A stretch of 64,000 bases of DNA from Agromyces sp. ISL-38 (GTDB lineage: Bacteria > Actinomycetota > Actinomycetes > Actinomycetales > Microbacteriaceae), in contig NZ_JAGGPF010000003.1 of the NCBI RefSeq assembly GCF_018613935.1, positions 1 to 64,000 on the forward strand, given 5' to 3'. The notes under the pieces were generated by a model. It worked only from the letters and a program-made list of their open reading frames with translations. It was not told the DNA's origin and searched no databases. Both the position numbers and the translations under genes were made by a program. This document shows positions 1 to 64,000 of this stretch, piece by piece; within the stretch, counting starts at the first letter, position 1; each line of letters starts with the position of its first letter.

Positions 1-748
1 CGCCGGGACGTGCGCCGGCGCCGGCGCCTGCACCGGCACCGCCCGGACGCTGGAACCCGGCGCCGCCGCCGGGGCGGCCGCCTGCACCTGCCGGACGCGG
101 AGCGCCGGGTCTCGGCGAACCGGGACGCGGAGCCTGCGGACGCGGGATGTTGCCGGGGCTCGGGCGCTGGCCCATGCCCTGCGAGCTTGAGAACGGGTTG
201 TTGCCCGGTCGGGGCTGCGCCGGGCGCGAGCCCATGCCCTGCGAGCTCGAGAACGGGTTGTTGCCGGGCCGGGCGGATGCGGGACGCGGCGCGGGACGCG
301 GGATCACGCCCGCGGGCTTCGGGGAGGCCGGCTTCACGGCATCGGAGGCTTCAGGGGCCTCGGGTGCTGCGGGCGCTTCGGGCACCTCGGAGGCCTTCTC
401 TGCTGCCGCCTGCGCGGCCTTCTGCTCGGCCTGCGCCTGGCGCTCCGCCACCGTCATGGGGACGTCGACGACCGGGGCCTCGATGACCTCTTCGGGCGCG
501 GGCTTGGGTGCCGGCTTCGGACCGGGCTTGACCGCAGGGGCGGGCGCCGGTGCCGGTGCCGCCTTCGCGGGGGTGCCGGCGGTGCCGGCTGCTTCGAGCG
601 CGGCCTTCAGGCGGCGCGCGACGGGGGGTTCGATGGAGGACGACGGTCCCTTGACGTATTCGCCCATCTCCTTGAGCTTCTCAAGGGCGATCTTGCTATC
701 GACACCGAGTTCGCTTGCGATCTCGTGTACGCGTGGTTTGGCAGCCAC
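1..748 (-). CDS. infB: Translation initiation factor IF-2, N-terminal part (cut by window edge)
   Basis: IF-2 delivers fMet-tRNA to the 30S subunit in the cytoplasm. Only the N-terminal 249 codons are here; the GTPase core lies beyond the left edge. The protein starts at a GTG (748) with an AGGAGA ribosome site just upstream and reads [19 protein letters not shown], the classic IF-2 N-terminal helical domain, followed by [22 protein letters not shown]. After about residue 55 comes a long Ala/Pro/Lys-rich and then Gly/Arg/Pro-rich linker, typical of actinobacterial IF-2, with a 20-residue unit repeated twice. It is the third gene of nusA-ylxR-infB. Recognition is firm. Confidence 0.95.
171..275. 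repeat. Two direct 60-bp repeat units inside the IF-2 linker
   Basis: The stretches starting at 171 and 231 are nearly identical over about 43 bases and are spaced exactly 60 bases apart. On the minus strand each encodes [13 protein letters not shown] followed by a basic residue and Pro. The repeat keeps the reading frame, so it is a linker-length polymorphism rather than damage. Confidence 0.85.
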
Positions 749-821
749 TTCTCTCCTGTTCCGGGTCCCACCCCGGACAGGGGCAGACCATCAATGACGG
801 ACGGGTCTCATTTCGAGCCGC

Positions 822-1082
822 TCATGAGTTGTCCATTAGCCGTTCAGCCTGTTCTCTAGCATTGCTGGTGTCCACTTCGCCGGTCATGCGGAGCGCACGC
901 CCGAAGGCGCGTCGCCGCACGGCGAGGTGGTAGCACTCGAGTGTCGGATGCAGCCACGCACCCCTGCCCGGAAGCACAGCCGAAGTATCTGCTACGACGT
1001 GGGAATCCTGGACGACGATCCTCAACAGGGAGGACCGCGGGGAACGCGAACGGCATCCGATGCACGTTCTGACGGGTTCCAT
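822..1082 (-). CDS. ylxR: YlxR-family RNA/DNA-binding protein (DUF448)
   Basis: An 86-residue basic protein of the YlxR (DUF448) family, whose members bind nucleic acid and have been linked to transcription or RNase P regulation. The N-terminus EPVRTCIGCRSR carries the family Cys-x-x-Cys and basic patch, and the GRGAWLHP motif (about residues 39-46) is the conserved core. It lies between nusA and infB on the same strand, the standard bacterial arrangement. The C-terminus is variable. Length matches the family. Confidence 0.92.
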   Translation of the reverse strand: MEPVRTCIGCRSRSPRSSLLRIVVQDSHVVADTSAVLPGRGAWLHPTLECYHLAVRRRAFGRALRMTGEVDTSNAREQAERLMDNS

Positions 1083-1126
1083 CCTACACCTCTGTGCTGT
1101 GCGCCCGCCGACGGCGGCGGGCCACC

Positions 1127-2125
1127 TCAGTTCGACTCGAGGGTCGAGTCCGGCTGGATGTCGATCTTCGCGCCCGTGAGCTTGGCGGCGAGACGGGCGT
1201 TCTGGCCCTCCTTGCCGATCGCGAGCGAGAGCTGGTAGTCGGGAACGAGCGCACGGACGGCTCTCATCGACTCATCGATGACGAACGCGCGCGTGACCTT
1301 GGCCGGCGACAGCGCACTCGCGACGAACGTCGCCAGGTCGTCGGAGTAGTCGACGATGTCGATCTTCTCGTTGCCGAGCTCGGCGGTGACCGCTCGCACG
1401 CGCTGGCCGAGCTCGCCGATGGCAGCGCCCTTGGCGTTGACTCCGGGCTGGTTCGCACGCACGGCGATCTTCGTGCGGTGGCCCGCCTCGCGCGCGAGCG
1501 AGACGATCTCGACGACGCCGGAGGCGATCTCGGGAACCTCGAGTGCGAACAGCTTGCGCACGAGGGCGGGATGGGTGCGCGAGACGGTGATCGACGGGCC
1601 CTTATGGCCCTTCGACACACTCGTCACATAGACGCGGATGCGCTGCCCGTGCGGGTACTCCTCGCCGGGCACCTGCTCCTCGGGCGGGAGGATCGCCTCG
1701 ACGGTGCCGAGGTCGATGTGCACCATGCGGGGATTCGGACCCTGTTGGATGATGCCGGCGACGATGTCGCCCTCGCGGCCCCGGAACTCGCCGAGCACTG
1801 CGTCGTCGGCGAGATCGCGCAGGCGCTGGTTGATGACCTGCTTCGCGGCGAACGCGGCGATGCGACCGAAGTCGCTGGGGCTGTCCTCAGCCTCGCCGAT
1901 GACGTTGCCCTCTTCGTCGTGCTCGGGAACGTACACCGAGACGTGACCCGTCTTGCGGTCGATGTGTGCACGGGCGCCGTTGGGATTCGCGTGGCCGTGC
2001 TGGCCGGGATTCGTGTGCTTCAGGTAGGCCATCAGGATCGCCTGTTCGATGATCTCAACCAGTTCGTCGAACGGGATTTCCTTCTCGCGCTCCATCATGC
2101 GAAGCACGCTGAGGTCGATATCCAT
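1127..2125 (-). CDS. nusA: Transcription termination/antitermination factor NusA
   Basis: NusA binds RNA polymerase and nascent RNA and modulates pausing, termination and antitermination. The 332-residue product has the N-terminal RNAP-binding domain (from MDIDLSVLRMMEREKEIP), an S1 domain (about 135-200, IVAGIIQQGPNPRMVHIDLG), and two KH domains ending in SLAIGKEGQNARLAAKLTGAKIDI. It lacks the C-terminal acidic repeats of E. coli NusA, as is usual in actinobacteria. A clear GAGGAGG ribosome site precedes the ATG at 2125. It heads the nusA-ylxR-infB operon; the usual upstream rimP is not there. Confidence 0.96.
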   Translation of the reverse strand: MDIDLSVLRMMEREKEIPFDELVEIIEQAILMAYLKHTNPGQHGHANPNGARAHIDRKTGHVSVYVPEHDEEGNVIGEAEDSPSDFGRIAAFAAKQVINQRLRDLADDAVLGEFRGREGDIVAGIIQQGPNPRMVHIDLGTVEAILPPEEQVPGEEYPHGQRIRVYVTSVSKGHKGPSITVSRTHPALVRKLFALEVPEIASGVVEIVSLAREAGHRTKIAVRANQPGVNAKGAAIGELGQRVRAVTAELGNEKIDIVDYSDDLATFVASALSPAKVTRAFVIDESMRAVRALVPDYQLSLAIGKEGQNARLAAKLTGAKIDIQPDSTLESN

Positions 2126-2252
2126 TGCCGGCCTCCTCTATTCAGCTCTTTCGCCGCTTCCCCTCGGAGCGGACACGTCTCTACGGTACCGGATGTCGCA
2201 GTGCCCGTCATCCACGCCGGACGGCAGCGACCGGCTGCAGCCCTGAATCGAC

Positions 2253-2291
2253 GGATGCCGCGGCGCCCGAGTTCGGGTCGCCGCGGCATCC
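2253..2291 (-). terminator. Strong hairpin after the phosphatase gene
   Basis: A near-perfect stem: the 13-base arm 2253-2265 pairs with 2279-2291, and an inner 5-base arm (2266-2270 with 2273-2277) extends it, leaving a 2-base loop and one bulged T at 2278. It starts 18 bases past the phosphatase stop on the minus strand. No U-tract follows, as often in high-GC actinobacteria. The arms carry GGATGCCG. Confidence 0.7.
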
Positions 2292-2309
2292 TCACCGCTT
2301 GACTTCGGC

Positions 2310-4361
2310 TCAGCCGCGCCAGACCTGCACGACCGAGGGGCGCGGAGCGGCCACCAGGCCGGACTCGGGGCGATGCGACGGCACGTAGTCGGGGAAGTAC
2401 GAGTTCGGCGCGGCGACCGTGCCGTCCTCGCCCGGGTGCTGTACGGCGACGAAGACCAGGCCCTCCTTGTCGTGGATGACCGGCCCGCACGTCTCGGCGT
2501 CGCGCGGCACCGAGAGGAACTGCTGCACGCGACCGCGGTCGGGCCCCTCGAGCGGCACCTTGAAGAGGCCGTCGTTGAAGCCGATCTTGCTCGGAGCGCC
2601 GTCGGTCGAGATCCAGAGGTTGCCCTCGGAGTCGAACGCGACGTTGTCGGGGCAGGAGATCGGCGACACGAGCTCCTTCGGGAAGCCCGCGAAGTACGTG
2701 TTCTGGTCGACGGCGGGGTTGCCGCACAGCAGGAGGATGCTCCAGCCGAATGTCGTGCCCGACTGGCCCGCCGTCTCGGTGAGCTCGATGACGTGCCCGT
2801 TGCGGTTGCCGGTAACGGGGTTGGCCTCGTCGACCGTCGCAAGGGTGCGCGCCGAGTTGTTCGTGAGGGCGACGTAGACCTTGCGGGTCTTGGGGCTCGG
2901 CTGCACGTCTTCGGGGCGGTCCATCTTCGTCGCACCGACGGTGTCGGCCGCGAGGCGGGTGTAGACCAGCACCTCCTCGGTCGTCATGCCGGGGATGACG
3001 CTCTCGCCGTTCTGCGTGAGCGGGATCCACTCGCCGGTGCCGTCGAACAACCCGTCGGTCGGGAGCGCGCCGGTTCCGGTGATCTCCGCGGCGGGCGAAT
3101 TCCCCGTGAACTTCGCGACGTAGAGGTCGCCCTCGCTGAGCAGTCCGAGGTTGTTGCGGCGCGCGACCGGCGTCGTGCCTGAGTCGAACGTGCCCTTCGA
3201 GACGAACTTGTAGAGGTAGTCGTTCGTCTGGTCATCGCCCATGTACGCGACCGCGCGGCCGTCTTCGGCGATGATGACGTTGGCGCCCTCGTGCTTGAGC
3301 CGGCCCATAGCGGTGTGTTTGCGAGGGGTCGAGGTCGGATCTTCCGGGTCGATCTCGACGATCCAGCCGAACCGGTTGGGCTCGTTCACGTGCGCGGGGT
3401 CCAGGGCATTGAAGCGCGGGTCGATGCGCTCGAACGTGTACGTCGACTTCGTCGACGCCGTCGCACGGTAGCGCTTCTGGCCCGCTGTATCGGCCGCCCA
3501 CGCGAAGTAGCCGTCGAAGTTCTCCTCACCCGAGAGCACGGTGCCCCACGGGGTGGTGCCGCCGGCGCAGTTGCCGAGCGTGCCCTTGACCCAGCGGCCC
3601 TCGGGGTCGCCGGCCGTCTTCAGGAGGTCGCTGCCGGCAGCAGGGCCCGTGACCTCGAACACCGTGTCTGCAGTGATGCGGCGGTTGCGGCGACCGTCGA
3701 CGAGGTAGCGCCACGGCTGGCCGACCTTGCTGCGGCGGAGCTCGACGACCGAGAAGCCGTGGGCGGCCTTGTAGATGGCAGCGCGGCGATCGAGCTCGGC
3801 GTCGTCGCTGCTCGGCGGGAACATGAGGCCCGGGTTCACGTACTCGTGGTTGTTCACGAGCACGCCGGTGCGACCGCTCTTGTCGGCGATGATGTCGAGG
3901 TAGTCGCAGTTGTAGCCGAACTGGCCGGCCTGCGCCTCGGCCGTCTGGTTCTCGAAGTCGAGGGCGGGCACGCTCGAGAAGAGCGGGTCGCCCCAGCGGA
4001 TGATCGGCGCCCACTTGTAGCCCGTGGGCACGTTCAAGTCGTCGACGAGCTTCGGCACCGGGGCGATCGCGTCGAACGCCAGGGCACCCTGGCCTCCGGT
4101 TGCTCCCCCGGGCGCCGCACTCGCCGAGCCGCCCGGCGTCGCGGCGGCGAGCGCGATGCCGAAGGCGCCGGCCGCACCGAGGCCGAGCACGGCCCGCCGC
4201 GTCAGCGCGGCCGAGGCGATGTCGCGGAAGTGCGGATTCGCGGAGGTGTTGCACTCGGGGCCGAGGCAGGCGTTCCCGCACTTGAAGTGACAGGTGACGG
4301 GCGAGCGCTTGCCTCGCACGTGGTCGGCCATCGGAAACAACTGGATGTCGGTGATCGTCAC
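2310..4361 (-). CDS. PhoX-type secreted alkaline phosphatase (DUF839)
   Basis: A 683-residue member of the PhoX/DUF839 family, calcium- and iron-dependent phosphatases exported by the Tat system that release phosphate from organic esters. The first 45 residues (HVRGKRSPVTCHFKCGNACLG) are the family's typical leader, followed by a twin-arginine signal LTRRAVLGLGAAGAFGIALA. Later hallmarks include NHEYVNPGLMFP and GEENFDGYF. The GTG at 4361 is chosen because a TGAGGA ribosome site sits 7 bases upstream; an ATG at 4334 has none. It separates nusA from the endonuclease-like gene and looks monocistronic. Substrate range is inferred from family. Confidence 0.88.
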   Translation of the reverse strand: MTITDIQLFPMADHVRGKRSPVTCHFKCGNACLGPECNTSANPHFRDIASAALTRRAVLGLGAAGAFGIALAAATPGGSASAAPGGATGGQGALAFDAIAPVPKLVDDLNVPTGYKWAPIIRWGDPLFSSVPALDFENQTAEAQAGQFGYNCDYLDIIADKSGRTGVLVNNHEYVNPGLMFPPSSDDAELDRRAAIYKAAHGFSVVELRRSKVGQPWRYLVDGRRNRRITADTVFEVTGPAAGSDLLKTAGDPEGRWVKGTLGNCAGGTTPWGTVLSGEENFDGYFAWAADTAGQKRYRATASTKSTYTFERIDPRFNALDPAHVNEPNRFGWIVEIDPEDPTSTPRKHTAMGRLKHEGANVIIAEDGRAVAYMGDDQTNDYLYKFVSKGTFDSGTTPVARRNNLGLLSEGDLYVAKFTGNSPAAEITGTGALPTDGLFDGTGEWIPLTQNGESVIPGMTTEEVLVYTRLAADTVGATKMDRPEDVQPSPKTRKVYVALTNNSARTLATVDEANPVTGNRNGHVIELTETAGQSGTTFGWSILLLCGNPAVDQNTYFAGFPKELVSPISCPDNVAFDSEGNLWISTDGAPSKIGFNDGLFKVPLEGPDRGRVQQFLSVPRDAETCGPVIHDKEGLVFVAVQHPGEDGTVAAPNSYFPDYVPSHRPESGLVAAPRPSVVQVWRG

Positions 4362-4503
4362 GGATCGGTCCTCACGCTCGTGGTCGGGGTTCCACTTGCA
4401 CAGTGCTCGGGGAATCCGTCGCGACTCATGATGAGGCGTGAACGAGGGGTGAACGCACCGCGAACGGTGCATACGCCCGGCCGCCACCGGCCGCTCTCCC
4501 GCC

Positions 4504-4561
4504 TCGAAACCGCACTGGTGACCTCCTCGTCAACTCCAACGAGTCATCCGCGCGGATTCGA
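4504..4561. repeat. Flanking hairpin A (19-20-19), downstream of the DUF559 gene
   Basis: Left arm 4504-4522, a 20-base loop, right arm 4543-4561. The left arm matches hairpin B (5668-5686) at 17 of 19 positions and the right arm matches B's at 15 of 19; arm and loop lengths are identical in both. Within A the two arms pair imperfectly. It begins 12 bases beyond the stop codon of the endonuclease-like gene. It could be a terminator, but the shared geometry argues for a repeat family. Confidence 0.75.
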
Positions 4562-4573
4562 CGCGCGGGCGCC

Positions 4574-5614
4574 TCACACAGGGCGGGCCGCATCGAGTTC
4601 GCGGATGCGTGCGGCCAACACGGCGCGCACCCGTGCGATGAAGTCGTCGGTGTCCTCGAACACGTCGTCTGAGACGACCCGGACGACGCGCCAGCCGGCC
4701 GCTTCGAGTGCCTCGCGACGCCGGATGTCATCTCGGAATCGTCTCGCGTTCGTGCGATGCTCATCGCCCTCGTACTCGAACGCGAGACGCAGCGCCGGAT
4801 AGGCGAGGTCGGGATGCAGCATGCGACCACCGGGAACGCGCACACCGATGCCGATCTCGGGTTCGGGCAACCTCGACGCCACGAGGAGCAGCCGCAGGCG
4901 GGACTCGGGCCGCGAGTCGACTCCCGTGCGCAGCCGTTGCAGGGCCCAGGCGATGCCGCGCGCACCGCGTCGACTGCCATGCTCGCGTGCCGCAGCGCGG
5001 AGTTCATCGAGGGTGCACAGCGGCGGCATTCGCCCGCTCCCGCGACGAAGCCGGACACCCGAGATCAGGTAGTCCCCCGCTGCGACCAGGTCCTCGCGGC
5101 TGAGCGTTGCCGCGAGTTCGCACCACGTGCGGGCCGGCGAGCTCACCGGCAATTCCTCGATGAACACGATCGCGGGCCGCGCCGCCGACGTCGAATGACC
5201 GATGACCCCTGCCGTGCGCGGGCCGTCGCCGCCGGCGAACGACGTCACATGCAACGCTCGTGCGGCGTCCGCGGCACCTGCGTCGCCGCCTCCCTCGCCT
5301 TCGGCCGCGGCATCCGCGTCACCTTCGGCCCCGGCGTGTGCTGTTGTATCCGCGGGAGCGTCCGGCTTCGGCAGCGGGATCCCATGGAGCATCCCAGCGG
5401 TTTCATGGCTGAAGTACGCCGATGGACCGAGCCTGGGCAGGTAGGCGCGACAACGTTCACGGATGTCGCGGGGCCGAGCGCCGTCGAGACGCACGCCGTA
5501 GAACGGGCGGGCGAGGTCGGCTCGCCGCAACCGGCTCGCCGGCACATCGAAGTTGCGCGCATCCGCTGGCGTGAAGGCGGTGTTGCGGAGGTGCTGCGGG
5601 AGTGCGTGGACCAT
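4574..5614 (-). CDS. AbiEi-type N-terminal domain fused to a DUF559 (Vsr-like) endonuclease domain
   Basis: A 346-residue protein of a family common in Microbacteriaceae. The N-terminal half resembles the winged-helix region of AbiEi antitoxins (HLRNTAFTPADARNF, then SAYFSHETAGMLHGIPLP). The C-terminal 100 residues are a DUF559/Vsr-like PD-(D/E)XK nuclease fold: HPDLAYP supplies the Asp, LAFEYEGDEHR the E-x-E, and RREALEAAGWRVVRV the closing strand-helix. An Ala/Glu/Gly-rich insert splits the halves. No partner AbiEii toxin gene adjoins it. The start at 5614 is chosen because CAGAAT lies 6 bases upstream, a leaderless-type arrangement; an upstream start at 5668 would overlap hairpin B. Function in the cell is unknown. 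Confidence 0.8.
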   Translation of the reverse strand: MVHALPQHLRNTAFTPADARNFDVPASRLRRADLARPFYGVRLDGARPRDIRERCRAYLPRLGPSAYFSHETAGMLHGIPLPKPDAPADTTAHAGAEGDADAAAEGEGGGDAGAADAARALHVTSFAGGDGPRTAGVIGHSTSAARPAIVFIEELPVSSPARTWCELAATLSREDLVAAGDYLISGVRLRRGSGRMPPLCTLDELRAAAREHGSRRGARGIAWALQRLRTGVDSRPESRLRLLLVASRLPEPEIGIGVRVPGGRMLHPDLAYPALRLAFEYEGDEHRTNARRFRDDIRRREALEAAGWRVVRVVSDDVFEDTDDFIARVRAVLAARIRELDAARPV

Positions 5615-5667
5615 GCGCGCATTCTGCCCGTATCCCGCGGGACGGAGGGAGCATCCTCCACAAGCCA

Positions 5668-5725
5668 TCGAAACCGCACAGATGACGCGCAGGGCGCTCG
5701 GACCTGGTCATCTCTGCGGTTTCGA
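5668..5725. repeat. Flanking hairpin B (19-20-19), upstream of the DUF559 gene
   Basis: Left arm 5668-5686 and right arm 5707-5725 are complementary at 18 of 19 positions around a 20-base loop. It lies 53 bases before the chosen start of the endonuclease-like gene and 67 bases beyond the proS stop. It is the partner of hairpin A at 4504-4561. The TCGAAACC core also recurs in the REP-like element at 25611. Confidence 0.8.
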
Positions 5726-5792
5726 CGCACTCGAGCGCGCGAAGTGGACGCGCGGACCGCGTGAGCACGCGCAAGCGAGCCGCTCGCCGTCG

Positions 5793-7556
5793 TCAGGCGA
5801 GGGCGGCGACGACCTCGCCGATCGGCACGTTCTCACGGTCGCCGGTGGCGCGATCCCACACCTCGACGAGACCATCGGCGACGCCGCGGCCGACGATCAC
5901 GATCTTCGGCACGCCGATGAGCTCGGCATCGGCGAACTTCACGCCCGGCGAGAGTTTCGGGCGGTCGTCGAAGAGCACGTCGAAGCGGGCCGCCTCGAGC
6001 GAGGCGACGACGCCTTCGGCCGCCTCGAACACGGCGGGGTCCTTGCCCGTCGCGAGCACGTGCACGTCGAACGGCGCCACCGACGCGGGCCACACGAGGC
6101 CCTTCTCGTCGTTGTTGCCCTCGGCGATGATCGCGAGGATGCGAGTGACGCCGATGCCGTACGAGCCCATCGTGACGGTGACGAGCTTGCCGTTCTCGTC
6201 GAGCACCTTGAGCCCGAGTGCCTCGGCGTACTTGCGGCCGAGCTGGAACACGTGGCCGATCTCCATGCCGCGCGCGAGCTCGACGGCGCCGGAGCCGTCG
6301 GGTGCGGGGTCTCCCTCGCGCACGTCCGCAGCCTCGATCGTGCCGTCGGGCGTGAAGTCGCGCCCGGCGACGAGGCCGAACACGTGCTTCTCATCGAGGT
6401 TGGCGCCGGTGATCCACTCGGTGCCGTCGACCACCCGAGGGTCGACGAGGTAGCGGATGCCGGTAGCCGACTCCTCGCCGAGCACGGCACCTTCGGACGA
6501 CCACGGGCCGATGTAGCCCTTCACCAGCCCCGGGTGCTTCGCGAAGTCGGCGTCGGTGGCGGGTTCTGCCACGCCGGGCGCGAACGCCACCTCGACGCGC
6601 TTCATCTCGACGTCGCGGTCGCCGGGCAGCCCGATCACGACGAGATCGCGGGTGCCGTCGAGCTGCGTCACCGCGAGCACGACGTTCTTCAGCGTGTCGG
6701 CGGCGGTCCAGTCGCGGCCGTCGGGGCGCGGGTACTCGGCGTTGGCCAGATCGACGAGCGTCGCGATCGTGGGCGTGTTCGGGGAGTCGAGCACGAGTGG
6801 GGCGGGCAGGCCGTCGAACGGGATCGCCTCGGGCACCACGGTCTCGAACGCCTCGACGTTGGCCGCGTATCCCCCGGCCGAACGCACGAAGGTGTCTTCG
6901 CCGACGGGAGTCGGATGCAGGAACTCCTCGCTCTTCGAGCCGCCCATCGCCCCGGCATCCGCTTTCACGATCACGTACTCGAGGCCGAGACGCGTGAAGA
7001 TGCGCTCGTAGGCGTCGCGCTGCGACTGATAGCTCGCGTCGAGCCCCTCGTCGGAGACGTCGAAGGAGTACGCGTCCTTCATGGTGAACTCGCGGCCGCG
7101 CAGGAGGCCGGCGCGGGGGCGCGCCTCGTCGCGGTACTTGTCTTGAATCTGGTAGATCGACAGCGGCAGGTCTTTGTAGGAGTTGTAGAGGTCTTTCACG
7201 AGCAGGGTGAAGACCTCTTCGTGCGTGGGCGCGAGCAGATAGTCGGCGCCCCTGCGGTCCTGCAGGCGGAAGAGGTTCGGGCCGTACTCCGTCCAGCGGT
7301 TCGAGACTTCGTAGGGCTCGCGCGGGAGCAGCGCCGGGAAATGCACCTCGTGGGCACCCGCGTTCGTCATCTCCTCACGGATGATCGCCTCGATCTTCGC
7401 CTTCACCCGCAGGCCCAGCGGCAGCCACGCGAAGACGCCTGGCGCCTGGCGCCGGATGTAGCCGGCGCGCACGAGCAGCCGGTGACTCGTGACCTCGGCG
7501 TCGGCCGGGTCTTCGCGGAGCGTGCGGAGGAAGTAGTTCGTGAGGCGTGTGGGCAC
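5793..7556 (-). CDS. proS: Prolyl-tRNA synthetase
   Basis: Class II synthetase that charges tRNA-Pro. The 587 residues match the bacterial type with an inserted editing domain between motifs 2 and 3 (about residues 225-400). Visible motifs: motif 2 in [21 protein letters not shown], motif 3 in [19 protein letters not shown], and a C-terminal anticodon-binding domain ([14 protein letters not shown]). The GTG start at 7556 has TAGAAT exactly 6 bases upstream and no ribosome site, so a leaderless message is likely. proS belongs to the dxr-rseP-ispG-proS-nusA core block. Confidence 0.96.
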
Positions 7557-7562
7557 CCGACG

Positions 7563-7568
7563 ATTCTA
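7563..7568 (-). promoter_or_regulatory. -10 box of a leaderless promoter for proS
   Basis: TAGAAT on the minus strand, then 6 bases, then the GTG start of proS. The usual 6-7 base distance from -10 to the transcription start places +1 on the start codon. No convincing -35 is seen. Confidence 0.6.
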
Positions 7569-7637
7569 ATGACGACGGATGCCGGTACTCACGTCCGCCC
7601 GCGCCGGCGCCCAGCGTGACAGCTGGAGGGGCGGGAT

Positions 7638-8237
7638 TCAGTCGGCGAGGATGAGGTAGAGGGCTCGCCGGGCCTCGTCGAGCTTCTCGGCCGCAGCGGC
7701 GCGTTGCGCGTCGGTGGCGGAGTGGCGGAACTGCCCGACCACGCCCATCAGCCTGCCGACACTCTGGAACAGCGCAGTGGCCGACTCGCTCGGACGCGGC
7801 ACGGCTGTCCAGGCGCGCTGCAGCTCCTCGTCGTTCTCCGCCACGTAGGCTCGGCCGGCGTCAGTGAGCTCGAACTCGGTGCCGCGACCCTCGCCGCGCG
7901 ACACGATGAGCTCTTCGTCGACGAGCTGCTGCAGTGTCGGGTACACGGATCCGGGACTCGCCCGCCAGGCGCCGTCGGTCTTGGCATTGATCGCCTTCAT
8001 GATCCCGTAGCCGTTGAGCGGGCCGCTCTCGGCGAGCAGCGACAGGATCGCTGACCTGACGTCGCCCTTGGCTCGCCGGCGACCGCCGGGTCCGCCCCAG
8101 GGGCCGCCCCATTCGCCGAACCCGGGGCCGAAGCCGCCTGGTCCGCGGAAGCCGCGGGGGTCGTGGTGGAAACGCGCCGCGTGGCTCTCTAGCCCCGGGA
8201 TGGCGTGGTGTGGATGTGGAAGGTGTTCGCGTCTCAT
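7638..8237 (-). CDS. PadR-family transcriptional regulator
   Basis: A 199-residue repressor-type protein. A His/Gly/Pro-rich N-terminal tail (residues 1-55, with repeated GGPWGG-like units) precedes the PadR winged helix: DVRSAILSLLAESGPLNGYGIMKAI, SPGSVYPTLQQLVDEELI and GRGTEFELTDAGRAYV. The C-terminal helices would form the dimer arm. An AGAGGA ribosome site precedes the ATG. AT-rich palindromes at 8290-8305 upstream are probably its own operator. No transporter target is adjacent; the next gene belongs to another unit. Confidence 0.9.
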   Translation of the reverse strand: MRREHLPHPHHAIPGLESHAARFHHDPRGFRGPGGFGPGFGEWGGPWGGPGGRRRAKGDVRSAILSLLAESGPLNGYGIMKAINAKTDGAWRASPGSVYPTLQQLVDEELIVSRGEGRGTEFELTDAGRAYVAENDEELQRAWTAVPRPSESATALFQSVGRLMGVVGQFRHSATDAQRAAAAEKLDEARRALYLILAD

Positions 8238-8289
8238 CGCGCCCGTCCTCTGTGTCGGCCTTGCGAGCCGTCGCAGACTATCTACGATA

Positions 8290-8305
8290 CGTTAACGATA
8301 TATCG
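8290..8305. promoter_or_regulatory. Overlapping AT-rich palindromes, probable PadR operator
   Basis: CGTTAACG (8290-8297) and CGATATATCG (8296-8305) are perfect palindromes overlapping by two bases, about 55-65 bases upstream of padR. Such AT-rich sequence is exceptional in this window, and PadR regulators usually control their own promoters. Confidence 0.5.
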
Positions 8306-8341
8306 CTGAACAGTCTTTGTCTACACGGCCGCGGCCTCGCG

Positions 8342-9049
8342 TCAGGCGAGCAAGCGAACCGGCGGCCGCGCGTACTCGTCGCGCTTCGAGGTGCTGACGC
8401 CCATGCGCACCATGCCGGTGACGAGACCGACGGATGCCGCGACACCGTCGATCACCGGCACGCCCACGCGTTCCGACAGCGCCGCGCAGAGGTCGGTCAT
8501 GCCGGCGCAGCCGAGCACGATCGAGTCCGCGGCATCCGCTCGCACCGCGCGCTCGCACACCGCTGCGATCGTCTCGAAGGCGTCGGCGGTGGACTCCTCG
8601 AGGTCGAGCACCGGGATGCCGGTCGCGTAGCTCGAGACGCAGGCGTCCGAGAACCCGTAGCGACGCACGAGGTCGTGCGCTCGCCCGAGGGTGCGAGAAA
8701 GCGTCGTGACGATGCTGAAGGTGCGGCCCGCCATCGTCGCGACGTGCATCGCCGCTTCAGCGATGCCGACCACCGGCCCGGTCGCGAGTTCGCGTGCTGC
8801 GTCGAGGCCCGGATCGCCGAAGCACGCGATGACGAATCCGTCGACGCCAGCCGCCTCACCCCTCTCGACCTCCCGCAGCACCGCCGCCGCGGCGGCGACC
8901 TCGTCGGTGTGGCTCTCGATCGCGGCGGGCCCGAACTCGGGGCAGACCGCCGCGAGCTCCACGCCCGGCCCCGCGACCTCCCGGGCGGACCGGCCGATCT
9001 TGTCGGTCATCGCCCGGGAGGTGTTGGGGTTGATAAGGGTGATGCGCAT
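8342..9049 (-). CDS. Asp/Glu/hydantoin racemase family protein
   Basis: A 235-residue racemase of the hydantoin racemase branch, which interconverts enantiomers of 5-substituted hydantoins or related substrates by a two-cysteine mechanism. It begins MRITLINPNTSRAMTDKIG, the family signature. The two catalytic Cys are in VIACFGDPG (about residue 76) and VLGCAGM (about 180). Its ATG lies 2 bases after the stop of the NCS1 permease, so the two are cotranscribed. Alternatives within the family (allantoin racemase, maleate isomerase-like) cannot be excluded. Confidence 0.85.
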   Translation of the reverse strand: MRITLINPNTSRAMTDKIGRSAREVAGPGVELAAVCPEFGPAAIESHTDEVAAAAAVLREVERGEAAGVDGFVIACFGDPGLDAARELATGPVVGIAEAAMHVATMAGRTFSIVTTLSRTLGRAHDLVRRYGFSDACVSSYATGIPVLDLEESTADAFETIAAVCERAVRADAADSIVLGCAGMTDLCAALSERVGVPVIDGVAASVGLVTGMVRMGVSTSKRDEYARPPVRLLA

Positions 9050-9051
9050 CG

Positions 9052-10698
9052 CTACTTCACCGCGGTGACGGATGCCACGTCGATGGTGCCGCCTGCCACG
9101 TCGACCGTGCCGTCCGAGACGCCTTCGCCGAGGTCGGCGAGATTCGGCACCTGTGGGTTACGCCGCTCGAGGATCACGAAGATCACGTAGCCGAGGCCGC
9201 AGCCGATGAACCACGTGAAGTTGCCGATCCACGAGATGTCGAACCCGCCCAGGTCGGCGATGAGCTTCGGCAGCACGCCGAGCGCGATGGTCGGGACGCC
9301 CGCGAGGAGCAGCGCGGAGACCGCGTTCGTGTTGTACCCCTTCGTGTACCAGTACTTGCCCTTCTCCGACATCGTGAACATGTCGTCGACGAGCACACGC
9401 TGGCGCGCCGCGACGTAGTAGCCGGCGATCAGGATGCCGAACAGCGGGCCGATCATCGCACCGAGCACGCCGAGGGTGTAGTGGATGGCGTCGGCGTTGT
9501 TGTACCAGTTCCAGGGCAGGAGGATCACCGAGCCGACCGCCGCGATCATGCCGCCCATGCGCCAGCTGATCTTGTGCGGCGCCACGTTCGAGAAGTCGAA
9601 CGCGGGCGAGATGAAGTTCGCGACGATGTTGATGCCGACGGTCGCGATGACGAACGTCAGTCCGCCGAGGAGGATCGCGAACGGCGAGTCGATGCGCTCC
9701 ACCGTGTGGATCGGATCGGTGATGAGCTCACCGAAGACGGGCACGGTCGCCGACGCGGTGATGACGGTGAGCAGCGAGAAGAACAGGAAGTTGATCGGCA
9801 GGCCGAGGAAGTTGCCGCGCTTGACCGCCGCGAACGACTTGCCGTAGCGCGCGAAGTCGCCGAAGTTCAGCATCGGGCCCGAGAAGTACGACACGACGAT
9901 CGCGATGGCGGTGAGCATCACGGGAATGGAAGCCCAGAACTCGAGCGGCTCGCCCGCCGAGAGGTCGAGGCTGATGTTCTCCCAGCCCGCCTCCGAGACG
10001 AGGTAGATCGCGAGGATGATCATCACGACGTAGACCGCCGGCCCGGCCCAGTCGATGAAGCGACGGATCGTCTCCATGCCGTTCCAGAAGAGCGCGGCCT
10101 GCGCGATCCACAGGATCGCGTAGGAGATCCAGCCGAGGGTCGACAGCCCGAGGAAGCTCGACTCGAGCAGCGCCGCGCTGCCCGGGATGAACTTCAGGAA
10201 GACGATGTTCAGCGACTCGGCTGCGAGGTAGGTCTGCACGCCGTACCACGCGATCGCGATGAGGCCGCGGATGATGGCGGGGATGTTCGCACCCTTGACG
10301 CCGAAGATCGCACGGTTGATGACCGGGTAAGGCACGCCCGTCTTCTGGCTCGGCTTCGCGACGAGGTTGGCGAACGCCTGCACGATGAGGATGCCGATGA
10401 GCAGCGCGAGCAGCACCTGCCAGCTTGCGATGCCGAGCGCGAAGAGGCTGCCCGCCGTGATGTACCCGCCGACCGAGTGCACGTCGGACATCCAGAACGC
10501 GAAGATGTTGTAGGAGGTCCACTTCTGTTTCCGGAGCGGAGCGAGGTCCTCGTTGGCGAGACGGTGGTCGTACTCGGGCTTCATGAGGCCCGACCCGACG
10601 GGCATGCCCGCGGCCTCGACGACGTCGTACGGCCCGGTCGGCGGAGCCGGCGCGGTTGACACGGGTGCGCCCGGCGCGCCCTCGAGTTGTTCGGTCAT
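9052..10698 (-). CDS. NCS1-family nucleobase/hydantoin:cation symporter
   Basis: A 548-residue inner-membrane permease of the NCS1 family (Mhp1, PucI, FurA relatives) with about twelve membrane segments. The first helix region reads KQKWTSYNIFAFWMSDVHSVGGY, and helix 3 PVINRAIFGVKGANIPAIIRG, both diagnostic. With the adjoining racemase, a role in uptake of hydantoins, allantoin or a purine breakdown product is inferred. A GAAAGG ribosome site precedes the ATG. Transcription diverges from the XRE-cupin regulator across a region with repeated GTGAA half-sites. Confidence 0.9.
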   Translation of the reverse strand: MTEQLEGAPGAPVSTAPAPPTGPYDVVEAAGMPVGSGLMKPEYDHRLANEDLAPLRKQKWTSYNIFAFWMSDVHSVGGYITAGSLFALGIASWQVLLALLIGILIVQAFANLVAKPSQKTGVPYPVINRAIFGVKGANIPAIIRGLIAIAWYGVQTYLAAESLNIVFLKFIPGSAALLESSFLGLSTLGWISYAILWIAQAALFWNGMETIRRFIDWAGPAVYVVMIILAIYLVSEAGWENISLDLSAGEPLEFWASIPVMLTAIAIVVSYFSGPMLNFGDFARYGKSFAAVKRGNFLGLPINFLFFSLLTVITASATVPVFGELITDPIHTVERIDSPFAILLGGLTFVIATVGINIVANFISPAFDFSNVAPHKISWRMGGMIAAVGSVILLPWNWYNNADAIHYTLGVLGAMIGPLFGILIAGYYVAARQRVLVDDMFTMSEKGKYWYTKGYNTNAVSALLLAGVPTIALGVLPKLIADLGGFDISWIGNFTWFIGCGLGYVIFVILERRNPQVPNLADLGEGVSDGTVDVAGGTIDVASVTAVK

Positions 10699-10731
10699 GA
10701 GCGGATGCCTTTCGAGTGCCGGATGGGGGAT

Positions 10732-10816
10732 GTGAATGAAGTTATAGATTCACCTCTGGTGCGAGGTTTCCGCGATGTAACAGCCTTGTGAAGAAGAAAT
10801 TCAGTGTTCACTTCAC
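10732..10816. promoter_or_regulatory. Array of GTGAA/TTCAC half-sites between permease and regulator
   Basis: GTGAAT (10732-10737) pairs with ATTCAC (10748-10753), and GTGAAG (10788-10793) with CTTCAC (10811-10816); a further TTCAC lies at 10807. These inverted pairs sit in the AT-rich divergent intergenic region, where the adjacent XRE-cupin protein would be expected to bind. Confidence 0.5.
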
Positions 10817-10848
10817 ATTCATTTCGGCGGCCGAGACGGATGGCGCTT

Positions 10849-10854
10849 TAGGAT
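10849..10854 (+). promoter_or_regulatory. -10 box of a leaderless promoter for the XRE-cupin regulator
   Basis: TAGGAT, 6 bases, then the ATG at 10861. No ribosome site is visible before the ATG. Confidence 0.6.
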
Positions 10855-10860
10855 CGATTC

Positions 10861-11487
10861 ATGACGTCACTGGCCGCGCAGAGCGACCCGATGGACTCCG
10901 ATGAGGTGCCACGCCTCGGCGGGCGCCTCCGCGCGCTGCGCACGGCACGCGGAATCTCGGCTCGCACCCTCGCGAAGTCACTCGGCATCTCGGCGAGCGC
11001 CGTCTCCCAGATCGAGCGCGGGGTGATGCAGCCGTCGGTCTCCCGCCTCATCGCCATCACCGACGCACTCGGCGTGCCGCTCGCCGACGTGTTCGACGAC
11101 GCGGGCGCCACCGACGACGAGCGCCGCGCGTCATCCGAAGACGGGGGCGACGGTTTCACGCTCGTCCGCGCCCACCAGTCGACGCCCGTCTCGCTGGAGA
11201 GCGGCGTCACCTTCCGCCGGCTCTCGCCGCGCAGCACGAGCGAGCTCGACCTCTTCGAATCGGTCTACTCTCCCGGCAGTACGGCGACCGGCGACAATGC
11301 GCTCTTCCGGCATGAGGGCTACGAGATCGGCAGCGTCGTGTCGGGCGAGCTCACGATCGAGTTCGACGACGAGACGGTCGTGCTCGCACCCGGCGACTCG
11401 ATCAGCTACCCGTGCTCGAAGCCCCACCGAATTCGCAACGCCTCCAGCCGGCCGGCCGTGGCGACCTGGCTCATCGTCCATCCCTGA
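10861..11487 (+). CDS. XRE-family regulator with C-terminal cupin domain
   Basis: A 208-residue regulator. Residues about 18-75 form an HTH_3 domain (GGRLRALRTARGISARTLAKSLGISASAVSQIERG), and residues about 130-205 a small cupin barrel (YEIGSVVSGELTIEFDDETVVLAPGDSISYPCSKPHRI), which usually senses a small ligand. Proteins of this build commonly regulate adjacent amine or nucleobase uptake genes. It is divergent from the NCS1 permease and probably controls it from the half-site array between them. Start chosen by the TAGGAT-6-ATG arrangement. Confidence 0.9.
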   Translation: MTSLAAQSDPMDSDEVPRLGGRLRALRTARGISARTLAKSLGISASAVSQIERGVMQPSVSRLIAITDALGVPLADVFDDAGATDDERRASSEDGGDGFTLVRAHQSTPVSLESGVTFRRLSPRSTSELDLFESVYSPGSTATGDNALFRHEGYEIGSVVSGELTIEFDDETVVLAPGDSISYPCSKPHRIRNASSRPAVATWLIVHP

Positions 11488-11514
11488 CGTTCGGCCAGAG
11501 GGTGCCCCCGGGAG

Positions 11515-11673
11515 TCAGACGCCCTCGTCGTCTTCCTCGTCCTCCGCGGCGAAGTTCTCGACCTCCTCCTCGGCGGCCGTCGCGGCATCCTCAGTGCCCT
11601 CGTGCAGCGTGCCCATACCGTCGGGGTACCCCGCTTGGTCGGGATACTCGAACTCCGTGCCGTCTCCGCTCAT
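11515..11673 (-). CDS. Small acidic protein, unknown function
   Basis: A 52-residue, strongly acidic protein (MSGDGTEFEYPDQAG..., ending in an Asp/Glu-rich tail). The ATG at 11673 has an AAGGGA ribosome site 6 bases upstream; a longer version from 11724 lacks one. No membrane segment or known motif. It lies between the regulator and ispG. Probably real because of the ribosome site and non-random composition, but I do not recognise a family. Confidence 0.5.
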   Translation of the reverse strand: MSGDGTEFEYPDQAGYPDGMGTLHEGTEDAATAAEEEVENFAAEDEEDDEGV

Positions 11674-11758
11674 CACGATCCCTTCCGGCGGATGCCGCCG
11701 CGTCGCGACATCCGACGCTTCCACGCTACTCGCGGCATGTCGACGGCACCATGGCGGG

Positions 11759-11774
11759 AGTCGTCTCGACGACT
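11759..11774 (-). terminator. Possible small hairpin after ispG
   Basis: AGTCGTC and GACGACT form a 7-base stem with a 2-base centre, 15 bases beyond the ispG stop. A further GC stem, CGGCG/CGCCG around GATGC, lies at about 11687-11701. Weak evidence for termination. Confidence 0.3.
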
Positions 11775-11788
11775 GCGACGCCGGGCGA

Positions 11789-12940
11789 CTAGGGCGTCAG
11801 CACCTGCGGCGAGCCCACCGGGGCATCCGTGCCCATCTCATCGGCGATGCGGTTCGCCTCTTCGATGAGCGTCGCGACGATCTCGGACTCGGGCACGGTC
11901 TTGATGACCTCGCCCTTGACGAAGATCTGGCCCTTGCCGTTGCCGGATGCCACGCCGAGGTCGGCCTCGCGAGCCTCGCCGGGCCCGTTGACCACGCAGC
12001 CCATGACGGCGACGCGGAGCGGCACGGTCATGCCCTCGAGCCCGTCGGTGACGTCGTTGGCGAGCTTGTACACGTCGACCTGCGCACGCCCGCACGACGG
12101 GCACGAGACGATCTCGAGCTTCCGCTCGCGGAGGTTCAGCGACTGCAGGATCTGCAGCCCCACCTTCACCTCTTCGACCGGCGGCGCCGAGAGCGAGACG
12201 CGGATGGTGTCGCCGATGCCCTCGCCGAGGAGGATGCCGAACGCGGTCGCCGACTTGATCGTGCCCTGGAACGCGGGGCCGGCCTCGGTCACGCCGAGGT
12301 GCAGCGGCCAGTCGCCACGCTCGGCGAGCATGCGGTATGCCTTCACCATGATGATCGGATCGTTGTGCTTGACCGAGATCTTGAAGTCGTGGAAGTCGTG
12401 CTCCTCGAAGAGGCTCGCCTCCCAGACCGCCGACTCGACGAGCGCCTCGGGTGTGGCCTTGCCATACTTCTGCAGCAGGCGCGGGTCGAGCGAGCCGGCG
12501 TTCACGCCAATGCGGATCGAGACGTCGGCTTCTTTCGCGCGTCGCGCGATCTCGGCGACCTGGTCGTCGAACTTGCGGATGTTGCCCGGGTTCACGCGCA
12601 CCGCGGCGCATCCGGCGTCGATCGCCGCATAGACGTAGTTCGGCTGGAAGTGGATGTCGGCGATGACCGGGATCTGGCTCTTCTTCGCGATGATCGGCAA
12701 CGCCTCGGCGTCGTCACGACTCGGCACGGCAACGCGCACGATGTCGCAACCGGAGGCCGTGAGCTCGGCGATCTGCTGGAGCGTCGCGTTGATGTTCGTG
12801 GTCGGCGTGGTCGTCATCGACTGCACGCTCACTTGTGCGTCACCGCCGACGAGGACCTTGCCCACCTTGATCTGGCGCGACTTGCGTCGGGGGGCCAGTA
12901 CCTCAGGGACTTTGGGCATTCCGAGATTCACAGCAGGCAC
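11789..12940 (-). CDS. ispG: 4-hydroxy-3-methylbut-2-enyl diphosphate synthase
   Basis: Iron-sulfur enzyme of the MEP pathway that converts cyclic MEcPP to HMBPP. The 383 residues show the N-terminal TIM barrel ([34 protein letters not shown]) and the C-terminal cluster domain with ligands in SCPSCGRAQ and [10 protein letters not shown]. The start is a GTG at 12940 with TAGACT exactly 6 bases upstream, so leaderless expression is likely. dxr, another MEP gene, lies 12 kb away on the same strand, with rseP between, in the usual actinobacterial order. Confidence 0.96.
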
Positions 12941-12946
12941 GTGTCG

Positions 12947-12952
12947 AGTCTA
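12947..12952 (-). promoter_or_regulatory. -10 box of a leaderless promoter for ispG
   Basis: TAGACT on the minus strand, 6 bases, then the GTG of ispG. Confidence 0.6.
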
Positions 12953-13004
12953 CTTCCGGGTTCCCGAACGCTGCCTCCATGAACGGATGCTCCCCCGCTG
13001 GCTG

Positions 13005-14126
13005 TCAGCGCTGAGGCCGATCCGCGACCTCCGTGTCGTCGGCACCCGCCTCGTCGGAATCGGCACCGTCGTCGGCGTGCTCGAGACGGATCCTGCGTCC
13101 GAGTTCGACGTCCTGCTGTTCCTTCTTGGCCGCCTTGTCGCTCTTGCGCGTGTCACGAGGCGGAAGCTGGATGGACTCCTCCGCCTCGATCCCAGCCTGG
13201 AGCTGGCGCCCACGCTCGAGCTCGGCGTCGAACTCCGCGCCGAATAGGAGGGCGACATTGGCGAGCCAGAGCCAGAGGAGGAAGATGATGACGCCGGCGA
13301 GCGAGCCGTAGGTGCGGTCGTAGCTGGAGAAGTTGGCCACGTACAGCGCGAACGCGGCGGAGGCGAGTACGACCAGGAAGATCGCGATCGCCGCACCGAT
13401 GCTGATCCAGCGGAACTTCGGCTGCTTCGCGTTCGGCGTCGCGTAGTAGAGGACCGCGATGCCGAAGATCACGGCGAACGCGAGAACCGGCCACTTCACG
13501 ATCTCCCAGACGACCTGTACCGACTCGCCGATACCCAGGGCGCTTCCTATGGCGTCGGCGATCGGCCCCGAGACGACGAGGATCGTCGCGATGACGACGA
13601 TGAGGACAATGGCGAGGATCGTAACGAGGAGTTGGAGCGGAATCAGCTTCCAGAGCGGGCGTCCCTCGTCGATCTCGTAGATGCGGTTCATCGCCTTGCT
13701 GAACGCTCGCACGTAGCCCGACGCCGACCAGATCCCGAGCACGAGTCCAGTGACGAAAGCCCATCCTGCGGCTGGCGACGCACTGAAGTCCTCGAGCGGC
13801 TCGCGGATGACGTCGAGCGCCTCACCGGGCGCGAACCGCTCGACGATGCCGAAGAGCTCATCCATCGCCTTCTCGCCCTGACCCAAGAGAGCCAGGAGCG
13901 ACGCGATCGCGAGGAGGCCCGGGAAGAGCGCAAGCACACCGAAGTACGTCAGCGACGCCGCGCGATCGGGGCACTCGTCGTCCGCGAACTCGCGGAAACT
14001 CTTGCGCAGCACGTACACCCATGAGCGTTTCGTGATCTCGCGGGGCGACTCGGGCTTGCGCTCGTCGTCTGGTGCCGGAGCGTCGGCCAGTCGCCGGCTG
14101 GCTCCGTCTGCGTCTGCCTCGGCCAT
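13005..14126 (-). CDS. YihY/BrkB-family inner-membrane protein
   Basis: A 373-residue membrane protein of the YihY (virulence factor BrkB) family, function uncertain. After a charged cytoplasmic N-terminus come about six membrane segments with the family motifs DRAASLTYFGVLALFPGLLA and YVRAFSKAMNRIYEIDEGRP, and later TYGSLAGVIIFLLWLWLANVALLFGAE. The C-terminal 60 residues are charged and cytoplasmic. The ATG at 14126 follows GGTGAGGA, so it is preferred over one at 14207. It stands alone between ispG and the CoA-transferase genes. Confidence 0.88.
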   Translation of the reverse strand: MAEADADGASRRLADAPAPDDERKPESPREITKRSWVYVLRKSFREFADDECPDRAASLTYFGVLALFPGLLAIASLLALLGQGEKAMDELFGIVERFAPGEALDVIREPLEDFSASPAAGWAFVTGLVLGIWSASGYVRAFSKAMNRIYEIDEGRPLWKLIPLQLLVTILAIVLIVVIATILVVSGPIADAIGSALGIGESVQVVWEIVKWPVLAFAVIFGIAVLYYATPNAKQPKFRWISIGAAIAIFLVVLASAAFALYVANFSSYDRTYGSLAGVIIFLLWLWLANVALLFGAEFDAELERGRQLQAGIEAEESIQLPPRDTRKSDKAAKKEQQDVELGRRIRLEHADDGADSDEAGADDTEVADRPQR

Positions 14127-14364
14127 GTCCTCACCCCCCCGTCCGACGTTTCCACGAGGGGATGCCGAACCGAACGAGCCGGCCATCGACCTCCGCTGGG
14201 CCGACATCCGACCCGGAAGACCAGTCTCCGGCCTGTTTCGAATTGACGGCAGCCCCTCGCATCTCGGCGAGCCTCGCGTTATAGTCCGCCGCGCGTGAGC
14301 CCGAAGCCCGCGGTGTCGAACACCGGCGAGTCCCTGCGTCAGCTCACCGACGACGCGGTCCGAA

Positions 14365-14997
14365 TCAGTCGATGATCAGCGGCGGTTCCGTCGCCGCGAC
14401 GACCTCCTCGACCGTGACGCCGGGCGCGAGTTCGATGAGGCGCAGTCCGTCGGGCGTGACGTCGATCACCGCGAGGTCGGTGATGATGCGGTCGACGACG
14501 CCCTTGCCGGTGAGCGGCAGCGAGCACTCGTTCACGATCTTCGGTGATCCGTCTTTCGCGACGTGCTCCATGAGCACGATGCGACGCCGCGCGCCGTGCA
14601 CGAGATCCATTGCGCCGCCCGGGCCCTTCACCATCTTGCCGGGGATCATCCAGTTGGCCAGGTCGCCCGCTGCCGAGACCTGCATCGCCCCGAGGATGGC
14701 CGCGTCGATCTTGCCCCCGCGGATCATGCCGAAGCTCGTGGCCGAGTCGAAGAACGCGGCGCCGGGGAGCACCGTCACGGTCTCCTTGCCGGCGTTGATG
14801 AGGTCGGGATCGACCTCGGCCTCGGCCGGGTACGGCCCGACGCCGAGGATGCCGTTCTCGGACTGCAGCAGGATCGTGATGCCCTCGGGCACGTAGTTCG
14901 GCACGAGCGTCGGCAGCCCGATGCCGAGGTTGACGTAGGAGCCGTCGGGCAGCTCGCGGGCCGCTCGCGCGGCCATCTCGAATCGCGTGAGTGCCAT
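14365..14997 (-). CDS. scoB: 3-oxoacid CoA-transferase subunit B
   Basis: The 210-residue beta subunit of succinyl-CoA:3-ketoacid CoA-transferase (SCOT type), which activates acetoacetate. The catalytic Glu is in [15 protein letters not shown] (about residue 45); [17 protein letters not shown] precedes it. It starts 1 base after the scoA stop, so the subunits are made together. With the neighbouring 3-hydroxybutyrate dehydrogenase and thiolase this forms a ketone-body or polyhydroxybutyrate-breakdown pathway. Confidence 0.92.
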
Positions 14998-14998
14998 C

Positions 14999-15769
14999 TC
15001 AGTCCTCCCTGACCGTGCGGCGCTCGATGCGCTTCTCGATGTCGGTGCCGACCACGATGATGCGGTCGACGTAGATGCCGGGCAGGTGCACGGCGTCGGG
15101 GTCGAGCTCGCCCACCTCGACGATCTCCTCGACCTGCGCGATGCAGACCCGCCCCGCCATCGCCGCGAGCGGCGAGAAGTTGCGGGCCGACTTGTCGAAG
15201 ACGAGGTTGCCGTAGCGATCGCCCTTCAGCGCGTGCACGAGCGCGAAGTCGGTGGTGATGGCCTCCTCGAGCACGAATTCGCGAGCGGCACCCGCGAACT
15301 CGAACGACTGCACGGGCTTGGCAGCGCTCGCCACGGCGATGGAACCGTCGCCGTTGTACCGCTGCGGCAAGCCGCCCTCAGCGACCTGCGTGCCGACGCC
15401 GGTCTGCGTGAAGAACGCCGCGATGCCACTGCCGCCGGCGCGGAGCTTCTCGGCGAGCGTGCCTTGCGGTGTGAGCTCCAGTTCGAGCTCGCCCGAGAGG
15501 TACTGCCGCTCGAACTCCTTGTTCTCACCCACGTACGACGAGGTCATCTTCGCGATGCGCCGCTCGGCGAGCAGCACGCCGAGGCCCCAGTCATCGACGC
15601 CGCAGTTGTTCGAGACGATCGAGAGGCCGTCGACGCCCGCATCGAGCAGGGCCTGGATGAGCACCATCGGGATGCCGCAGAGGCCGAAGCCGCCGACGGC
15701 GAGGCTCGCGCCCGAGGGGATGTCGGAGACCGCTTCTCGAGCGGACCCGACGACTTTGTCGAGTGTCAC
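14999..15769 (-). CDS. scoA: 3-oxoacid CoA-transferase subunit A
   Basis: The 256-residue alpha subunit. It carries [26 protein letters not shown] near the N-terminus (the CoA-transferase family I signature) and [29 protein letters not shown] mid-protein. It is followed at once by scoB and preceded by the 3-hydroxybutyrate dehydrogenase gene 73 bases upstream on the same strand. Acetoacetate plus succinyl-CoA is the expected substrate pair. Confidence 0.92.
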
Positions 15770-15842
15770 GATGCACCTTTCTGTGATTCCAGGGCCGCGA
15801 GGCGGGAGCGGAACACGGGGATCACGCTACTCGCGTCAAAGC

Positions 15843-16589
15843 TCATCTCGCGCTCCATCCGCCGTCCATCGTGTAGCTGGCACCGGTCACCATGCGCGCG
15901 TCGTCGCCGGCGAGCCAGAGGGCGAGGCTCGCGACCTCGTGCGGCTCAACGAGCCGTGGGATCGCCGATTCGGTCAGCATGATCCTCGGCAGCACCTCCT
16001 CCTCGGGGATGCCGTGTGCGCGCGCCTGATCGGCGATCTGGCGCTCGACGAGCGGTGTGCGCACATACCCCGGGTTGATGCAGTTCGACGTGATGCCGCG
16101 CTCGCCGCCCTCGAGCGCCGCGACCTTCGAAAGTCCCTCGAGACCGTGCTTGGCGGCGACGTACGCCGACTTGTACGGCGACGCGCGCAGGCCGTGCACG
16201 CTCGACACGTTGATGATCCGGCCGAACCCACGTTCGCTCATTCCGGGCAGGACCGCCCGGATGAGCAGGAACGGCGACTCGAGCATGATGCGCAGCATGA
16301 GCGCGAACTGCGCCGGCTCGAACTCGACGATGGGCCGTACATGCTGCACGCCGGCGTTGTTGACGAGGATGTCGGTGTCGAGCGCCAGGTCGGCGAGTGC
16401 AGCCGTGTCGCCGAGGTCGACTCGCCACGCGGTGCCGCCGATGCGCTGCGCTGCAGCCTCGGCGGCGGCGCCGTCGATGTCGGCGATCGTCACCTCGGCG
16501 CCGGCCGCCGCCAGCGCCTCCGCGCACGCGAGTCCGATGCCGCTCGCACCGCCAGTGACGACGGCCCGTCGTCCGGTGAGCTTGGTCAT
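15843..16589 (-). CDS. 3-hydroxybutyrate dehydrogenase (SDR family)
   Basis: A 248-residue classical short-chain dehydrogenase. TGGASGIG (residues about 13-20) binds NAD, LVNNAGVQHV is the structural motif, and the catalytic Ser and Y-x-x-x-K are in INVSSVHGLRASPYKSAYVAAKHG. INPGYVRTPLVE and the position beside scoAB and a thiolase support 3-hydroxybutyrate as substrate. The ATG at 16589 is preceded by GAGGAGGAAC, an excellent ribosome site. First gene of the bdh-scoA-scoB operon. Confidence 0.88.
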   Translation of the reverse strand: MTKLTGRRAVVTGGASGIGLACAEALAAAGAEVTIADIDGAAAEAAAQRIGGTAWRVDLGDTAALADLALDTDILVNNAGVQHVRPIVEFEPAQFALMLRIMLESPFLLIRAVLPGMSERGFGRIINVSSVHGLRASPYKSAYVAAKHGLEGLSKVAALEGGERGITSNCINPGYVRTPLVERQIADQARAHGIPEEEVLPRIMLTESAIPRLVEPHEVASLALWLAGDDARMVTGASYTMDGGWSAR

Positions 16590-16664
16590 GTTCCTCCTCG
16601 TCGAGTCATGCCCCGCCCCCTCGCGCGCAAACCAACCGGAGGGTGCCGGCAGTCCGAGTATGAC

Positions 16665-16720
16665 TGCGCGAATTCGCATCGCAAATGGGGAGAAATGCAG
16701 CACGCATCTGCGATTTCGCA
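16665..16720. promoter_or_regulatory. TGCG/TTCGCA palindromes in the bdh-thiolase divergent region
   Basis: GCGAATTCGC (16668-16677, within TGCGCGAATTCGCA from 16665) and TGCGATTTCGCA (16709-16720) are palindromes with related half-sites, about 40 bases apart. They lie in the 213-base region between the divergent bdh operon and thiolase. A shared regulator is implied, but none is encoded next to it. Confidence 0.5.
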
Positions 16721-16757
16721 CAACCCGCTCACCGCCCTCGAACCCCCAACCGGAACA

Positions 16758-16763
16758 TAGACT
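16758..16763 (+). promoter_or_regulatory. Candidate -10 box for the thiolase gene
   Basis: TAGACT lies 40 bases before the ATG, with an AAGGAG ribosome site between them, so this message would have a normal leader. Confidence 0.4.
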
Positions 16764-16802
16764 GGAGGAATCCACTCATCCTCGACGAAGGAGTCACCCG
16801 GA

Positions 16803-17987
16803 ATGAGCACCCCCGACGTCGTCATCATCGGCGGAGCGCGCACCCCGTTCGCCCGCATCAGCGGCAACCTCGCGGCGCGCACGGCGGTCGAACTCGGCAC
16901 CGTTGCGATCCGCGGCGCGCTCGAGAAGGCCGGGGTGTCCCCCGACGACGTCGACGCCGTGCTCATGGGCCAGGTGCTGCAGGCAGGTGCCGGTCAGAAC
17001 CCCGCAAAGCAGTCCGCCGTCGCCGCCGGCATCCCGTGGCGTGTGCCCGCGACGACGATCAACAAGGTGTGCCTGTCGGGCCTCGTCGCGATCACGGATG
17101 CCGCACGCCTCATCCGGCTCGGCGAGGCATCCGTGGTCGTGGCCGGCGGCCAGGAGTCGATGACGAATGCACCGCTGGTGCTCCCAGGCTCCCGCAAGGG
17201 CTGGAGCTATGGCAGCGTCGAGCTGCTCGACACCGCCGCCAACGACGGTCTCACCGACGCATTCGACCAGGAGTCGATGGGCGCGTCCACCGAGCGCTTC
17301 AACGAACGGTATGGAATGACCCGCTCCGAACAGGACGAGGTCGCGGCCGCCTCCCACGTGCGCGCCGGGCAGGCGCAGGCGTCGGGGATCTTCGCCGACG
17401 AGATCGTGCCCGTCGAGATCCCGCAGCGCAAGGGCGACCCGGTCGTCGTCGCCGAAGACCAAGGCGTGCGCCCCGACTCCACCGCCGAGGTGCTCGCGAA
17501 GCTCCGGCCCGCGTTCAGCGCCGACGGCACGATCACCGCAGGCAACTCCTCGCCGCTCTCCGATGGCGCCGCAGCAGTCGTCGTCGCGAGCCGGGAGTGG
17601 GCCGAGTCGCGGGGACTCGAGTGGCTCGCGATCGTGGGCGCCTCCGGCCAGGTCGCCGGTCCCGACAACTCGCTGCACTCGCAACCGTCGAACGCCATCG
17701 CGGCCGCACTCGAGCGAGCCGGCGAATCGGCGGCCGACCTCGACCTCGTCGAGATCAACGAGGCGTTCGCGGCGGTGTCCCTGCAGTCGATGCGCGACCT
17801 TGACCTCTCGCACGACATCGTCAACGTGCACGGGGGCGCGATCGCCCTCGGACATCCGATCGGGGCATCCGGTGCTCGGCTCGCCCTGCATGCCGCCCTC
17901 GAGCTCAGCCGTCGTGGCGGCGGTCGCGCCGCGGTCGCCCTGTGCGGCGGCGGCGGCCAGGGCGAGGCGCTCCTGCTCTCGCGCTGA
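16803..17987 (+). CDS. Acetyl-CoA C-acetyltransferase (thiolase)
   Basis: A 394-residue biosynthetic/degradative thiolase that interconverts acetoacetyl-CoA and two acetyl-CoA. The nucleophilic Cys is in [11 protein letters not shown] (about residue 88), the active His in [20 protein letters not shown], and the second Cys in [12 protein letters not shown]. An AAGGAG ribosome site precedes the ATG. Divergent from the bdh-scoAB operon, whose product acetoacetyl-CoA is its substrate. Assignment of direction in vivo is inferred. Confidence 0.93.
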
Positions 17988-18074
17988 CGACAGCGACCCT
18001 GCGATACGGGGTGTGCGGCACTGTGGCACCATGATTCCACGGCGCCCCACGCGCATCGACCGAAGGGAGGCACG

Positions 18075-19358
18075 ATGAGCGAGAGCCGCATGCCCGACCC
18101 GGTCGTCGCGACATCCGAGAGGCGAAGGCTCGACCACCGCCTGCGGCGCATGGCCGGCCGTGACCCGAGCGAGTCGCATCGCTCGGCGACGCCGCTCGAG
18201 CTGTTCTTCGATCTCACGTTCGTGGTCGCATTCAGCCAGGCCGGTTCGGAGGCGGCGCACCTGCTCGAGCTCGGGCACTTCGGCCCCGCGCTCCTCGCAT
18301 TCTGCTACGCGGTCCTCGTGATCTGCTGGGCCTGGATCAACTACTCCTGGCTCGCCTCGGCGTACGACAATGACGACATCTACTTCCGCCTCGCGACGAT
18401 GGTGCAGATGCTCGGGGTACTCGTGCTCGCGCTCGGCCTGCCGCCACTCTTCCAGTCGATCGATGAGGGGGCGTACATCGACAACTCCCTCGTGGTCGCC
18501 GGCTACGTGATCATGCGCATCTCGACGGTCGCCCTGTGGCTCCGCGCCGCACGGCACAACCCGGTGCACCGTCGTTCCGCGCTCACGTACGCGACGCTCG
18601 TCTCGATCGCGCAGGTCGGCTGGGTCACAACCATCTTCGTCGATCTGGATATTTCGGCCTGGCTCGCGATCACCTTGGTCCTCTTTCTCTTCGAGTCCAC
18701 GATCCCGGTGATTGCGGAGCGCAAGGACGGCGGCACTCCATGGCACGGCCACCACATCGCCGAGCGCTACGGCCTGCTCACGATCATCACGCTGGGTGAG
18801 GTGGTGCTCGGCACGATCCTCGCGATCTCCGCGGTCGTCGAAGAGCAGGGCTGGACGCTCGAGGCCGCCCTCGTCGCGTTCGGCGGCACCACGCTCGCCT
18901 TCGCGCTGTGGTGGGTGTACTTCATCCTGCCCTCCGGCGAAGTGCTCGCGAAGTTCCGGTCGCGGAGCTTCGTGTGGGGCTACGGTCACATTCTCGTGTT
19001 CGGGTCCCTCGCCGCGACCGGCGCCGGCCTGCACGTGGCGGCGTTCGAGATCCGGGGCGTCGCCCACATCGGCGAGGTACCTGCGCTCCTCACGGTCGTG
19101 ATCCCCGTCGGAGTCTTCTCGCTCGCACTGTTCACGCTGTACACCCTGCTGCTGCGGGCGTTGGACGCATTCCTCGTCTGGCTCTTGATCGGCAGCATGG
19201 TCGTGCTCGTGCTCGCCGTGATCGCGGTCGCGGCAGGGGCGAGCATGGGCGTCGGAATCCTGGTCACGGCGTGCTCTCCCATCGTCGCGGTCGTCTGCTT
19301 CGAGACGATCGGCCATCGACGCCAGGCGGCCCAGCTGGAGCGGATCCTCGCGCACTGA
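18075..19358 (+). CDS. LtrA-family membrane protein, copy 1
   Basis: A 427-residue protein of the low-temperature-requirement A (LtrA) family, first noted in Listeria; its biochemical role is unknown. The family start is clear: ATPLELFFDLTFVVAFSQAG, then WINYSWLASAYDNDD and GGTPWHGHHIAERYGLLTIITLGE. About eleven or twelve membrane segments. The ATG follows GGAGG. A second, closely similar copy starts 34 bases downstream on the same strand, so the pair arose by tandem duplication. Confidence 0.88.
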   Translation: MSESRMPDPVVATSERRRLDHRLRRMAGRDPSESHRSATPLELFFDLTFVVAFSQAGSEAAHLLELGHFGPALLAFCYAVLVICWAWINYSWLASAYDNDDIYFRLATMVQMLGVLVLALGLPPLFQSIDEGAYIDNSLVVAGYVIMRISTVALWLRAARHNPVHRRSALTYATLVSIAQVGWVTTIFVDLDISAWLAITLVLFLFESTIPVIAERKDGGTPWHGHHIAERYGLLTIITLGEVVLGTILAISAVVEEQGWTLEAALVAFGGTTLAFALWWVYFILPSGEVLAKFRSRSFVWGYGHILVFGSLAATGAGLHVAAFEIRGVAHIGEVPALLTVVIPVGVFSLALFTLYTLLLRALDAFLVWLLIGSMVVLVLAVIAVAAGASMGVGILVTACSPIVAVVCFETIGHRRQAAQLERILAH

Positions 19359-19391
19359 TCGCTGCGGACGCGAGCGGGGCCGGGACGTGGG

Positions 19392-20660
19392 ATGATGCGG
19401 CGCATGACGTCTTCGACGCATCCGCCGCTCGACCATCGCCTGCGCCGCATGGCGGGGCGCGACCCGAACGAGCCGCACCGCGCGGCGACGCCGCTCGAGC
19501 TGCTCTTCGACCTGACGTTCGTGGTCGCGTTCAGCCAGGCCGGCGCGCAGACCGCCCACCTGCTCGAGCTCGGTCATTGGGGTCCGGCGATCGGCGGATT
19601 CTGCTTCGCGATCTTTGCGATCTGGTGGGCGTGGATCAACTACTCCTGGCTCGCCTCGGCCTACGACAACGACGACATCTTCTTCCGGGTCGCGACGATG
19701 GTGGAGATGCTCGGTGTCCTCGTGCTCGCGCTCGGCCTGCCCACCCTGTTCCATTCGCTCGACGAGGGCGAGCACATCGACATCGGCGTCGTGGTCGCGG
19801 GCTACGTCGTGATGCGCGTCGCGTCGATCGCACTGTGGCTCCGAGCCGCGAAGCACGATCCCGCGCGCCGGCGGACGGCGCTCACCTACGCGGCTGTCGT
19901 CGCGATCGCGCAGGTGGGCTGGGTTGCGCTCATCTTCGTCGACCTGCCGCTCGTCGCCACGATCGCGCCGATGGTGTTCCTCGTCTTGATCGAGCTCGCG
20001 GGTCCGTACATCGCCGAGCACGGGAAGGACGGCGGCACCCCGTGGCACGCTCACCACATCGCCGAGCGCTACGGCCTCCTCGTCATCATCACGCTCGGCG
20101 AGATCGTGCTCGGCACGATCCTCGCGCTCTCGGCGGTCATCGAGGAGCAGGGCTGGTCGGTCGAGACCGGGCTCGTCGCCCTCGGCGGCACGGCGCTCGC
20201 GTTCGGGCTGTGGTGGGTGTACTTCACGATGCCGTCGGGCAAGGTGCTCGCGCGCTTCCGCGAACGCGGCTTCACGTGGGGCTACGGGCACTACTTCATC
20301 TTCGTCGCCCTCGCGGCGACGGGCGCCGGCCTGCACGTCGCTGCGTTCGTGATCGAAGGGGTCGCCCACATCGGCATCGTCCAAGCCCTGCTCACGGTCG
20401 TGATTCCGGTGGGGCTGTTCATGGTCGCGCTGTTCACGATCTACTCGCTCCTGCTGCGGCAGTTCGACCCGTTCCACCTCTGGCTCTTCGCGGGCAGCAT
20501 CCTGGCCCTCGTCCTCGCGGTTGCCGCCGTGGCGGCCGGAGCGAGCTTCGGGGTCGGCATCCTGCTCACGGCGCTCTCACCCCTGGTGGTCATCGTCGGC
20601 TACGAGACCATCGGCCACCGGCACCAGGCCGCCGCGCTCGAGCGCGCACTGGCGTCCTGA
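19392..20660 (+). CDS. LtrA-family membrane protein, copy 2
   Basis: A 422-residue paralogue of the preceding gene, matching it from LDHRLRRMAGRD to the C-terminal GYETIGHRHQAA. Differences cluster in the first 15 residues and in the loop after EEQGW. An alternative start at 19404 (MTSSTHPPLDHR) is equally plausible. It ends just before a strong hairpin shared with the convergent SHOCT gene. Role unknown. Confidence 0.87.
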   Translation: MMRRMTSSTHPPLDHRLRRMAGRDPNEPHRAATPLELLFDLTFVVAFSQAGAQTAHLLELGHWGPAIGGFCFAIFAIWWAWINYSWLASAYDNDDIFFRVATMVEMLGVLVLALGLPTLFHSLDEGEHIDIGVVVAGYVVMRVASIALWLRAAKHDPARRRTALTYAAVVAIAQVGWVALIFVDLPLVATIAPMVFLVLIELAGPYIAEHGKDGGTPWHAHHIAERYGLLVIITLGEIVLGTILALSAVIEEQGWSVETGLVALGGTALAFGLWWVYFTMPSGKVLARFRERGFTWGYGHYFIFVALAATGAGLHVAAFVIEGVAHIGIVQALLTVVIPVGLFMVALFTIYSLLLRQFDPFHLWLFAGSILALVLAVAAVAAGASFGVGILLTALSPLVVIVGYETIGHRHQAAALERALAS

Positions 20661-20691
20661 GTCGCTGCCGCAGCATCCGCCGACGACGAAA

Positions 20692-20717
20692 TGGGCGGAT
20701 GCCGCTGCATCCGCCCA
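20692..20717. terminator. Bidirectional terminator between LtrA copy 2 and the SHOCT gene
   Basis: TGGGCGGATGC and GCATCCGCCCA are perfect 11-base arms around CGCT, sited between convergent stops at 20660 and 20731. The arms contain the recurrent GGATGC word. Confidence 0.8.
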
Positions 20718-20730
20718 CGTCACGTGCCGC

Positions 20731-21036
20731 CTAGGCGTTCGGCCGATTCGAGCGCAGCACCTCGAGACGTGCGCGGTACTCGGTCTCGTCGATGTCGCCC
20801 TTCGCGAAGCGCTCGGAGAGCGTCGACTCGGCGCTCGCCCCGCGCATCCACGGCGGGCCGTAGCCCTCGGGGCCGCCCTGCATCATCCAGGCGCGGCGCC
20901 GACGGGTGAATGCGAAGATGAGCAGCCCGATGACGAGGATCCAGAAGATCGGAATGAGGAAGAAGACCCATCCGAGGCCGGCCGCCCAGGGGCCGGCGTG
21001 GGTGACCACCGCGGTGGTGGCGAGGGTGGCGAGCAT
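20731..21036 (-). CDS. SHOCT-domain small membrane protein
   Basis: A 101-residue protein with one or two N-terminal membrane segments (GLGWVFFLIPIFWILVIGLL), a basic stretch FTRRRRAWM, and a C-terminal SHOCT motif (STLSERFAKGDIDETEYRARLEVL) of about 28 residues. SHOCT domains are short helical oligomerisation modules with no fixed function. An AAGGGA ribosome site precedes the ATG. It lies downstream of the two-component genes on the same strand, 162 bases away. Confidence 0.85.
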   Translation of the reverse strand: MLATLATTAVVTHAGPWAAGLGWVFFLIPIFWILVIGLLIFAFTRRRRAWMMQGGPEGYGPPWMRGASAESTLSERFAKGDIDETEYRARLEVLRSNRPNA

Positions 21037-21198
21037 GTGAGTTTCCCTTGATCGTGCGGCCCCGGATCGAGCCGTCGATGAGAGTCTCGCCGGGTCGCGG
21101 CATCCGCGAATCCCACCGGCGGAGTCACTTGCCGTGCTCCCCGGGGAGCAGTCGGCGGCTCTCGACCTGCGCCTCGAGCGGTGCGACGTCGCGGAGCG

Positions 21199-21861
21199 TT
21201 ACTGCCAGCCTGGCGCGACGAGCCCCGACTCGTAGGCGACGACGACGAGGTGCACGCGATCGCGCGCATGCAGCTTGGCCATGATGCGCGAGACGTGCGT
21301 CTTCGAGGTGAGCGGGCTCAGCACGAGCCGCGTCGCGATCTCGTCGTTCGTGAGGCCGAGGCCCACGAGCCGGAGCACCTCGCGCTCCCGGTCGGTGAGC
21401 GCGGCGAGGCGCTGCTCGTCGGGTGCGTCGCGCAGGCCGATCGCCATCCGCTCGAGCAGGCGCTTCGTCACGCCGGGCGAGAGCAGCGCATCGCCGCCCG
21501 CGACGACGCGAACGGCGCGGATCAGGTCGACCGGCTCGGTGTCCTTCACGAGGAAGCCCGCCGCGCCCGCACGCACGGCGCGGGCGACGTACTCGTCGAG
21601 TTCGAAGGTCGTGACGATCACGACGTGTACGCCGGCGAGCGCGGGGTCGGCCGCGATCTGCTCCGTCGCCCAGAGGCCGTCGCCGCCCGGCATCCGGATG
21701 TCCATGAGCACGACGTCGACGGGCTCGCGGCGAACGAGGGCGAGCAGCTCCTCACCACCGGATGCCTCGCCGACGACGACGACGTCGTCCTCCGCCTCGA
21801 GGAGGGCACGGAAGCCCGCCCGCACGAGGTGCTGGTCGTCGGCGAGCGCGACGCGGATCAT
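21199..21861 (-). CDS. NarL/LuxR-type response regulator
   Basis: A 220-residue response regulator. The receiver domain (1-120) has the acidic pocket IRVALADDQ and phospho-acceptor Asp in DVVLMDIRMPGGDG (about residue 53), with the conserved Lys in GFLVKDTEP. The C-terminal LuxR HTH reads LTDREREVLRLVGLGLTNDEIATRL. Its start codon overlaps the histidine kinase stop as ATGA, so the pair is translationally coupled. Target genes are not identifiable here. Confidence 0.93.
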   Translation of the reverse strand: MIRVALADDQHLVRAGFRALLEAEDDVVVVGEASGGEELLALVRREPVDVVLMDIRMPGGDGLWATEQIAADPALAGVHVVIVTTFELDEYVARAVRAGAAGFLVKDTEPVDLIRAVRVVAGGDALLSPGVTKRLLERMAIGLRDAPDEQRLAALTDREREVLRLVGLGLTNDEIATRLVLSPLTSKTHVSRIMAKLHARDRVHLVVVAYESGLVAPGWQ

Positions 21862-23000
21862 GCGATTCCTCCCCAGGGCAGGTGCGCGGTGACCCTCGTG
21901 CCACCCATGGGCGACGCGCCGATCTCGACGGAGCCGCCGAGGAGCGCGGCCCGCTCGCGCATGCCGAGGATGCCGCTGCCCTCGCGGTCGTCGAAGCCCG
22001 CGCCGTCGTCGTCGATCGTGAGCACGAGCTCGTCGCCCGTCCGATCGAGCGTCACGATCGCCCGAGCGGCGCCGGCGTGCCGCACGACGTTCGTGAGCGC
22101 CTCCTGCGCGATCCGATAGGCGGCGAACTGCACCGCTCGCCGCGGGGGCGCCTCGAGCCGGTCGACGAGCTCCGCCTCGAGCGCCGGCGAGCGCACACCC
22201 GCGATGAGACGAGGCAGCTCGGCGAGCTCGGCTTGCGGGGCGAGTGGGGCCTCCCCGTCGCGGATGACGCCGAGCACGCTGCGCACCTCGTCGAGCGCGG
22301 TCTTCGAGGTCTCCTTGATGCTGCCGAGCGCCGTGCGCGCCTGCTCGGGATCGCGGTCCATGAGATGCAGGCCCACGCTCGCCTGCACGTTGATCTGCGA
22401 CAGCGCGTGCCCGATCACGTCGTGCAGCTCGCGGGCGATGCGCACACGCTCGCGTTGCTCCGCGGCCTGTCGGCGGCGCTGCGCTTCAGCGCGGAACTCG
22501 GCGAATCGCGCCCTGCGCGTGCGCACGAACCAGCCGATGCCGAAGCTCGCGGCGAGTGCGAGCGTCGCCAGGGCGATGCGGAACGGATGCCACGTCGCGC
22601 CGACCACGGCGCCGAGCGAGAGCGCGGCGGCCCACGCGATCACGACCGATGCGGCGGCCCAGACCACGGCACCGCGCGCGACGGCGAGCACGATCGCGAA
22701 CACGAGCGCCACGTACGGCGGACCGACGTCGGGAGTGAGCAGCAGGTCGGCGAGCGCCGCGGCCGCGACCACGGCGACGGTCGGCCCCGGGAAGCGGCGC
22801 GACGCGAGGAGCGCGATCGGGCCGAGTGCCGCGAGCCCGATGTGCAGAGCCGCAGCGCGCCAGCCCACATGGGTCCAGATCGCGATGCCGATGGCCGCCG
22901 GCACCTGCACGAGGAGGCTGACGATGACGGGCGCGAACAGCACGAAGCCGGGCGGCGGCCGGAATCGCTCGGGGCGTCCGTCCCACTGGGGCACGGGCAT
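21858..23000 (-). CDS. Sensor histidine kinase (HisKA_3 type)
   Basis: A 380-residue membrane kinase. About five membrane segments occupy residues 20-160, then a DHp domain with the phospho-His in ARELHDVIGHALSQINVQASVG, and an ATP-binding domain with DDDGAGFDDREGSGILGMRERAALLGG. The paired regulator follows with a 4-base overlap. The ATG at 23000 is chosen because TACGAT lies exactly 6 bases upstream, indicating a leaderless message; an upstream GTG/ATG at 23054 has no support. The stimulus is unknown. Confidence 0.92.
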   Translation of the reverse strand: MPVPQWDGRPERFRPPPGFVLFAPVIVSLLVQVPAAIGIAIWTHVGWRAAALHIGLAALGPIALLASRRFPGPTVAVVAAAALADLLLTPDVGPPYVALVFAIVLAVARGAVVWAAASVVIAWAAALSLGAVVGATWHPFRIALATLALAASFGIGWFVRTRRARFAEFRAEAQRRRQAAEQRERVRIARELHDVIGHALSQINVQASVGLHLMDRDPEQARTALGSIKETSKTALDEVRSVLGVIRDGEAPLAPQAELAELPRLIAGVRSPALEAELVDRLEAPPRRAVQFAAYRIAQEALTNVVRHAGAARAIVTLDRTGDELVLTIDDDGAGFDDREGSGILGMRERAALLGGSVEIGASPMGGTRVTAHLPWGGIA

Positions 23001-23006
23001 TCCTCG

Positions 23007-23012
23007 ATCGTA
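23007..23012 (-). promoter_or_regulatory. -10 box of a leaderless promoter for the kinase-regulator pair
   Basis: TACGAT on the minus strand, 6 bases, then the ATG at 23000. Confidence 0.6.
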
Positions 23013-23101
23013 GCCCTGCGCCCGCGTGCGCGGATCGGCCCGCCGGATGCTCACCGGCTACTCCCTCGGGAGTAGCGCATCAGTCGAGCATCACGAGCGC
23101 A

Positions 23102-24427
23102 TCAGAACAGCGCGACCGGCTTCACGATGTCGGCGTAGATGAGGAGCGCGCTCATGCCGCCGAGGATCACGACGACCGCGAGCGTGAGCGGCATGAGCTT
23201 GGCCATGTCGACGGGCCCGGGGTCGGGTCGGCGGAACAGCTTGGCGAACGTGCGGCGGATGCCCTCCCACAGGGCGCCGGCGACGTGCCCGCCGTCGAGC
23301 GGCAGCAGCGGGATGAGATTGAAGACGAACAGCGCGATGTTCAGCGAGCCGAGGATCCCCACGAGGCCTGCGGCTTTCGACGCGAGCGGGATCTCGTCGA
23401 GGCTCGCGATCTCGCCGGCGACCCGGCCGACCCCGACGACGCTCATCGGCCCGTTCGGGTCGCGCTCCTCGGGCCCGAAGGCTGCGTTCGCGACGTCGAC
23501 GATGCGCTGAGGCAGGTTCAGGATGATGCCGGTGACACCGGCGATGTTCTCGCCGACGGCCGGCAGCACCGCGGTCACCGGCTGGTGCACGGTCTCTGTG
23601 GCCGCCCCGATGCCGACGAAGCCCGCTTCGACTGTGACCGGGTCGCCCGCGGCATCCGTCATGACACGGCCCTGCTCGTCGGTCGCGTAGCGCTCGCTCA
23701 GCATCGGCGTGACGGTGAGGGTGACCTCGGAGCCGTCGCGTTCGACGACGAACTCGAGGGGCTCGTCGGGGTGCTCGCGGATGATCGCCGTCGACTGCAC
23801 CCAGTTGTCGATGGGCGTGCCGTCGACCGACACGATGCGGTCGCCCGGTTCGATGCCGGCCGCCGCGCCGGGAGCCGCCGGATCGCCGGGCTCGCAGGTC
23901 TGCCGCTCGCTCGTGGCGGGGAGTGCGCACGCCGACACCGATCCCACGGTCGTCGAGGCCTGCGCGACGCCGAAGCCCATGAGGATCACCCCGAAGAGCA
24001 GCACGGCGAGCACGAGGTTCATGAACGGGCCGCCGAGCATGACGATGATGCGCTTCCACACGGGCAGCAGGTAGAAGGCCCGGTGCTCGTCGCCGGCCGT
24101 GATCGACTCGGTGCTCGAGTCACGCGCATCTTGCACGAGTCCGCGGAGGAACCCGGTGCTGTCGGCGCCCGCGCGCTCGCCCTTGGCGGGCGGGAACATG
24201 CCGATCATCGAGATGTACCCGCCGAGCGGGATGGCCTTCACGCCGTACTCGGTCTCGCCCTTGTGCTTCGACCAGAGCGTCGGCCCGAAGCCGATCATGT
24301 ACTGCGTCACCTTCACGCCGAAGAGCTTCGCGGGCACGAGGTGCCCGATTTCGTGCAAGCCGATCGAGACGGCGAGGCCGATCACGATGATGACGACGCC
24401 GATCACGAACGCGAGCACGGAATCCAC
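23102..24427 (-). CDS. rseP: RIP metalloprotease (RseP/Rip1)
   Basis: A 441-residue site-2 intramembrane protease that cuts anti-sigma factors and other membrane substrates. The zinc site is HEIGH in the first membrane helix (SIGLHEIGHLVPAKLFGVKV), the second half of the active site is NLIPLLPLDGGHVAGAL near the C-terminus, and a PDZ domain lies between (IEPGDRIVSVDGTPI). The start is GTG with TACGCT 6 bases upstream. dxr precedes it on the same strand, as in other actinobacteria. Confidence 0.94.
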   Translation of the reverse strand: MDSVLAFVIGVVIIVIGLAVSIGLHEIGHLVPAKLFGVKVTQYMIGFGPTLWSKHKGETEYGVKAIPLGGYISMIGMFPPAKGERAGADSTGFLRGLVQDARDSSTESITAGDEHRAFYLLPVWKRIIVMLGGPFMNLVLAVLLFGVILMGFGVAQASTTVGSVSACALPATSERQTCEPGDPAAPGAAAGIEPGDRIVSVDGTPIDNWVQSTAIIREHPDEPLEFVVERDGSEVTLTVTPMLSERYATDEQGRVMTDAAGDPVTVEAGFVGIGAATETVHQPVTAVLPAVGENIAGVTGIILNLPQRIVDVANAAFGPEERDPNGPMSVVGVGRVAGEIASLDEIPLASKAAGLVGILGSLNIALFVFNLIPLLPLDGGHVAGALWEGIRRTFAKLFRRPDPGPVDMAKLMPLTLAVVVILGGMSALLIYADIVKPVALF

Positions 24428-24433
24428 CCAGCC

Positions 24434-24439
24434 AGCGTA
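24434..24439 (-). promoter_or_regulatory. -10 box of a leaderless promoter for rseP
   Basis: TACGCT on the minus strand, 6 bases, then the GTG at 24427. Confidence 0.55.
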
Positions 24440-24493
24440 GTGCCGGAGCCTCCGCGTGCGCTGTCGGTCGGCTGTGAACGACGGATGCCGCGC

Positions 24494-25585
24494 TCAGCGC
24501 GCCGTACGGGCGATCCGCTCATTCGCGACCCGGCGGGCGCGCAGCTCGGCGTCGGCGAGCGAGGCGACCGAGAGCTCCGACCCGGATGCCTCGTGCGACT
24601 CGACGACCGCACGCACCGTGTCGACGATATCGAGGAACCCGATGCGACCCGCGTGGAACGCCGTGACCGCCTCCTCGTTCGCCGCGTTGAACACCCCGGG
24701 GTACTCGCCGCCGGCGCGCCCGACCTGCTTTGCGAGTGCCACGGCCGGGAATGCCTCGGCGTCGAGCGGCTCGAAGGTCCAGCTCGTCGCGGTGGTCCAA
24801 TCGAGCGGCCTGCCTGCGGCGGCGACCCGGTGCGGCCAGTCGAGCCCCAGCGAGATGGGCAGGCGCATGTCGGGCGGCGACGCCTGCGCGATCGTCGACC
24901 CGTCGATGAACTCGACCATCGAGTGCACGATCGACTGCGGGTGCACCACGACGTCGATACGGTCGTACTCGACGTCGAAGAGCAGGTGCGCCTCGATCAC
25001 CTCGAGACCCTTGTTCACGAGCGTCGCGGAGTTCGTCGTGACGACGAGGCCCATGTCCCACGTCGGATGGGCGAGCGCCTCCGCCGGGGTGACGTCGGCG
25101 AGCTCCGCCCGGGCGCGGCCGCGGAACGGGCCGCCCGAGGCGGTGAGCACGATCCGGCGCACCTCGTCGTCGGTTCCCGATCGCAGGGCTTGCGCGATCG
25201 CGGAGTGCTCCGAGTCGACGGGCACGATCTGCCGCGGCTGCGCGAGGCGGGTCACGAGGTCGCCGCCGACGATGAGCGATTCCTTGTTGGCGAGGGCGAG
25301 CGTCGCGCCCCGCTCGAGCGCGGCGATCGTGGGAGCGAGTCCGACCGACCCCGTGATGCCGTTCAGCACCACGTCGGCGTGGACGTCACGCACGAGCTGG
25401 ACGGCTTCTTCGACGCCGACCGCGGTGTGCTCGACGTTGAACTCCGCGGCTTGCGCCTCGAGCAATGCCCGGTTCGATCCGACGGCGAGGCCGACGACGT
25501 CGAATCGCCGTGGGTTCGCCCTGATGACCTCGAGAGCCTGGGTGCCGATCGAGCCGGACGAGCCGAGGATGATGACGCTGCGCAC
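24494..25585 (-). CDS. dxr: 1-deoxy-D-xylulose-5-phosphate reductoisomerase
   Basis: MEP-pathway enzyme converting DXP to MEP with NADPH. The 363-residue product has the nucleotide-binding [14 protein letters not shown] at the N-terminus, the NKESLIVGG substrate/metal region, [13 protein letters not shown], and the flexible-loop motif TWDMG. The GTG at 25585 is chosen because the protein family begins VRSVIILG and TACAGT lies 6 bases upstream; the frame stays open further upstream but that part has no coding character. Partner of ispG in the same pathway. Confidence 0.95.
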
Positions 25586-25591
25586 GCCTCC

Positions 25592-25597
25592 ACTGTA
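25592..25597 (-). promoter_or_regulatory. -10 box of a leaderless promoter for dxr
   Basis: TACAGT on the minus strand, 6 bases (GGAGGC), then the GTG at 25585. The GGAGG is too close to the start to act as a normal ribosome site. Confidence 0.55.
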
Positions 25598-25610
25598 GGC
25601 CGGTGGCCCC

Positions 25611-25651
25611 GGTGGTTGAGTAGCCAGCGAAGCAGGCGTATCGAAACCACC
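25611..25651. repeat. REP-like intergenic palindrome
   Basis: GGTGGTT (25611-25617) pairs with AACCACC (25645-25651) around an AGCGAAGC-type centre. The GGTTGAGTAGC...GTATCGAAACC pattern is familiar as a repeated intergenic element in Microbacteriaceae. It lies between the phosphopantetheinyl transferase gene and dxr. Confidence 0.65.
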
Positions 25652-25686
25652 ACGCCCTCGCCCCCGCCGGGGGCCGGCCCCTCGCG

Positions 25687-26325
25687 TCAGCCCAGCGTCG
25701 CGACGGATGCCGCGCGGTTGCCGGGCACGGGCACGTCGTGGAACCGCACCTCGCGCCATCCCCCGCCGAACTCGGGCACGCTCCGCACGATGCGCCCGAC
25801 GCCGCCGTCGTCGCCGGGGATCGAGAGCTCGAGCCGTGCCGGCTCGATGAAGTCGGTGTGGCCGACCGCGCGGAGCAGTGCGGTCTTGCGGGCCCACAGC
25901 GTTGCCCGTACGAGCGCGCGGCGCGCGGGATCGAGCTCGTCGAGCGCTTCGCGCTCATTCGCATGGAATGCCGCCTCATCGATGACGGCACCGGCGTCGA
26001 GCGCCGCCGTCTCGATGCCGACGCCGAGCGGATGCCGCGTGGCTGCCGCCGCGACGACCGCGTCGCCGGCGATCGCGACATCGGCGAACCACTGCGCGCC
26101 CGACGGCGTCGCCGGATACGCCACGTGCGGGCGGCCGTGCCGCGCCCCGCACTCCGCGCAGGCGTGCACGAGCTCGACGTCGTCGGCCGGGACGCCCGCC
26201 GATCTCGCGAGGAGACCGCGAAGCACTCCGTCGGCGCCAGGCGTGCGCCGGCCACCGGCGAGCACGAGTACGTGCGCACCGGAGCCCTCGAGCTCGAGGA
26301 GCTCGCCGTCGGCCGTGACATCCAT
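25687..26325 (-). CDS. 4'-phosphopantetheinyl transferase-like protein
   Basis: A 212-residue protein resembling Sfp-type phosphopantetheinyl transferases, which load carrier proteins with the CoA-derived arm. Cues: [17 protein letters not shown], then [14 protein letters not shown] in place of the metal-binding GVDxE, and [14 protein letters not shown], equivalent to W-x-x-KEA-x-x-K. The metal motif is degenerate, so activity is uncertain. The ATG at 26325 has GAGGA upstream. No polyketide or peptide synthetase is in the window. Confidence 0.65.
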
Positions 26326-26461
26326 GGTCCTATCCTCGCGTACCTGCGCCATCGCGCGATGGAATTGCTCATGTGCGCACCACGGAGGCCCGCCCCGTCA
26401 CGAGTGCGCGTCGGACGGCATATTCCCCTCGGCGCATGCCTCCGCCCGTAGGGTCGGAAGG

Positions 26462-27226
26462 GTGACTGAGATCGAAGCCGAGACCGCCGCCGCCGCGCCC
26501 GCGGTCCGGCAGGGCCCGCTCTATCGCATCGTGCGCGGCGTGCTCCGGCCGCTCGTCCGCACCGTCTACCGGCCCACGATCACGGGCGCCGAGCACGTGC
26601 CGATGCGCGGCCCCGTGATCCTCGCGAGCAACCATCTCTCGTTCGTCGACAGCATCGTGATCCCGCTTGCATCGCCTCGGCCGGTGCAGTTCCTCGCGAA
26701 GTCGCACTACTTCACCGGCTCCGGAGTGAAGGGCGCGATCTCGCGCACGTTCTTCGGGGCGATCGGTGCCGTCAGCGTCGAGCGCGGTGCCGGCGCCCAA
26801 GCGCAGGCGGCGCTCGACCAGGGGCGGCGCATCCTCGACGCCGGCAACGCCTTCGCCCTCTACCCCGAAGGCACGCGCTCACTCGACGGGCGTCTTTACC
26901 GCGGCCGCACCGGCGTGGCCTGGCTCGCGCTCACGACCGGCGCGATCGTCGTGCCCGTCGGCCTCATCGGCACCGAGGAGATCCAGCCCGTCGGAGCCAA
27001 GCTGCCGCGAGTGCGTCCCGTCACCGTTCGCTTCGGCGAACCGCTCGACCTGAGACGGCACGGCAACGCGACCTCGGGTCGCGCCCGCCGCGCCGCCACG
27101 GACGAGGTCATGGCCGCGATCCACGCCCTCAGCGGGCAGGAACTCGCCGCATGCTACAACGAGACGCCGCCGCAAGGAACCTTCGCGAGGATCGCCGACC
27201 GCGTGGCGCCGCGCGAGCGCATCTGA
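26462..27226 (+). CDS. 1-acyl-sn-glycerol-3-phosphate acyltransferase (PlsC-like)
   Basis: A 254-residue membrane-associated acyltransferase of phospholipid synthesis. The catalytic H-x4-D is in ASNHLSFVDS (about residue 58), the glycerophosphate-binding motif in ALYPEGTRSLDGRLYRG, and the third block in VVPVGLIGTEE. The start is GTG at 26462 with TAGGGT 7 bases upstream and GGAAGG adjoining. It is divergent from the transferase-like gene. Acceptor specificity is inferred from family. Confidence 0.88.
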   Translation: MTEIEAETAAAAPAVRQGPLYRIVRGVLRPLVRTVYRPTITGAEHVPMRGPVILASNHLSFVDSIVIPLASPRPVQFLAKSHYFTGSGVKGAISRTFFGAIGAVSVERGAGAQAQAALDQGRRILDAGNAFALYPEGTRSLDGRLYRGRTGVAWLALTTGAIVVPVGLIGTEEIQPVGAKLPRVRPVTVRFGEPLDLRRHGNATSGRARRAATDEVMAAIHALSGQELAACYNETPPQGTFARIADRVAPRERI

Positions 27227-27272
27227 CGTGATTCCCAGCCGCGACTCGATGCGGGCGGGTATCGTCGCTTCG

Positions 27273-28220
27273 ATGAGCATCGCGAAGGCTGCAGCCCGCA
27301 TCGCCGCCGCGTCGCTCGTGGTCGTCGCGCTGGCCGCGTGCACCTCGCCGGGCAACGCACCACGGATCGCGACCTCGTCGCCGAGTGCGAGCGCGATCGA
27401 CCTGCCCGTCCCGCCCGCGTCGCAATTCGACCCGGGCTACATCGTGAGCGACGACGCGTTCTACGACAGCAGCGCGCTCAGCGAACGCGAGATCCAGTCG
27501 TTCCTCGAACAGGTCAACTGCCGGCCGGAACCCGGTGTGAAGTGCCTCGCCGACTTCCAGCAGAGCACGGTCACGCAGTCCGCCGCCGGACCCGGGCACT
27601 GCGCCGAGTACCGCGGCGGCATCCGCGAGCGCGCGAGCCGCATCATCGCCAAGGTCGCCGAGGCGTGCGGCGTGAGCCCGCGCACGCTGCTCGTGCTCCT
27701 CCAGAAGGAGCAGTCCCTGCTCACCCGGCCGACCGCCTCGGGGTACTTGAGGGCCACCGGCTACGGCTGCCCCGACACCGCCGATTGCGACGCGAAGTAC
27801 TTCGGCTTCTTCAACCAGGTGTACAACGCGGCGTGGCAGTTCCGGCAGTACACGGAGAAGCCCGTCCGCAAGTTCCAGGTCGGCACGGTCGACGTGCAGT
27901 TCAATCCCGATGCCGCGTGCGGTGCATCATCGGTGACCATCCGCAACCAGGCCACCGCGAACCTCTACAACTACACGCCGTATCAGCCCAACGACGCGAC
28001 GCTCGACGATCCTCGAGGGGGCGACGCGTGCTCGGCGTTCGGCAACCTCAACTTCTGGCGCATCTGGCATCGGTGGTTCGGCGATCCCGAGGCCGAGCGC
28101 TTCCCGGCGTTCTTCCCGCCCTGCACGAGGCTCGTGGGCGGCCACACGTGTCCGGCGCCGGTGCCCACGCTGCCGGCACTGCCCGCACTCGACAGCCGGC
28201 CTGCAGTGGAGCGCCGCTGA
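27273..28220 (+). CDS. Secreted lipoprotein with a conserved actinobacterial domain of unknown function
   Basis: A 315-residue lipoprotein: signal peptide with lipobox SLVVVALAAC, a Ser/Ala/Pro linker, then a conserved region beginning GYIVSDDAFYDSSALSEREIQSFLEQVN and continuing KVAEACGVSPRTLLVLLQKEQSLLT, GYGCPDT and FFNQVYNAAWQFRQYT. Proteins with this region are often labelled hemagglutinin or hydrolase-like; the KEQSLL helix recalls lysozyme/transglycosylase folds, so a cell-wall role is possible but unproven. Six or more Cys suggest disulfides outside the cell. TATCGT lies 7 bases before the ATG at 27273. Confidence 0.75.
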   Translation: MSIAKAAARIAAASLVVVALAACTSPGNAPRIATSSPSASAIDLPVPPASQFDPGYIVSDDAFYDSSALSEREIQSFLEQVNCRPEPGVKCLADFQQSTVTQSAAGPGHCAEYRGGIRERASRIIAKVAEACGVSPRTLLVLLQKEQSLLTRPTASGYLRATGYGCPDTADCDAKYFGFFNQVYNAAWQFRQYTEKPVRKFQVGTVDVQFNPDAACGASSVTIRNQATANLYNYTPYQPNDATLDDPRGGDACSAFGNLNFWRIWHRWFGDPEAERFPAFFPPCTRLVGGHTCPAPVPTLPALPALDSRPAVERR

Positions 28221-28225
28221 CCTGC

Positions 28226-28711
28226 TCAGGCACGCACCGGTGTCACGACCACGACGGGCTCGTGGTGCACCGGGAACGCCACGGAGGCCGCGATGAAGCA
28301 CTTCTCGGTTGCCTCGGCGTGAATCCGCTGGGCCACCTCGACCATCGTCTCGTCGGCCACGACGACGTGCGGGTGCAGGGTCACCTCGGTGAAGACCCCG
28401 CCGCCGCGTCCGTCTTCGACCATCGTGCCGCTCGGGGCATCCGTGTATCCGTGCACGATCACGCCGTGCTGGGTCGCGACGTGCAGGTACGAGAGCATGT
28501 GGCACTGGCTGAGCGCCGCGATCATCAGCTCCTCGGGGTTCCAGCGCTCGGGGTCGCCATGGAACACCCGGTCGCTGGACCCGTCGATGTCGTGCGACTT
28601 GCCGGCCGCCCGCACGACGTGCTGGCGGCTGTACGCGCGGTACCCCGAGGTTCCCTCGCCGCGATCGCCCTGCCATTCGACCTCGACCGAGTAGTGGTGT
28701 TCGCCGAGCAT
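28226..28711 (-). CDS. OsmC-family peroxiredoxin-like protein
   Basis: A 161-residue OsmC-family protein, a class that reduces organic hydroperoxides with two Cys. The first Cys is in MIAALSQCHMLSYLHVA and the second in ATEKCFIAASVAFPVHHEP, as the family requires. GEGTSGYRAYSRQHVV near the start is characteristic of the YhfA/OsmC-like branch. The ATG at 28711 follows GGAGG. Divergent from gabT across 94 bases and convergent with the lipoprotein gene, with only 5 bases between stops. Confidence 0.88.
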   Translation of the reverse strand: MLGEHHYSVEVEWQGDRGEGTSGYRAYSRQHVVRAAGKSHDIDGSSDRVFHGDPERWNPEELMIAALSQCHMLSYLHVATQHGVIVHGYTDAPSGTMVEDGRGGGVFTEVTLHPHVVVADETMVEVAQRIHAEATEKCFIAASVAFPVHHEPVVVVTPVRA

Positions 28712-28805
28712 GTGGCCTCCGATCGATTGCGAGTGGGCTGCATCCGATTCTGCCCCTTGGGCGGCCGCGGCGCAGCACGAGCGGCGGCGATAGGGTGGGA
28801 GAACC

Positions 28806-30182
28806 ATGACTGACACCCAGATATCCGCGCAGACCGCGCCCGCGCCGGTGTACTCCGTGCCGCAGGAGCGCAAGGTGGTGACCGCGATTCCCGGTCCCAA
28901 GTCCGAGCAGCTGCACGCCAGGCGCGCGAAGGTCGTCTCGGCCGGCGTGTCCTCGGCCCTGCCCGTCTACATCGAGCGCGCGAACGGCGCGATCCTCGTC
29001 GATGTCGATGGCAACCGGTTCGTCGACTTCGGCGCCGGCATCGGCGTGACGACCGTCGGGCACACCGAGGAACGCGTGGTCGCTGCGGCGGCGAGCCAGC
29101 TGCAAGACGTGATCCACACCCTCTTCACGATCACCCCCTACGAGGAGTACGTGCGCGTCGCCGAGCTCCTCGCCGAGCACACGCCCGGCACTTGGGAGAA
29201 GAAGTCGGTGCTCGTCAACTCCGGCGCCGAGGCGGTCGAGAACGGCGTGAAGATCGCCCGCAAGTTCACCGGCCGGCGAGCCGTCGCGGTGCTCGACCAC
29301 GCATACCACGGACGTACGAACCTCACGATGGCGATGAACTACAAGGCGCACCCGTACGCGACCGGCTACGGCCCGCTCGCCGGCGACGTCTATCACGCTC
29401 CGAGCTCCTATCCCTATCGCGACGGATTGAGCGGTGCGGATGCCGCGGCGCACACGATCGCCTACCTCGAGAAGGTCATCGGCGCGACCGACCTCGCCTG
29501 CCTCGTGGTCGAACCCATCCAGGGCGAGGGCGGCTTCATGGTGCCGGCCGACGGCTATCTGCAGATCCTGCAGCGGTGGTGCACCGAGCACGGCGTCGTG
29601 ATGATCGCCGACGAGATCCAGAGCGGCATGGCCCGCACCGGCCACTACTACGCGAGCGAGCACTTCGGCTGGGAGCCCGACCTCGTGCTCTCGGCGAAGG
29701 GCATCGCCGGCGGCCTCCCGCTCGCCGCGGTCACGGGTCGCGCCGAGATCATGGACGCCTCACAGCCGGGCGGACTCGGCGGCACCTTCGGCGGCAATCC
29801 CGTCGCGTGCGCCGCGGCGATCGCGGTGTTCGAGGCGATCGAGGAGAACCACCTCCTCGACGCCGCCATGCGCATCGAAGCCACCCTGAAGGCCGGACTC
29901 GCGCGGCTGCAGCAGCGGTACGACATCATCGGCGACATCCGCGGCAAGGGCGCGATGGTCGCCATCGAGCTCGTTCAGCCCGGCACCGCCGCGACCACGA
30001 AGACCCCGAACCCCGAAGCCGTCACCGCGATCGTCGCCTACGCGGCGCAGCACGGCGTGCTGTTCCTGAACGCGGGCACGTGGGGCAATGTACTGCGCTT
30101 CCTGCCCAGCCTCGCCGTGAGCGATGCCCTGATCGAAGACGGCCTCAGCGTGCTCGACGACGCCCTCGCCTCGCTCGGGTAG
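28806..30182 (+). CDS. gabT: 4-aminobutyrate aminotransferase
   Basis: A 458-residue class III PLP enzyme moving the amino group of GABA to 2-oxoglutarate. The PLP Lys is in LVLSAKGIAGGLPLAAVTGR, the Asp in MIADEIQSGMARTG, and the substrate-end motif VDFGAGIGVTTVGH near residue 75. GABA is the product of putrescine breakdown, and a polyamine transporter lies just downstream on the opposite strand. A GGGAGA ribosome site precedes the ATG. The asparaginase gene follows after 4 bases. Confidence 0.93.
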   Translation: MTDTQISAQTAPAPVYSVPQERKVVTAIPGPKSEQLHARRAKVVSAGVSSALPVYIERANGAILVDVDGNRFVDFGAGIGVTTVGHTEERVVAAAASQLQDVIHTLFTITPYEEYVRVAELLAEHTPGTWEKKSVLVNSGAEAVENGVKIARKFTGRRAVAVLDHAYHGRTNLTMAMNYKAHPYATGYGPLAGDVYHAPSSYPYRDGLSGADAAAHTIAYLEKVIGATDLACLVVEPIQGEGGFMVPADGYLQILQRWCTEHGVVMIADEIQSGMARTGHYYASEHFGWEPDLVLSAKGIAGGLPLAAVTGRAEIMDASQPGGLGGTFGGNPVACAAAIAVFEAIEENHLLDAAMRIEATLKAGLARLQQRYDIIGDIRGKGAMVAIELVQPGTAATTKTPNPEAVTAIVAYAAQHGVLFLNAGTWGNVLRFLPSLAVSDALIEDGLSVLDDALASLG

Positions 30183-30186
30183 CGCG

Positions 30187-31176
30187 GTGCCAGGCACGTT
30201 CAGCATCACTGACTCCGTCGAACTCGCTGTGGTCGAACGAGGTGGTTTCATCGAGTCCCGTCACGCCGGCTCTGCCGTTGTGCTCTCCCCCGACGGCGAG
30301 GTCGTGCGCGCGCTCGGCGACGTGCGATCGCCGATCTTCCCGCGTTCCTGCCTGAAGCCGTTCCAAGCGGTCGCCGTGATGACCTCCGGGGTCAACCTCC
30401 GGGGTGAAGACGCGGCCATCTCGACGGCGAGCCACTCGGGCACGGCGGCGCACGTCTCCCTCGTGCGCGGGCTCCTCGACCGCGCGTCGCTGCCGGTCTC
30501 GGCGCTCGGCTGCCCGCCCGCGGCGCCGTCCGACCAGGCCGCTCGCGATCAGCTCGTGCGTTCGGGCGGCCCGCGCGAGCGCGTCTACATGAACTGCTCG
30601 GGCAAGCACGCCGCCATGCTCCTCGCATGCGTCGCGAACGAGTGGCCGCTCGAGGGCTACCTCGACCCCGAGCATCCGCTCCAGAAGCGCATCCTCGACG
30701 TCATCGAACGGTTCACGGGCGAACGCCCCGCCGCCACCGCGGTCGACGGCTGTGGCTCGCCGGTGCACGCCATCACCCTCAACGCGCTGGCACGCGGCAT
30801 CCAGAAGATCACCACCGCCGCGACGGCATCGCCATTCGCGCTCTACCGCGAGGCGGCCGCGCTCACCGAGGCGGCTCGAGCGAATCCGTGGGCGGTCGGC
30901 GGCCCCGGCCAGCCCGACACGATCGCGATGGAGCGCCTCGGCGTGTTCGCGAAGATCGGCGCAGAGGGCATCATGGTGATGACCGCGCCGAACGGCACGA
31001 CGACGGCGCTCAAGGTGCTCGACGGCTCGTCGCGGGCTTCGACGATCATCGCGCTCCGTCTGCTCGCCGAAGCCGGCGCGGTCGAGCACGACGCGGTCGA
31101 CGCGGTGCAGACCGAGCTCGACCTGTGGGTCATGGGTGGCGAGCGTCGGGTCGGGCAGATCCGCGCCAAGTTCTGA
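30187..31176 (+). CDS. Type II (plant/rhizobial-type) asparaginase
   Basis: A 329-residue protein of the asparaginase II family (DUF1094-type, Rhizobium etli AnsA relatives), distinct from E. coli AnsB. Family landmarks: VVERGGFIESRHAGSAVV, FPRSCLKPFQA (catalytic Ser-x-x-Lys region), SHSGTAAHV and MNCSGKHAAMLLAC with the metal/catalytic Cys-Lys. It starts with GTG 4 bases after gabT and ends before a strong terminator. It would release ammonia from asparagine; linkage with gabT suggests nitrogen scavenging. Confidence 0.85.
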   Translation: MPGTFSITDSVELAVVERGGFIESRHAGSAVVLSPDGEVVRALGDVRSPIFPRSCLKPFQAVAVMTSGVNLRGEDAAISTASHSGTAAHVSLVRGLLDRASLPVSALGCPPAAPSDQAARDQLVRSGGPRERVYMNCSGKHAAMLLACVANEWPLEGYLDPEHPLQKRILDVIERFTGERPAATAVDGCGSPVHAITLNALARGIQKITTAATASPFALYREAAALTEAARANPWAVGGPGQPDTIAMERLGVFAKIGAEGIMVMTAPNGTTTALKVLDGSSRASTIIALRLLAEAGAVEHDAVDAVQTELDLWVMGGERRVGQIRAKF

Positions 31177-31187
31177 CGGCAGCTCGG

Positions 31188-31225
31188 CGGATGCCGCCGC
31201 GCACCTGGTGGTGCGGCGGCATCCG
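31188..31225. terminator. Bidirectional terminator between asparaginase and the polyamine transporter
   Basis: The arm 31188-31205 pairs with 31210-31225 apart from a 2-base bulge, around a TGGT loop; flanking AGCTCGG/CCGAGCT can extend it. It lies between convergent stops at 31176 and 31229 and carries GGATGCC and GGCATCC in its arms. Confidence 0.8.
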
Positions 31226-31228
31226 TCG

Positions 31229-32122
31229 TCAGCCGAGCTTCGCGAGCCGCTTCGCGCGCGCCGTGCGCGAGACCTGCGCCGCGATCACGAGCACGAGGGC
31301 GAACATGAACACCGCCGACGCTATGACGTTGGCTTCGGCTGGGATGCCGCGCGACGCCGAGATGTACACGTACTTCGGGAACGTCGACACCGATCCCGAG
31401 TTGAAGTTCGTGATGATGAAGTCGTCGAAGCTCAGCGCGAACGAGAGCAGCGCCGCAGCGAGGATGCCGGGAGTGAGCAGGGGGAACGTGACGCGCCAGA
31501 ACACCTGCGCCGGCGAACCGTAGAGGTCGCGGCCCGCTTCCTCGAGCGCCGGATCGAGACTCGAGATTCGCGCCTTGACCGTGACCACGACGAAGCTGAT
31601 GCAGAACATCGTGTGCGCCAGGATGATCGTCGTCATGTCCTTCGGCACGCCGACGGCGAGGAACTGCGCGGCGAGCCCCGCGCCCAGCACGACCTCCGGC
31701 GTCGCCATCGGGAGGAACAGCAGCAGGCTTATCGCCGACCGCGCGCGGAAGCGATAGCGCACGAGTGCGAGGGCGATCATCGTGCCGAGCGTGGTGGCGA
31801 TGACCGTCGCGGCGACACCGATCACGATGCTGTTGCCGAACGCCTGGCAGACGGCACCGCCTTCGACGTTGCAGACGTTCAGCCACTTGTCGAAGGTGAA
31901 CCCGCGCCAGGAGATGTTCGACTTGAGCGAGTCGTTGAACGAGAACACGAACGTGTACACGATGGGAATCAGCAGGAACACGAACGCGATGATCGTGTAG
32001 GCCGGGAGCAGCCAGTCGCCGAGTCCGACCCGCCGTCGCCGCGGCGTGCGGCGCCCCGGGTCGCGGGCCTCGCTCTCGGCCAGCTCGCCGAGGACCGCCG
32101 CCGCCTGGACTTCGCCGCTCAC
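31229..32122 (-). CDS. potC: Polyamine ABC transporter permease, PotC-like
   Basis: A 297-residue inner-membrane permease with six segments and the BPD permease loop EEAGRDLYGSPAQVFWRVTFPLLTPGI (the EAA motif). It resembles PotC of the spermidine/putrescine importer. The start is GTG at 32122, overlapping the potB stop as GTGA. The first 35 residues are charged and cytoplasmic. Last gene of the potD-A-B-C-ordered operon. Confidence 0.9.
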   Translation of the reverse strand: MSGEVQAAAVLGELAESEARDPGRRTPRRRRVGLGDWLLPAYTIIAFVFLLIPIVYTFVFSFNDSLKSNISWRGFTFDKWLNVCNVEGGAVCQAFGNSIVIGVAATVIATTLGTMIALALVRYRFRARSAISLLLFLPMATPEVVLGAGLAAQFLAVGVPKDMTTIILAHTMFCISFVVVTVKARISSLDPALEEAGRDLYGSPAQVFWRVTFPLLTPGILAAALLSFALSFDDFIITNFNSGSVSTFPKYVYISASRGIPAEANVIASAVFMFALVLVIAAQVSRTARAKRLAKLG

Positions 32123-33030
32123 AGGAGCTCCTCTGTTCCGGATCGCTTCACGTACACCCCGACGAGCACGAGGATCACGGCCATGAGGATGATCGAGAGC
32201 GCCGCGGCTGCCGGATAGTTCAGGAGCACGAGGAAGTTCGCCTCGATCACGTTGCCCATCATCTGGGTCTCGGTGCCGCCGAGGAAGTCCCGGCTCGCAT
32301 TGATGTAGTCGCCGGCGGCCGGGATGAAGGTGAGCAGGGTGCCGGCGACGATGCCGGGCATCGACAGCGGGATCGTCACCTTGCGGAAGACCGTGAACGG
32401 ACTCGCATAGAGGTCGCTGCCGGCCTCGAGGAAACGCGTGTCGAGCCGCTCGAGCGTCGTGTAGAGCGGGAGCGTCATGAACGGGATGAAGTTGTAGGTC
32501 AGACCGAAGATGACGGCGAAGGGGGTGCCCGTGAAGTGCGCGTCGGGCGCCATGAGCGACAGTGCCTTCAGCGAGGTGATGACGAACGACTCGTCGGACA
32601 GGAGCTGCTTCCACGCGAGGGTGCGCAGCAGGAAGCTGATGAAGAACGGGGCGATCACGAGCACGAGCATGAGCCCCTGCAGCATCGGCCGGCGCCTCGC
32701 CTTCACCCCGATGAAGTATGCGAGCGGATAGCTGATGATGAGCGCCAGCACCGTGGAGGCGAGGGCATATCCGAAGGAGCGCAGGATGTGCGGCAGGTAG
32801 CCCTGGATGACCGCCGTGTAGTTCTGCCAGTTGAACGCGTAGTCGAACTGGCCGATGTCGCCGAACTCGCGCGGCGCCTGCAGCGAGGTCAGCAGCAGCG
32901 AGATGAGCGGCGCGAGGAAGAAGAGCACGAGATAGGCGATGCCGGGCAGGAGCAGGAAGAGCGCGATGCGGCTCTTCCGCTTCGGTGCCTGCGTCTGCGC
33001 CTCCGCGGTCGCGAATGCTGCGAAGGCCAT
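32119..33030 (-). CDS. potB: Polyamine ABC transporter permease, PotB-like
   Basis: A 303-residue permease with six membrane segments and the EAA loop EAGSDLYASPFTVFRKVTIPLSMPGIV. PotB-like features include FISFLLRTLAWKQLL. The ATG at 33030 follows GAGGA embedded in the end of potA, 2 bases past its stop. Pairs with PotC to form the channel. Confidence 0.9.
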   Translation of the reverse strand: MAFAAFATAEAQTQAPKRKSRIALFLLLPGIAYLVLFFLAPLISLLLTSLQAPREFGDIGQFDYAFNWQNYTAVIQGYLPHILRSFGYALASTVLALIISYPLAYFIGVKARRRPMLQGLMLVLVIAPFFISFLLRTLAWKQLLSDESFVITSLKALSLMAPDAHFTGTPFAVIFGLTYNFIPFMTLPLYTTLERLDTRFLEAGSDLYASPFTVFRKVTIPLSMPGIVAGTLLTFIPAAGDYINASRDFLGGTETQMMGNVIEANFLVLLNYPAAAALSIILMAVILVLVGVYVKRSGTEELL

Positions 33031-33032
33031 GG

Positions 33033-34238
33033 TCAGCGCTCCTCGAGCTCCGCGACGAGCGCCTCGCGACGGTGCACGGCGATCGTCTCGGTGTCGTCGT
33101 CGGCAGCGAAGCGCGGCGCCGATTCGGCGTCGTCGTCGAGACCGAATCCGTGCGCGACATCCCAGCTCACCCACACCTCGGCCCCTTCGGCCGCGACGGG
33201 ACCCGAGCCGATGTTCTGGGCGAACACCGTGAGGGTGCCCACGCCCGGTACGGTCACGAGGTACTGCGTGCTCACGCCCGAGAACGAGACGTCGATCACG
33301 TGACCGGGTCCGAGCAGGTTGCGCTGCGCGGACTCGCGGGGCGCCTCGCGATGCAGGGCCACCTTCTCGGGGCGAACGCCGATCGTGACCCTGCCCTGGT
33401 GACGCCTCGCACGCTCGGTCGGCACCACGATGCGCGCTCCGGCCGCGTCGACCGTGATCGCCGTGTTCGTGGAGCCGACGACATCGCCGGAGAAGAGGTT
33501 GGACTGGCCGAGGAAGTTCGCCACGAACACCGTCCGCGGTGACTCGTAGAGCTCGGCCGGCGGCCCCATCTGCTCGATCGCACCCTTGTTCATCACCGCG
33601 ACGCTGTCGGCCATGGTCATGGCCTCCTCCTGGTCGTGGGTCACGTGCAGGAAGGTGAGTCCCACCTCTTCCTGGATGGTCTTCAGCTCGAGCTGCATCT
33701 GGCGGCGCAGCTTCAGGTCGAGCGCGCCGAGCGGCTCATCGAGCAGAAGGAGCGCAGGGCGGTTCACGATCGCGCGAGCGAGCGCGACACGCTGCTGCTG
33801 GCCGCCCGAGAGTTGCTGGGGCCTGCGTTGCGCGAGGTGGTCGAGTTCGACGAGCCGGAGCGCCTCGTGGGCCCGCCCCGCGGCATCCGCTATGCGTCGT
33901 CGTTTGAGCCCGAACGAGACGTTCTCGATGATCGACATGTGCGGGAAGAGCGCATAGCTCTGGAACACAGTGTTGACGGGTCGCTCGTGGGCCTTCGTGT
34001 CGGTGACGTCGGCACCGCCGATGAGGATGCGGCCCTGCGTCGGCTCCTCGAGGCCGGCGACGAGCCGGAGTGTCGTCGTCTTACCGCAGCCCGAGGGCCC
34101 CAGCAGTGCGAAGAACGATCCGGCCGGGATGGTGAGGTCGAGCCGTTCGATGGCCGTGAATCCCGGGAACCGCTTCTGGATGCCCACGAGCTCGAGGTCG
34201 GCGCCCTGTTCGGCGAACGCTCCTGCCGACATGCTCAC
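33033..34238 (-). CDS. potA: Polyamine ABC transporter ATP-binding protein, PotA-like
   Basis: A 401-residue ATPase. Walker A is GPSGCGKTTTLRLV, the Q-loop NTVFQSYALFPHM, the signature QLSGGQQQRVALARA, Walker B LLLLDEPLGALD and the switch His in LHVTHDQEEAM. The C-terminal 130 residues form a TOBE/OB domain (RVTIGVRPEKVAL). The start is GTG at 34238, overlapping the potD stop as GTGA; an in-frame ATG is at 34232. It would energise import of putrescine/spermidine. Confidence 0.92.
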   Translation of the reverse strand: MSMSAGAFAEQGADLELVGIQKRFPGFTAIERLDLTIPAGSFFALLGPSGCGKTTTLRLVAGLEEPTQGRILIGGADVTDTKAHERPVNTVFQSYALFPHMSIIENVSFGLKRRRIADAAGRAHEALRLVELDHLAQRRPQQLSGGQQQRVALARAIVNRPALLLLDEPLGALDLKLRRQMQLELKTIQEEVGLTFLHVTHDQEEAMTMADSVAVMNKGAIEQMGPPAELYESPRTVFVANFLGQSNLFSGDVVGSTNTAITVDAAGARIVVPTERARRHQGRVTIGVRPEKVALHREAPRESAQRNLLGPGHVIDVSFSGVSTQYLVTVPGVGTLTVFAQNIGSGPVAAEGAEVWVSWDVAHGFGLDDDAESAPRFAADDDTETIAVHRREALVAELEER

Positions 34239-35449
34239 GAGCCCAGCAGGATGCTCTGGAACTCCGCCTGGTACTTCTGCTCCTCGGCTCCGTCGAGTGC
34301 GCGGAACACGTAGGCGTTCGAGAGCGTCTCCTCGTCGGGGAAGATGAGCTGGTTCTCGGCCAGTTCGGGATCGATCGCGGCAGCGGCCTCCTTGGCGCCG
34401 ACGACCGGCGTGATGAAGTTCACCCACGCGGCGACTTCGGCGGCGACCTCGGGCTCGTAGTAGTAGTTCATGAGCGCCTCGGCATTGGCCTTGCGGGGGG
34501 AGCCGATCGGCACGAGGAAGTTGTCGTTCCAGAGCGTGCCGCCTGCGGTCGGGATGGCGAACTCCCACTTGTCGCCCGCCTCGGCGTTGATGACGGTGAT
34601 GTCCCCCGACCAGCAGATCGCCGCGAGGGTGTCTTCGCTCTTCAGGTCTTCGAGGTAGGAGTTGCCCTTGATGTTGCGAATCTGGCCGTCTGCGACCTGC
34701 TGGCGCAGGAGCTCGATCGCCTCGGAGTACTCGTCGTCGCCCCACTTCCCCGAGATGTCGACGCCGTTCTCGAGCATGATGAGCCCCACGGTGTCGCGCA
34801 TCTCGGAGAGCACACCGACGCGACCTTTGAGGTCGGCCTGCCAGAGGTCGGACACCGACGCGAGCCCGCCGGGCACGGCCTCCTTGTTCCAGCAGATGCC
34901 GGCGAAGCCGCCCTGCCACGGGAGCGAGAACTTGCGCCCTTCATCGAAGTCGACGTCGCGGAGCGAAGGCGTGAGGTTCGCGATGTTCGGGATGTTGCCG
35001 TGGTCGAACTCCTGGGCGTAGCCGAACCGGATCCACCGGGCGATCATCCAGTCGGTCAGACAGACCAGGTCGGCTCCGATGTCCTGACCGAGCGCGAGCT
35101 GGTCTTTCACCTTGCCGTAGTAGGTGTTGTTGTCGTCGACGGCGACCTCGTAGTCGACCGCGATGCCGCTCTCCTTCTGGAAGGCTTCGAGCGTCGGGTA
35201 GTTGCCGTCGTCATCTTCGTCGATGTACGCGGCCCAGTTCGCCCAGTTGAGGGACTTGTCGGTGGCCGATTCGTCGGCGGCAGGCGTGGGCTTGCCCTGT
35301 GCGCCGGCTGGGGAGCACGCCGCGAGTGCGAGCGCCGACGCACCGGCACCGGCGCCGGTGAGGAGCGTGCGACGGTTCAACTGCGCCTGGCGCGCCTGGG
35401 TGATGATGGCGCGGACCATCGGGTCCTGGGGAAGGGGCCGTGTGGTCAC
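34235..35449 (-). CDS. potD: Polyamine-binding lipoprotein, PotD/PotF-like
   Basis: A 404-residue extracellular solute-binding protein. A twin-arginine-like lipoprotein leader (NRRTLLTGAGAGASALALAAC) is followed by LNWANWAAYIDED, a typical start of PotD/PotF proteins. Mid-protein, CWSGDITVINAE and the Trp/Asp/Glu-rich sites fit polyamine binding. The start is GTG at 35449 with AGGAG upstream. First gene of the operon; its promoter is likely in the 148-base gap above it. Confidence 0.9.
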   Translation of the reverse strand: MTTRPLPQDPMVRAIITQARQAQLNRRTLLTGAGAGASALALAACSPAGAQGKPTPAADESATDKSLNWANWAAYIDEDDDGNYPTLEAFQKESGIAVDYEVAVDDNNTYYGKVKDQLALGQDIGADLVCLTDWMIARWIRFGYAQEFDHGNIPNIANLTPSLRDVDFDEGRKFSLPWQGGFAGICWNKEAVPGGLASVSDLWQADLKGRVGVLSEMRDTVGLIMLENGVDISGKWGDDEYSEAIELLRQQVADGQIRNIKGNSYLEDLKSEDTLAAICWSGDITVINAEAGDKWEFAIPTAGGTLWNDNFLVPIGSPRKANAEALMNYYYEPEVAAEVAAWVNFITPVVGAKEAAAAIDPELAENQLIFPDEETLSNAYVFRALDGAEEQKYQAEFQSILLGS

Positions 35450-35487
35450 GGGTACTCCTATCGGTTCGCAAGCTCATGCATGGTGGG

Positions 35488-35493
35488 AAGATA
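35488..35493 (-). promoter_or_regulatory. Candidate -10 box of the polyamine transporter operon
   Basis: TATCTT on the minus strand, 38 bases before the potD GTG, in the AT-rich 148-base gap 35450-35597. A TAACTG-like -35 at 35511-35516 would give a 17-base spacer. Confidence 0.45.
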
Positions 35494-35597
35494 CTGCCAC
35501 ACTGCACGACCAGTTACACGCGATCATGTCCAAATCGTGACGATTATCGAACATTCGGCACGGAATCAGTGCCCGATGGGCGTTATGAGCATCGTTT

Positions 35598-38588
35598 TCA
35601 GTTGCTCAGCACAGCCGGCCATGTCGCCCTGACCGCAGCGCCCGGCGCGCCTGCCGCGCCGACGACCCAGCACTGCGGCGCCCCATCGTCGAGCAGCGGG
35701 GGCAGGGTGCGGTCGCGCACGAGCGCCCGGTACTCGGCGGAACCGCCCTGCGCGACGATGACGGCCTCCTCGCGGATCGCCGACGCGAGACTCCAGTTCA
35801 CCGCCCACGCGTCGGCGTCGCCGATGAACACGGGTCGCCCGACCTGCGACGTGGTGGCGAGTGCGGCGTGGATCGCCGCTTCGGCGCCCGGGGCCAGCAC
35901 GATCACCGTGCTCGCGTGCGCGGCGAGCACCTCGGCAATGGCACGCGGCGCCGGCGTCACGACTGCATGCACGCGGGCGGGGTCGATCGCCAGCGGCGGA
36001 ACGGGCTCCGTCTGGACCGCAGGCAGGCCTGGGTCATCGACGAGTTGCACGCGGCGGCCTCGCCATTGGCCGGCGCCGGGCGGGTCGCCCGCCTTCCAGA
36101 GCTCTCCGGCTCCCCCGGCCTGCACCAAGTCGGGACGGCTCGGGTACCGCAGCCGCACCACCTCGCCGAAGCTCTCGCGCACACCGGGTCCGAGCGAATG
36201 CTGCTGCGCGGCGCTCGCGACGACCGCGATGCCCCGGGCACGGCCCTCGCGGAGCACCGCGGCGACGGCTTCCGAAGCCGCATGGCGGTATTCGTCGGGC
36301 CAGCCGCGGAATCGCACGTCGAGATCATCGATGACGAGGAGCCGGGGAAGTTCGCCGCCGCGTCGCAGGGCGGCCAGCACCGCCTGAATCGCGTCCCACA
36401 CGGCGCTGCGCGGACCGTCAAGTCTCGCCACCGACGCCGGGCCGTGCCGCTCGGTGAACGCCCGTGCCACGAGCGCCAGCGCTGTGCTGCGCCCGCTTCC
36501 CGGCGCGCCGAGGACGAGCAGGTGGCCGTCGGCTTCGGGCGTCCAGCTCGCGATGGTGCGTCGCTGGTGCTCGGGGTCGTCGACGAGGCCGAGCGCGACG
36601 GGGCCCGGCGAGTCGCCGTGCCGCTCGCCGACGATGAGTCCCTGCGACGACGCCGGGGCGGGCTGCGCGGGCGTCACGAGCCGATCGAGTTCACCCGGTG
36701 CGATACGGTGCGGCAGCGGGTCGAGCCACGGTCGCCGGGCCCGCGGCATCGACGCGGTCACGGCACGAGTGGCCGCGAGCAGCGCCGGGTCGGCGACGGC
36801 CGAATGGAACGGGACCGGGCATCCGTCGCCAGGATCGATCACGCCGCGCCCCGGAGCATCGGGCGGGATCGAAGCGGCCGCGTCGGTGCCGACGACCGCG
36901 ACGCTGTCGGAACGCTGCATGACCCGGAGCGACACCCGGATCGCGCAGTTCGCCGTCACCTGCTCGCGCACCACCCCGTTCGGCCGTTGGGAGGCGAGCA
37001 CGAGGTGCACGCCGAGCGATCGGCCGCGAGCGGCGATGTCGCCGATCACCACGCCGAGGCCTGGGAAGCGCTCGATCATCGCCTGGAACTCGTCGACGAC
37101 GATCACGAGGCGCGCGAGGGCCACCTCGGGAGCGAGGTCGGCGATATCGCGCGCGCCGGCCGCGGCGAGCACCGACTCACGGTGCCTGAGTTCGGCTCGC
37201 AGGCTCAGCACGGCGCGCTCGGCTTCGGCTTCATCGAGATCGGTGACGATTCCCGCGACGTGCGGGAGGCCGCGAATCGGTTCGAACGCGGCGCCGCCTT
37301 TGAAGTCGACGAGGAGGAACGACACACGGTCGGGCGGGTGGCTTCGCGCCAACGCCGTGAGCCACGCGAGGAGGAACTCGCTCTTGCCGCTGCCCGTCGT
37401 GCCGGCGACGAGCGCATGAGGTCCGCCGCGCACGAGGTCGAGCTCGAGCGTTCCCCACGAGGTGACGCCGATCGCGACGGCGAGCGTCGCACGGCTGCCG
37501 GGCAGAGCGACCGGCGGCTCCAGGCTGCCGAGCGGCACACGGCTCGGCAGCCCGTGCGCGCCGCCGAAGCCCGCCCGCTTCGCCGCTGCCGCGAGGTCGT
37601 CGGCCCACGCGAGCGCTTCTGAGCTGCCGATGAGGCCGGGCACGATCGAGCGATCGGCGGCCGCGCCGGTGCGCCGGCGCACCACCGCGAGGCCCGGCCC
37701 CGCGATCTCGACGACGGTCTCGATTCCGGGAGGCAGGTTCGCAGCATCGGCGCCCACGGCGATGATCGACAGGGGAACGGATCCGGCCACGGCGACGCTG
37801 TTCGCCGTGACCTGTCTCGCGTTCGGCGACGCCGCATCGACGACCCGGACCCGCCACTGGCTCCCACCGCCGACGTGCGGGAGTCGCCGTGCCCACGCCC
37901 AGTGTTCGCCTGCGGGCACCTCGATTGCGAGCCCGCCGGGCACGCCGTGATGGGCGACTTGTACGAGCGCCGCCCTGGCGGCCGCGTTGGCCAGTGGGAT
38001 TGCGCCGACGAACCCGATGCCCGCCTCGGGATCAGCGGCCACAGGCGCATCGGCGAGAACAGCCGCGTGCTCGAGAACGGCGCGATCGGCGTCGTCGGCC
38101 GGTGACCCGTCGACTCGCAGCGTGCTCGAGGCGCTCCCCCGCCCAAGCACCACCGGCCCGGGCCTGCCGTCGCTCCAGTTCGGCGCCGCGTCGCCGTCGA
38201 CGAGGTGCCGCGAGGGCGGCGACCTCCGCCATGCCGCGCGGCGCTCGTGCTCGTGCCGCTCATCGATCGCGGCGTGGAGCTCGCCGAGTCGTCGGGTGCG
38301 CTCCGCCTCGGCCCGGCGCCGCTGCCGATGCGCCTGCCGACGGGAGTCGAAGACTGAGGCGATCGCGACGACCGGGCCGAGGGCCGCGAACACGAGTGCG
38401 AACGCCGACCCGGTAACGGCCCACAGCCCGAGCGCGCCGACGACGGGCGCGAGCGTCGCGAGCAATGGGAACCCGGCTCGAGCCGCCTCGGGCGGCACGG
38501 GCGGCAGGGCGAGCGGAAGGTCGAGCGGATGCGGCGAGGCGAGGTCGAGACGGTCCACTCGGCCATCCGAGCAGCATCGGACCCTCAC
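35598..38588 (-). CDS. FtsK/EccC-like membrane ATPase
   Basis: A protein of up to 996 residues. Two membrane segments (LLATLAPVVGALGLWAVTG and FALVFAALGPVVAIASVF) lie near the N-terminus, then a long coupling region and two FtsK/SpoIIIE-type ATPase modules. The first has Walker A AGTTGSGKSEFLLAWL and Walker B LVIVVDEFQAMIE; the second has GAPGSGRSTALALVA, with Arg for the Walker Lys, and LLVIDDLDVRF. EccC motors of type VII secretion have the same build but usually three ATPase modules. Start uncertain: GTG 38588 or GTG 38558, neither with a ribosome site. Last gene of the kinase/Fn3 cluster. Confidence 0.85.
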   Translation of the reverse strand: MRVRCCSDGRVDRLDLASPHPLDLPLALPPVPPEAARAGFPLLATLAPVVGALGLWAVTGSAFALVFAALGPVVAIASVFDSRRQAHRQRRRAEAERTRRLGELHAAIDERHEHERRAAWRRSPPSRHLVDGDAAPNWSDGRPGPVVLGRGSASSTLRVDGSPADDADRAVLEHAAVLADAPVAADPEAGIGFVGAIPLANAAARAALVQVAHHGVPGGLAIEVPAGEHWAWARRLPHVGGGSQWRVRVVDAASPNARQVTANSVAVAGSVPLSIIAVGADAANLPPGIETVVEIAGPGLAVVRRRTGAAADRSIVPGLIGSSEALAWADDLAAAAKRAGFGGAHGLPSRVPLGSLEPPVALPGSRATLAVAIGVTSWGTLELDLVRGGPHALVAGTTGSGKSEFLLAWLTALARSHPPDRVSFLLVDFKGGAAFEPIRGLPHVAGIVTDLDEAEAERAVLSLRAELRHRESVLAAAGARDIADLAPEVALARLVIVVDEFQAMIERFPGLGVVIGDIAARGRSLGVHLVLASQRPNGVVREQVTANCAIRVSLRVMQRSDSVAVVGTDAAASIPPDAPGRGVIDPGDGCPVPFHSAVADPALLAATRAVTASMPRARRPWLDPLPHRIAPGELDRLVTPAQPAPASSQGLIVGERHGDSPGPVALGLVDDPEHQRRTIASWTPEADGHLLVLGAPGSGRSTALALVARAFTERHGPASVARLDGPRSAVWDAIQAVLAALRRGGELPRLLVIDDLDVRFRGWPDEYRHAASEAVAAVLREGRARGIAVVASAAQQHSLGPGVRESFGEVVRLRYPSRPDLVQAGGAGELWKAGDPPGAGQWRGRRVQLVDDPGLPAVQTEPVPPLAIDPARVHAVVTPAPRAIAEVLAAHASTVIVLAPGAEAAIHAALATTSQVGRPVFIGDADAWAVNWSLASAIREEAVIVAQGGSAEYRALVRDRTLPPLLDDGAPQCWVVGAAGAPGAAVRATWPAVLSN

Positions 38589-38712
38589 GGGCTGAACGCG
38601 GCGAGAAGACGCTGGTCATCCACTCGCCGGCCCGCTTGTCGAGGACGAGTCGATGCACGTGCCCCGGGCGGGGCGCCAGCCCAAGACGAGCCGGCGCCGA
38701 GAGCCGAGCAGA

Positions 38713-39291
38713 TCAGTCGATGACGAAGAAGTGCTCGGCGAGCTCCACACGGCTCCCGCGCGGCACGAGATAGCGCCGCCCGGGCTCGCAGCGCACCGCC
38801 CCGTCGTCGGGGCGTCGCACGATCGTGCCGTTGCCCGAGAAGCGATCGGCGATCCAGAGCACGCCGTCGTGCTCGCCGAACTCGAGGTGCGTCTTGGAGA
38901 CCGAGAGACCGGGGTCGGTGATCTGCACCAGATGATCGAACACCTCGCCCGGTTGCGGCAGCGGGCGGCGGCCGATGAGACCGGTGCCGAATACGGTGCG
39001 TGTCTCACCGGTACTGAACCGCAAGACGAACTGCGTGGCTGTCGGCGGCGCCACCGGGGCCGAGACGGACGCCTCCACGGAAGACGGGATCGCGGTTGCC
39101 GCACGGAAGCCCTCGAGGGGGATGCTGATCACTCCGCTGTTGCGACGTGCCGGCCGCTCGATCACCGTCGTGTCGTCCGGGCGCGGATCGGGCTTTCGCC
39201 TCGACTCGGGTGTCGCGCTCGTCGAGCTGCCGCACTCACCGCAGAACATCGCCCCCGGGGGAAGTTCGGCCCCGCAGATCCGACAGTTCAC
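38713..39291 (-). CDS. Zinc-ribbon FHA-domain protein
   Basis: A 192-residue cytoplasmic protein. Residues 2-22 are a zinc ribbon (CRICGAELPPGAMFCGECGS), a Ser/Arg/Pro-rich linker carries a possible phospho-Thr site (DDTTVIERP), and residues about 95-190 form an FHA domain (GLIGRRPLPQPGE, LSVSKTHLEFGEHDG, DRFSGNGTIVR). FHA domains bind phosphothreonine peptides, here presumably made by the cluster's kinase. The GTG at 39291 overlaps the upstream gene's stop as GTGA. Confidence 0.88.
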   Translation of the reverse strand: MNCRICGAELPPGAMFCGECGSSTSATPESRRKPDPRPDDTTVIERPARRNSGVISIPLEGFRAATAIPSSVEASVSAPVAPPTATQFVLRFSTGETRTVFGTGLIGRRPLPQPGEVFDHLVQITDPGLSVSKTHLEFGEHDGVLWIADRFSGNGTIVRRPDDGAVRCEPGRRYLVPRGSRVELAEHFFVID

Positions 39292-41624
39292 GACCGCGCT
39301 CCTCTCCGGGTGACAGCGTACCCGCCGAGGGAGGTGAGCGAGACCGCGGCCCGCCAGCGCTCCCTGCGAGTGCGCGGCGCCCCGAGCCGCTCCTGGAGCT
39401 CGTCGACCGACTCCCACACCCGCAGGTCGTCGTCGTCGGATGGTCCTTCGGGTGCGAACACGGCACGGTCGACCACGGATGCGAGCACGAGCGGCGCGAG
39501 TCCGCCCACCGTCGCGGCTTGCTCCGCACGGGTCGCGGTCGGCCGGATCGGGTAGCCGAAGTCGGCTGCCGAGTCGGCGAACTCCTGCCATCCTCCCTCG
39601 ATCCGCTCGACCGCCGTCGAGGCGCTGCGGCGCAGTCGGCGTCGTCTGAGCTTCGCCGCGATGATCGCCAGGAAGGGGCTCGCGATGAGGGCGAGCACGA
39701 GCACCACGATGCCGGTCACCCCGAGCACGCCGAGCAGCACCTGCAACCAGGCGGCGCCGTCGTCGTCGCGATCGTCGGGCGAGAGGTCGGGCTCCGAGTC
39801 GAGGTCGTCGACCGGCGTCCGCTCCGCGGGCGGCGGCAGGGCGGACTGGGGCCTCGAGACGACCGTCGGCTCATCGGTCTCGGGCTCGGGGATCTCACGC
39901 GGATCCGGATTCGGATCGATCGAGAGCCAGTCCCCTTGGGCTGTCTGCACCTCGATCCACGCCTGCAGGTCGGCGCTCTCGAACACCGTGGCACCGTCGG
40001 ACGGCACCGCATCAGAGGCATCCGTCTCCGGCGATTCCGCATTCGGCAGGTAGCCGACGACGACCCGCGCCGGGAAGCCGATGCGCCGCGCCATCAAGGC
40101 TGCTGCGACGGCGTACTGCTCGCCGTCGCCGACCATCGGGCTCTCGGTGGCGAGTTCGACGAGCCGGTCGAGCGAATGGCCAGAACGGCTCGCCCGCTCC
40201 GGCTCGCCGCCTTCCCCGCCGCCTTCGTGGCCGAGGCCGTGACTGACATAGCCCTCGCGACGAAAGCCCTCGATGAGCTGGGCCAGTCGTTCGCCGGGTT
40301 CACCGGAGGCCGGCGCCCATTGGTCGAGCAGCCGAGCGAGCTCGTCGGGCAGGTCGGGCGACGGCGGAAGCACACTGGTTCCGGGGCGCAACCCCACGAG
40401 GGACTCGGGATCGGCCGGGGTGACCGAGAACGCGGTGTAGGCATCGCCGGAAGCGAGTCCCTCCTGCACCGCACCCGTGCCGGTCACGTCGTTGTAGACG
40501 AACCCCTCGGCGAGCTGCTCCGCGTGCGGCCCCTCGAACGCGATGCGCTCGAGTCGACCGACGCCCGGCACCCACACGTCGGCGTACCCGAGCACCGACA
40601 CCTCGATGCGCACCTCGATCGCGCCCGATTGGTCGAGCCGGTACGGCAGGCGCGTGAATCGGCCGGAGAGCGCCGTGCCGTCGGCGCCTCCCACGGAGTA
40701 GACGATGCCGTCGTACGTATCGAGCGTCGCGATGCGGATGCCGGCGCCCTCGGGCAGACCGCGTACCCGGAGCATGGCCCGCTCGCTCGACTCGGGCTCG
40801 AACGCCGCCCGGAACCCCGCGAGCGGGCTCTCGTGCTCGCGTGGCTCGAACGGGGGCTGCAGCTCGGCTCGCAGCACGTTGCGCTGCGGCACGGGCAGGG
40901 CCACGGATGCAGCGGTGGCGCCGACGAGCGCGATCGCCACGAGCGCCGACGCGCCGAACACCCGGCGGGCATCCGCGAGCGCGGCCTCGACCGGCCGCCC
41001 GCTCGTGATCGCCCGTCGCTGCGCGATCCCGACCCGCACGAGCCAGGCCACCGCTGCGACGAGGAAGGCGAGCCCGGCCTCGACGGCGAAGGCGGTGTGC
41101 ACGACGCCGAACGTGATGCCCACGATGAGCAGGAGGGCCGGCGGCAGCACTGCCGCTGCCGGCCGACGGCTGCGCAGCGCGATGGTCACCGCAGCGGTCG
41201 CAGCGACGAGCGTGGAGAGGAATGGGGGCACGAGCAGCGCCTGGTAGGAGCCGACGGGCACTGCGATCGTGACGAGCTGCTTCCAGGACAACGCCGCCGC
41301 AGCGAGCAGGTCGGCGACACCGACGGGGGTCGGCAGGATCCCGGCGAACGTGCGCCCGGGCACCGCCGCCGGAACGCCGAGCACGAGGTACGCCGCGAAC
41401 ACGGCGACGACGACGATCCATGCCGGCCACCGTCGGCGCGCGCCGACGACGCCGATGCCGACACCGGCGACGATCGCGACGGCTCCCGCGACGATGAACG
41501 CGAAGCTCTCATAGATCGGCCACCAGGGAATGAGCGCCGCTGCGAGCATCGCGACGATGAGCAGCGTGCTCACCGCGGTCGGCCAGAACCGGTCGGCACG
41601 TCCCAGCGGGCGGGTCTGCATCAT
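39288..41624 (-). CDS. Transglutaminase-fold membrane protein lacking catalytic Cys and His
   Basis: A 778-residue protein with about seven membrane segments at the N-terminus, an extracytoplasmic transglutaminase-like region (about 430-575), a Pro/Asp-rich stretch, one more membrane segment and a cytoplasmic tail. In the transglutaminase core, VGDGEQYAVAAALMARRIGFPARVVVGYLP has Gly where the nucleophilic Cys is expected (about residue 498), and LQAWIEV has Gln for the catalytic His; the Asp (SIDPNPD) remains. It is therefore probably a binding or structural module. Start at 41624 from the ATGA overlap with DUF58. Confidence 0.85.
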   Translation of the reverse strand: MMQTRPLGRADRFWPTAVSTLLIVAMLAAALIPWWPIYESFAFIVAGAVAIVAGVGIGVVGARRRWPAWIVVVAVFAAYLVLGVPAAVPGRTFAGILPTPVGVADLLAAAALSWKQLVTIAVPVGSYQALLVPPFLSTLVAATAAVTIALRSRRPAAAVLPPALLLIVGITFGVVHTAFAVEAGLAFLVAAVAWLVRVGIAQRRAITSGRPVEAALADARRVFGASALVAIALVGATAASVALPVPQRNVLRAELQPPFEPREHESPLAGFRAAFEPESSERAMLRVRGLPEGAGIRIATLDTYDGIVYSVGGADGTALSGRFTRLPYRLDQSGAIEVRIEVSVLGYADVWVPGVGRLERIAFEGPHAEQLAEGFVYNDVTGTGAVQEGLASGDAYTAFSVTPADPESLVGLRPGTSVLPPSPDLPDELARLLDQWAPASGEPGERLAQLIEGFRREGYVSHGLGHEGGGEGGEPERASRSGHSLDRLVELATESPMVGDGEQYAVAAALMARRIGFPARVVVGYLPNAESPETDASDAVPSDGATVFESADLQAWIEVQTAQGDWLSIDPNPDPREIPEPETDEPTVVSRPQSALPPPAERTPVDDLDSEPDLSPDDRDDDGAAWLQVLLGVLGVTGIVVLVLALIASPFLAIIAAKLRRRRLRRSASTAVERIEGGWQEFADSAADFGYPIRPTATRAEQAATVGGLAPLVLASVVDRAVFAPEGPSDDDDLRVWESVDELQERLGAPRTRRERWRAAVSLTSLGGYAVTRRGARS

Positions 41625-42943
41625 GCGACCGAGGCCGATCTCGCGAGCATCGCGCGCAGGTCGTCGAGGTACCCGATGCGGAACACCGTGAGTCCCGCGA
41701 TGGAGCGTACCGACGGCTCTCCCTCGGGCGCGCACTGCACGGCGACGGCTTCGACGCCCACCGGGAACCGCGTCGCGGCCGACCGCAGCGGGGCGATCCC
41801 GCGCGCCGTGCCGGTGACGAGGAAGGCGAGGGAGACCCCGGTGAGCGCGTCGGCCGCGGCGTGCGCGACATCCGGGAGCATCGCCGCGCGCTCCTCGGTG
41901 TCGACGACGCAGAGGGCGTCGAGCAGACGATCACGGGAGACGGTCGGCAGCTCGCGCATCGAACCGCGAGCGACGCCGTTGCCGCCGGCCGGCCCCGACA
42001 CGACGAAGGACACCGTGCGGGCATCGCGGATGGCTCGAGCACCCACGGACGCCGCGGCGCTCACTGCGAGCTCGAACTCCGCGTCATCCGCATAGGCACT
42101 CGCGTCGAGATCGAGCACGATCATGAGCCGGCTGCGCCTGGTCTCCTCGAACTGGCGCACCATGAAGGTGCCGGTCTTCGCGGAGCTGCGCCAGTGGATG
42201 TGGCGGCGGTCATCGCCCGGCACGTACTCGCGCAGGGCATGGAAGGCGATGTCGCTCGCCGTGAGATCGCGAGTCGGCGCACCTTCGAGGTCGCGGATGA
42301 ATCCCGTGCTGAGCGCCGCGATCGACACGGTGCGCGGATGCACGTGCAACTCGACGACCTGCGACCACACGATCTCGCGTCGCATGAGCCCGATCGGATC
42401 GGCGCGAACCGTGCGCGCGGGCCCGACCGGAACGATCCCGCGCCGCTCGGTCGGAATGGGGAACTGCTCGTCGAAGGCACCGCCGCGTGGAAGCCCGGGC
42501 AGCACGCGCTCGACGACGCGCCCGCCGACGGGCACCTCGAGCTGCGCGCCGCCCAGTCGCCGACGCCCCGGATTCGCCGCGATGATCCGCGCCTGTGCCG
42601 ACTCGCCCACGACGACGCGCGGCGTCGGCAGCACGAGTTCGATCGTCGAGGCGCCGCGACCGATGAGCCAGACGGATGCCGCGGCGACCAGCAGCCCGAA
42701 TCCCCACCCCAGCGCGATGACCTCGAGCCATCCCCACGCGTAGCCCGCGACGAGCGACACGATCGCCGCGGCGATCATCGCCCACCCGAGCGCCGTGACG
42801 ACGCCGCGAATGGCCTGCGCCCACTCGGCGACGACGGCGCCGGCGGCGGCCCCGATTCCCACGGCACGCCCGATGACGACCGCGAGCAGGCCGGCCTTCT
42901 TGGCCTCCTCGGGGATCGTCGAGCGAGTCTGGACGAGGGTCAC
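41621..42943 (-). CDS. DUF58-domain protein
   Basis: A 440-residue protein with two membrane segments near the N-terminus and a vWA-like DUF58 domain, recognised by VPGDDRRHIHWRSSAKTGTFMVRQFEE (about residues 240-270). DUF58 proteins nearly always accompany MoxR ATPases, which are thought to act as chaperones on them. The GTG start overlaps the moxR stop as GTGA, and its own stop overlaps the next start as ATGA. Confidence 0.9.
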   Translation of the reverse strand: MTLVQTRSTIPEEAKKAGLLAVVIGRAVGIGAAAGAVVAEWAQAIRGVVTALGWAMIAAAIVSLVAGYAWGWLEVIALGWGFGLLVAAASVWLIGRGASTIELVLPTPRVVVGESAQARIIAANPGRRRLGGAQLEVPVGGRVVERVLPGLPRGGAFDEQFPIPTERRGIVPVGPARTVRADPIGLMRREIVWSQVVELHVHPRTVSIAALSTGFIRDLEGAPTRDLTASDIAFHALREYVPGDDRRHIHWRSSAKTGTFMVRQFEETRRSRLMIVLDLDASAYADDAEFELAVSAAASVGARAIRDARTVSFVVSGPAGGNGVARGSMRELPTVSRDRLLDALCVVDTEERAAMLPDVAHAAADALTGVSLAFLVTGTARGIAPLRSAATRFPVGVEAVAVQCAPEGEPSVRSIAGLTVFRIGYLDDLRAMLARSASVA

Positions 42944-43911
42944 ACGGCCTGCCTGGAGGACGGCGGCGGGGTCTCGATGAGCACCTGGGCGATCATGTTC
43001 GACGCGGTGGCGCCGTCGAACTCCGCCTCGGGATCGAGGATCAGGCGGTGCGCGAGCACAGGCTCGGCGAGCGCCTTCACATCGTCGGGCACGACGTAGT
43101 GCCGGCCACGCCCGGCGGCATGGGTCTTCGCGGCGCGGATGAGCGCGAGGGCTCCGCGCACGCTCACGCCGAGCCGCACCTCACGCGCGGTGCGCGTGGC
43201 GTCGACGAGCCGTGAGACGTAGTCGTGGATCGTCGGATCGACGTACACGGTGCGCGCGAGCGCGGCGAGTTCGACGACCTCGTCGGCGCGGAGTTGCGGC
43301 TCGATGCGATAGCCGTGGGCCCGCTGGTCGGCGCCCTCGAGGATGCGAATGGTCGAGGCGTGATCGGGGTAGCCGATCGAGGTGCGCATGAGGAACCGGT
43401 CGAGCTGCGCCTCGGGCAGGCGGTAGGTGCCGGCCTGCTCGACGGGGTTCTGCGTGGCGATGACCATGAACGGATGTCCCACGGCGTGGGTCACCCCGTC
43501 GACGGTGATCTGTCCTTCCTCCATGACCTCGAGGAGCGCCGATTGCGTCTTGGGGCTCGCCCGGTTGATCTCGTCGGCGAGCACGATGTTCGCGAAGACC
43601 GGCCCGGGATGGAACTCGAACAGCCCTGAGCGCTGGTCGTAGACGGTGACGCCCGTGATGTCGCCCGGAAGCAGGTCGGGGGTGAACTGCACGCGGTTGC
43701 TCGTGCCGGCCACCGATTGAGCCATGGCACGCGCGAGGGAGGTCTTCCCGGTGCCGGGCACGTCGTCGAGCAGGAGGTGGCCTTCGCTCAGGAGCGCCGT
43801 GAACGCCAGGCGCACGATCCGGTTCTTGCCGAGCAGCACCTCCTCGACCGCGCCGACGAGTCGGTCGAGGTTCGCGGAGAACCGCGTGGCCTCCTCGGGG
43901 GTCATGGTCAT
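42940..43911 (-). CDS. MoxR-family AAA+ ATPase
   Basis: A 323-residue AAA+ protein. Walker A is DDVPGTGKTSLARAMA (about residue 47), Walker B LADEINRASPKTQSALLEVMEE, sensor 1 IATQNPVEQAGTYRLPEAQLDRF. MoxR ATPases remodel or mature partner proteins, typically the adjacent DUF58/vWA protein. An AAGGAG ribosome site precedes the ATG at 43911, 15 bases after the giant gene's stop. Third of the five genes equivalent to the bifidobacterial PFNA set. Confidence 0.93.
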   Translation of the reverse strand: MTMTPEEATRFSANLDRLVGAVEEVLLGKNRIVRLAFTALLSEGHLLLDDVPGTGKTSLARAMAQSVAGTSNRVQFTPDLLPGDITGVTVYDQRSGLFEFHPGPVFANIVLADEINRASPKTQSALLEVMEEGQITVDGVTHAVGHPFMVIATQNPVEQAGTYRLPEAQLDRFLMRTSIGYPDHASTIRILEGADQRAHGYRIEPQLRADEVVELAALARTVYVDPTIHDYVSRLVDATRTAREVRLGVSVRGALALIRAAKTHAAGRGRHYVVPDDVKALAEPVLAHRLILDPEAEFDGATASNMIAQVLIETPPPSSRQAV

Positions 43912-43926
43912 CGTTGCTCCTTCGGC

Positions 43927-46900
43927 TCAGCGGTTCTCATAGCGTGCCGTCACGCCGGCGACCTCAACATCCAACCAGACCCGATCGCCGGGTTGCGCCT
44001 CGGGAACCTCGCACGTCGTCGCCGACTGCGACAAGCGCCCGTTGGTGTCGCCATCCACTCCGCACCAGAACGCCGCCGGCAGGCCGGAGTTCTCCGGGGC
44101 CGCGGTCCACGACCAGGTCTTCGTCGTCTCGTTCCACACGCGGCTCGGCAGGGCGAAGGTGAGCGAGGGCACCGCATCGGCCGGCTGGGTCTGCGACCAC
44201 GGCCCGCAACTTCCCCAGAGGGTGCAGGCCCGCACCTGGAAGCGTGCCGCCTCGCCGAACGGGCGGTTCAGGAGCGGACGGAGCCAGCCCGATCCGCTGA
44301 AGTCCCGCACCGATCCGGGGATGTGAGCGCCGTTGGAGTCCACCGCGACGATCTCGTATCGCCAGGCGTTCCCGTCGACCTTCTCGATGTACCGGTCCCA
44401 GGTCTCGATGTTCATCCAGGCCATCGCGCTCTTCACTGGGCCCGCGCCGCCTGGCGCCGGGCGCACGACCGTGCTCGCGACCTCGGTGTTGACGCATGCA
44501 GCACGGTTGAAGCCCCACACGAGGAACGAGTACTTGGCCGCCTCGGTGGCCGTGCCGGCGAATTGCACGCTCGATGCTTCGGGGCCGACGTGCACGACCT
44601 CTGCGACACTGCCGCCGGTGGCCGGCGGGACGACCGTTCCCGGAGCCGGGCTCGTCACCCCGCACGCCTGGGGCCCCGACGGCACGCTCGACTCGCCCTC
44701 GACGAGCCGCTGCACGAAGTACCCTCCGATCGCGTCGCCGTTGCCGGAGAAGGGCGACCACGACACCGTCACCGAGCCGGCGAGCGCGTCGCCGGTCACC
44801 GCGATGGCTCCCGCGACGGGCGCCCCGAACGGAGTGCCCGAACCGCCGGCCTCGTTCCAGGCGGTGAGCGCGGGGTAGGCCTCGTTGCGTGCACTCACGG
44901 TGAACGGCACCTGGCTGCCGTTCTCGAGGGACTGCGACTCCATGCCGCAGAGCGTCGCCGTGCACGCGCTCGCCGCCGACACCTCGGTGGAGACGCCGGC
45001 GACGGTCACGACGTAGGAGCCGACGGTGCTGCCCGCCCCGGTCGACACGGGCGCCCATTCGATGCGGAGTCGACCGTCGAGCGGCATCGCGCGCAGGTCG
45101 GTGGGCGGCGGCGGCACGACATCGGACCAGATCGGGCCGGGTGCCTCGACCGGGTCGGAGAGTCCGATGCCGTTGCGTGCCTGGATCCGCACGATGACGG
45201 CGTTCGCCTCGCCATTGCCCGGCGTCGCGACCGTGCAGGTCGTCGCAGCGCACGTGGAGGTCTGCACGACCTCGCGGCCGCCGGGGGCGAGCAGCGCGAT
45301 CTCGTATCCGGAGATCGGCGAGTTGTTGAACCCGCCGGCGCCGAAGGTCACGTCGAGTGTGCCGTCCGCGAATCCGGTCACCTGTGGGCCGGTGACGGGA
45401 TCGGGTCGGTCCTGCACCGAGATCGTGACCGTTCCCCACGCGTACCGGCTGGGATCGTCGGTGGCGTCGGCGACCTGGTATTGCAGGGTCGTGTTCACCG
45501 GCGCGGCCGACGGGTCGACCGATACCGCGAGGGTGGAGCGGTCGGAGCTGGGTTCGATCGTGACACCCGCGGGGAGGCTCTCGTCGAGGCCGCGCACGCC
45601 GACCACCCGCAGCGGCGTCTCGGGGAACGGGTTCGTGGCGCGATCGTTCGCGAGCACATCGATCGACGTCGTCTGGCCGCGAGGTGCGATCGCGTGGTCG
45701 TCGGCGGGTTCTGCGAGCGGCCGGGTCGACGGCACGACGCGCAGGTCGATCCGGCCGGGCCGTCCGGCGCCTGCCGGATCGGTGACGCCGACCGCCACTG
45801 ACGCGCGCGTTCCCTGCACTGTCGATTCCGAGGCCGCGATGGTGAGCTCGTCGCCCGCCAGCGACACCTCGAATCCGTCGGCGAACGGCGGAAGCACCTC
45901 GAACTCGAGCCGGTCGACCTCGTCGGGGTAGGGGTAGTTCGTGAGCTTCATGAGTTCGATCGTCTTCGACTGGCCCGGCTCGAAGTCGATGACGCCGCCG
46001 GTGAAGACCGGCGGCTGGTTCTCGGTCGGCAGGACCGTGATCGGGATCACGATGGTGCCGGTGCGGCCGGTCGGGTCTGCTGCGGACTCGCCGTCGGTCA
46101 CGGTGAACGAGAGCGAGGCCGGGCCGAAGTAGCCGTTCTCGCTCTGATAGCGCAGCGAGTCCTGGTCGACGACGAGCTCGGTGCCGTCGTCATGCGAGGC
46201 GCGCACGGTCGCGGCATCCGTCAGCCGAACCGGGCGACCGGATGCCGCGATGACGAACTCCGCGAGCTCGATCCGCACCTCTTCGCCGCTCACGACCTCC
46301 ACTCGGGGGGCATCGCGGCGCAACTGCGGCAGGGCGTCGTCTCGGCCGGGCACCCAGATGAAGGCGTATGCCGTGACGTCGGGGTCTTCGGGGTGGCTGA
46401 CCGAGAAGGGGATGATGCGCCGGCGATCCTGGATCTCGACGCGGATGCTGCCGTCTCGGCGCACCTCGACGCCGCTCGTATAGCCGTCGACGAGACCCAC
46501 GGTGAGGTCGGCGGCGGGGGCATCGGCGAGGAAGACGTTGCGGAGCACCGGGACGTCGATCCGCTCCTTGTCGAGGATGTCGCTGAGGCTCAGGACGGTG
46601 TCGGACGCCTCAGGTCGTGCGAGCGGGGCGTCGGGCCGGGCCTCGACGGTGAGGAAGCTCGACGCCTCGCCGAGATGCTCGTTCTCGACGGTGTAGATGA
46701 ATCCGTACAACCCCTCGCCGTCGGGCACGGTGACCTCGATGCGGTCGCCGTCGACGACCGCGGTGGCTCCCCCGGTATTGGGCTCGACCGAGCGGAGGCT
46801 GAGCGCTCCCCCGTCGGGATCCGAGTCGTTCTCGAGCACTCGCACGGAGATGGTCCGCCCCGGGCGCACGGTGACCTTGTCTTCGACGGCGATCGGGGCA

Positions 46901-49800
46901 CGGGCCCCATCGAGCCTCTGCGCGATGCCGACTCGCACGGTGCCGGTGGCGCGAGCGCCGAGTGCATCGACGACGGCGTACTGGAACGTGTCTGTTCCCG
47001 CGGAGTACTCGCCCGCCTGGTACTCGAGCCAGTCGCCGCCCCGGTCGACCACCGTGCCGAGATCGGGATTCGATTCCTGGCCGAGCAGCTGCACCGAGTC
47101 GCCGTCGGGGTCGGCGCCGCCGAGCGGGATGGGGATGCGCACCGTGTCGCCGGTGAGCACCCGCGCGGTGACCGTCGCCGGCACGGGCGGGGTGTTCGTC
47201 TCGGGGTCGGCGGCCCGCACCGAGATCGCCACGCTCGCGGTGGCGTATTGCCCGTCTGGCGCGAGCACCCGGTAGACGGCCTCGAACTCGCCCGGCTCCT
47301 CGGGCGCGAAGTACCGGAGGTGGTCGCCGTCGACGAAGAGCAGGCCGGCGGCGGGCAGCGTGTCGAGGTCGGGCGCCAGGGTGAGCGGGAGCGCATCGGG
47401 ATGCTCGTCGTTGTCGAGCACGGCGATGTCGATGACGTCGCCCGTGCGCGACGAGATCGTGTCTGGGGCTGCGACGGGCGGTTGGGTCCGGTCGGGTTCG
47501 AGGACCGCGACGAGCGTCACCTCGCCCTCGGCATCGGCGAGCCCGTTGCTCACGCGATAGCCGAACGTCGTCGAGCCGGTGTCGAGGGGTCGCGAGAGCG
47601 TGACGCGCAGGATGCGGTGATCGATGACCTCGACTCGCACTCCCTCGTCCTCCGCGGTGTCGGTGAGGCCCGTCACGATGAGCACACCGCCCGTCGGATC
47701 GATGTCGGTCGCGAGCACGTCGACGTCGACGGGCTGGTTCGCATGGAGGAACGCGGTGTGCGGCACGGTGATCGGCGTCGTGTCGCGCTCGGGTGGCGCC
47801 GAGACCTCGACGCGCACGAGACCGGTCGCCGTGTCCGCGCCGTCGGTCGCCGTGTACTCGAGATAGTGGGTGCCCACCACGTCGCTCGTGAAGCGGAAGG
47901 TGCCCCCGTCGAAGTCGGGCGTGAGCTGTACATCGGGCTTCGCGGGCACCGCACTCAGTCGCACCTGGCCCGAGCCGCCGCGAACGTAGCGCAGCGGTTC
48001 GATGCGGATCTCCTGCCCGGCGGTCGCGAGCGCCACGAAGGGGTCGGCGACGAGCTCCACGTCACCCGGCGCCCGCACCGAGATCTCGAGGATGCCGCCG
48101 GCCTCGGCGCGGCCGTCGGACACGACGAGCGAGACCGTGCGCGCCGCACCGGGAGCGCCCTTCTCGTCGAACACGACGATGCCATCGGCCGTCGACGAGA
48201 TCGCGTCGGGCGCCGCTGCTTCGGCCCGATGAAGGAAGAACGGATCGCCGTCGGGGTCGACCCAGTCGCCGAGCACCGGCGTGGTCACCCGCCCCTGCGA
48301 CGCGACCGAGGCGCGCGACAGGCGCATCTGTTCGGGCGGCGAGTTCTCATCGGGCTCGCGCACGCCGACCTGTACCGTCGCGTGCGCGGTGCCGCCCCGG
48401 CCGTCAGTCACGGTGTAGCCGAAGGCGAGGGTGCCGGATGCCGCGTCGTCGAGCGTGAGCTGCAGCTGCTGGTTGCTCGCGATGAGATCGATTCGGGCGC
48501 CGGGCGGCAGCTCGCCGTCGATCGAGTCCACGACGAGCACGTCGCCGTTCGCGTCGTAGTCGTTCAGGAGCACCGGCAGCACGGTCGACCGGCCCGGGCG
48601 CGCTCCGAACTCGTCGGCCTCCGCGACGGGCGGCGCCTGGCTCTTCTCGATCGTGGGCTTGGTGTCGGGATCGTTCTGCTCGACGGTCTCCTCATCCTGC
48701 TCCGTGGCGAGCAACTCGTCCCAGTTGTCGATGAGGCCGTAGTCGTCCGACGCGGCCCACGTCCGGCCGGAGCGCCGATCGTTCAGCACGAGGGCGCCCC
48801 CGTTGGCGAGGTACGACAGCTCGGCACCGGCCCCGCCGTCGAGTTCGATGAGCCGCTCGTTGCTCGGGGCGCATGATCGCCATGCTGAGCCGTTCGCCCA
48901 TGCCGCGTGCAGGCATCCGTCGTGGACGAAGGGCGCGGCCGGCGTGCCCGCGCGGCCACCGACGAGCTCACCCGGCTCTGCGCCGTCGAGACCCACTCCG
49001 ATGAGGCCGTGTCGAGAGGCGATCGCCACTTCGTCGCCCGTGAGCGAGGGCGCCTGCAGCTTGGGGACGTCGCCCGGGTCGAGCATCCCGGAGAGGTCGA
49101 TCGGGGAATGGCCTTCGAGGTGCAGCGTACGCCCGCTGACGTCGAGCACCGCCCATCGTCCTCCGACGGACGTGATCTGCACCTCGGGGTCTCCCGAGAC
49201 CGGCTCCAGTTGCCAGCGCGTGGCCACCGTCTCGGCCTCGGCTGCGTCGACGCGCGCGACGACACCCGTCGACGGCGTGTACGCGAAGAGCGTTCCCGCC
49301 TCGTCGACCGAGGTGACCGATCCGGCGCCGAAGGTGAGCACCGGCTCGGCGTCGCTGTCGAATTCGGCGAGGTCGGCCACGGGCACCGACCAGACGTCGC
49401 CCGCGGCGGCGATCACGACGCGTGAACCGGCGAGGGCGAGCGACGTCTCGTCGGGCGGCACCGCGACGGTGTCGATCATCGTCGACGTCGTGGGATCGAC
49501 GATGCCGATGCTCGCCCGATCGGGGTCGAGCACCAGAACGGTCGAGCCCGACTGCACGACCTCGAGATCGGAACTGCCCACTTCGACGATCGAGTTGAGC
49601 TCGAGCACCGCGGTGTTCGCCCGGCCGACAGACTGCAGGCGATCGCTCGCGACCCAGACCGACGCGTCGCCCAGGTCGACGCGCTGCGCAGCGTATCCTC
49701 CGGATGCCACCGCCACGCCGGCGACGAGCGCGACGATCGCCGTCACCGCACCGGCGGTCGCGAGCGCGGACCGGTGAGCGCTGAGATGAGGCAGGTGCAT
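43927..49800 (-). CDS. Giant exported propeller/cadherin-like/Fn3 repeat protein
   Basis: A 1957-residue protein. A single N-terminal membrane segment (ALATAGAVTAIVALVAGVAV) points the rest outside. Residues about 40-360 look like a beta-propeller; an acidic linker follows; from about 410 to 1460 come roughly ten cadherin/VCBS-like Ig domains with repeated N-D-x-D-P-x-G-D motifs (VLLNDYDANGDVLVV, VLENDSDPDGGALSL, VLANDRATNPFPET); from about 1465 onward at least three Fn3-type domains. Asp-rich turns suggest calcium binding. No sortase motif at the C-terminus. Its ATG overlaps the kinase stop (TGATG). Adhesive or cell-envelope scaffold role is inferred. Confidence 0.88.
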   Translation of the reverse strand: MHLPHLSAHRSALATAGAVTAIVALVAGVAVASGGYAAQRVDLGDASVWVASDRLQSVGRANTAVLELNSIVEVGSSDLEVVQSGSTVLVLDPDRASIGIVDPTTSTMIDTVAVPPDETSLALAGSRVVIAAAGDVWSVPVADLAEFDSDAEPVLTFGAGSVTSVDEAGTLFAYTPSTGVVARVDAAEAETVATRWQLEPVSGDPEVQITSVGGRWAVLDVSGRTLHLEGHSPIDLSGMLDPGDVPKLQAPSLTGDEVAIASRHGLIGVGLDGAEPGELVGGRAGTPAAPFVHDGCLHAAWANGSAWRSCAPSNERLIELDGGAGAELSYLANGGALVLNDRRSGRTWAASDDYGLIDNWDELLATEQDEETVEQNDPDTKPTIEKSQAPPVAEADEFGARPGRSTVLPVLLNDYDANGDVLVVDSIDGELPPGARIDLIASNQQLQLTLDDAASGTLAFGYTVTDGRGGTAHATVQVGVREPDENSPPEQMRLSRASVASQGRVTTPVLGDWVDPDGDPFFLHRAEAAAPDAISSTADGIVVFDEKGAPGAARTVSLVVSDGRAEAGGILEISVRAPGDVELVADPFVALATAGQEIRIEPLRYVRGGSGQVRLSAVPAKPDVQLTPDFDGGTFRFTSDVVGTHYLEYTATDGADTATGLVRVEVSAPPERDTTPITVPHTAFLHANQPVDVDVLATDIDPTGGVLIVTGLTDTAEDEGVRVEVIDHRILRVTLSRPLDTGSTTFGYRVSNGLADAEGEVTLVAVLEPDRTQPPVAAPDTISSRTGDVIDIAVLDNDEHPDALPLTLAPDLDTLPAAGLLFVDGDHLRYFAPEEPGEFEAVYRVLAPDGQYATASVAISVRAADPETNTPPVPATVTARVLTGDTVRIPIPLGGADPDGDSVQLLGQESNPDLGTVVDRGGDWLEYQAGEYSAGTDTFQYAVVDALGARATGTVRVGIAQRLDGARAPIAVEDKVTVRPGRTISVRVLENDSDPDGGALSLRSVEPNTGGATAVVDGDRIEVTVPDGEGLYGFIYTVENEHLGEASSFLTVEARPDAPLARPEASDTVLSLSDILDKERIDVPVLRNVFLADAPAADLTVGLVDGYTSGVEVRRDGSIRVEIQDRRRIIPFSVSHPEDPDVTAYAFIWVPGRDDALPQLRRDAPRVEVVSGEEVRIELAEFVIAASGRPVRLTDAATVRASHDDGTELVVDQDSLRYQSENGYFGPASLSFTVTDGESAADPTGRTGTIVIPITVLPTENQPPVFTGGVIDFEPGQSKTIELMKLTNYPYPDEVDRLEFEVLPPFADGFEVSLAGDELTIAASESTVQGTRASVAVGVTDPAGAGRPGRIDLRVVPSTRPLAEPADDHAIAPRGQTTSIDVLANDRATNPFPETPLRVVGVRGLDESLPAGVTIEPSSDRSTLAVSVDPSAAPVNTTLQYQVADATDDPSRYAWGTVTISVQDRPDPVTGPQVTGFADGTLDVTFGAGGFNNSPISGYEIALLAPGGREVVQTSTCAATTCTVATPGNGEANAVIVRIQARNGIGLSDPVEAPGPIWSDVVPPPPTDLRAMPLDGRLRIEWAPVSTGAGSTVGSYVVTVAGVSTEVSAASACTATLCGMESQSLENGSQVPFTVSARNEAYPALTAWNEAGGSGTPFGAPVAGAIAVTGDALAGSVTVSWSPFSGNGDAIGGYFVQRLVEGESSVPSGPQACGVTSPAPGTVVPPATGGSVAEVVHVGPEASSVQFAGTATEAAKYSFLVWGFNRAACVNTEVASTVVRPAPGGAGPVKSAMAWMNIETWDRYIEKVDGNAWRYEIVAVDSNGAHIPGSVRDFSGSGWLRPLLNRPFGEAARFQVRACTLWGSCGPWSQTQPADAVPSLTFALPSRVWNETTKTWSWTAAPENSGLPAAFWCGVDGDTNGRLSQSATTCEVPEAQPGDRVWLDVEVAGVTARYENR

Positions 49801-51212
49801 CAACCAGTGCCCCCGTCGATATCGATGCAGCGTTCGGCGCTCGGCTGTCCGGACTTGCCGTCGCGAGTGACCGTGACATTGGCACAGACCCGATTCCGGC
49901 CGTCGATCTCGACGGGGAAGCGGGGCTCTCGTTGCATCGGCGAGGCCTCGCCGTCGACCGTGACGATGTACGCGTCACCGCGCTCGATCCCCGGGTCGTT
50001 CCAGGAGAAGACGACCGCGGCATCCTCGACGACCGCCTGCACGTCGCTGACGACGGGGATCGTTCGCGTGCCCTGTACGACGGCGAGCACGCCGGCGCCG
50101 ACGAGCGCGACGAGCAGGGCCGCGACGATCGAGACGCCCCACGCGACGCGCTTCGTGCTGGGAGGTGTCGTGCGGCTTCGACCGGAAGTGGATTCAGGCG
50201 AGCGGGACTCGAGGCCGTGCACCGAGCCCGAGACCCGGGCGGCGCGGCGGCGTTTGCGGCTGGAATCCAGTGCACCGGCGCGATTCCCGGCCGTGATCCG
50301 GGTGCGGTCGTCGAGATCGACGGCGGTGGCAAGCGCCCAGTCGTCCATCGCGACCTCGAGTGGCGTCTGGGGAAGGCCGAGCTCCTCCTCCACCGATTGG
50401 AGGTCGCGGATGAACTCGAGTGCGTTCGCCTGCCGCATCGCGGGACGTCGCGACATCGAGCGGGCGAGCACCGCCTCGAGACTCCTCGGCACATCGACTC
50501 GGCCGGTCGGCGATGGCTTCGCCTTGTCGATCCGCGCCATCACGGCGCTGGACCCGTTGTCGCCGCCGGGCACCTCGAAGGGGCTCCGCCCTGCGAGCAA
50601 CGAGTACACCGTGGCACCGAGCGACCAGACCTCGCTCGCGACGGAGCCCGAGACCTCGTCATGCAGCACTTCGGGTGCCGACCACGGGATGGAGAGGCCG
50701 ACCGCCTCGATCGATTCGGCCTCGCCGAGAGTCGCCGCGATGCCGAAGTCGGACAGCACCGGGTGCCCGTAGGCCGTCGTCAGGATGTTCGAGGGCTTGA
50801 TGTCGCGATGCAGGACCCCTTGGCGATGCGCCGTCTCGACCGCACTCGCGATGCGCACGCCGGTCGCGAGCACTTCGGCGATCGGCAATTGCACCGCTCG
50901 GTAGCGCTGGCCGAGCGTCGCCGAGCAGTACTCCATCACGAGGTACGGCCGCCCGTCGGCGGCAACGCTGGCCTGGTACACGGTGAGGATCGAGGGGTGC
51001 GAGCTCAGCTGGGCCATCAGATTGGCCTCGGCCTGGAACATCTGGCGGAGCCCGTCGTTCACGACCTCGGCGAGGAGCACCTTCACTGCCACGAGGCGCC
51101 TCGGCATGTTCTGCTCGTACAGGAACACGTCGGCGAAACCGCCGGAGCCGAGGACGCGGATGAAGGCGAAGCCGGGCAGGCTCGGCGGAGTGGACGGCAG
51201 TCGCCTCGACAA
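49800..51212 (-). CDS. Membrane Ser/Thr protein kinase with Fn3-like ectodomain
   Basis: A 470-residue Hanks-type kinase. The P-loop is LGSGGFADVFLY, the Lys VAVKVLL, catalytic loop VLHRDIKPSNIL, DFG in LSDFGIA, and APE as SAPEVL; it appears active. A Ser/Arg-rich juxtamembrane stretch and one membrane segment (VSIVAALLVALVGAGVLAVV) precede a roughly 85-residue extracellular Fn3-like domain with two Cys, in place of the usual PASTA repeats. The TTG at 51212 is preferred because GGGAGGA lies just upstream. Heads the kinase-giant-MoxR-DUF58-transglutaminase run. Confidence 0.9.
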   Translation of the reverse strand: MSRRLPSTPPSLPGFAFIRVLGSGGFADVFLYEQNMPRRLVAVKVLLAEVVNDGLRQMFQAEANLMAQLSSHPSILTVYQASVAADGRPYLVMEYCSATLGQRYRAVQLPIAEVLATGVRIASAVETAHRQGVLHRDIKPSNILTTAYGHPVLSDFGIAATLGEAESIEAVGLSIPWSAPEVLHDEVSGSVASEVWSLGATVYSLLAGRSPFEVPGGDNGSSAVMARIDKAKPSPTGRVDVPRSLEAVLARSMSRRPAMRQANALEFIRDLQSVEEELGLPQTPLEVAMDDWALATAVDLDDRTRITAGNRAGALDSSRKRRRAARVSGSVHGLESRSPESTSGRSRTTPPSTKRVAWGVSIVAALLVALVGAGVLAVVQGTRTIPVVSDVQAVVEDAAVVFSWNDPGIERGDAYIVTVDGEASPMQREPRFPVEIDGRNRVCANVTVTRDGKSGQPSAERCIDIDGGTG

Positions 51213-51326
51213 CGGTCCTCCCAGTGATCTTCGGGCCGATCCACGCCGACCGGAGCCGGCGGCGCCGGGTGTCCCCAATTGTAGATGCGCGACACTCGGC
51301 GTCGCGAAAATCGTGAGGCGGTCGCC

Positions 51327-52127
51327 TCAGCTCGCCGCGGCCTCGGGGCGCACGACCCTCAGCACGTCGACGACGATGACGGTCACGTTGTCGCGTCCGC
51401 CGTTGCCGAGCGCCGCGTCGAGCAACTGGCGGCCCGCTTTCTCCGCTTTCGCGTTCGCGACGAGGAAGTGCCGGATGCCGTAGGAGGTGAGCTCCTTCGT
51501 GAGGCCGTCGGAGCAGATCAGGAGTCGCATCCCCTCTTCGACCGCGATCGCGCGGTAGTCGGGAATGGGCGCCTCGTGGAAGCCGACGGCGCGCGTGATG
51601 ACATTCGAGTGCGGGTGCGTGTCGGCCTCTTCGCGCGTGATCTGGCCGGCGTCGACGAGCTCCTGCACGATCGAGTGGTCGACCGTCAATTGCTCGAGCG
51701 TTCCGCTCACGAGCCGGTACACGCGTGAGTCTCCGATGTTGAAGACGATCCAGGCGGGCTCGTCGGCGATCGCCCCGAGGGCCGCCCCCGTGACCGTCGT
51801 GCCGCTTCCCTCGTCGGTGACGCCTGCGCCCCGGCCCATGTCCTGCACGGCGAGACGCAGGGCCGAGTCGACCTCGGGCGTTCCGATCAGGATCTTGCCA
51901 CCATGCTCGGCGAGTCTCGTGACAACGGCGGCACTGGCGAAGTCGCCGGCGGCGTGGCCGCCCATTCCATCGGCGACGGCGAAGATCGGCGCCTGGGCGA
52001 TGTAGCTGTCTTCGTTGACCTCACGGCGAAGGCCGGTGTCGGTCATCGCCGCCCACGCGAGGGTGATCTCGGTGCCGTCTGGCAGGGTGATCCGATGGCG
52101 GGCGTTGCCATTGCCTATCTGCGTCAC
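51327..52127 (-). CDS. PP2C-family Ser/Thr phosphatase
   Basis: A 266-residue metal-dependent phosphatase that should reverse the kinase's work. Motifs: TDTGLRREVNEDSY, AVADGMGGHAAG, GSGTTVTGAAL, VFNIGDSRVYRL, DHSIVQELVDAGQI, LLICSDGLTKEL, and GNGGRDNVTVIVV. All metal-binding Asp are present. GTG start at 52127, 25 bases after the FHA gene's stop. A 114-base gap separates it from the kinase. Confidence 0.94.
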   Translation of the reverse strand: MTQIGNGNARHRITLPDGTEITLAWAAMTDTGLRREVNEDSYIAQAPIFAVADGMGGHAAGDFASAAVVTRLAEHGGKILIGTPEVDSALRLAVQDMGRGAGVTDEGSGTTVTGAALGAIADEPAWIVFNIGDSRVYRLVSGTLEQLTVDHSIVQELVDAGQITREEADTHPHSNVITRAVGFHEAPIPDYRAIAVEEGMRLLICSDGLTKELTSYGIRHFLVANAKAEKAGRQLLDAALGNGGRDNVTVIVVDVLRVVRPEAAAS

Positions 52128-52152
52128 CGGTGCGGCCTGCTGTCTGATCGGA

Positions 52153-53373
52153 TCACTGGGGGAACGGAGCTCCGTGGGCGGGGAGGATCTCGACGATCGT
52201 ATCGTCTCCGAGGTCGAGGGTGGTGCCGGCAGTCACGACAATTGACTCGCCGGCCCGCATCCGGCGCGATCCCCTCGCGGTGCGGACGATCGTGCCGTTC
52301 GTCGAGCGGAGGTCGGTGGCGACGAGGCGCTTCCCGTCGAGCCGCAGTTCGAGGTGGGTGCCGGAGACGGCGGCGGTGGGCGAGTCGACCGCGACGAGCT
52401 CCGGAGCGGCACCGGGTCGCCCGACCGGCGGCGGCAGGGGACGCCGTCCGATGAGCACCGGTCCCGTGAGCGTGCGCGGCGACTCGCCGGCGATGCGGTA
52501 TCGCGGCCCGGTCGGCGATGCCGTCAGGTCGGGTTCTGGATCGGGCTTGCGGGGTGAGGCGGCGGGAGCGGGCGTACGCGCGAGCGAGGCATCCGATCCC
52601 GATGCCGTCGGCGGAGCGGATGCCGCGACGTCGGCCGGCCCTCGCGCCGGAACCGGATGCATCGTGCGTGCCCCCGGCACCGCGGGTTCGAGCCCCTCGA
52701 GCTGCGCATCGAGCGGCACCGGCCGAGCCGGTCGCGGCCCCGGATTCGCGACCGGCCGCGGCGTCAGCACGGTGTCGGCATCGATCGTGGACGGGCGCGG
52801 GCGGAGCACCGTGTCGGGGGCGAACTCCTCGACGGCCACCGGGTTCCCGACCGGCACGACGACGCTCTCGTCATGGGTCGCAGGTCGGCGTCTCGGCACC
52901 GACGACCACTCGACGGCGGAGGCGCGGAGGCTCGCTCGCGCGTGCTCGAGGTGGTGCGCCGCCTCGCCGAGCGGCCCGAGCGGGGTGTCCGAGCCGGCGA
53001 GACGCAGCGCCACCACGTCAGTGAAGTCGGCGAGATGCCATGGCCGGATGCCTCGCGCGTCGAAGCGCCGGCTGCCGCCCGGGGAGTCGAGGTCGACGAC
53101 CGCCTCACCGCGCACGACTGCGGTGACGGCCGTCACGTCGTCTTCGCCCCACCAGACGAGCGCGAACGACTCGACGGGATGCTCGCGACCGATCGGGATG
53201 AGCCCGACGAGCGCCTCGAGGCTCGGCGACGGGTCGCTCGCCGACTCCGCGAGCGCGGAGAGGGTCGCGGCGGGCGCGGGCGCGGCGAGCGCTGCGATGA
53301 AGCGGTCGCCCACAATCACGTCCCACGCCGGCGCGCCGGTCGTCGCGGAGCTGGAGAACGTGCCGGCGACCAT
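52153..53373 (-). CDS. FHA-domain protein with long Pro/Ala-rich linker
   Basis: A 406-residue cytoplasmic protein. The N-terminal 170 residues (AWDVIVGDRFIAAL, SFALVWWGEDDVTAV) form a domain I do not recognise. A disordered Pro/Ala/Arg-rich linker with several Asp-Thr-Val-Leu sites (DTVLRPRP, DTVLTPRP), likely phosphothreonine sites, precedes a C-terminal FHA domain (LIGRRPLPPPVGRPG, VSGTHLELRLDGKRLVATDLRSTNGTIV). The ATG at 53373 has CAGACT 7 bases upstream, a possible leaderless promoter for the cluster. First gene of the nine-gene block. Confidence 0.85.
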   Translation of the reverse strand: MVAGTFSSSATTGAPAWDVIVGDRFIAALAAPAPAATLSALAESASDPSPSLEALVGLIPIGREHPVESFALVWWGEDDVTAVTAVVRGEAVVDLDSPGGSRRFDARGIRPWHLADFTDVVALRLAGSDTPLGPLGEAAHHLEHARASLRASAVEWSSVPRRRPATHDESVVVPVGNPVAVEEFAPDTVLRPRPSTIDADTVLTPRPVANPGPRPARPVPLDAQLEGLEPAVPGARTMHPVPARGPADVAASAPPTASGSDASLARTPAPAASPRKPDPEPDLTASPTGPRYRIAGESPRTLTGPVLIGRRPLPPPVGRPGAAPELVAVDSPTAAVSGTHLELRLDGKRLVATDLRSTNGTIVRTARGSRRMRAGESIVVTAGTTLDLGDDTIVEILPAHGAPFPQ

Positions 53374-53603
53374 GTCGTCCAGTCTGGCACCGTGCGATCC
53401 TCTGACCGTGCCGGTCGCCGGAATCGCCTCCCATGCAGCTGACGTGCGTGATGCGGTCGCCCGGTGAGGGAGCCGATGCCGGATGCCAGGTTCGCCACGA
53501 GATTCGCTCCGGGACACGAGCCAAACCATGGAATCAGTTGCAAGAACAGACAAATTCGACGGAATCGCTTGCCTGCGGCATCCGTCACTGTCACAATCGA
53601 CCC

Positions 53604-54086
53604 ATGACGAACCAGGGACGCCCAACAGGGCATCGCCCGGCGCAGCTCGACGAGGTGTCGAAGGCGATCATCGAGCAGCTCCAGGCCGACGGTCGGCGCT
53701 CGTATGCCGACATCGGCAAGGCGGTCGGCCTCTCGGAGGCCGCTGTTCGCCAGCGCGTGCAACGGCTCACCGAGTCGGGCGTGATGCAGATCGTCGCCGT
53801 GACCGACCCGATGCAACTCGGGTTCACCCGGCAGGCGATGATCGGCATCCGCGTCGCGGGCGACACCCGGGTGATCGCCGAGCAGCTCGCCGAGATCCCC
53901 GAGATCGACTACGTCGTGCTCACCGCCGGCAGCTTCGACCTGCTCGCCGAGGTCGTGTGCGAGAACGACGAAGAGCTCATCACCCTCTTGAATTCGCGCA
54001 TCCGCACACTCGAGGGCGTGCAGACGACCGAGACGTTCGTCTACTTGAAGCTCCAGAAGCAGTTCTACAACTGGGGCACTCGCTGA
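53604..54086 (+). CDS. Lrp/AsnC-family regulator
   Basis: A 160-residue regulator. The N-terminal HTH is LDEVSKAIIEQLQADGRRSY followed by IGKAVGLSEAAVRQRVQRL; the C-terminal RAM domain (QAMIGIRVAGDTRVIAEQLAEI, VVLTAGSFDLLAEVV) binds amino acids. CACAAT lies 6 bases before the ATG at 53604, a probable leaderless start. The aminotransferase begins 12 bases downstream, so the regulator probably controls this amine-catabolic operon. Divergent from the FHA gene across 230 bases. Confidence 0.9.
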   Translation: MTNQGRPTGHRPAQLDEVSKAIIEQLQADGRRSYADIGKAVGLSEAAVRQRVQRLTESGVMQIVAVTDPMQLGFTRQAMIGIRVAGDTRVIAEQLAEIPEIDYVVLTAGSFDLLAEVVCENDEELITLLNSRIRTLEGVQTTETFVYLKLQKQFYNWGTR

Positions 54087-54098
54087 GAAGGGAACACC

Positions 54099-55517
54099 AT
54101 GACCGACACGGTCACTGACCAGGCCGCGCCGGCCTACACGGCCTCCGACAACGCCGCGCTGCAACAGAAGGCGAAAGACCACCTCTGGATGCACTTCGCG
54201 CGGCAGTCGACCATGGAGACCTCGGGCGTGCCGATCATCACGCGCGGCGAGGGTCACCATATCTTCGACATCGAGGGGCGCAAGTACTTCGACGGCTTGT
54301 CGGGCCTGTTCGTCGTCAACGCGGGACACGGCCGCGCCCGCCTCGCCGAGGTCGCGGCGAAGCAAGCGGAGCAGCTCGCGTTCTTCCCGATCTGGTCGTA
54401 CGCGCATCCAGCGGCGATCGAGCTCGCCGACCGCCTCGCCGGCTATGCGCCCGGCGACCTCAACCGGGTGTTCTTCTCCACCGGCGGAGGCGAGGCGGTG
54501 GAGACGGCCTTCAAGCTCGCGAAGTACTACTGGAAGCTGAAGGGTCGCCCCACCAAGCACAAGGTCATCTCGCGCTCGGTCGCCTACCACGGCACGCCGC
54601 AGGGTGCGCTCGCGATCACTGGCATCCCGGCGATGAAGGAGATGTTCGAGCCGATCACGCCGGGCGGGTTCCGGGTGCCGAACACCAACTTCTATCGCGC
54701 GGCCGAGGTCGGTGCGCCCGCCGACGACCTCGAGGCGTTCGGCCTGTGGGCCGCGAACCGCATCGAGGAGATGATCCTCTTCGAAGGACCCGAGACGGTG
54801 GCCGCGGTCTTCCTCGAGCCGGTGCAGAACTCGGGCGGATGCTTCCCACCGCCCCCCGGGTACTTCCGCCGGGTCCGCGAGATCTGCGACCAGTACGACG
54901 TGCTGCTCGTCTCCGACGAGGTCATCTGCGCGTTCGGCCGCATCGGTCACATGTTCGCGTGCGACGCCTACGGCTACGTTCCCGACATGATCACGTGCGC
55001 GAAGGCGATGACGTCGGGCTACTCCCCCATCGGCGCGACGATCGTCTCCGAGAAGCTCTACGAGCCGTTCTCGAAGGGCACGACGTCGTTCTACCACGGG
55101 TACACGTTCGGCGGGCATCCCGTCTCGGCCGCGGTCGCGCTCGAGAACCTCGACATCTTCGAGGAGGAGGGCCTCAACGAACGGGTGCGTGAGAACTCGC
55201 CGCTCTTCCGCGCCGAGCTCGAGAAGCTGCTCGACCTCCCCATCGTCGGCGACGTTCGCGGCGACGGGTACTTCTTCGGCATCGAGCTCGTGAAAGACAC
55301 GGCCACGCGCGAGACATTCAACGACGACGAGTCCGAGCGGCTGCTGCGCGGGTTCCTGTCGAAGGCGCTCTTCGACGCGGGCCTGTACTGCCGCGCCGAC
55401 GACCGAGGCGATCCCGTGATCCAGCTCGCGCCGCCGCTCACGATCGGCGTGCCCGAGTTCCAGGAGATCGAGCAGATCCTCCGTAACGTCCTCACCGAAG
55501 CCTCGAACCGACTCTGA
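54099..55517 (+). CDS. Class III aminotransferase, putrescine-pyruvate type
   Basis: A 472-residue PLP enzyme. The PLP Lys is in MITCAKAMTSGYSPIGA, the Asp in LLVSDEVICAFGRIG, and the family N-terminus HLWMHFARQSTMETSGVPIITRGEG matches SpuC-like and related omega-amine:pyruvate aminotransferases. Substrate is inferred from the adjoining amine oxidase and Lrp regulator: putrescine or another diamine. AAGGGA precedes the ATG. The stop overlaps the next start as TGATG. Confidence 0.88.
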   Translation: MTDTVTDQAAPAYTASDNAALQQKAKDHLWMHFARQSTMETSGVPIITRGEGHHIFDIEGRKYFDGLSGLFVVNAGHGRARLAEVAAKQAEQLAFFPIWSYAHPAAIELADRLAGYAPGDLNRVFFSTGGGEAVETAFKLAKYYWKLKGRPTKHKVISRSVAYHGTPQGALAITGIPAMKEMFEPITPGGFRVPNTNFYRAAEVGAPADDLEAFGLWAANRIEEMILFEGPETVAAVFLEPVQNSGGCFPPPPGYFRRVREICDQYDVLLVSDEVICAFGRIGHMFACDAYGYVPDMITCAKAMTSGYSPIGATIVSEKLYEPFSKGTTSFYHGYTFGGHPVSAAVALENLDIFEEEGLNERVRENSPLFRAELEKLLDLPIVGDVRGDGYFFGIELVKDTATRETFNDDESERLLRGFLSKALFDAGLYCRADDRGDPVIQLAPPLTIGVPEFQEIEQILRNVLTEASNRL

Positions 55518-56965
55518 TGCGCCGGCCGGGCACTTCGGTGCCGGATGCCTCACCCGACGCCTACCGCCGGGTGAGCTTCTGGCTCGACGACCTCGCCGCC
55601 TCGGGCACCGACGACCTGCGACCGCGCGCCCCGCTCACGACGAGCGCGCGATTCGATGTCTGCCTCATCGGAGGTGGTCTCACAGCGCTCTGGACCGCGT
55701 ATTCGCTCGCGAAGGCGGATCCCGACCTGCGGATCGCCGTGCTCGAGCGCGATATCGCCGGATTCGGGGCATCCGGCCGCAACGGAGGCTGGTGCTCGGC
55801 TCTGTTCCCTCGTTCGGCCTCCTCGCTCGAACGCGAGCACGGCTACGATGCCGCGATTGCGATGCGCCGGGCGATGATCGAGACGGTCGGCGAGGTCGGC
55901 CGCGTGGCCGAACTCGAGGGCATCGAGTGCGACTTCGTGCAGGGCGGCACACTCGTGTTCGCACGCAGCGACGCCCAGCGCGAACTCGCTCGGGCGGAGA
56001 TCGAGGAGGGGAGGCGCTTCGGCGTCGATCGGCTCGAATACTGGGACGAGCGCACGATCGCGTCGCGTTTCGGCGTGCCGGGATCCGGCGATCGCGGCCC
56101 GTTGGCGATGTTCGACCCGTCGTGTGCGCGAGTGCATCCGGGCAAGCTCGTGCGCGGGCTCGCCCGGGTCGCGGAATCGCTCGGGGTGGCGGTCTTCGAG
56201 CGCACCGAGGTCATCGACTGGTCCGCCGGGCGGGTGCGCTTTCGCGCCCTCGACGACGGAGGTGAGGGCACGGTCGCCGCGCGCCACATCATCGTGGCCA
56301 CCGAGGGGTACGGAGCCCGGTTGCCACGCGTGCGGCGGCGCATCCTCCCCCTCTACTCGCTCATGATCGCGACCGAGCCGCTCCCCGAGGCGACGTGGGA
56401 TGAGATCGGCCTCGAGCACGGCCAGACCTTCAGCGACTACCGGCACCTCCTCGTCTACGGGCAGCGCACCGCCGACAACCGGTTCGCGTTCGGAGGTCGC
56501 GGCGCCCGCTATCACTGGGGCAGCGCGGTCGATCCGGCCTTCGAGCGGGTCGACGAGGTATTCGGCCACTTGCACGAGACGCTCCGAGAGTTCTTCCCGG
56601 CGATGGGTGACGCTCGCGTCACCCATCGCTGGGGAGGGCCCCTCGGCGTCGCGCGCGACTGGCATCCGACCGCGAGCTACAACCCCAAGACCGGCGTCGG
56701 ACTCGCGGGCGGCTATGTCGGCGACGGGCTCTCCACGACGAACCTGGCCGGCCGCACGCTCGCCGACCTGGTGCTCGGGCGCGACACGGAGCTCACCCGC
56801 CTCCCCTGGGTGAACCACCGCTCTCCGCTCTGGGAGCCGGAGCCCCTGCGATACGTCGGTGCCAACCTCGGGATCCTCGGCATGCGATTCGCCGACACCG
56901 AGGAGCGCTACACCGGCCGGCCGTCGCTCACGGCCCGGATGCTCGCACCGCTCACCGGTCACTGA
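55517..56965 (+). CDS. FAD-dependent amine oxidase, gamma-glutamylputrescine oxidase-like
   Basis: A 482-residue DAO-family flavoprotein. FAD binding: FDVCLIGGGLTALWTAYSLAKADPDLRIAVLERD. FGASGRNGGWCSALFP is typical of the PuuB/OrdL group. C-terminal VGLAGGYVGDGLSTTNLAGRTLADLV closes the FAD site. It starts within the aminotransferase stop codon, so the two are coupled. Oxidation of an amine or glutamyl-amine intermediate is inferred from family and context. Confidence 0.85.
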   Translation: MRRPGTSVPDASPDAYRRVSFWLDDLAASGTDDLRPRAPLTTSARFDVCLIGGGLTALWTAYSLAKADPDLRIAVLERDIAGFGASGRNGGWCSALFPRSASSLEREHGYDAAIAMRRAMIETVGEVGRVAELEGIECDFVQGGTLVFARSDAQRELARAEIEEGRRFGVDRLEYWDERTIASRFGVPGSGDRGPLAMFDPSCARVHPGKLVRGLARVAESLGVAVFERTEVIDWSAGRVRFRALDDGGEGTVAARHIIVATEGYGARLPRVRRRILPLYSLMIATEPLPEATWDEIGLEHGQTFSDYRHLLVYGQRTADNRFAFGGRGARYHWGSAVDPAFERVDEVFGHLHETLREFFPAMGDARVTHRWGGPLGVARDWHPTASYNPKTGVGLAGGYVGDGLSTTNLAGRTLADLVLGRDTELTRLPWVNHRSPLWEPEPLRYVGANLGILGMRFADTEERYTGRPSLTARMLAPLTGH

Positions 56966-56993
56966 GCCCGGCCATTCGGTACGCGCCCTCCTC

Positions 56994-58172
56994 TCAACGG
57001 CGATCCGCCGTGCCGTCCGGGCGTTCAGGAGCTCCGAACGCCCACTCGGGCAGTGCACCGCTGCCGATGAAGGAATGCAGCAGGCTCGCCATCGGATGCG
57101 CGGGCTCCGCCTCGAGCGCGAGGTCGATGAACGCGCCCGCCGCCGATCCGCGCCCGAGTGACCACGCGAGCCACGCAGCGATGCACAGCGGCCCCGTCCG
57201 CAGCTCCTGCGGCGCATTCGCGATCAGGGGACGGAGCAGGGCGAGCGCCCGTTCGACCCTGCGACGATCGGGGCGGAGCGTCGACTGCCCGAGCATCAGC
57301 CGCATGAGCAACTCGGAGACCTCGTCGGTCTCGGCCTCGGCGATCTCACGTCGAACAAGCTCGTCCATCGTCTCGCCGCTCCGATCGGCACGCTCCGCGC
57401 TCGCCATCGCGTCGTCGTATGCCGCCTCGCCGACCACGACGCCGAACGCGATCTGCAGCATCATCACGTCGCGGAGCGGCGGACGCGATGCCAAGTGGAG
57501 GAACCACGCGAGTCGGACCGCCGGGTGTTTCACCCCGGAACGCGCGACGAGCGATTCGACGAGCTCGACCGGGTCGACGTTTCGCCCGAGCCGCACGATC
57601 GCCGCCTCGGCGCGGTCCTGCGCCTCGAACGCGGATATCGCCCCAGCGATCGCCGCAGCCATCTTCGGGTCGGCTTCCGGCAGTTCGCCGGCCGCTCCGG
57701 GCGAGGCCAGCACCTCCACCTCCTCGGGCGCCAGTCGGGTGACCGGGCTCTCGTCGATGAGCGCGAGGGGGTGCCCCGCCGCGGGCGCCTTCGGATCGAG
57801 GATCGATGTCCACGCGTCGGCCGCTCGGCACAGTGCGTCCCGCACGAGGAACCCGGCCTCCTCGGTTCGCTTCACGAGGAGACCGAGCAGTGCGCGTTCG
57901 GGCACGCCTCGAGCGCCCGCGAACGTGGCATCGGTGTAGACGACCGGCACGACCGCATCGACGCCGGGCATCCGGCAGAGCGTGCCGACGATCGCGGACA
58001 CGAGGGTGGAGCGGTCGCGCGCCCGCCTCGGCAGGTCGTGGCGAAGCACACCGATCGTGCGATTGCCGTGGAAGGCGACGCAGACGATCGAGCGTTCAGG
58101 TCGGAAGCCCGCGAGCGTGGGAACGAGGGCCAGAAAGTCGTGCGCCGCCTCGGCGCGGATGATCGTCGTCAT
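56994..58172 (-). CDS. DUF4192-family protein
   Basis: A 392-residue actinobacterial protein of unknown function. The family signature is at the N-terminus, MTTIIRAEAAHDFLALVPTLAGFRPERSIVCVAF, followed by VVPVVYTDATFAG. No membrane segment. The C-terminal half is helical and TPR-like. The ATG at 58172 is chosen to match the family start; CACGCT lies 6 bases upstream. Stands alone. Confidence 0.8.
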   Translation of the reverse strand: MTTIIRAEAAHDFLALVPTLAGFRPERSIVCVAFHGNRTIGVLRHDLPRRARDRSTLVSAIVGTLCRMPGVDAVVPVVYTDATFAGARGVPERALLGLLVKRTEEAGFLVRDALCRAADAWTSILDPKAPAAGHPLALIDESPVTRLAPEEVEVLASPGAAGELPEADPKMAAAIAGAISAFEAQDRAEAAIVRLGRNVDPVELVESLVARSGVKHPAVRLAWFLHLASRPPLRDVMMLQIAFGVVVGEAAYDDAMASAERADRSGETMDELVRREIAEAETDEVSELLMRLMLGQSTLRPDRRRVERALALLRPLIANAPQELRTGPLCIAAWLAWSLGRGSAAGAFIDLALEAEPAHPMASLLHSFIGSGALPEWAFGAPERPDGTADRR

Positions 58173-58209
58173 GGCCACAGCGTGGCTGTGCGGCATCCGG
58201 TCGGTGCCG

Positions 58210-58235
58210 GCATCCGTTCAGATGGTGACGGATGC
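58210..58235 (-). terminator. Hairpin after the aldo/keto reductase gene
   Basis: GCATCCGT (58210-58217) and ACGGATGC (58228-58235) form a perfect 8-base stem around a 10-base loop, 28 bases past the reductase stop on the minus strand. Confidence 0.55.
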
Positions 58236-58262
58236 GGCGGCAGGCGGCATGTCGAGGAAGAG

Positions 58263-59231
58263 TCAGCGAACCGCGAAGAGCTCCGACACGTCGGCGACGT
58301 CGCGTGCACTCGGCTGCCATGCCCCGCCGGCCGCGGCGTTCTGCCGCACCTGCTCGGCTGAGGTCGCGCCGGCGATCACGCTCGAGAGTGCAGGCTGTGC
58401 GAGCAGCCAGCCGAAGGTCGCCTCGAGCATGGTGATGCCGCGCTCGTCGGCGAAGGCGCGATACCGGTCGAGCACGTCCCACGGCGCCTGCTCGACGAGG
58501 TGCGGCCGCTGGCGCATGATGCGCGTGTCGGCCGGGAGGTCGTCTCGGCGGAACTTGCCGGTGAGCAGCCCGTTCTGCAGCGGGAAGTACGGGAGGAACC
58601 CGACGCCGAGCCGTTCGGCGGCCGGCAGGATCTCGGCCTCCGCGCCTCGGACGAAGAGGTTGTACTCGTTCTGCGCCGAGATGAAGCGCGCCGTGCCGAG
58701 TTCGCGCGCGACGAACTCGGCTTCCGCGAGCTGCCAGCCGGCGAAGTTCGAATGCCCGATGTAACGCACCTTGCCTTCGCGTACCAAGTCGTCGAGGGCT
58801 TTGAGCGTCTCCTCGACCGGCGTCAGCGGGTCGGGGGTGTGCAATTGGTAGAGGTCGATCCAGTCCGTGCCGAGTCGGCGCAGCGATCCCTCGATCGCGA
58901 GGCGCACGTACCGACGGGAACCACGCGCGCCCCACGACGGCAGCGGCGACCCGATCGAGGAGTGCCCGAACTTGGTGGCGATCACGACCTCGTCGCGGCG
59001 TCCGCGCAGGGCTCTGCCGAGGAGCGTCTCGCTGAGACCGTACTCCTTGCCGTAGACATCGGCGGTGTCGATGAAGTTCACGCCGGCGTCGAGCGCAGCG
59101 TGCACGACGGCGTCGGTGCCGCTCTGCGATTCGGTCGCCGTGCCGGCGCGCCCGAAATTGTTGCCGCCCAGCCCCACGGCCGAGACGCGGAGGCCTGAGC
59201 GGCCGAGGGAACGGTAGGCGAGGTCGGTCAT
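58263..59231 (-). CDS. Aldo/keto reductase
   Basis: A 322-residue NADPH-dependent oxidoreductase of the AKR superfamily (YghZ/L-glyceraldehyde reductase-like branch). The catalytic Asp and Tyr are in NFIDTADVYGKEYGLSE, the Lys in VVIATKFGHSS, and the His in YQLHTPDPLTP. The C-terminal VIAGATSAEQVRQNAAA binds the cofactor. TAGTCT lies 6 bases before the ATG. Substrate unknown. Confidence 0.88.
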   Translation of the reverse strand: MTDLAYRSLGRSGLRVSAVGLGGNNFGRAGTATESQSGTDAVVHAALDAGVNFIDTADVYGKEYGLSETLLGRALRGRRDEVVIATKFGHSSIGSPLPSWGARGSRRYVRLAIEGSLRRLGTDWIDLYQLHTPDPLTPVEETLKALDDLVREGKVRYIGHSNFAGWQLAEAEFVARELGTARFISAQNEYNLFVRGAEAEILPAAERLGVGFLPYFPLQNGLLTGKFRRDDLPADTRIMRQRPHLVEQAPWDVLDRYRAFADERGITMLEATFGWLLAQPALSSVIAGATSAEQVRQNAAAGGAWQPSARDVADVSELFAVR

Positions 59232-59237
59232 CCCTCC

Positions 59238-59243
59238 AGACTA
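59238..59243 (-). promoter_or_regulatory. -10 box of a leaderless promoter for the aldo/keto reductase
   Basis: TAGTCT on the minus strand, 6 bases (GGAGGG), then the ATG at 59231. Confidence 0.55.
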
Positions 59244-59371
59244 GGCCGCGAGAGCCGCGCGTTCTCGCCCGGGAATGCGTGTGCTGGCACTCCACTCGTC
59301 CTCCCCAACCGGGCCTTCGCGGCCGCTCACGCGATGTCTGATTTCCGCGAGCCGGTGACGGATGCCGCGGC

Positions 59372-59377
59372 TACGCT
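59372..59377 (+). promoter_or_regulatory. -10 box of a leaderless promoter for ogt-tag
   Basis: TACGCT, 6 bases (CGAATC), then the ATG at 59384; no ribosome site. Confidence 0.6.
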
Positions 59378-59383
59378 CGAATC

Positions 59384-59875
59384 ATGACCAACGTGTTCCT
59401 CATCCGCCTCGACAGCCCGATCGGCCGCATCGAGCTGGTCGCCGACGCCGACGCCGTGATCGGGCTCTCGATCGCGCGCGGCGGCGTGCTCCCCCACGAC
59501 GACGAGCCCGAACGCTCCAATTCCGTGCTCGAGTCCGCCCGTTCCCAGCTGCTGGAGTACTTCGCAGGCCAGCGCACCGACTTCGACATCCCGGTCCGCC
59601 TCACCGGCACACCGTTCCAGGAGGCCGTCTGGGCCGAACTCGAGCGACTCGGCTGGGGCGAGGCGATCTCCTACGGCGCGCTCGCGGCCGCTGTCGGCAA
59701 GCCGGGTTCCGCGCGCGCAATCGGAGGCGCGGTCGGGGCGAACCCCGTGCCGATCATCGTCGGGTGCCACCGCGTGCTCGCCTCTGACGGCCGCATCACC
59801 GGCTACTCGGGCGGCGACGGCATCCCCACCAAACTGTGGCTGCTCGGCCACGAGCAAATCGGCTTCGCGGCGTGA
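59384..59875 (+). CDS. ogt: Methylated-DNA--protein-cysteine methyltransferase
   Basis: A 163-residue suicide repair protein that removes O6-alkyl groups from guanine. The C-terminal domain shows GTPFQEAVWAELERLGWGEAISYGALA, the Asn of GANPVPI and the active Cys in IIVGCHRVLASDGRITGYSGG. The residue before the Cys is Gly where Pro (PCHR) is usual. The stop overlaps the start of tag (GTGA), making a two-gene alkylation-repair operon. Confidence 0.92.
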   Translation: MTNVFLIRLDSPIGRIELVADADAVIGLSIARGGVLPHDDEPERSNSVLESARSQLLEYFAGQRTDFDIPVRLTGTPFQEAVWAELERLGWGEAISYGALAAAVGKPGSARAIGGAVGANPVPIIVGCHRVLASDGRITGYSGGDGIPTKLWLLGHEQIGFAA

Positions 59876-60477
59876 GCGTCATTCCACGCCCCGAACTCAT
59901 GCTCGGCGACGACGGCCTCACCCGATGTGGCTGGGGTGCGTTCGACTCCGAGTACCGCAGGTACCACGACGAGGAGTGGGGCGCTCCGCAGCACGACGAG
60001 GCGCGGCTCTTCGAGAAGGTGTGTCTCGAGGGCTTCCAAGCCGGTCTCTCCTGGATCACGATCCTTCGCCGGCGCCCGGCATTCCGCGAGGTGTTCCACG
60101 GCTTCGATGTCGAACGGGTCGCGGCGATGGATGAGTCCGACGTCGAGCGGCTGCTCGGCGACGCCCGCATCATCCGCCACCGCGGCAAGATCGAGGCGAC
60201 GATCCAGAACGCGCGAGCCACGCTCGCCCTCGACAAGCCGCTCGACGAGTTGCTCTGGAGTTTCGCGCCGCCGCCACGCGCCGCGCCGCCCACGACGTTT
60301 GCGGAGGTTCCCGCAACCACACCCGAGTCCGTGGCGCTCAGCAAAGAGCTCCGCAAGCGCGGCTATCGATTCGTGGGGCCCACCACCATGTATGCACTCA
60401 TGCAGGCCACCGGAATCGTCGACGACCACCTCGGCGGGTGCTTCCGTGCGTCAGTGCCGTTCGAAGTCGCGCGCTGA
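59872..60477 (+). CDS. tag: DNA-3-methyladenine glycosylase I
   Basis: A 201-residue base-excision enzyme removing 3-methyladenine. RCGWGAFDSEYRRYHDEEWGAP holds the zinc Cys/His and the DNA-binding region, and FQAGLSWITILRRRPAFREVFHGFD is the family core; FVGPTTMYALMQATGIVDDHLGGC ends the domain with the remaining ligands. The GTG at 59872 overlaps the ogt stop. The 10-base tandem repeat begins inside its last codons. Confidence 0.94.
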   Translation: MSVIPRPELMLGDDGLTRCGWGAFDSEYRRYHDEEWGAPQHDEARLFEKVCLEGFQAGLSWITILRRRPAFREVFHGFDVERVAAMDESDVERLLGDARIIRHRGKIEATIQNARATLALDKPLDELLWSFAPPPRAAPPTTFAEVPATTPESVALSKELRKRGYRFVGPTTMYALMQATGIVDDHLGGCFRASVPFEVAR

Positions 60478-60500
60478 GCCGCGCTGAGCCGCGCTGAGCG
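60471..60500. repeat. Three tandem copies of a 10-bp unit at the tag stop codon
   Basis: GCGCTGAGCC is repeated three times (last copy GCGCTGAGCG). The tag stop TGA is in the first copy (60475-60477). Confidence 0.8.
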
Positions 60501-60539
60501 GAGCCTGCCCGTGATCTCCTCGACTCGCGTGGGCACTGG

Positions 60540-61298
60540 TCAGGCGACGAGCTCGAGCTCGAGCGGCGCACCGATCCGGTCCGACCCGAGTTCGAGGCGG
60601 AACCCCGCGCCACTGGCCCACTCGAGCAATCCGTGGATCGAGCGGAGCCGGGGTCGGTGCTCGAGGTACGCCCTCGCGAAGCGGCCCTTGGCGTTCTTGT
60701 TGAAGTGGTTGAGGGCGCGGCGCCGGCCACCGTCATCGACCGAGATGACGCGCACATACACGCTTCCGGGGCGCACAGGGGCGGGCCCGAGCTCGGTGTA
60801 CCCCTCCGAACGGAGGTCGACGATGAGTCCCTGCCGTGCGGCCAGCACCTCGCCGACGCGCTCTCGCCACACCTGCTTCAACCGGAGGCCTGGCAACCGC
60901 GAATCGTGCGAGAGCCGATACGCCGGAACCAGGTCGAGGGCCCCAACGAGGCCGAACATCGCCGAGTGCACGGCGAGATGCGACGCGGCGAACCTGCGCG
61001 CCCGGGCATCGAGGGTCGCAGCATCGAGCGCGTCGAAGAGCACCCCGGTGTAGCGGTCGATCGCCGGCATCGTCGGCGCCGATCGCAACACCCGGTTCCG
61101 GTCGACCTCCGCCGCCTGCCGTGGTCCGAGCTTGAGCGCGCGCATCGTCGCGTCGACGTCGGTCGCAAGTGCGACGGCGGCGTCGACGACCTCGGAACGC
61201 GCTGGTTCGAGCTCCGCGAATGAGAGCGCCGCGAGGTCGAGGCGCGAAGCGGTGCCACCGTCGCGCTTCGACTCCGACGGGGGCAGGATCAGGAGCAC
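60540..61298 (-). CDS. yaaA: Peroxide-stress protein YaaA (UPF0246/DUF328)
   Basis: A 252-residue YaaA-family protein; in E. coli YaaA limits free iron during peroxide stress and binds DNA. Landmarks: VLLILPPSESKRDGG at the start, APTMPAIDRYTGVLFDAL, IVDLRSEGY, and ALNHFNKNAKGRFARAYLE. The GTG at 61298 shares one base with the upstream kinase's TAG stop (TAGTG), so the two are coupled. Confidence 0.9.
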   Translation of the reverse strand: MLLILPPSESKRDGGTASRLDLAALSFAELEPARSEVVDAAVALATDVDATMRALKLGPRQAAEVDRNRVLRSAPTMPAIDRYTGVLFDALDAATLDARARRFAASHLAVHSAMFGLVGALDLVPAYRLSHDSRLPGLRLKQVWRERVGEVLAARQGLIVDLRSEGYTELGPAPVRPGSVYVRVISVDDGGRRRALNHFNKNAKGRFARAYLEHRPRLRSIHGLLEWASGAGFRLELGSDRIGAPLELELVA

Positions 61299-61870
61299 TA
61301 CGCCCCGATGAAGGCGAGCGCGGCGTCGACGTTCGATCCGAGCGATTCGATGCTGTCGATCGTGACTCGCGGCAACGCGGAAGACGGACCGGTCCACGCC
61401 GCGTAACCCTCGAGGCTCTGCTCGACAGCGCGCCACGTCGTCTCTTCGAGGTGCGGCAGACCTCGCTCGCGCTTCTCGAGACGCGCGCGATGCAGCGACT
61501 CGTCGGAACAGACCACTTCGATGACCCGCAGCCGCACGTCGGCACGTTCGGCGAGATCGCGCCACTGCAGGCGCGCCGCCTCAGCGGCGTTCACCGCGTC
61601 GACGATCACCGTGCGCCCCGAGTCGAGCTCCTTCTCGGCGATCTCCTCGGCCACGAGGTAGGCCGCGAGCCCGGTCGGCTGGTCGGCGTCGATCCCCGCT
61701 CGGAGGATTGCCGACTCGATGGGGTCGACGGACACGACCGTGGCGCCGAGGCGGGCTCCGACGATCTCAGCGATCGTCGATTTCCCGGCGCCCGGCAACC
61801 CCGCCATGACGATGAGCTGGGTGACACTCAGGTCACCGAACTGGCGGTCGATCGGCTGCTCCCCCGGCAT
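61298..61870 (-). CDS. P-loop kinase-like ATPase (AAA_33 type)
   Basis: A 190-residue P-loop protein with Walker A MAGLPGAGKSTIAEIVG and VIVDAVNAAEAARLQWRDLA, typical of small AAA_33 kinases related to gluconate or zeta-toxin-like kinases. Substrate unknown. ATG at 61870 with AGGTG upstream, 10 bases after the atpC stop; possibly read through from the ATP synthase operon. Confidence 0.75.
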   Translation of the reverse strand: MPGEQPIDRQFGDLSVTQLIVMAGLPGAGKSTIAEIVGARLGATVVSVDPIESAILRAGIDADQPTGLAAYLVAEEIAEKELDSGRTVIVDAVNAAEAARLQWRDLAERADVRLRVIEVVCSDESLHRARLEKRERGLPHLEETTWRAVEQSLEGYAAWTGPSSALPRVTIDSIESLGSNVDAALAFIGA

Positions 61871-61880
61871 CCGTCACCTC

Positions 61881-62141
61881 TCAGGCGAGCTCGGCGCGCG
61901 AAGCGACCACTTGGACGGCATCCGAGTGCACCGAGAGGAAGCCGTCTTCGGCGTTCGCGGTGATCTTCTCGCCTCCGGCCAGCGTGACCCGCACCTCGCC
62001 GCCGGCGAGGATCGCGAGCATCGGCTCGTGACCCGGCAGAATGCCGATCTCGCCTTCGACGGTGCGCGCGACCACCATGACCGCCTCGCCCGACCAGACT
62101 TCCTGGTCGGCCGAGACGACACTCACGTTGAGGGCGGCCAT
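61881..62141 (-). CDS. atpC: ATP synthase epsilon subunit (short form)
   Basis: Only 86 residues: MAALNVSVVSADQEVWSGEA through GEIGILPGHEPMLAIL to VQVVASRAELA. This is the N-terminal beta-sandwich; the C-terminal helical hairpin that inhibits ATP hydrolysis is absent. The ATG at 62141 is 2 bases past the atpD stop. Short epsilons are known in some actinobacteria. Confidence 0.92.
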   Translation of the reverse strand: MAALNVSVVSADQEVWSGEAVMVVARTVEGEIGILPGHEPMLAILAGGEVRVTLAGGEKITANAEDGFLSVHSDAVQVVASRAELA

Positions 62142-62143
62142 GC

Positions 62144-64000
<1,857 letters not shown>

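Follow-up and report, generated by a model that had tools for sequence, protein, structure and literature searches.

In the REP/RAYT (TnpAREP) systems, REPtrons and REPINs of bacterial genomes, a gene is framed by palindromes whose copies are also dispersed between genes (PMC3733652, PMC3116915, PMC8266576). Paired repeats are read by another type of protein as well: the inverted repeats bound by AbiEi are 23 bp long and separated by 3 bp, and in the pairs bound by Rv2827c the separation is 13 bp, for a total of 59 bp (PMC7319586). The EDxHD homing endonuclease I-Bth0305I, in turn, dimerises on nearly 60 bp (PMC3943268), and a Vsr-type nuclease of the MTES_1575 family is part of the giant HEPN proteins (PMC3710099). 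The locus described here shares features with all of them. It lies in the window, by which we mean the whole 64-kb stretch of DNA that was analysed, and consists of a gene between two palindromes, A and B:

4504-4561, no strand: palindrome A, 19-20-19, 12 bp past the stop codon; degenerate, its arms pairing at 15/19 positions.
5668-5725, no strand: palindrome B, 19-20-19, 53 bp ahead of the start codon; its arms pair at 18/19 positions.
4574-5614, minus strand: the window gene, 346 aa, DUF559/MTES_1575 family, with an AbiEi-like front and a nuclease.

A preliminary description of the locus had claimed two 58-base elements of this 19-20-19 layout flanking the gene, with left arms alike at 17/19 positions, right arms alike at 15/19, B arms complementary at 18/19, and distances of 12 and 53 bases to the gene; all of this held, with both elements at the coordinates listed above. 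The distances run from the end of A to the stop and from the start of B to the ATG at 5614. Homologues support this start rather than the one at 5668, from which a longer ORF (4574-5668) would overlap palindrome B by one base. The genes adjoining the window gene are those of PhoX and prolyl-tRNA synthetase (proS), and no DUF1814 nucleotidyltransferase toxin lies beside it, so that the claimed lack of a toxin partner also holds at this locus.

Palindrome B taken alone is unusual, not unique. A search of the 64-kb window for 19-bp arms with at least 17/19 pairing and a loop of 8-30 returned B, in 4 overlapping registers, as the sole palindrome of its kind. In 30 Markov-1 shuffles the number of registers averaged 0.3 and peaked at 6; three of the shuffles contained one or more, and the best pairing among them was 18/19. 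The strong part of the chance test is instead the existence of the second copy: the arms of A and B match at 32/38 bases, the highest value among 200 shuffles is 26, and A is B's only near copy in the window. Genome-wide (3.72 Mb), the window arm pattern at up to 2 mismatches is found in the four arms and at one further place, with no solo copy of the window's own palindrome in the 3.72 Mb searched; among 199 genomes of the family the exact window-type palindrome occurs in its own genome only, being absent from the 198 others.

The window protein divides into two parts:

4928-5614, minus strand: AbiEi-like part, residues 1-229; the presumed half-site reader, without binding data.
4601-4921, minus strand: Vsr/I-Bth0305I-like nuclease, residues 232-338.

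This architecture, an AbiEi-like front followed by a Vsr/EDxHD-type nuclease, is supported, although as a prediction from a model. The AlphaFold structure (mean pLDDT 84, pTM 0.80, with low pLDDT around residues 31-50 and 90-111) matches in its residues 232-338 the catalytic domain of I-Bth0305I (3r3p, Z 12.3), NGO0050 (11.5) and Vsr (10.7), and in its residues 1-229 the AbiEi antitoxin of Streptococcus agalactiae (6y8q), with a middling Z of 8.6 (rmsd 5.5, 170 aligned). Foldseek against the PDB returned no match at E <= 0.001, and the fold claims rest on a second aligner. At the sequence level, PADLOC AbiEi profiles match the window protein weakly; the MTES_1575 match stays below the Pfam cut-off in the window protein and in 7/7 homologues, and the DUF559 match is above its own cut-off in the window protein as well as in 2 of these homologues. 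Pfam found no HUH/Y1 transposase domain in the window protein (E up to 1) or the 7 homologues (E up to 0.5), and reported no helicase, HEPN or transglutaminase parts in any of them. Residues E237, D269, H286 and D296, which by our own mapping we take to be the EDxHD residues, are invariant in 25/25 sequences. The same two parts had been proposed in the preliminary description, and that claim held, the structure comparison and the AbiEi profiles agreeing with it.

Palindromes frame many genes of this family, with arms that are specific to each locus. Among 70 homologous loci (L032-L101; the 30 best matches plus 40 further ones from the same list, hence not a random sample), a palindrome of 40-75 bp, with a median length of 58 bp, was present on both sides of the gene at 34, on one side at 23 and on neither at 13. 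In control windows shifted by 0.8-1.25 kb the corresponding counts were 0, 1 and 41 (n=42; the other 28/70 loci lacked enough flank). The arms are common to both sides of a locus and differ between loci. A measure that does not depend on palindromes, the score of the best match between a gene's own two flanks, had a median of 25, compared with 11 for displaced windows (maximum 16) and 10.5 when the flanks came from different genes; it exceeded the control maximum at 57/70 loci and the 99th percentile of mismatched loci at 45/70. The window locus itself scores weakly in this blind comparison (14.0 against the control maximum of 16) because its copy A is degenerate.

Beyond this set, the gene family was matched in 111 of the 296 Actinomycetota genomes sampled. 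A named set of 73 loci, drawn from Agromyces, Leifsonia, Microbacterium, Agrococcus, Leucobacter, Brevibacterium, Arthrobacter, Geodermatophilus and others, and reduced to 69 by dropping 4 with short flanks before counting, contained 41 loci scoring higher than any of 66 controls and 28 that did not, the latter including both scorable Agrococcus loci. Among the 30 loci of a phylum-wide search, several likewise had matched flanks and others did not. As a separate observation, three loci elsewhere in the phylum (L347, L342, L350) have longer matched flanks, which resemble terminal inverted or repeated arrays more than they do single palindromes. Ten genomes carry DUF559 genes at one chromosomal site (L033, L034, L036, L037, L038, L042, L044, L046, L062, L155); the flanks of this site are well conserved, most of the genes are more diverged, and the arms differ. 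Distant homologues were found on 3 Arthrobacter plasmid records and 1 phage record; a plasmid search at the DNA level yielded one short match, and a plasmid or phage origin was rejected.

The window gene and both palindromes form a unit, which is missing in a close relative. In G226, the closest relative found (proS C-terminus 98% identical), homology to the window ends at 5780 and restarts at 4493, leaving proS and phoX adjacent without a DUF559 gene and with no inverted repeat above threshold between them. Six more of 30 fetched proS loci (L106, L113, L115, L116, L118, L125) have a PhoX homologue that starts no more than 184 bp from proS and no DUF559 match, and in three of those six a short-loop, terminator-like hairpin occupies that spot. 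The junctions of the window unit carry a candidate target duplication:

4491-4499, no strand: possible but unproven 9-bp target duplication, left copy; the two copies agree at 8/9 positions.
5780-5788, no strand: right copy of the same possible 9-bp target duplication, unproven.

This 9-bp sequence appears twice in the window (8/9) and once in G226. It is one weak case, which leaves a target duplication conceivable at best, and no clear one was seen among the cases examined. In Agromyces cavernae (G254), this position downstream of proS is taken by another DUF559 gene, 42% identical and with different arms, which has a clear palindrome on its upstream side and a degenerate one on its downstream side.

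In families other than the window's, several gene-bearing genomes contain further, solo copies of the locus palindrome away from the framed gene. We looked for four arm families across 60 genomes of the genus. The GAAACC family (GAAACCTTGTGTTCGGTGC, 2 mismatches) matched in 3/60 genomes and comprises 12 distinct palindromes; paired arms are confined to G204 and G221, which are also the genomes that carry its framed gene (L064 and L058, respectively, encoding proteins 87% identical). The GATCC family (GATCCGTCGATCTTCGCCC, searched with one extra leading base and 2 mismatches) matched in 18/60 genomes, with paired palindromes in 8; these 8 hold 29 solo palindromes, whose loops measure 15-17 nt and whose fetched flanks gave no DUF559 match. 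Its cognate framed gene is present in 3 of the 8 (G210, G243, G222) and none was identified in the remaining 5; a brief look at palindrome decay in genomes without the cognate GATCC gene revealed no clear difference. Matches to CGAGTGGGCGANNTTGGC (1 mismatch) occurred in 34/60 genomes, many of them single half-sites and possibly due to chance, and the reversed control also gave scattered matches; framed genes together with solos of this family are found in the window's genome, G237, G223 and G234, the window's genome holding one framed broken gene (L080) and one solo at C3:90039. Finally, GAGTTGCCACTTTCGGCCGC (3 mismatches) matched in 7/60 genomes, including the window's, where it frames a gene (L096) without any solo. 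The window genome thus has three framed genes, each with a different palindrome. Solo copies are few, from 0 to about 8.

Some individual loci deserve a record of their own. The second framed DUF559 gene of the window genome (L080, G000:C24:62044-63168) is broken, with two separate matches and stops, and keeps both palindromes. L233 (G226:C2:28973-29735) lacks about 347 bp relative to its orthologue L096 (G000:C11), and both palindromes remain. At L205 (G200:C1:632942-634055), an alpha/beta-hydrolase gene and not a DUF559 gene lies between two GAGTGGGC palindromes. A different dispersed repeat of about 90-140 bp (G000:C3 near 90.5 kb; L229) has many copies in G000, G226 and G215 and is tandem in G239.

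What is conserved in the solos is the arms, while the loops drift. In 20 pairs of orthologous GATCC solos the arms are 88% identical (671/760) and the loops 50% (139/278, from the 17 pairs of equal length), with near flanks at 39% in an ungapped comparison that understates their identity. Half-site spacing is nearly fixed within each of the four families (mostly 35-36, 36-38, 38-39 and 35-36), degenerate positions occur inside the half-site, and departures from the arm consensus are mostly one-sided (75/89, 16/19, 41/55 and 37/63). Together, the mostly one-sided changes and the near-fixed spacing fit two protein-read half-sites better than an obligate hairpin. A base-paired hairpin as the functional form is accordingly disfavoured, despite arm pairing somewhat above that of shuffles (7, 36, 109 and 0 of 2000 shuffles reach the observed value in the four families). 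Of 44 downstream palindromes, only 1 has a T tract (>=4 T in 8 nt) after it. An RNA family was also considered and rejected, the one Rfam match being at chance level and below the gathering score.

Two solo sites, one preceding an aldehyde-dehydrogenase-like gene and the other an alpha/beta-hydrolase gene, were followed into 60 genomes (30 loci each). At both, the palindrome family differs by species at the same intergenic place, and many species have an empty site. We scored 20 site palindromes against the DUF559 flanks of 40 genomes (21 were picked by eye, G233 being dropped for lack of DUF559 flanks; those of G226, G215, G249, G248 and G229 at the two sites were left out). The own-genome mean was 12.9 versus 9.2-9.3 for permuted assignments (0/5000 as high), and the own genome ranked 1-3 among the 40 for 10/20 palindromes and 13-40 for the other 10. 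Without the two query genomes at their own site, 18 palindromes remained, with 0/5000 and 8 at rank 1-3; without the three probed arm families, 11 remained, significance was lost (387/5000) and 3 ranked 1-3. The link between a site palindrome and the genome's own gene is therefore firm for the three probed arm families and no more than suggestive beyond them. Both reuse of the site and rewriting of palindromes in place are compatible with these data. Two further observations concern the same sites: in several Agromyces (L266, L269, L274, L284, L285, L291) site 1 holds a palindrome family with CGCCACTT/CGCCAGTT arms for which no cognate framed gene was identified, and at site 2 of G226 and G215 (L293, L294) the TCGAAACGTCGCAGATGAC arms resemble the window's at 16/19 by eye, G226 being without the window gene.

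These results lead us to propose a two-part, REPtron/REPIN-like system, formed by a nuclease with an AbiEi-like front and a palindrome of roughly 57 bp that it would recognise. Mechanistically, the palindrome would consist of two inverted half-sites of about 19-24 bp, with a spacing nearly fixed within a family; a protein dimer would probably bind it, each AbiEi-like front reading one half-site, and the nuclease would nick or cut at the bound palindrome. Repair of the break would then copy, restore or move palindromes and, occasionally, the framed gene. The targets would apparently be double-stranded, and the nuclease of the restriction fold. By analogy, we count as support for a dimer on the palindrome the published geometry of AbiEi/Rv2827c and I-Bth0305I, which fits about 57 bp. 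With several intact sites per genome, unchecked cutting would be harmful, and nuclease activity must therefore be limited. We give this reading a probability of about 0.62; binding, nicking or cutting, and spread or movement are inferred, with no experimental evidence. Against it stand the loci framed on one side only (23/70) or on neither (13/70), the 28/69 named loci not above controls, the five genomes that have GATCC palindromes but in which we identified no cognate framed gene, and the lack of solos in the window family.

Relative to the preliminary description, which had suggested a REP-RAYT-style pairing of a nuclease with its own palindromes, the core is supported by the framing, the locus-specific arms and the cognate solos of other families, with cutting and movement unproven. 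Its expectation that gene and palindromes are present or absent as a unit in close relatives held with G226, and its question whether copies cluster around DUF559 genes is answered by the locus-specific framing of homologues, the window's own palindrome having no solo copy in its genome. Its hairpin reading is amended, protein-read half-sites being the better fit. Its proposed refutation, palindromes at unrelated genes, was half passed: solos do adjoin unrelated genes, yet T tracts are rare.

Among alternative explanations, the one that survives best is binding only, which remains possible. Here the palindromes would be operators, the AbiEi-like part repressing its own gene through the palindrome upstream of it and controlling a few others through the solos, and the nuclease acting elsewhere, for instance on invading DNA. 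In its favour, AbiEi and Rv2827c regulate their own genes by way of inverted repeats of 23 bp (PMC7319586), orthologous solo arms are kept, and at the two followed sites solos lie directly upstream of genes. Against it speak the palindrome on the downstream side of the gene, the invariance of the nuclease residues, and the two followed sites, at which many species have no palindrome and others carry one of a different family, unlike a stable regulon.

A homing-like element with scars, in which the framed gene is mobile and inserted by its nuclease, and solos are the remnants after recombination between its palindromes has removed the gene, seems unlikely. In its favour, the unit is missing in G226, the nuclease domain is similar to that of a homing endonuclease, G226 keeps both palindromes around a gene about 347 bp shorter than its orthologue L096, and different elements are found at the same sites. 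However, there are up to about seven solos per genome versus one framed gene of the family, the solos are old and common to several species, and the G226 empty site has no palindrome at all. Ordinary terminators, or unrelated repeats flanking the gene by chance, can be all but excluded: the palindromes are extragenic and copy A directly follows the stop codon, but the loops are long, a matching copy lies upstream, displaced controls are negative, the GAAACC family tracks its gene, and the short-loop hairpin plus T tract of an intrinsic terminator is not met (1/44).

The two-part nuclease/palindrome reading also admits a bolder version, towards which we lean less than away. In it, selfish or domesticated palindromes widespread in Actinomycetota would be mobilised or rewritten by an AbiEi-EDxHD nuclease, REP-like without a HUH transposase; enzyme preference and palindromes would change together, so that each species has its own enzyme's palindrome at the same site. 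The palindrome-gene link gives a testable function to a common actinobacterial gene family, for which we met no assigned role in the open-access literature searched. It would offer a natural set of protein-site pairs whose specificity changes from one species to another, as well as a second, independent answer to the question, posed by REP/RAYT, of how short palindromes persist. The pairing of such nuclease genes with palindromes of their own is not described in the open-access literature we searched (titles and abstract openings; top-ranked results only for the broadest queries).

Compared with known systems, the present one is closest to REP/RAYT, REPtrons and REPINs, in the framing of the gene by palindromes and in the dispersed extragenic copies (dispersal not being met for the window's own family); it shares inverted doublets with REPINs, and with REP/RAYT the families that differ by species and co-evolve with the enzyme (PMC3733652, PMC3116915, PMC8266576). 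Unlike in REP/RAYT, the protein shows no HUH/Y1 transposase domain, the arms act as half-sites with a spacer, copies are few (0 to about 8 solos) and the palindromes inspected lack a GTAG tag. The fold of residues 1-229 and the presumed paired reading of inverted repeats some 23 bp long recall the AbiEi/Rv2827c antitoxins (PMC7319586); unlike in the AbiE type IV toxin-antitoxin, a nuclease follows the AbiEi-like part, and sites are found on both sides of the gene and elsewhere. The modelled nuclease fold resembles that of I-Bth0305I (PDB 3r3p), whose dimer covers nearly 60 bp (PMC3943268), and of Vsr (PDB 1cw0), but the DNA-binding part is different and solo sites remain in the genome; moreover, unlike with I-Bth0305I, the gene sits between two whole sites rather than interrupting one, and the G226 empty site has no palindrome. 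With the MTES_1575 Vsr-type REase of giant HEPN proteins it shares the Pfam nuclease family, at low scores, but it is a small stand-alone protein without their helicase, HEPN or transglutaminase parts (PMC3710099). Each known kind fails a defining feature and we therefore judge the system new in kind, or, on a stricter view, a variety of REP-like systems.
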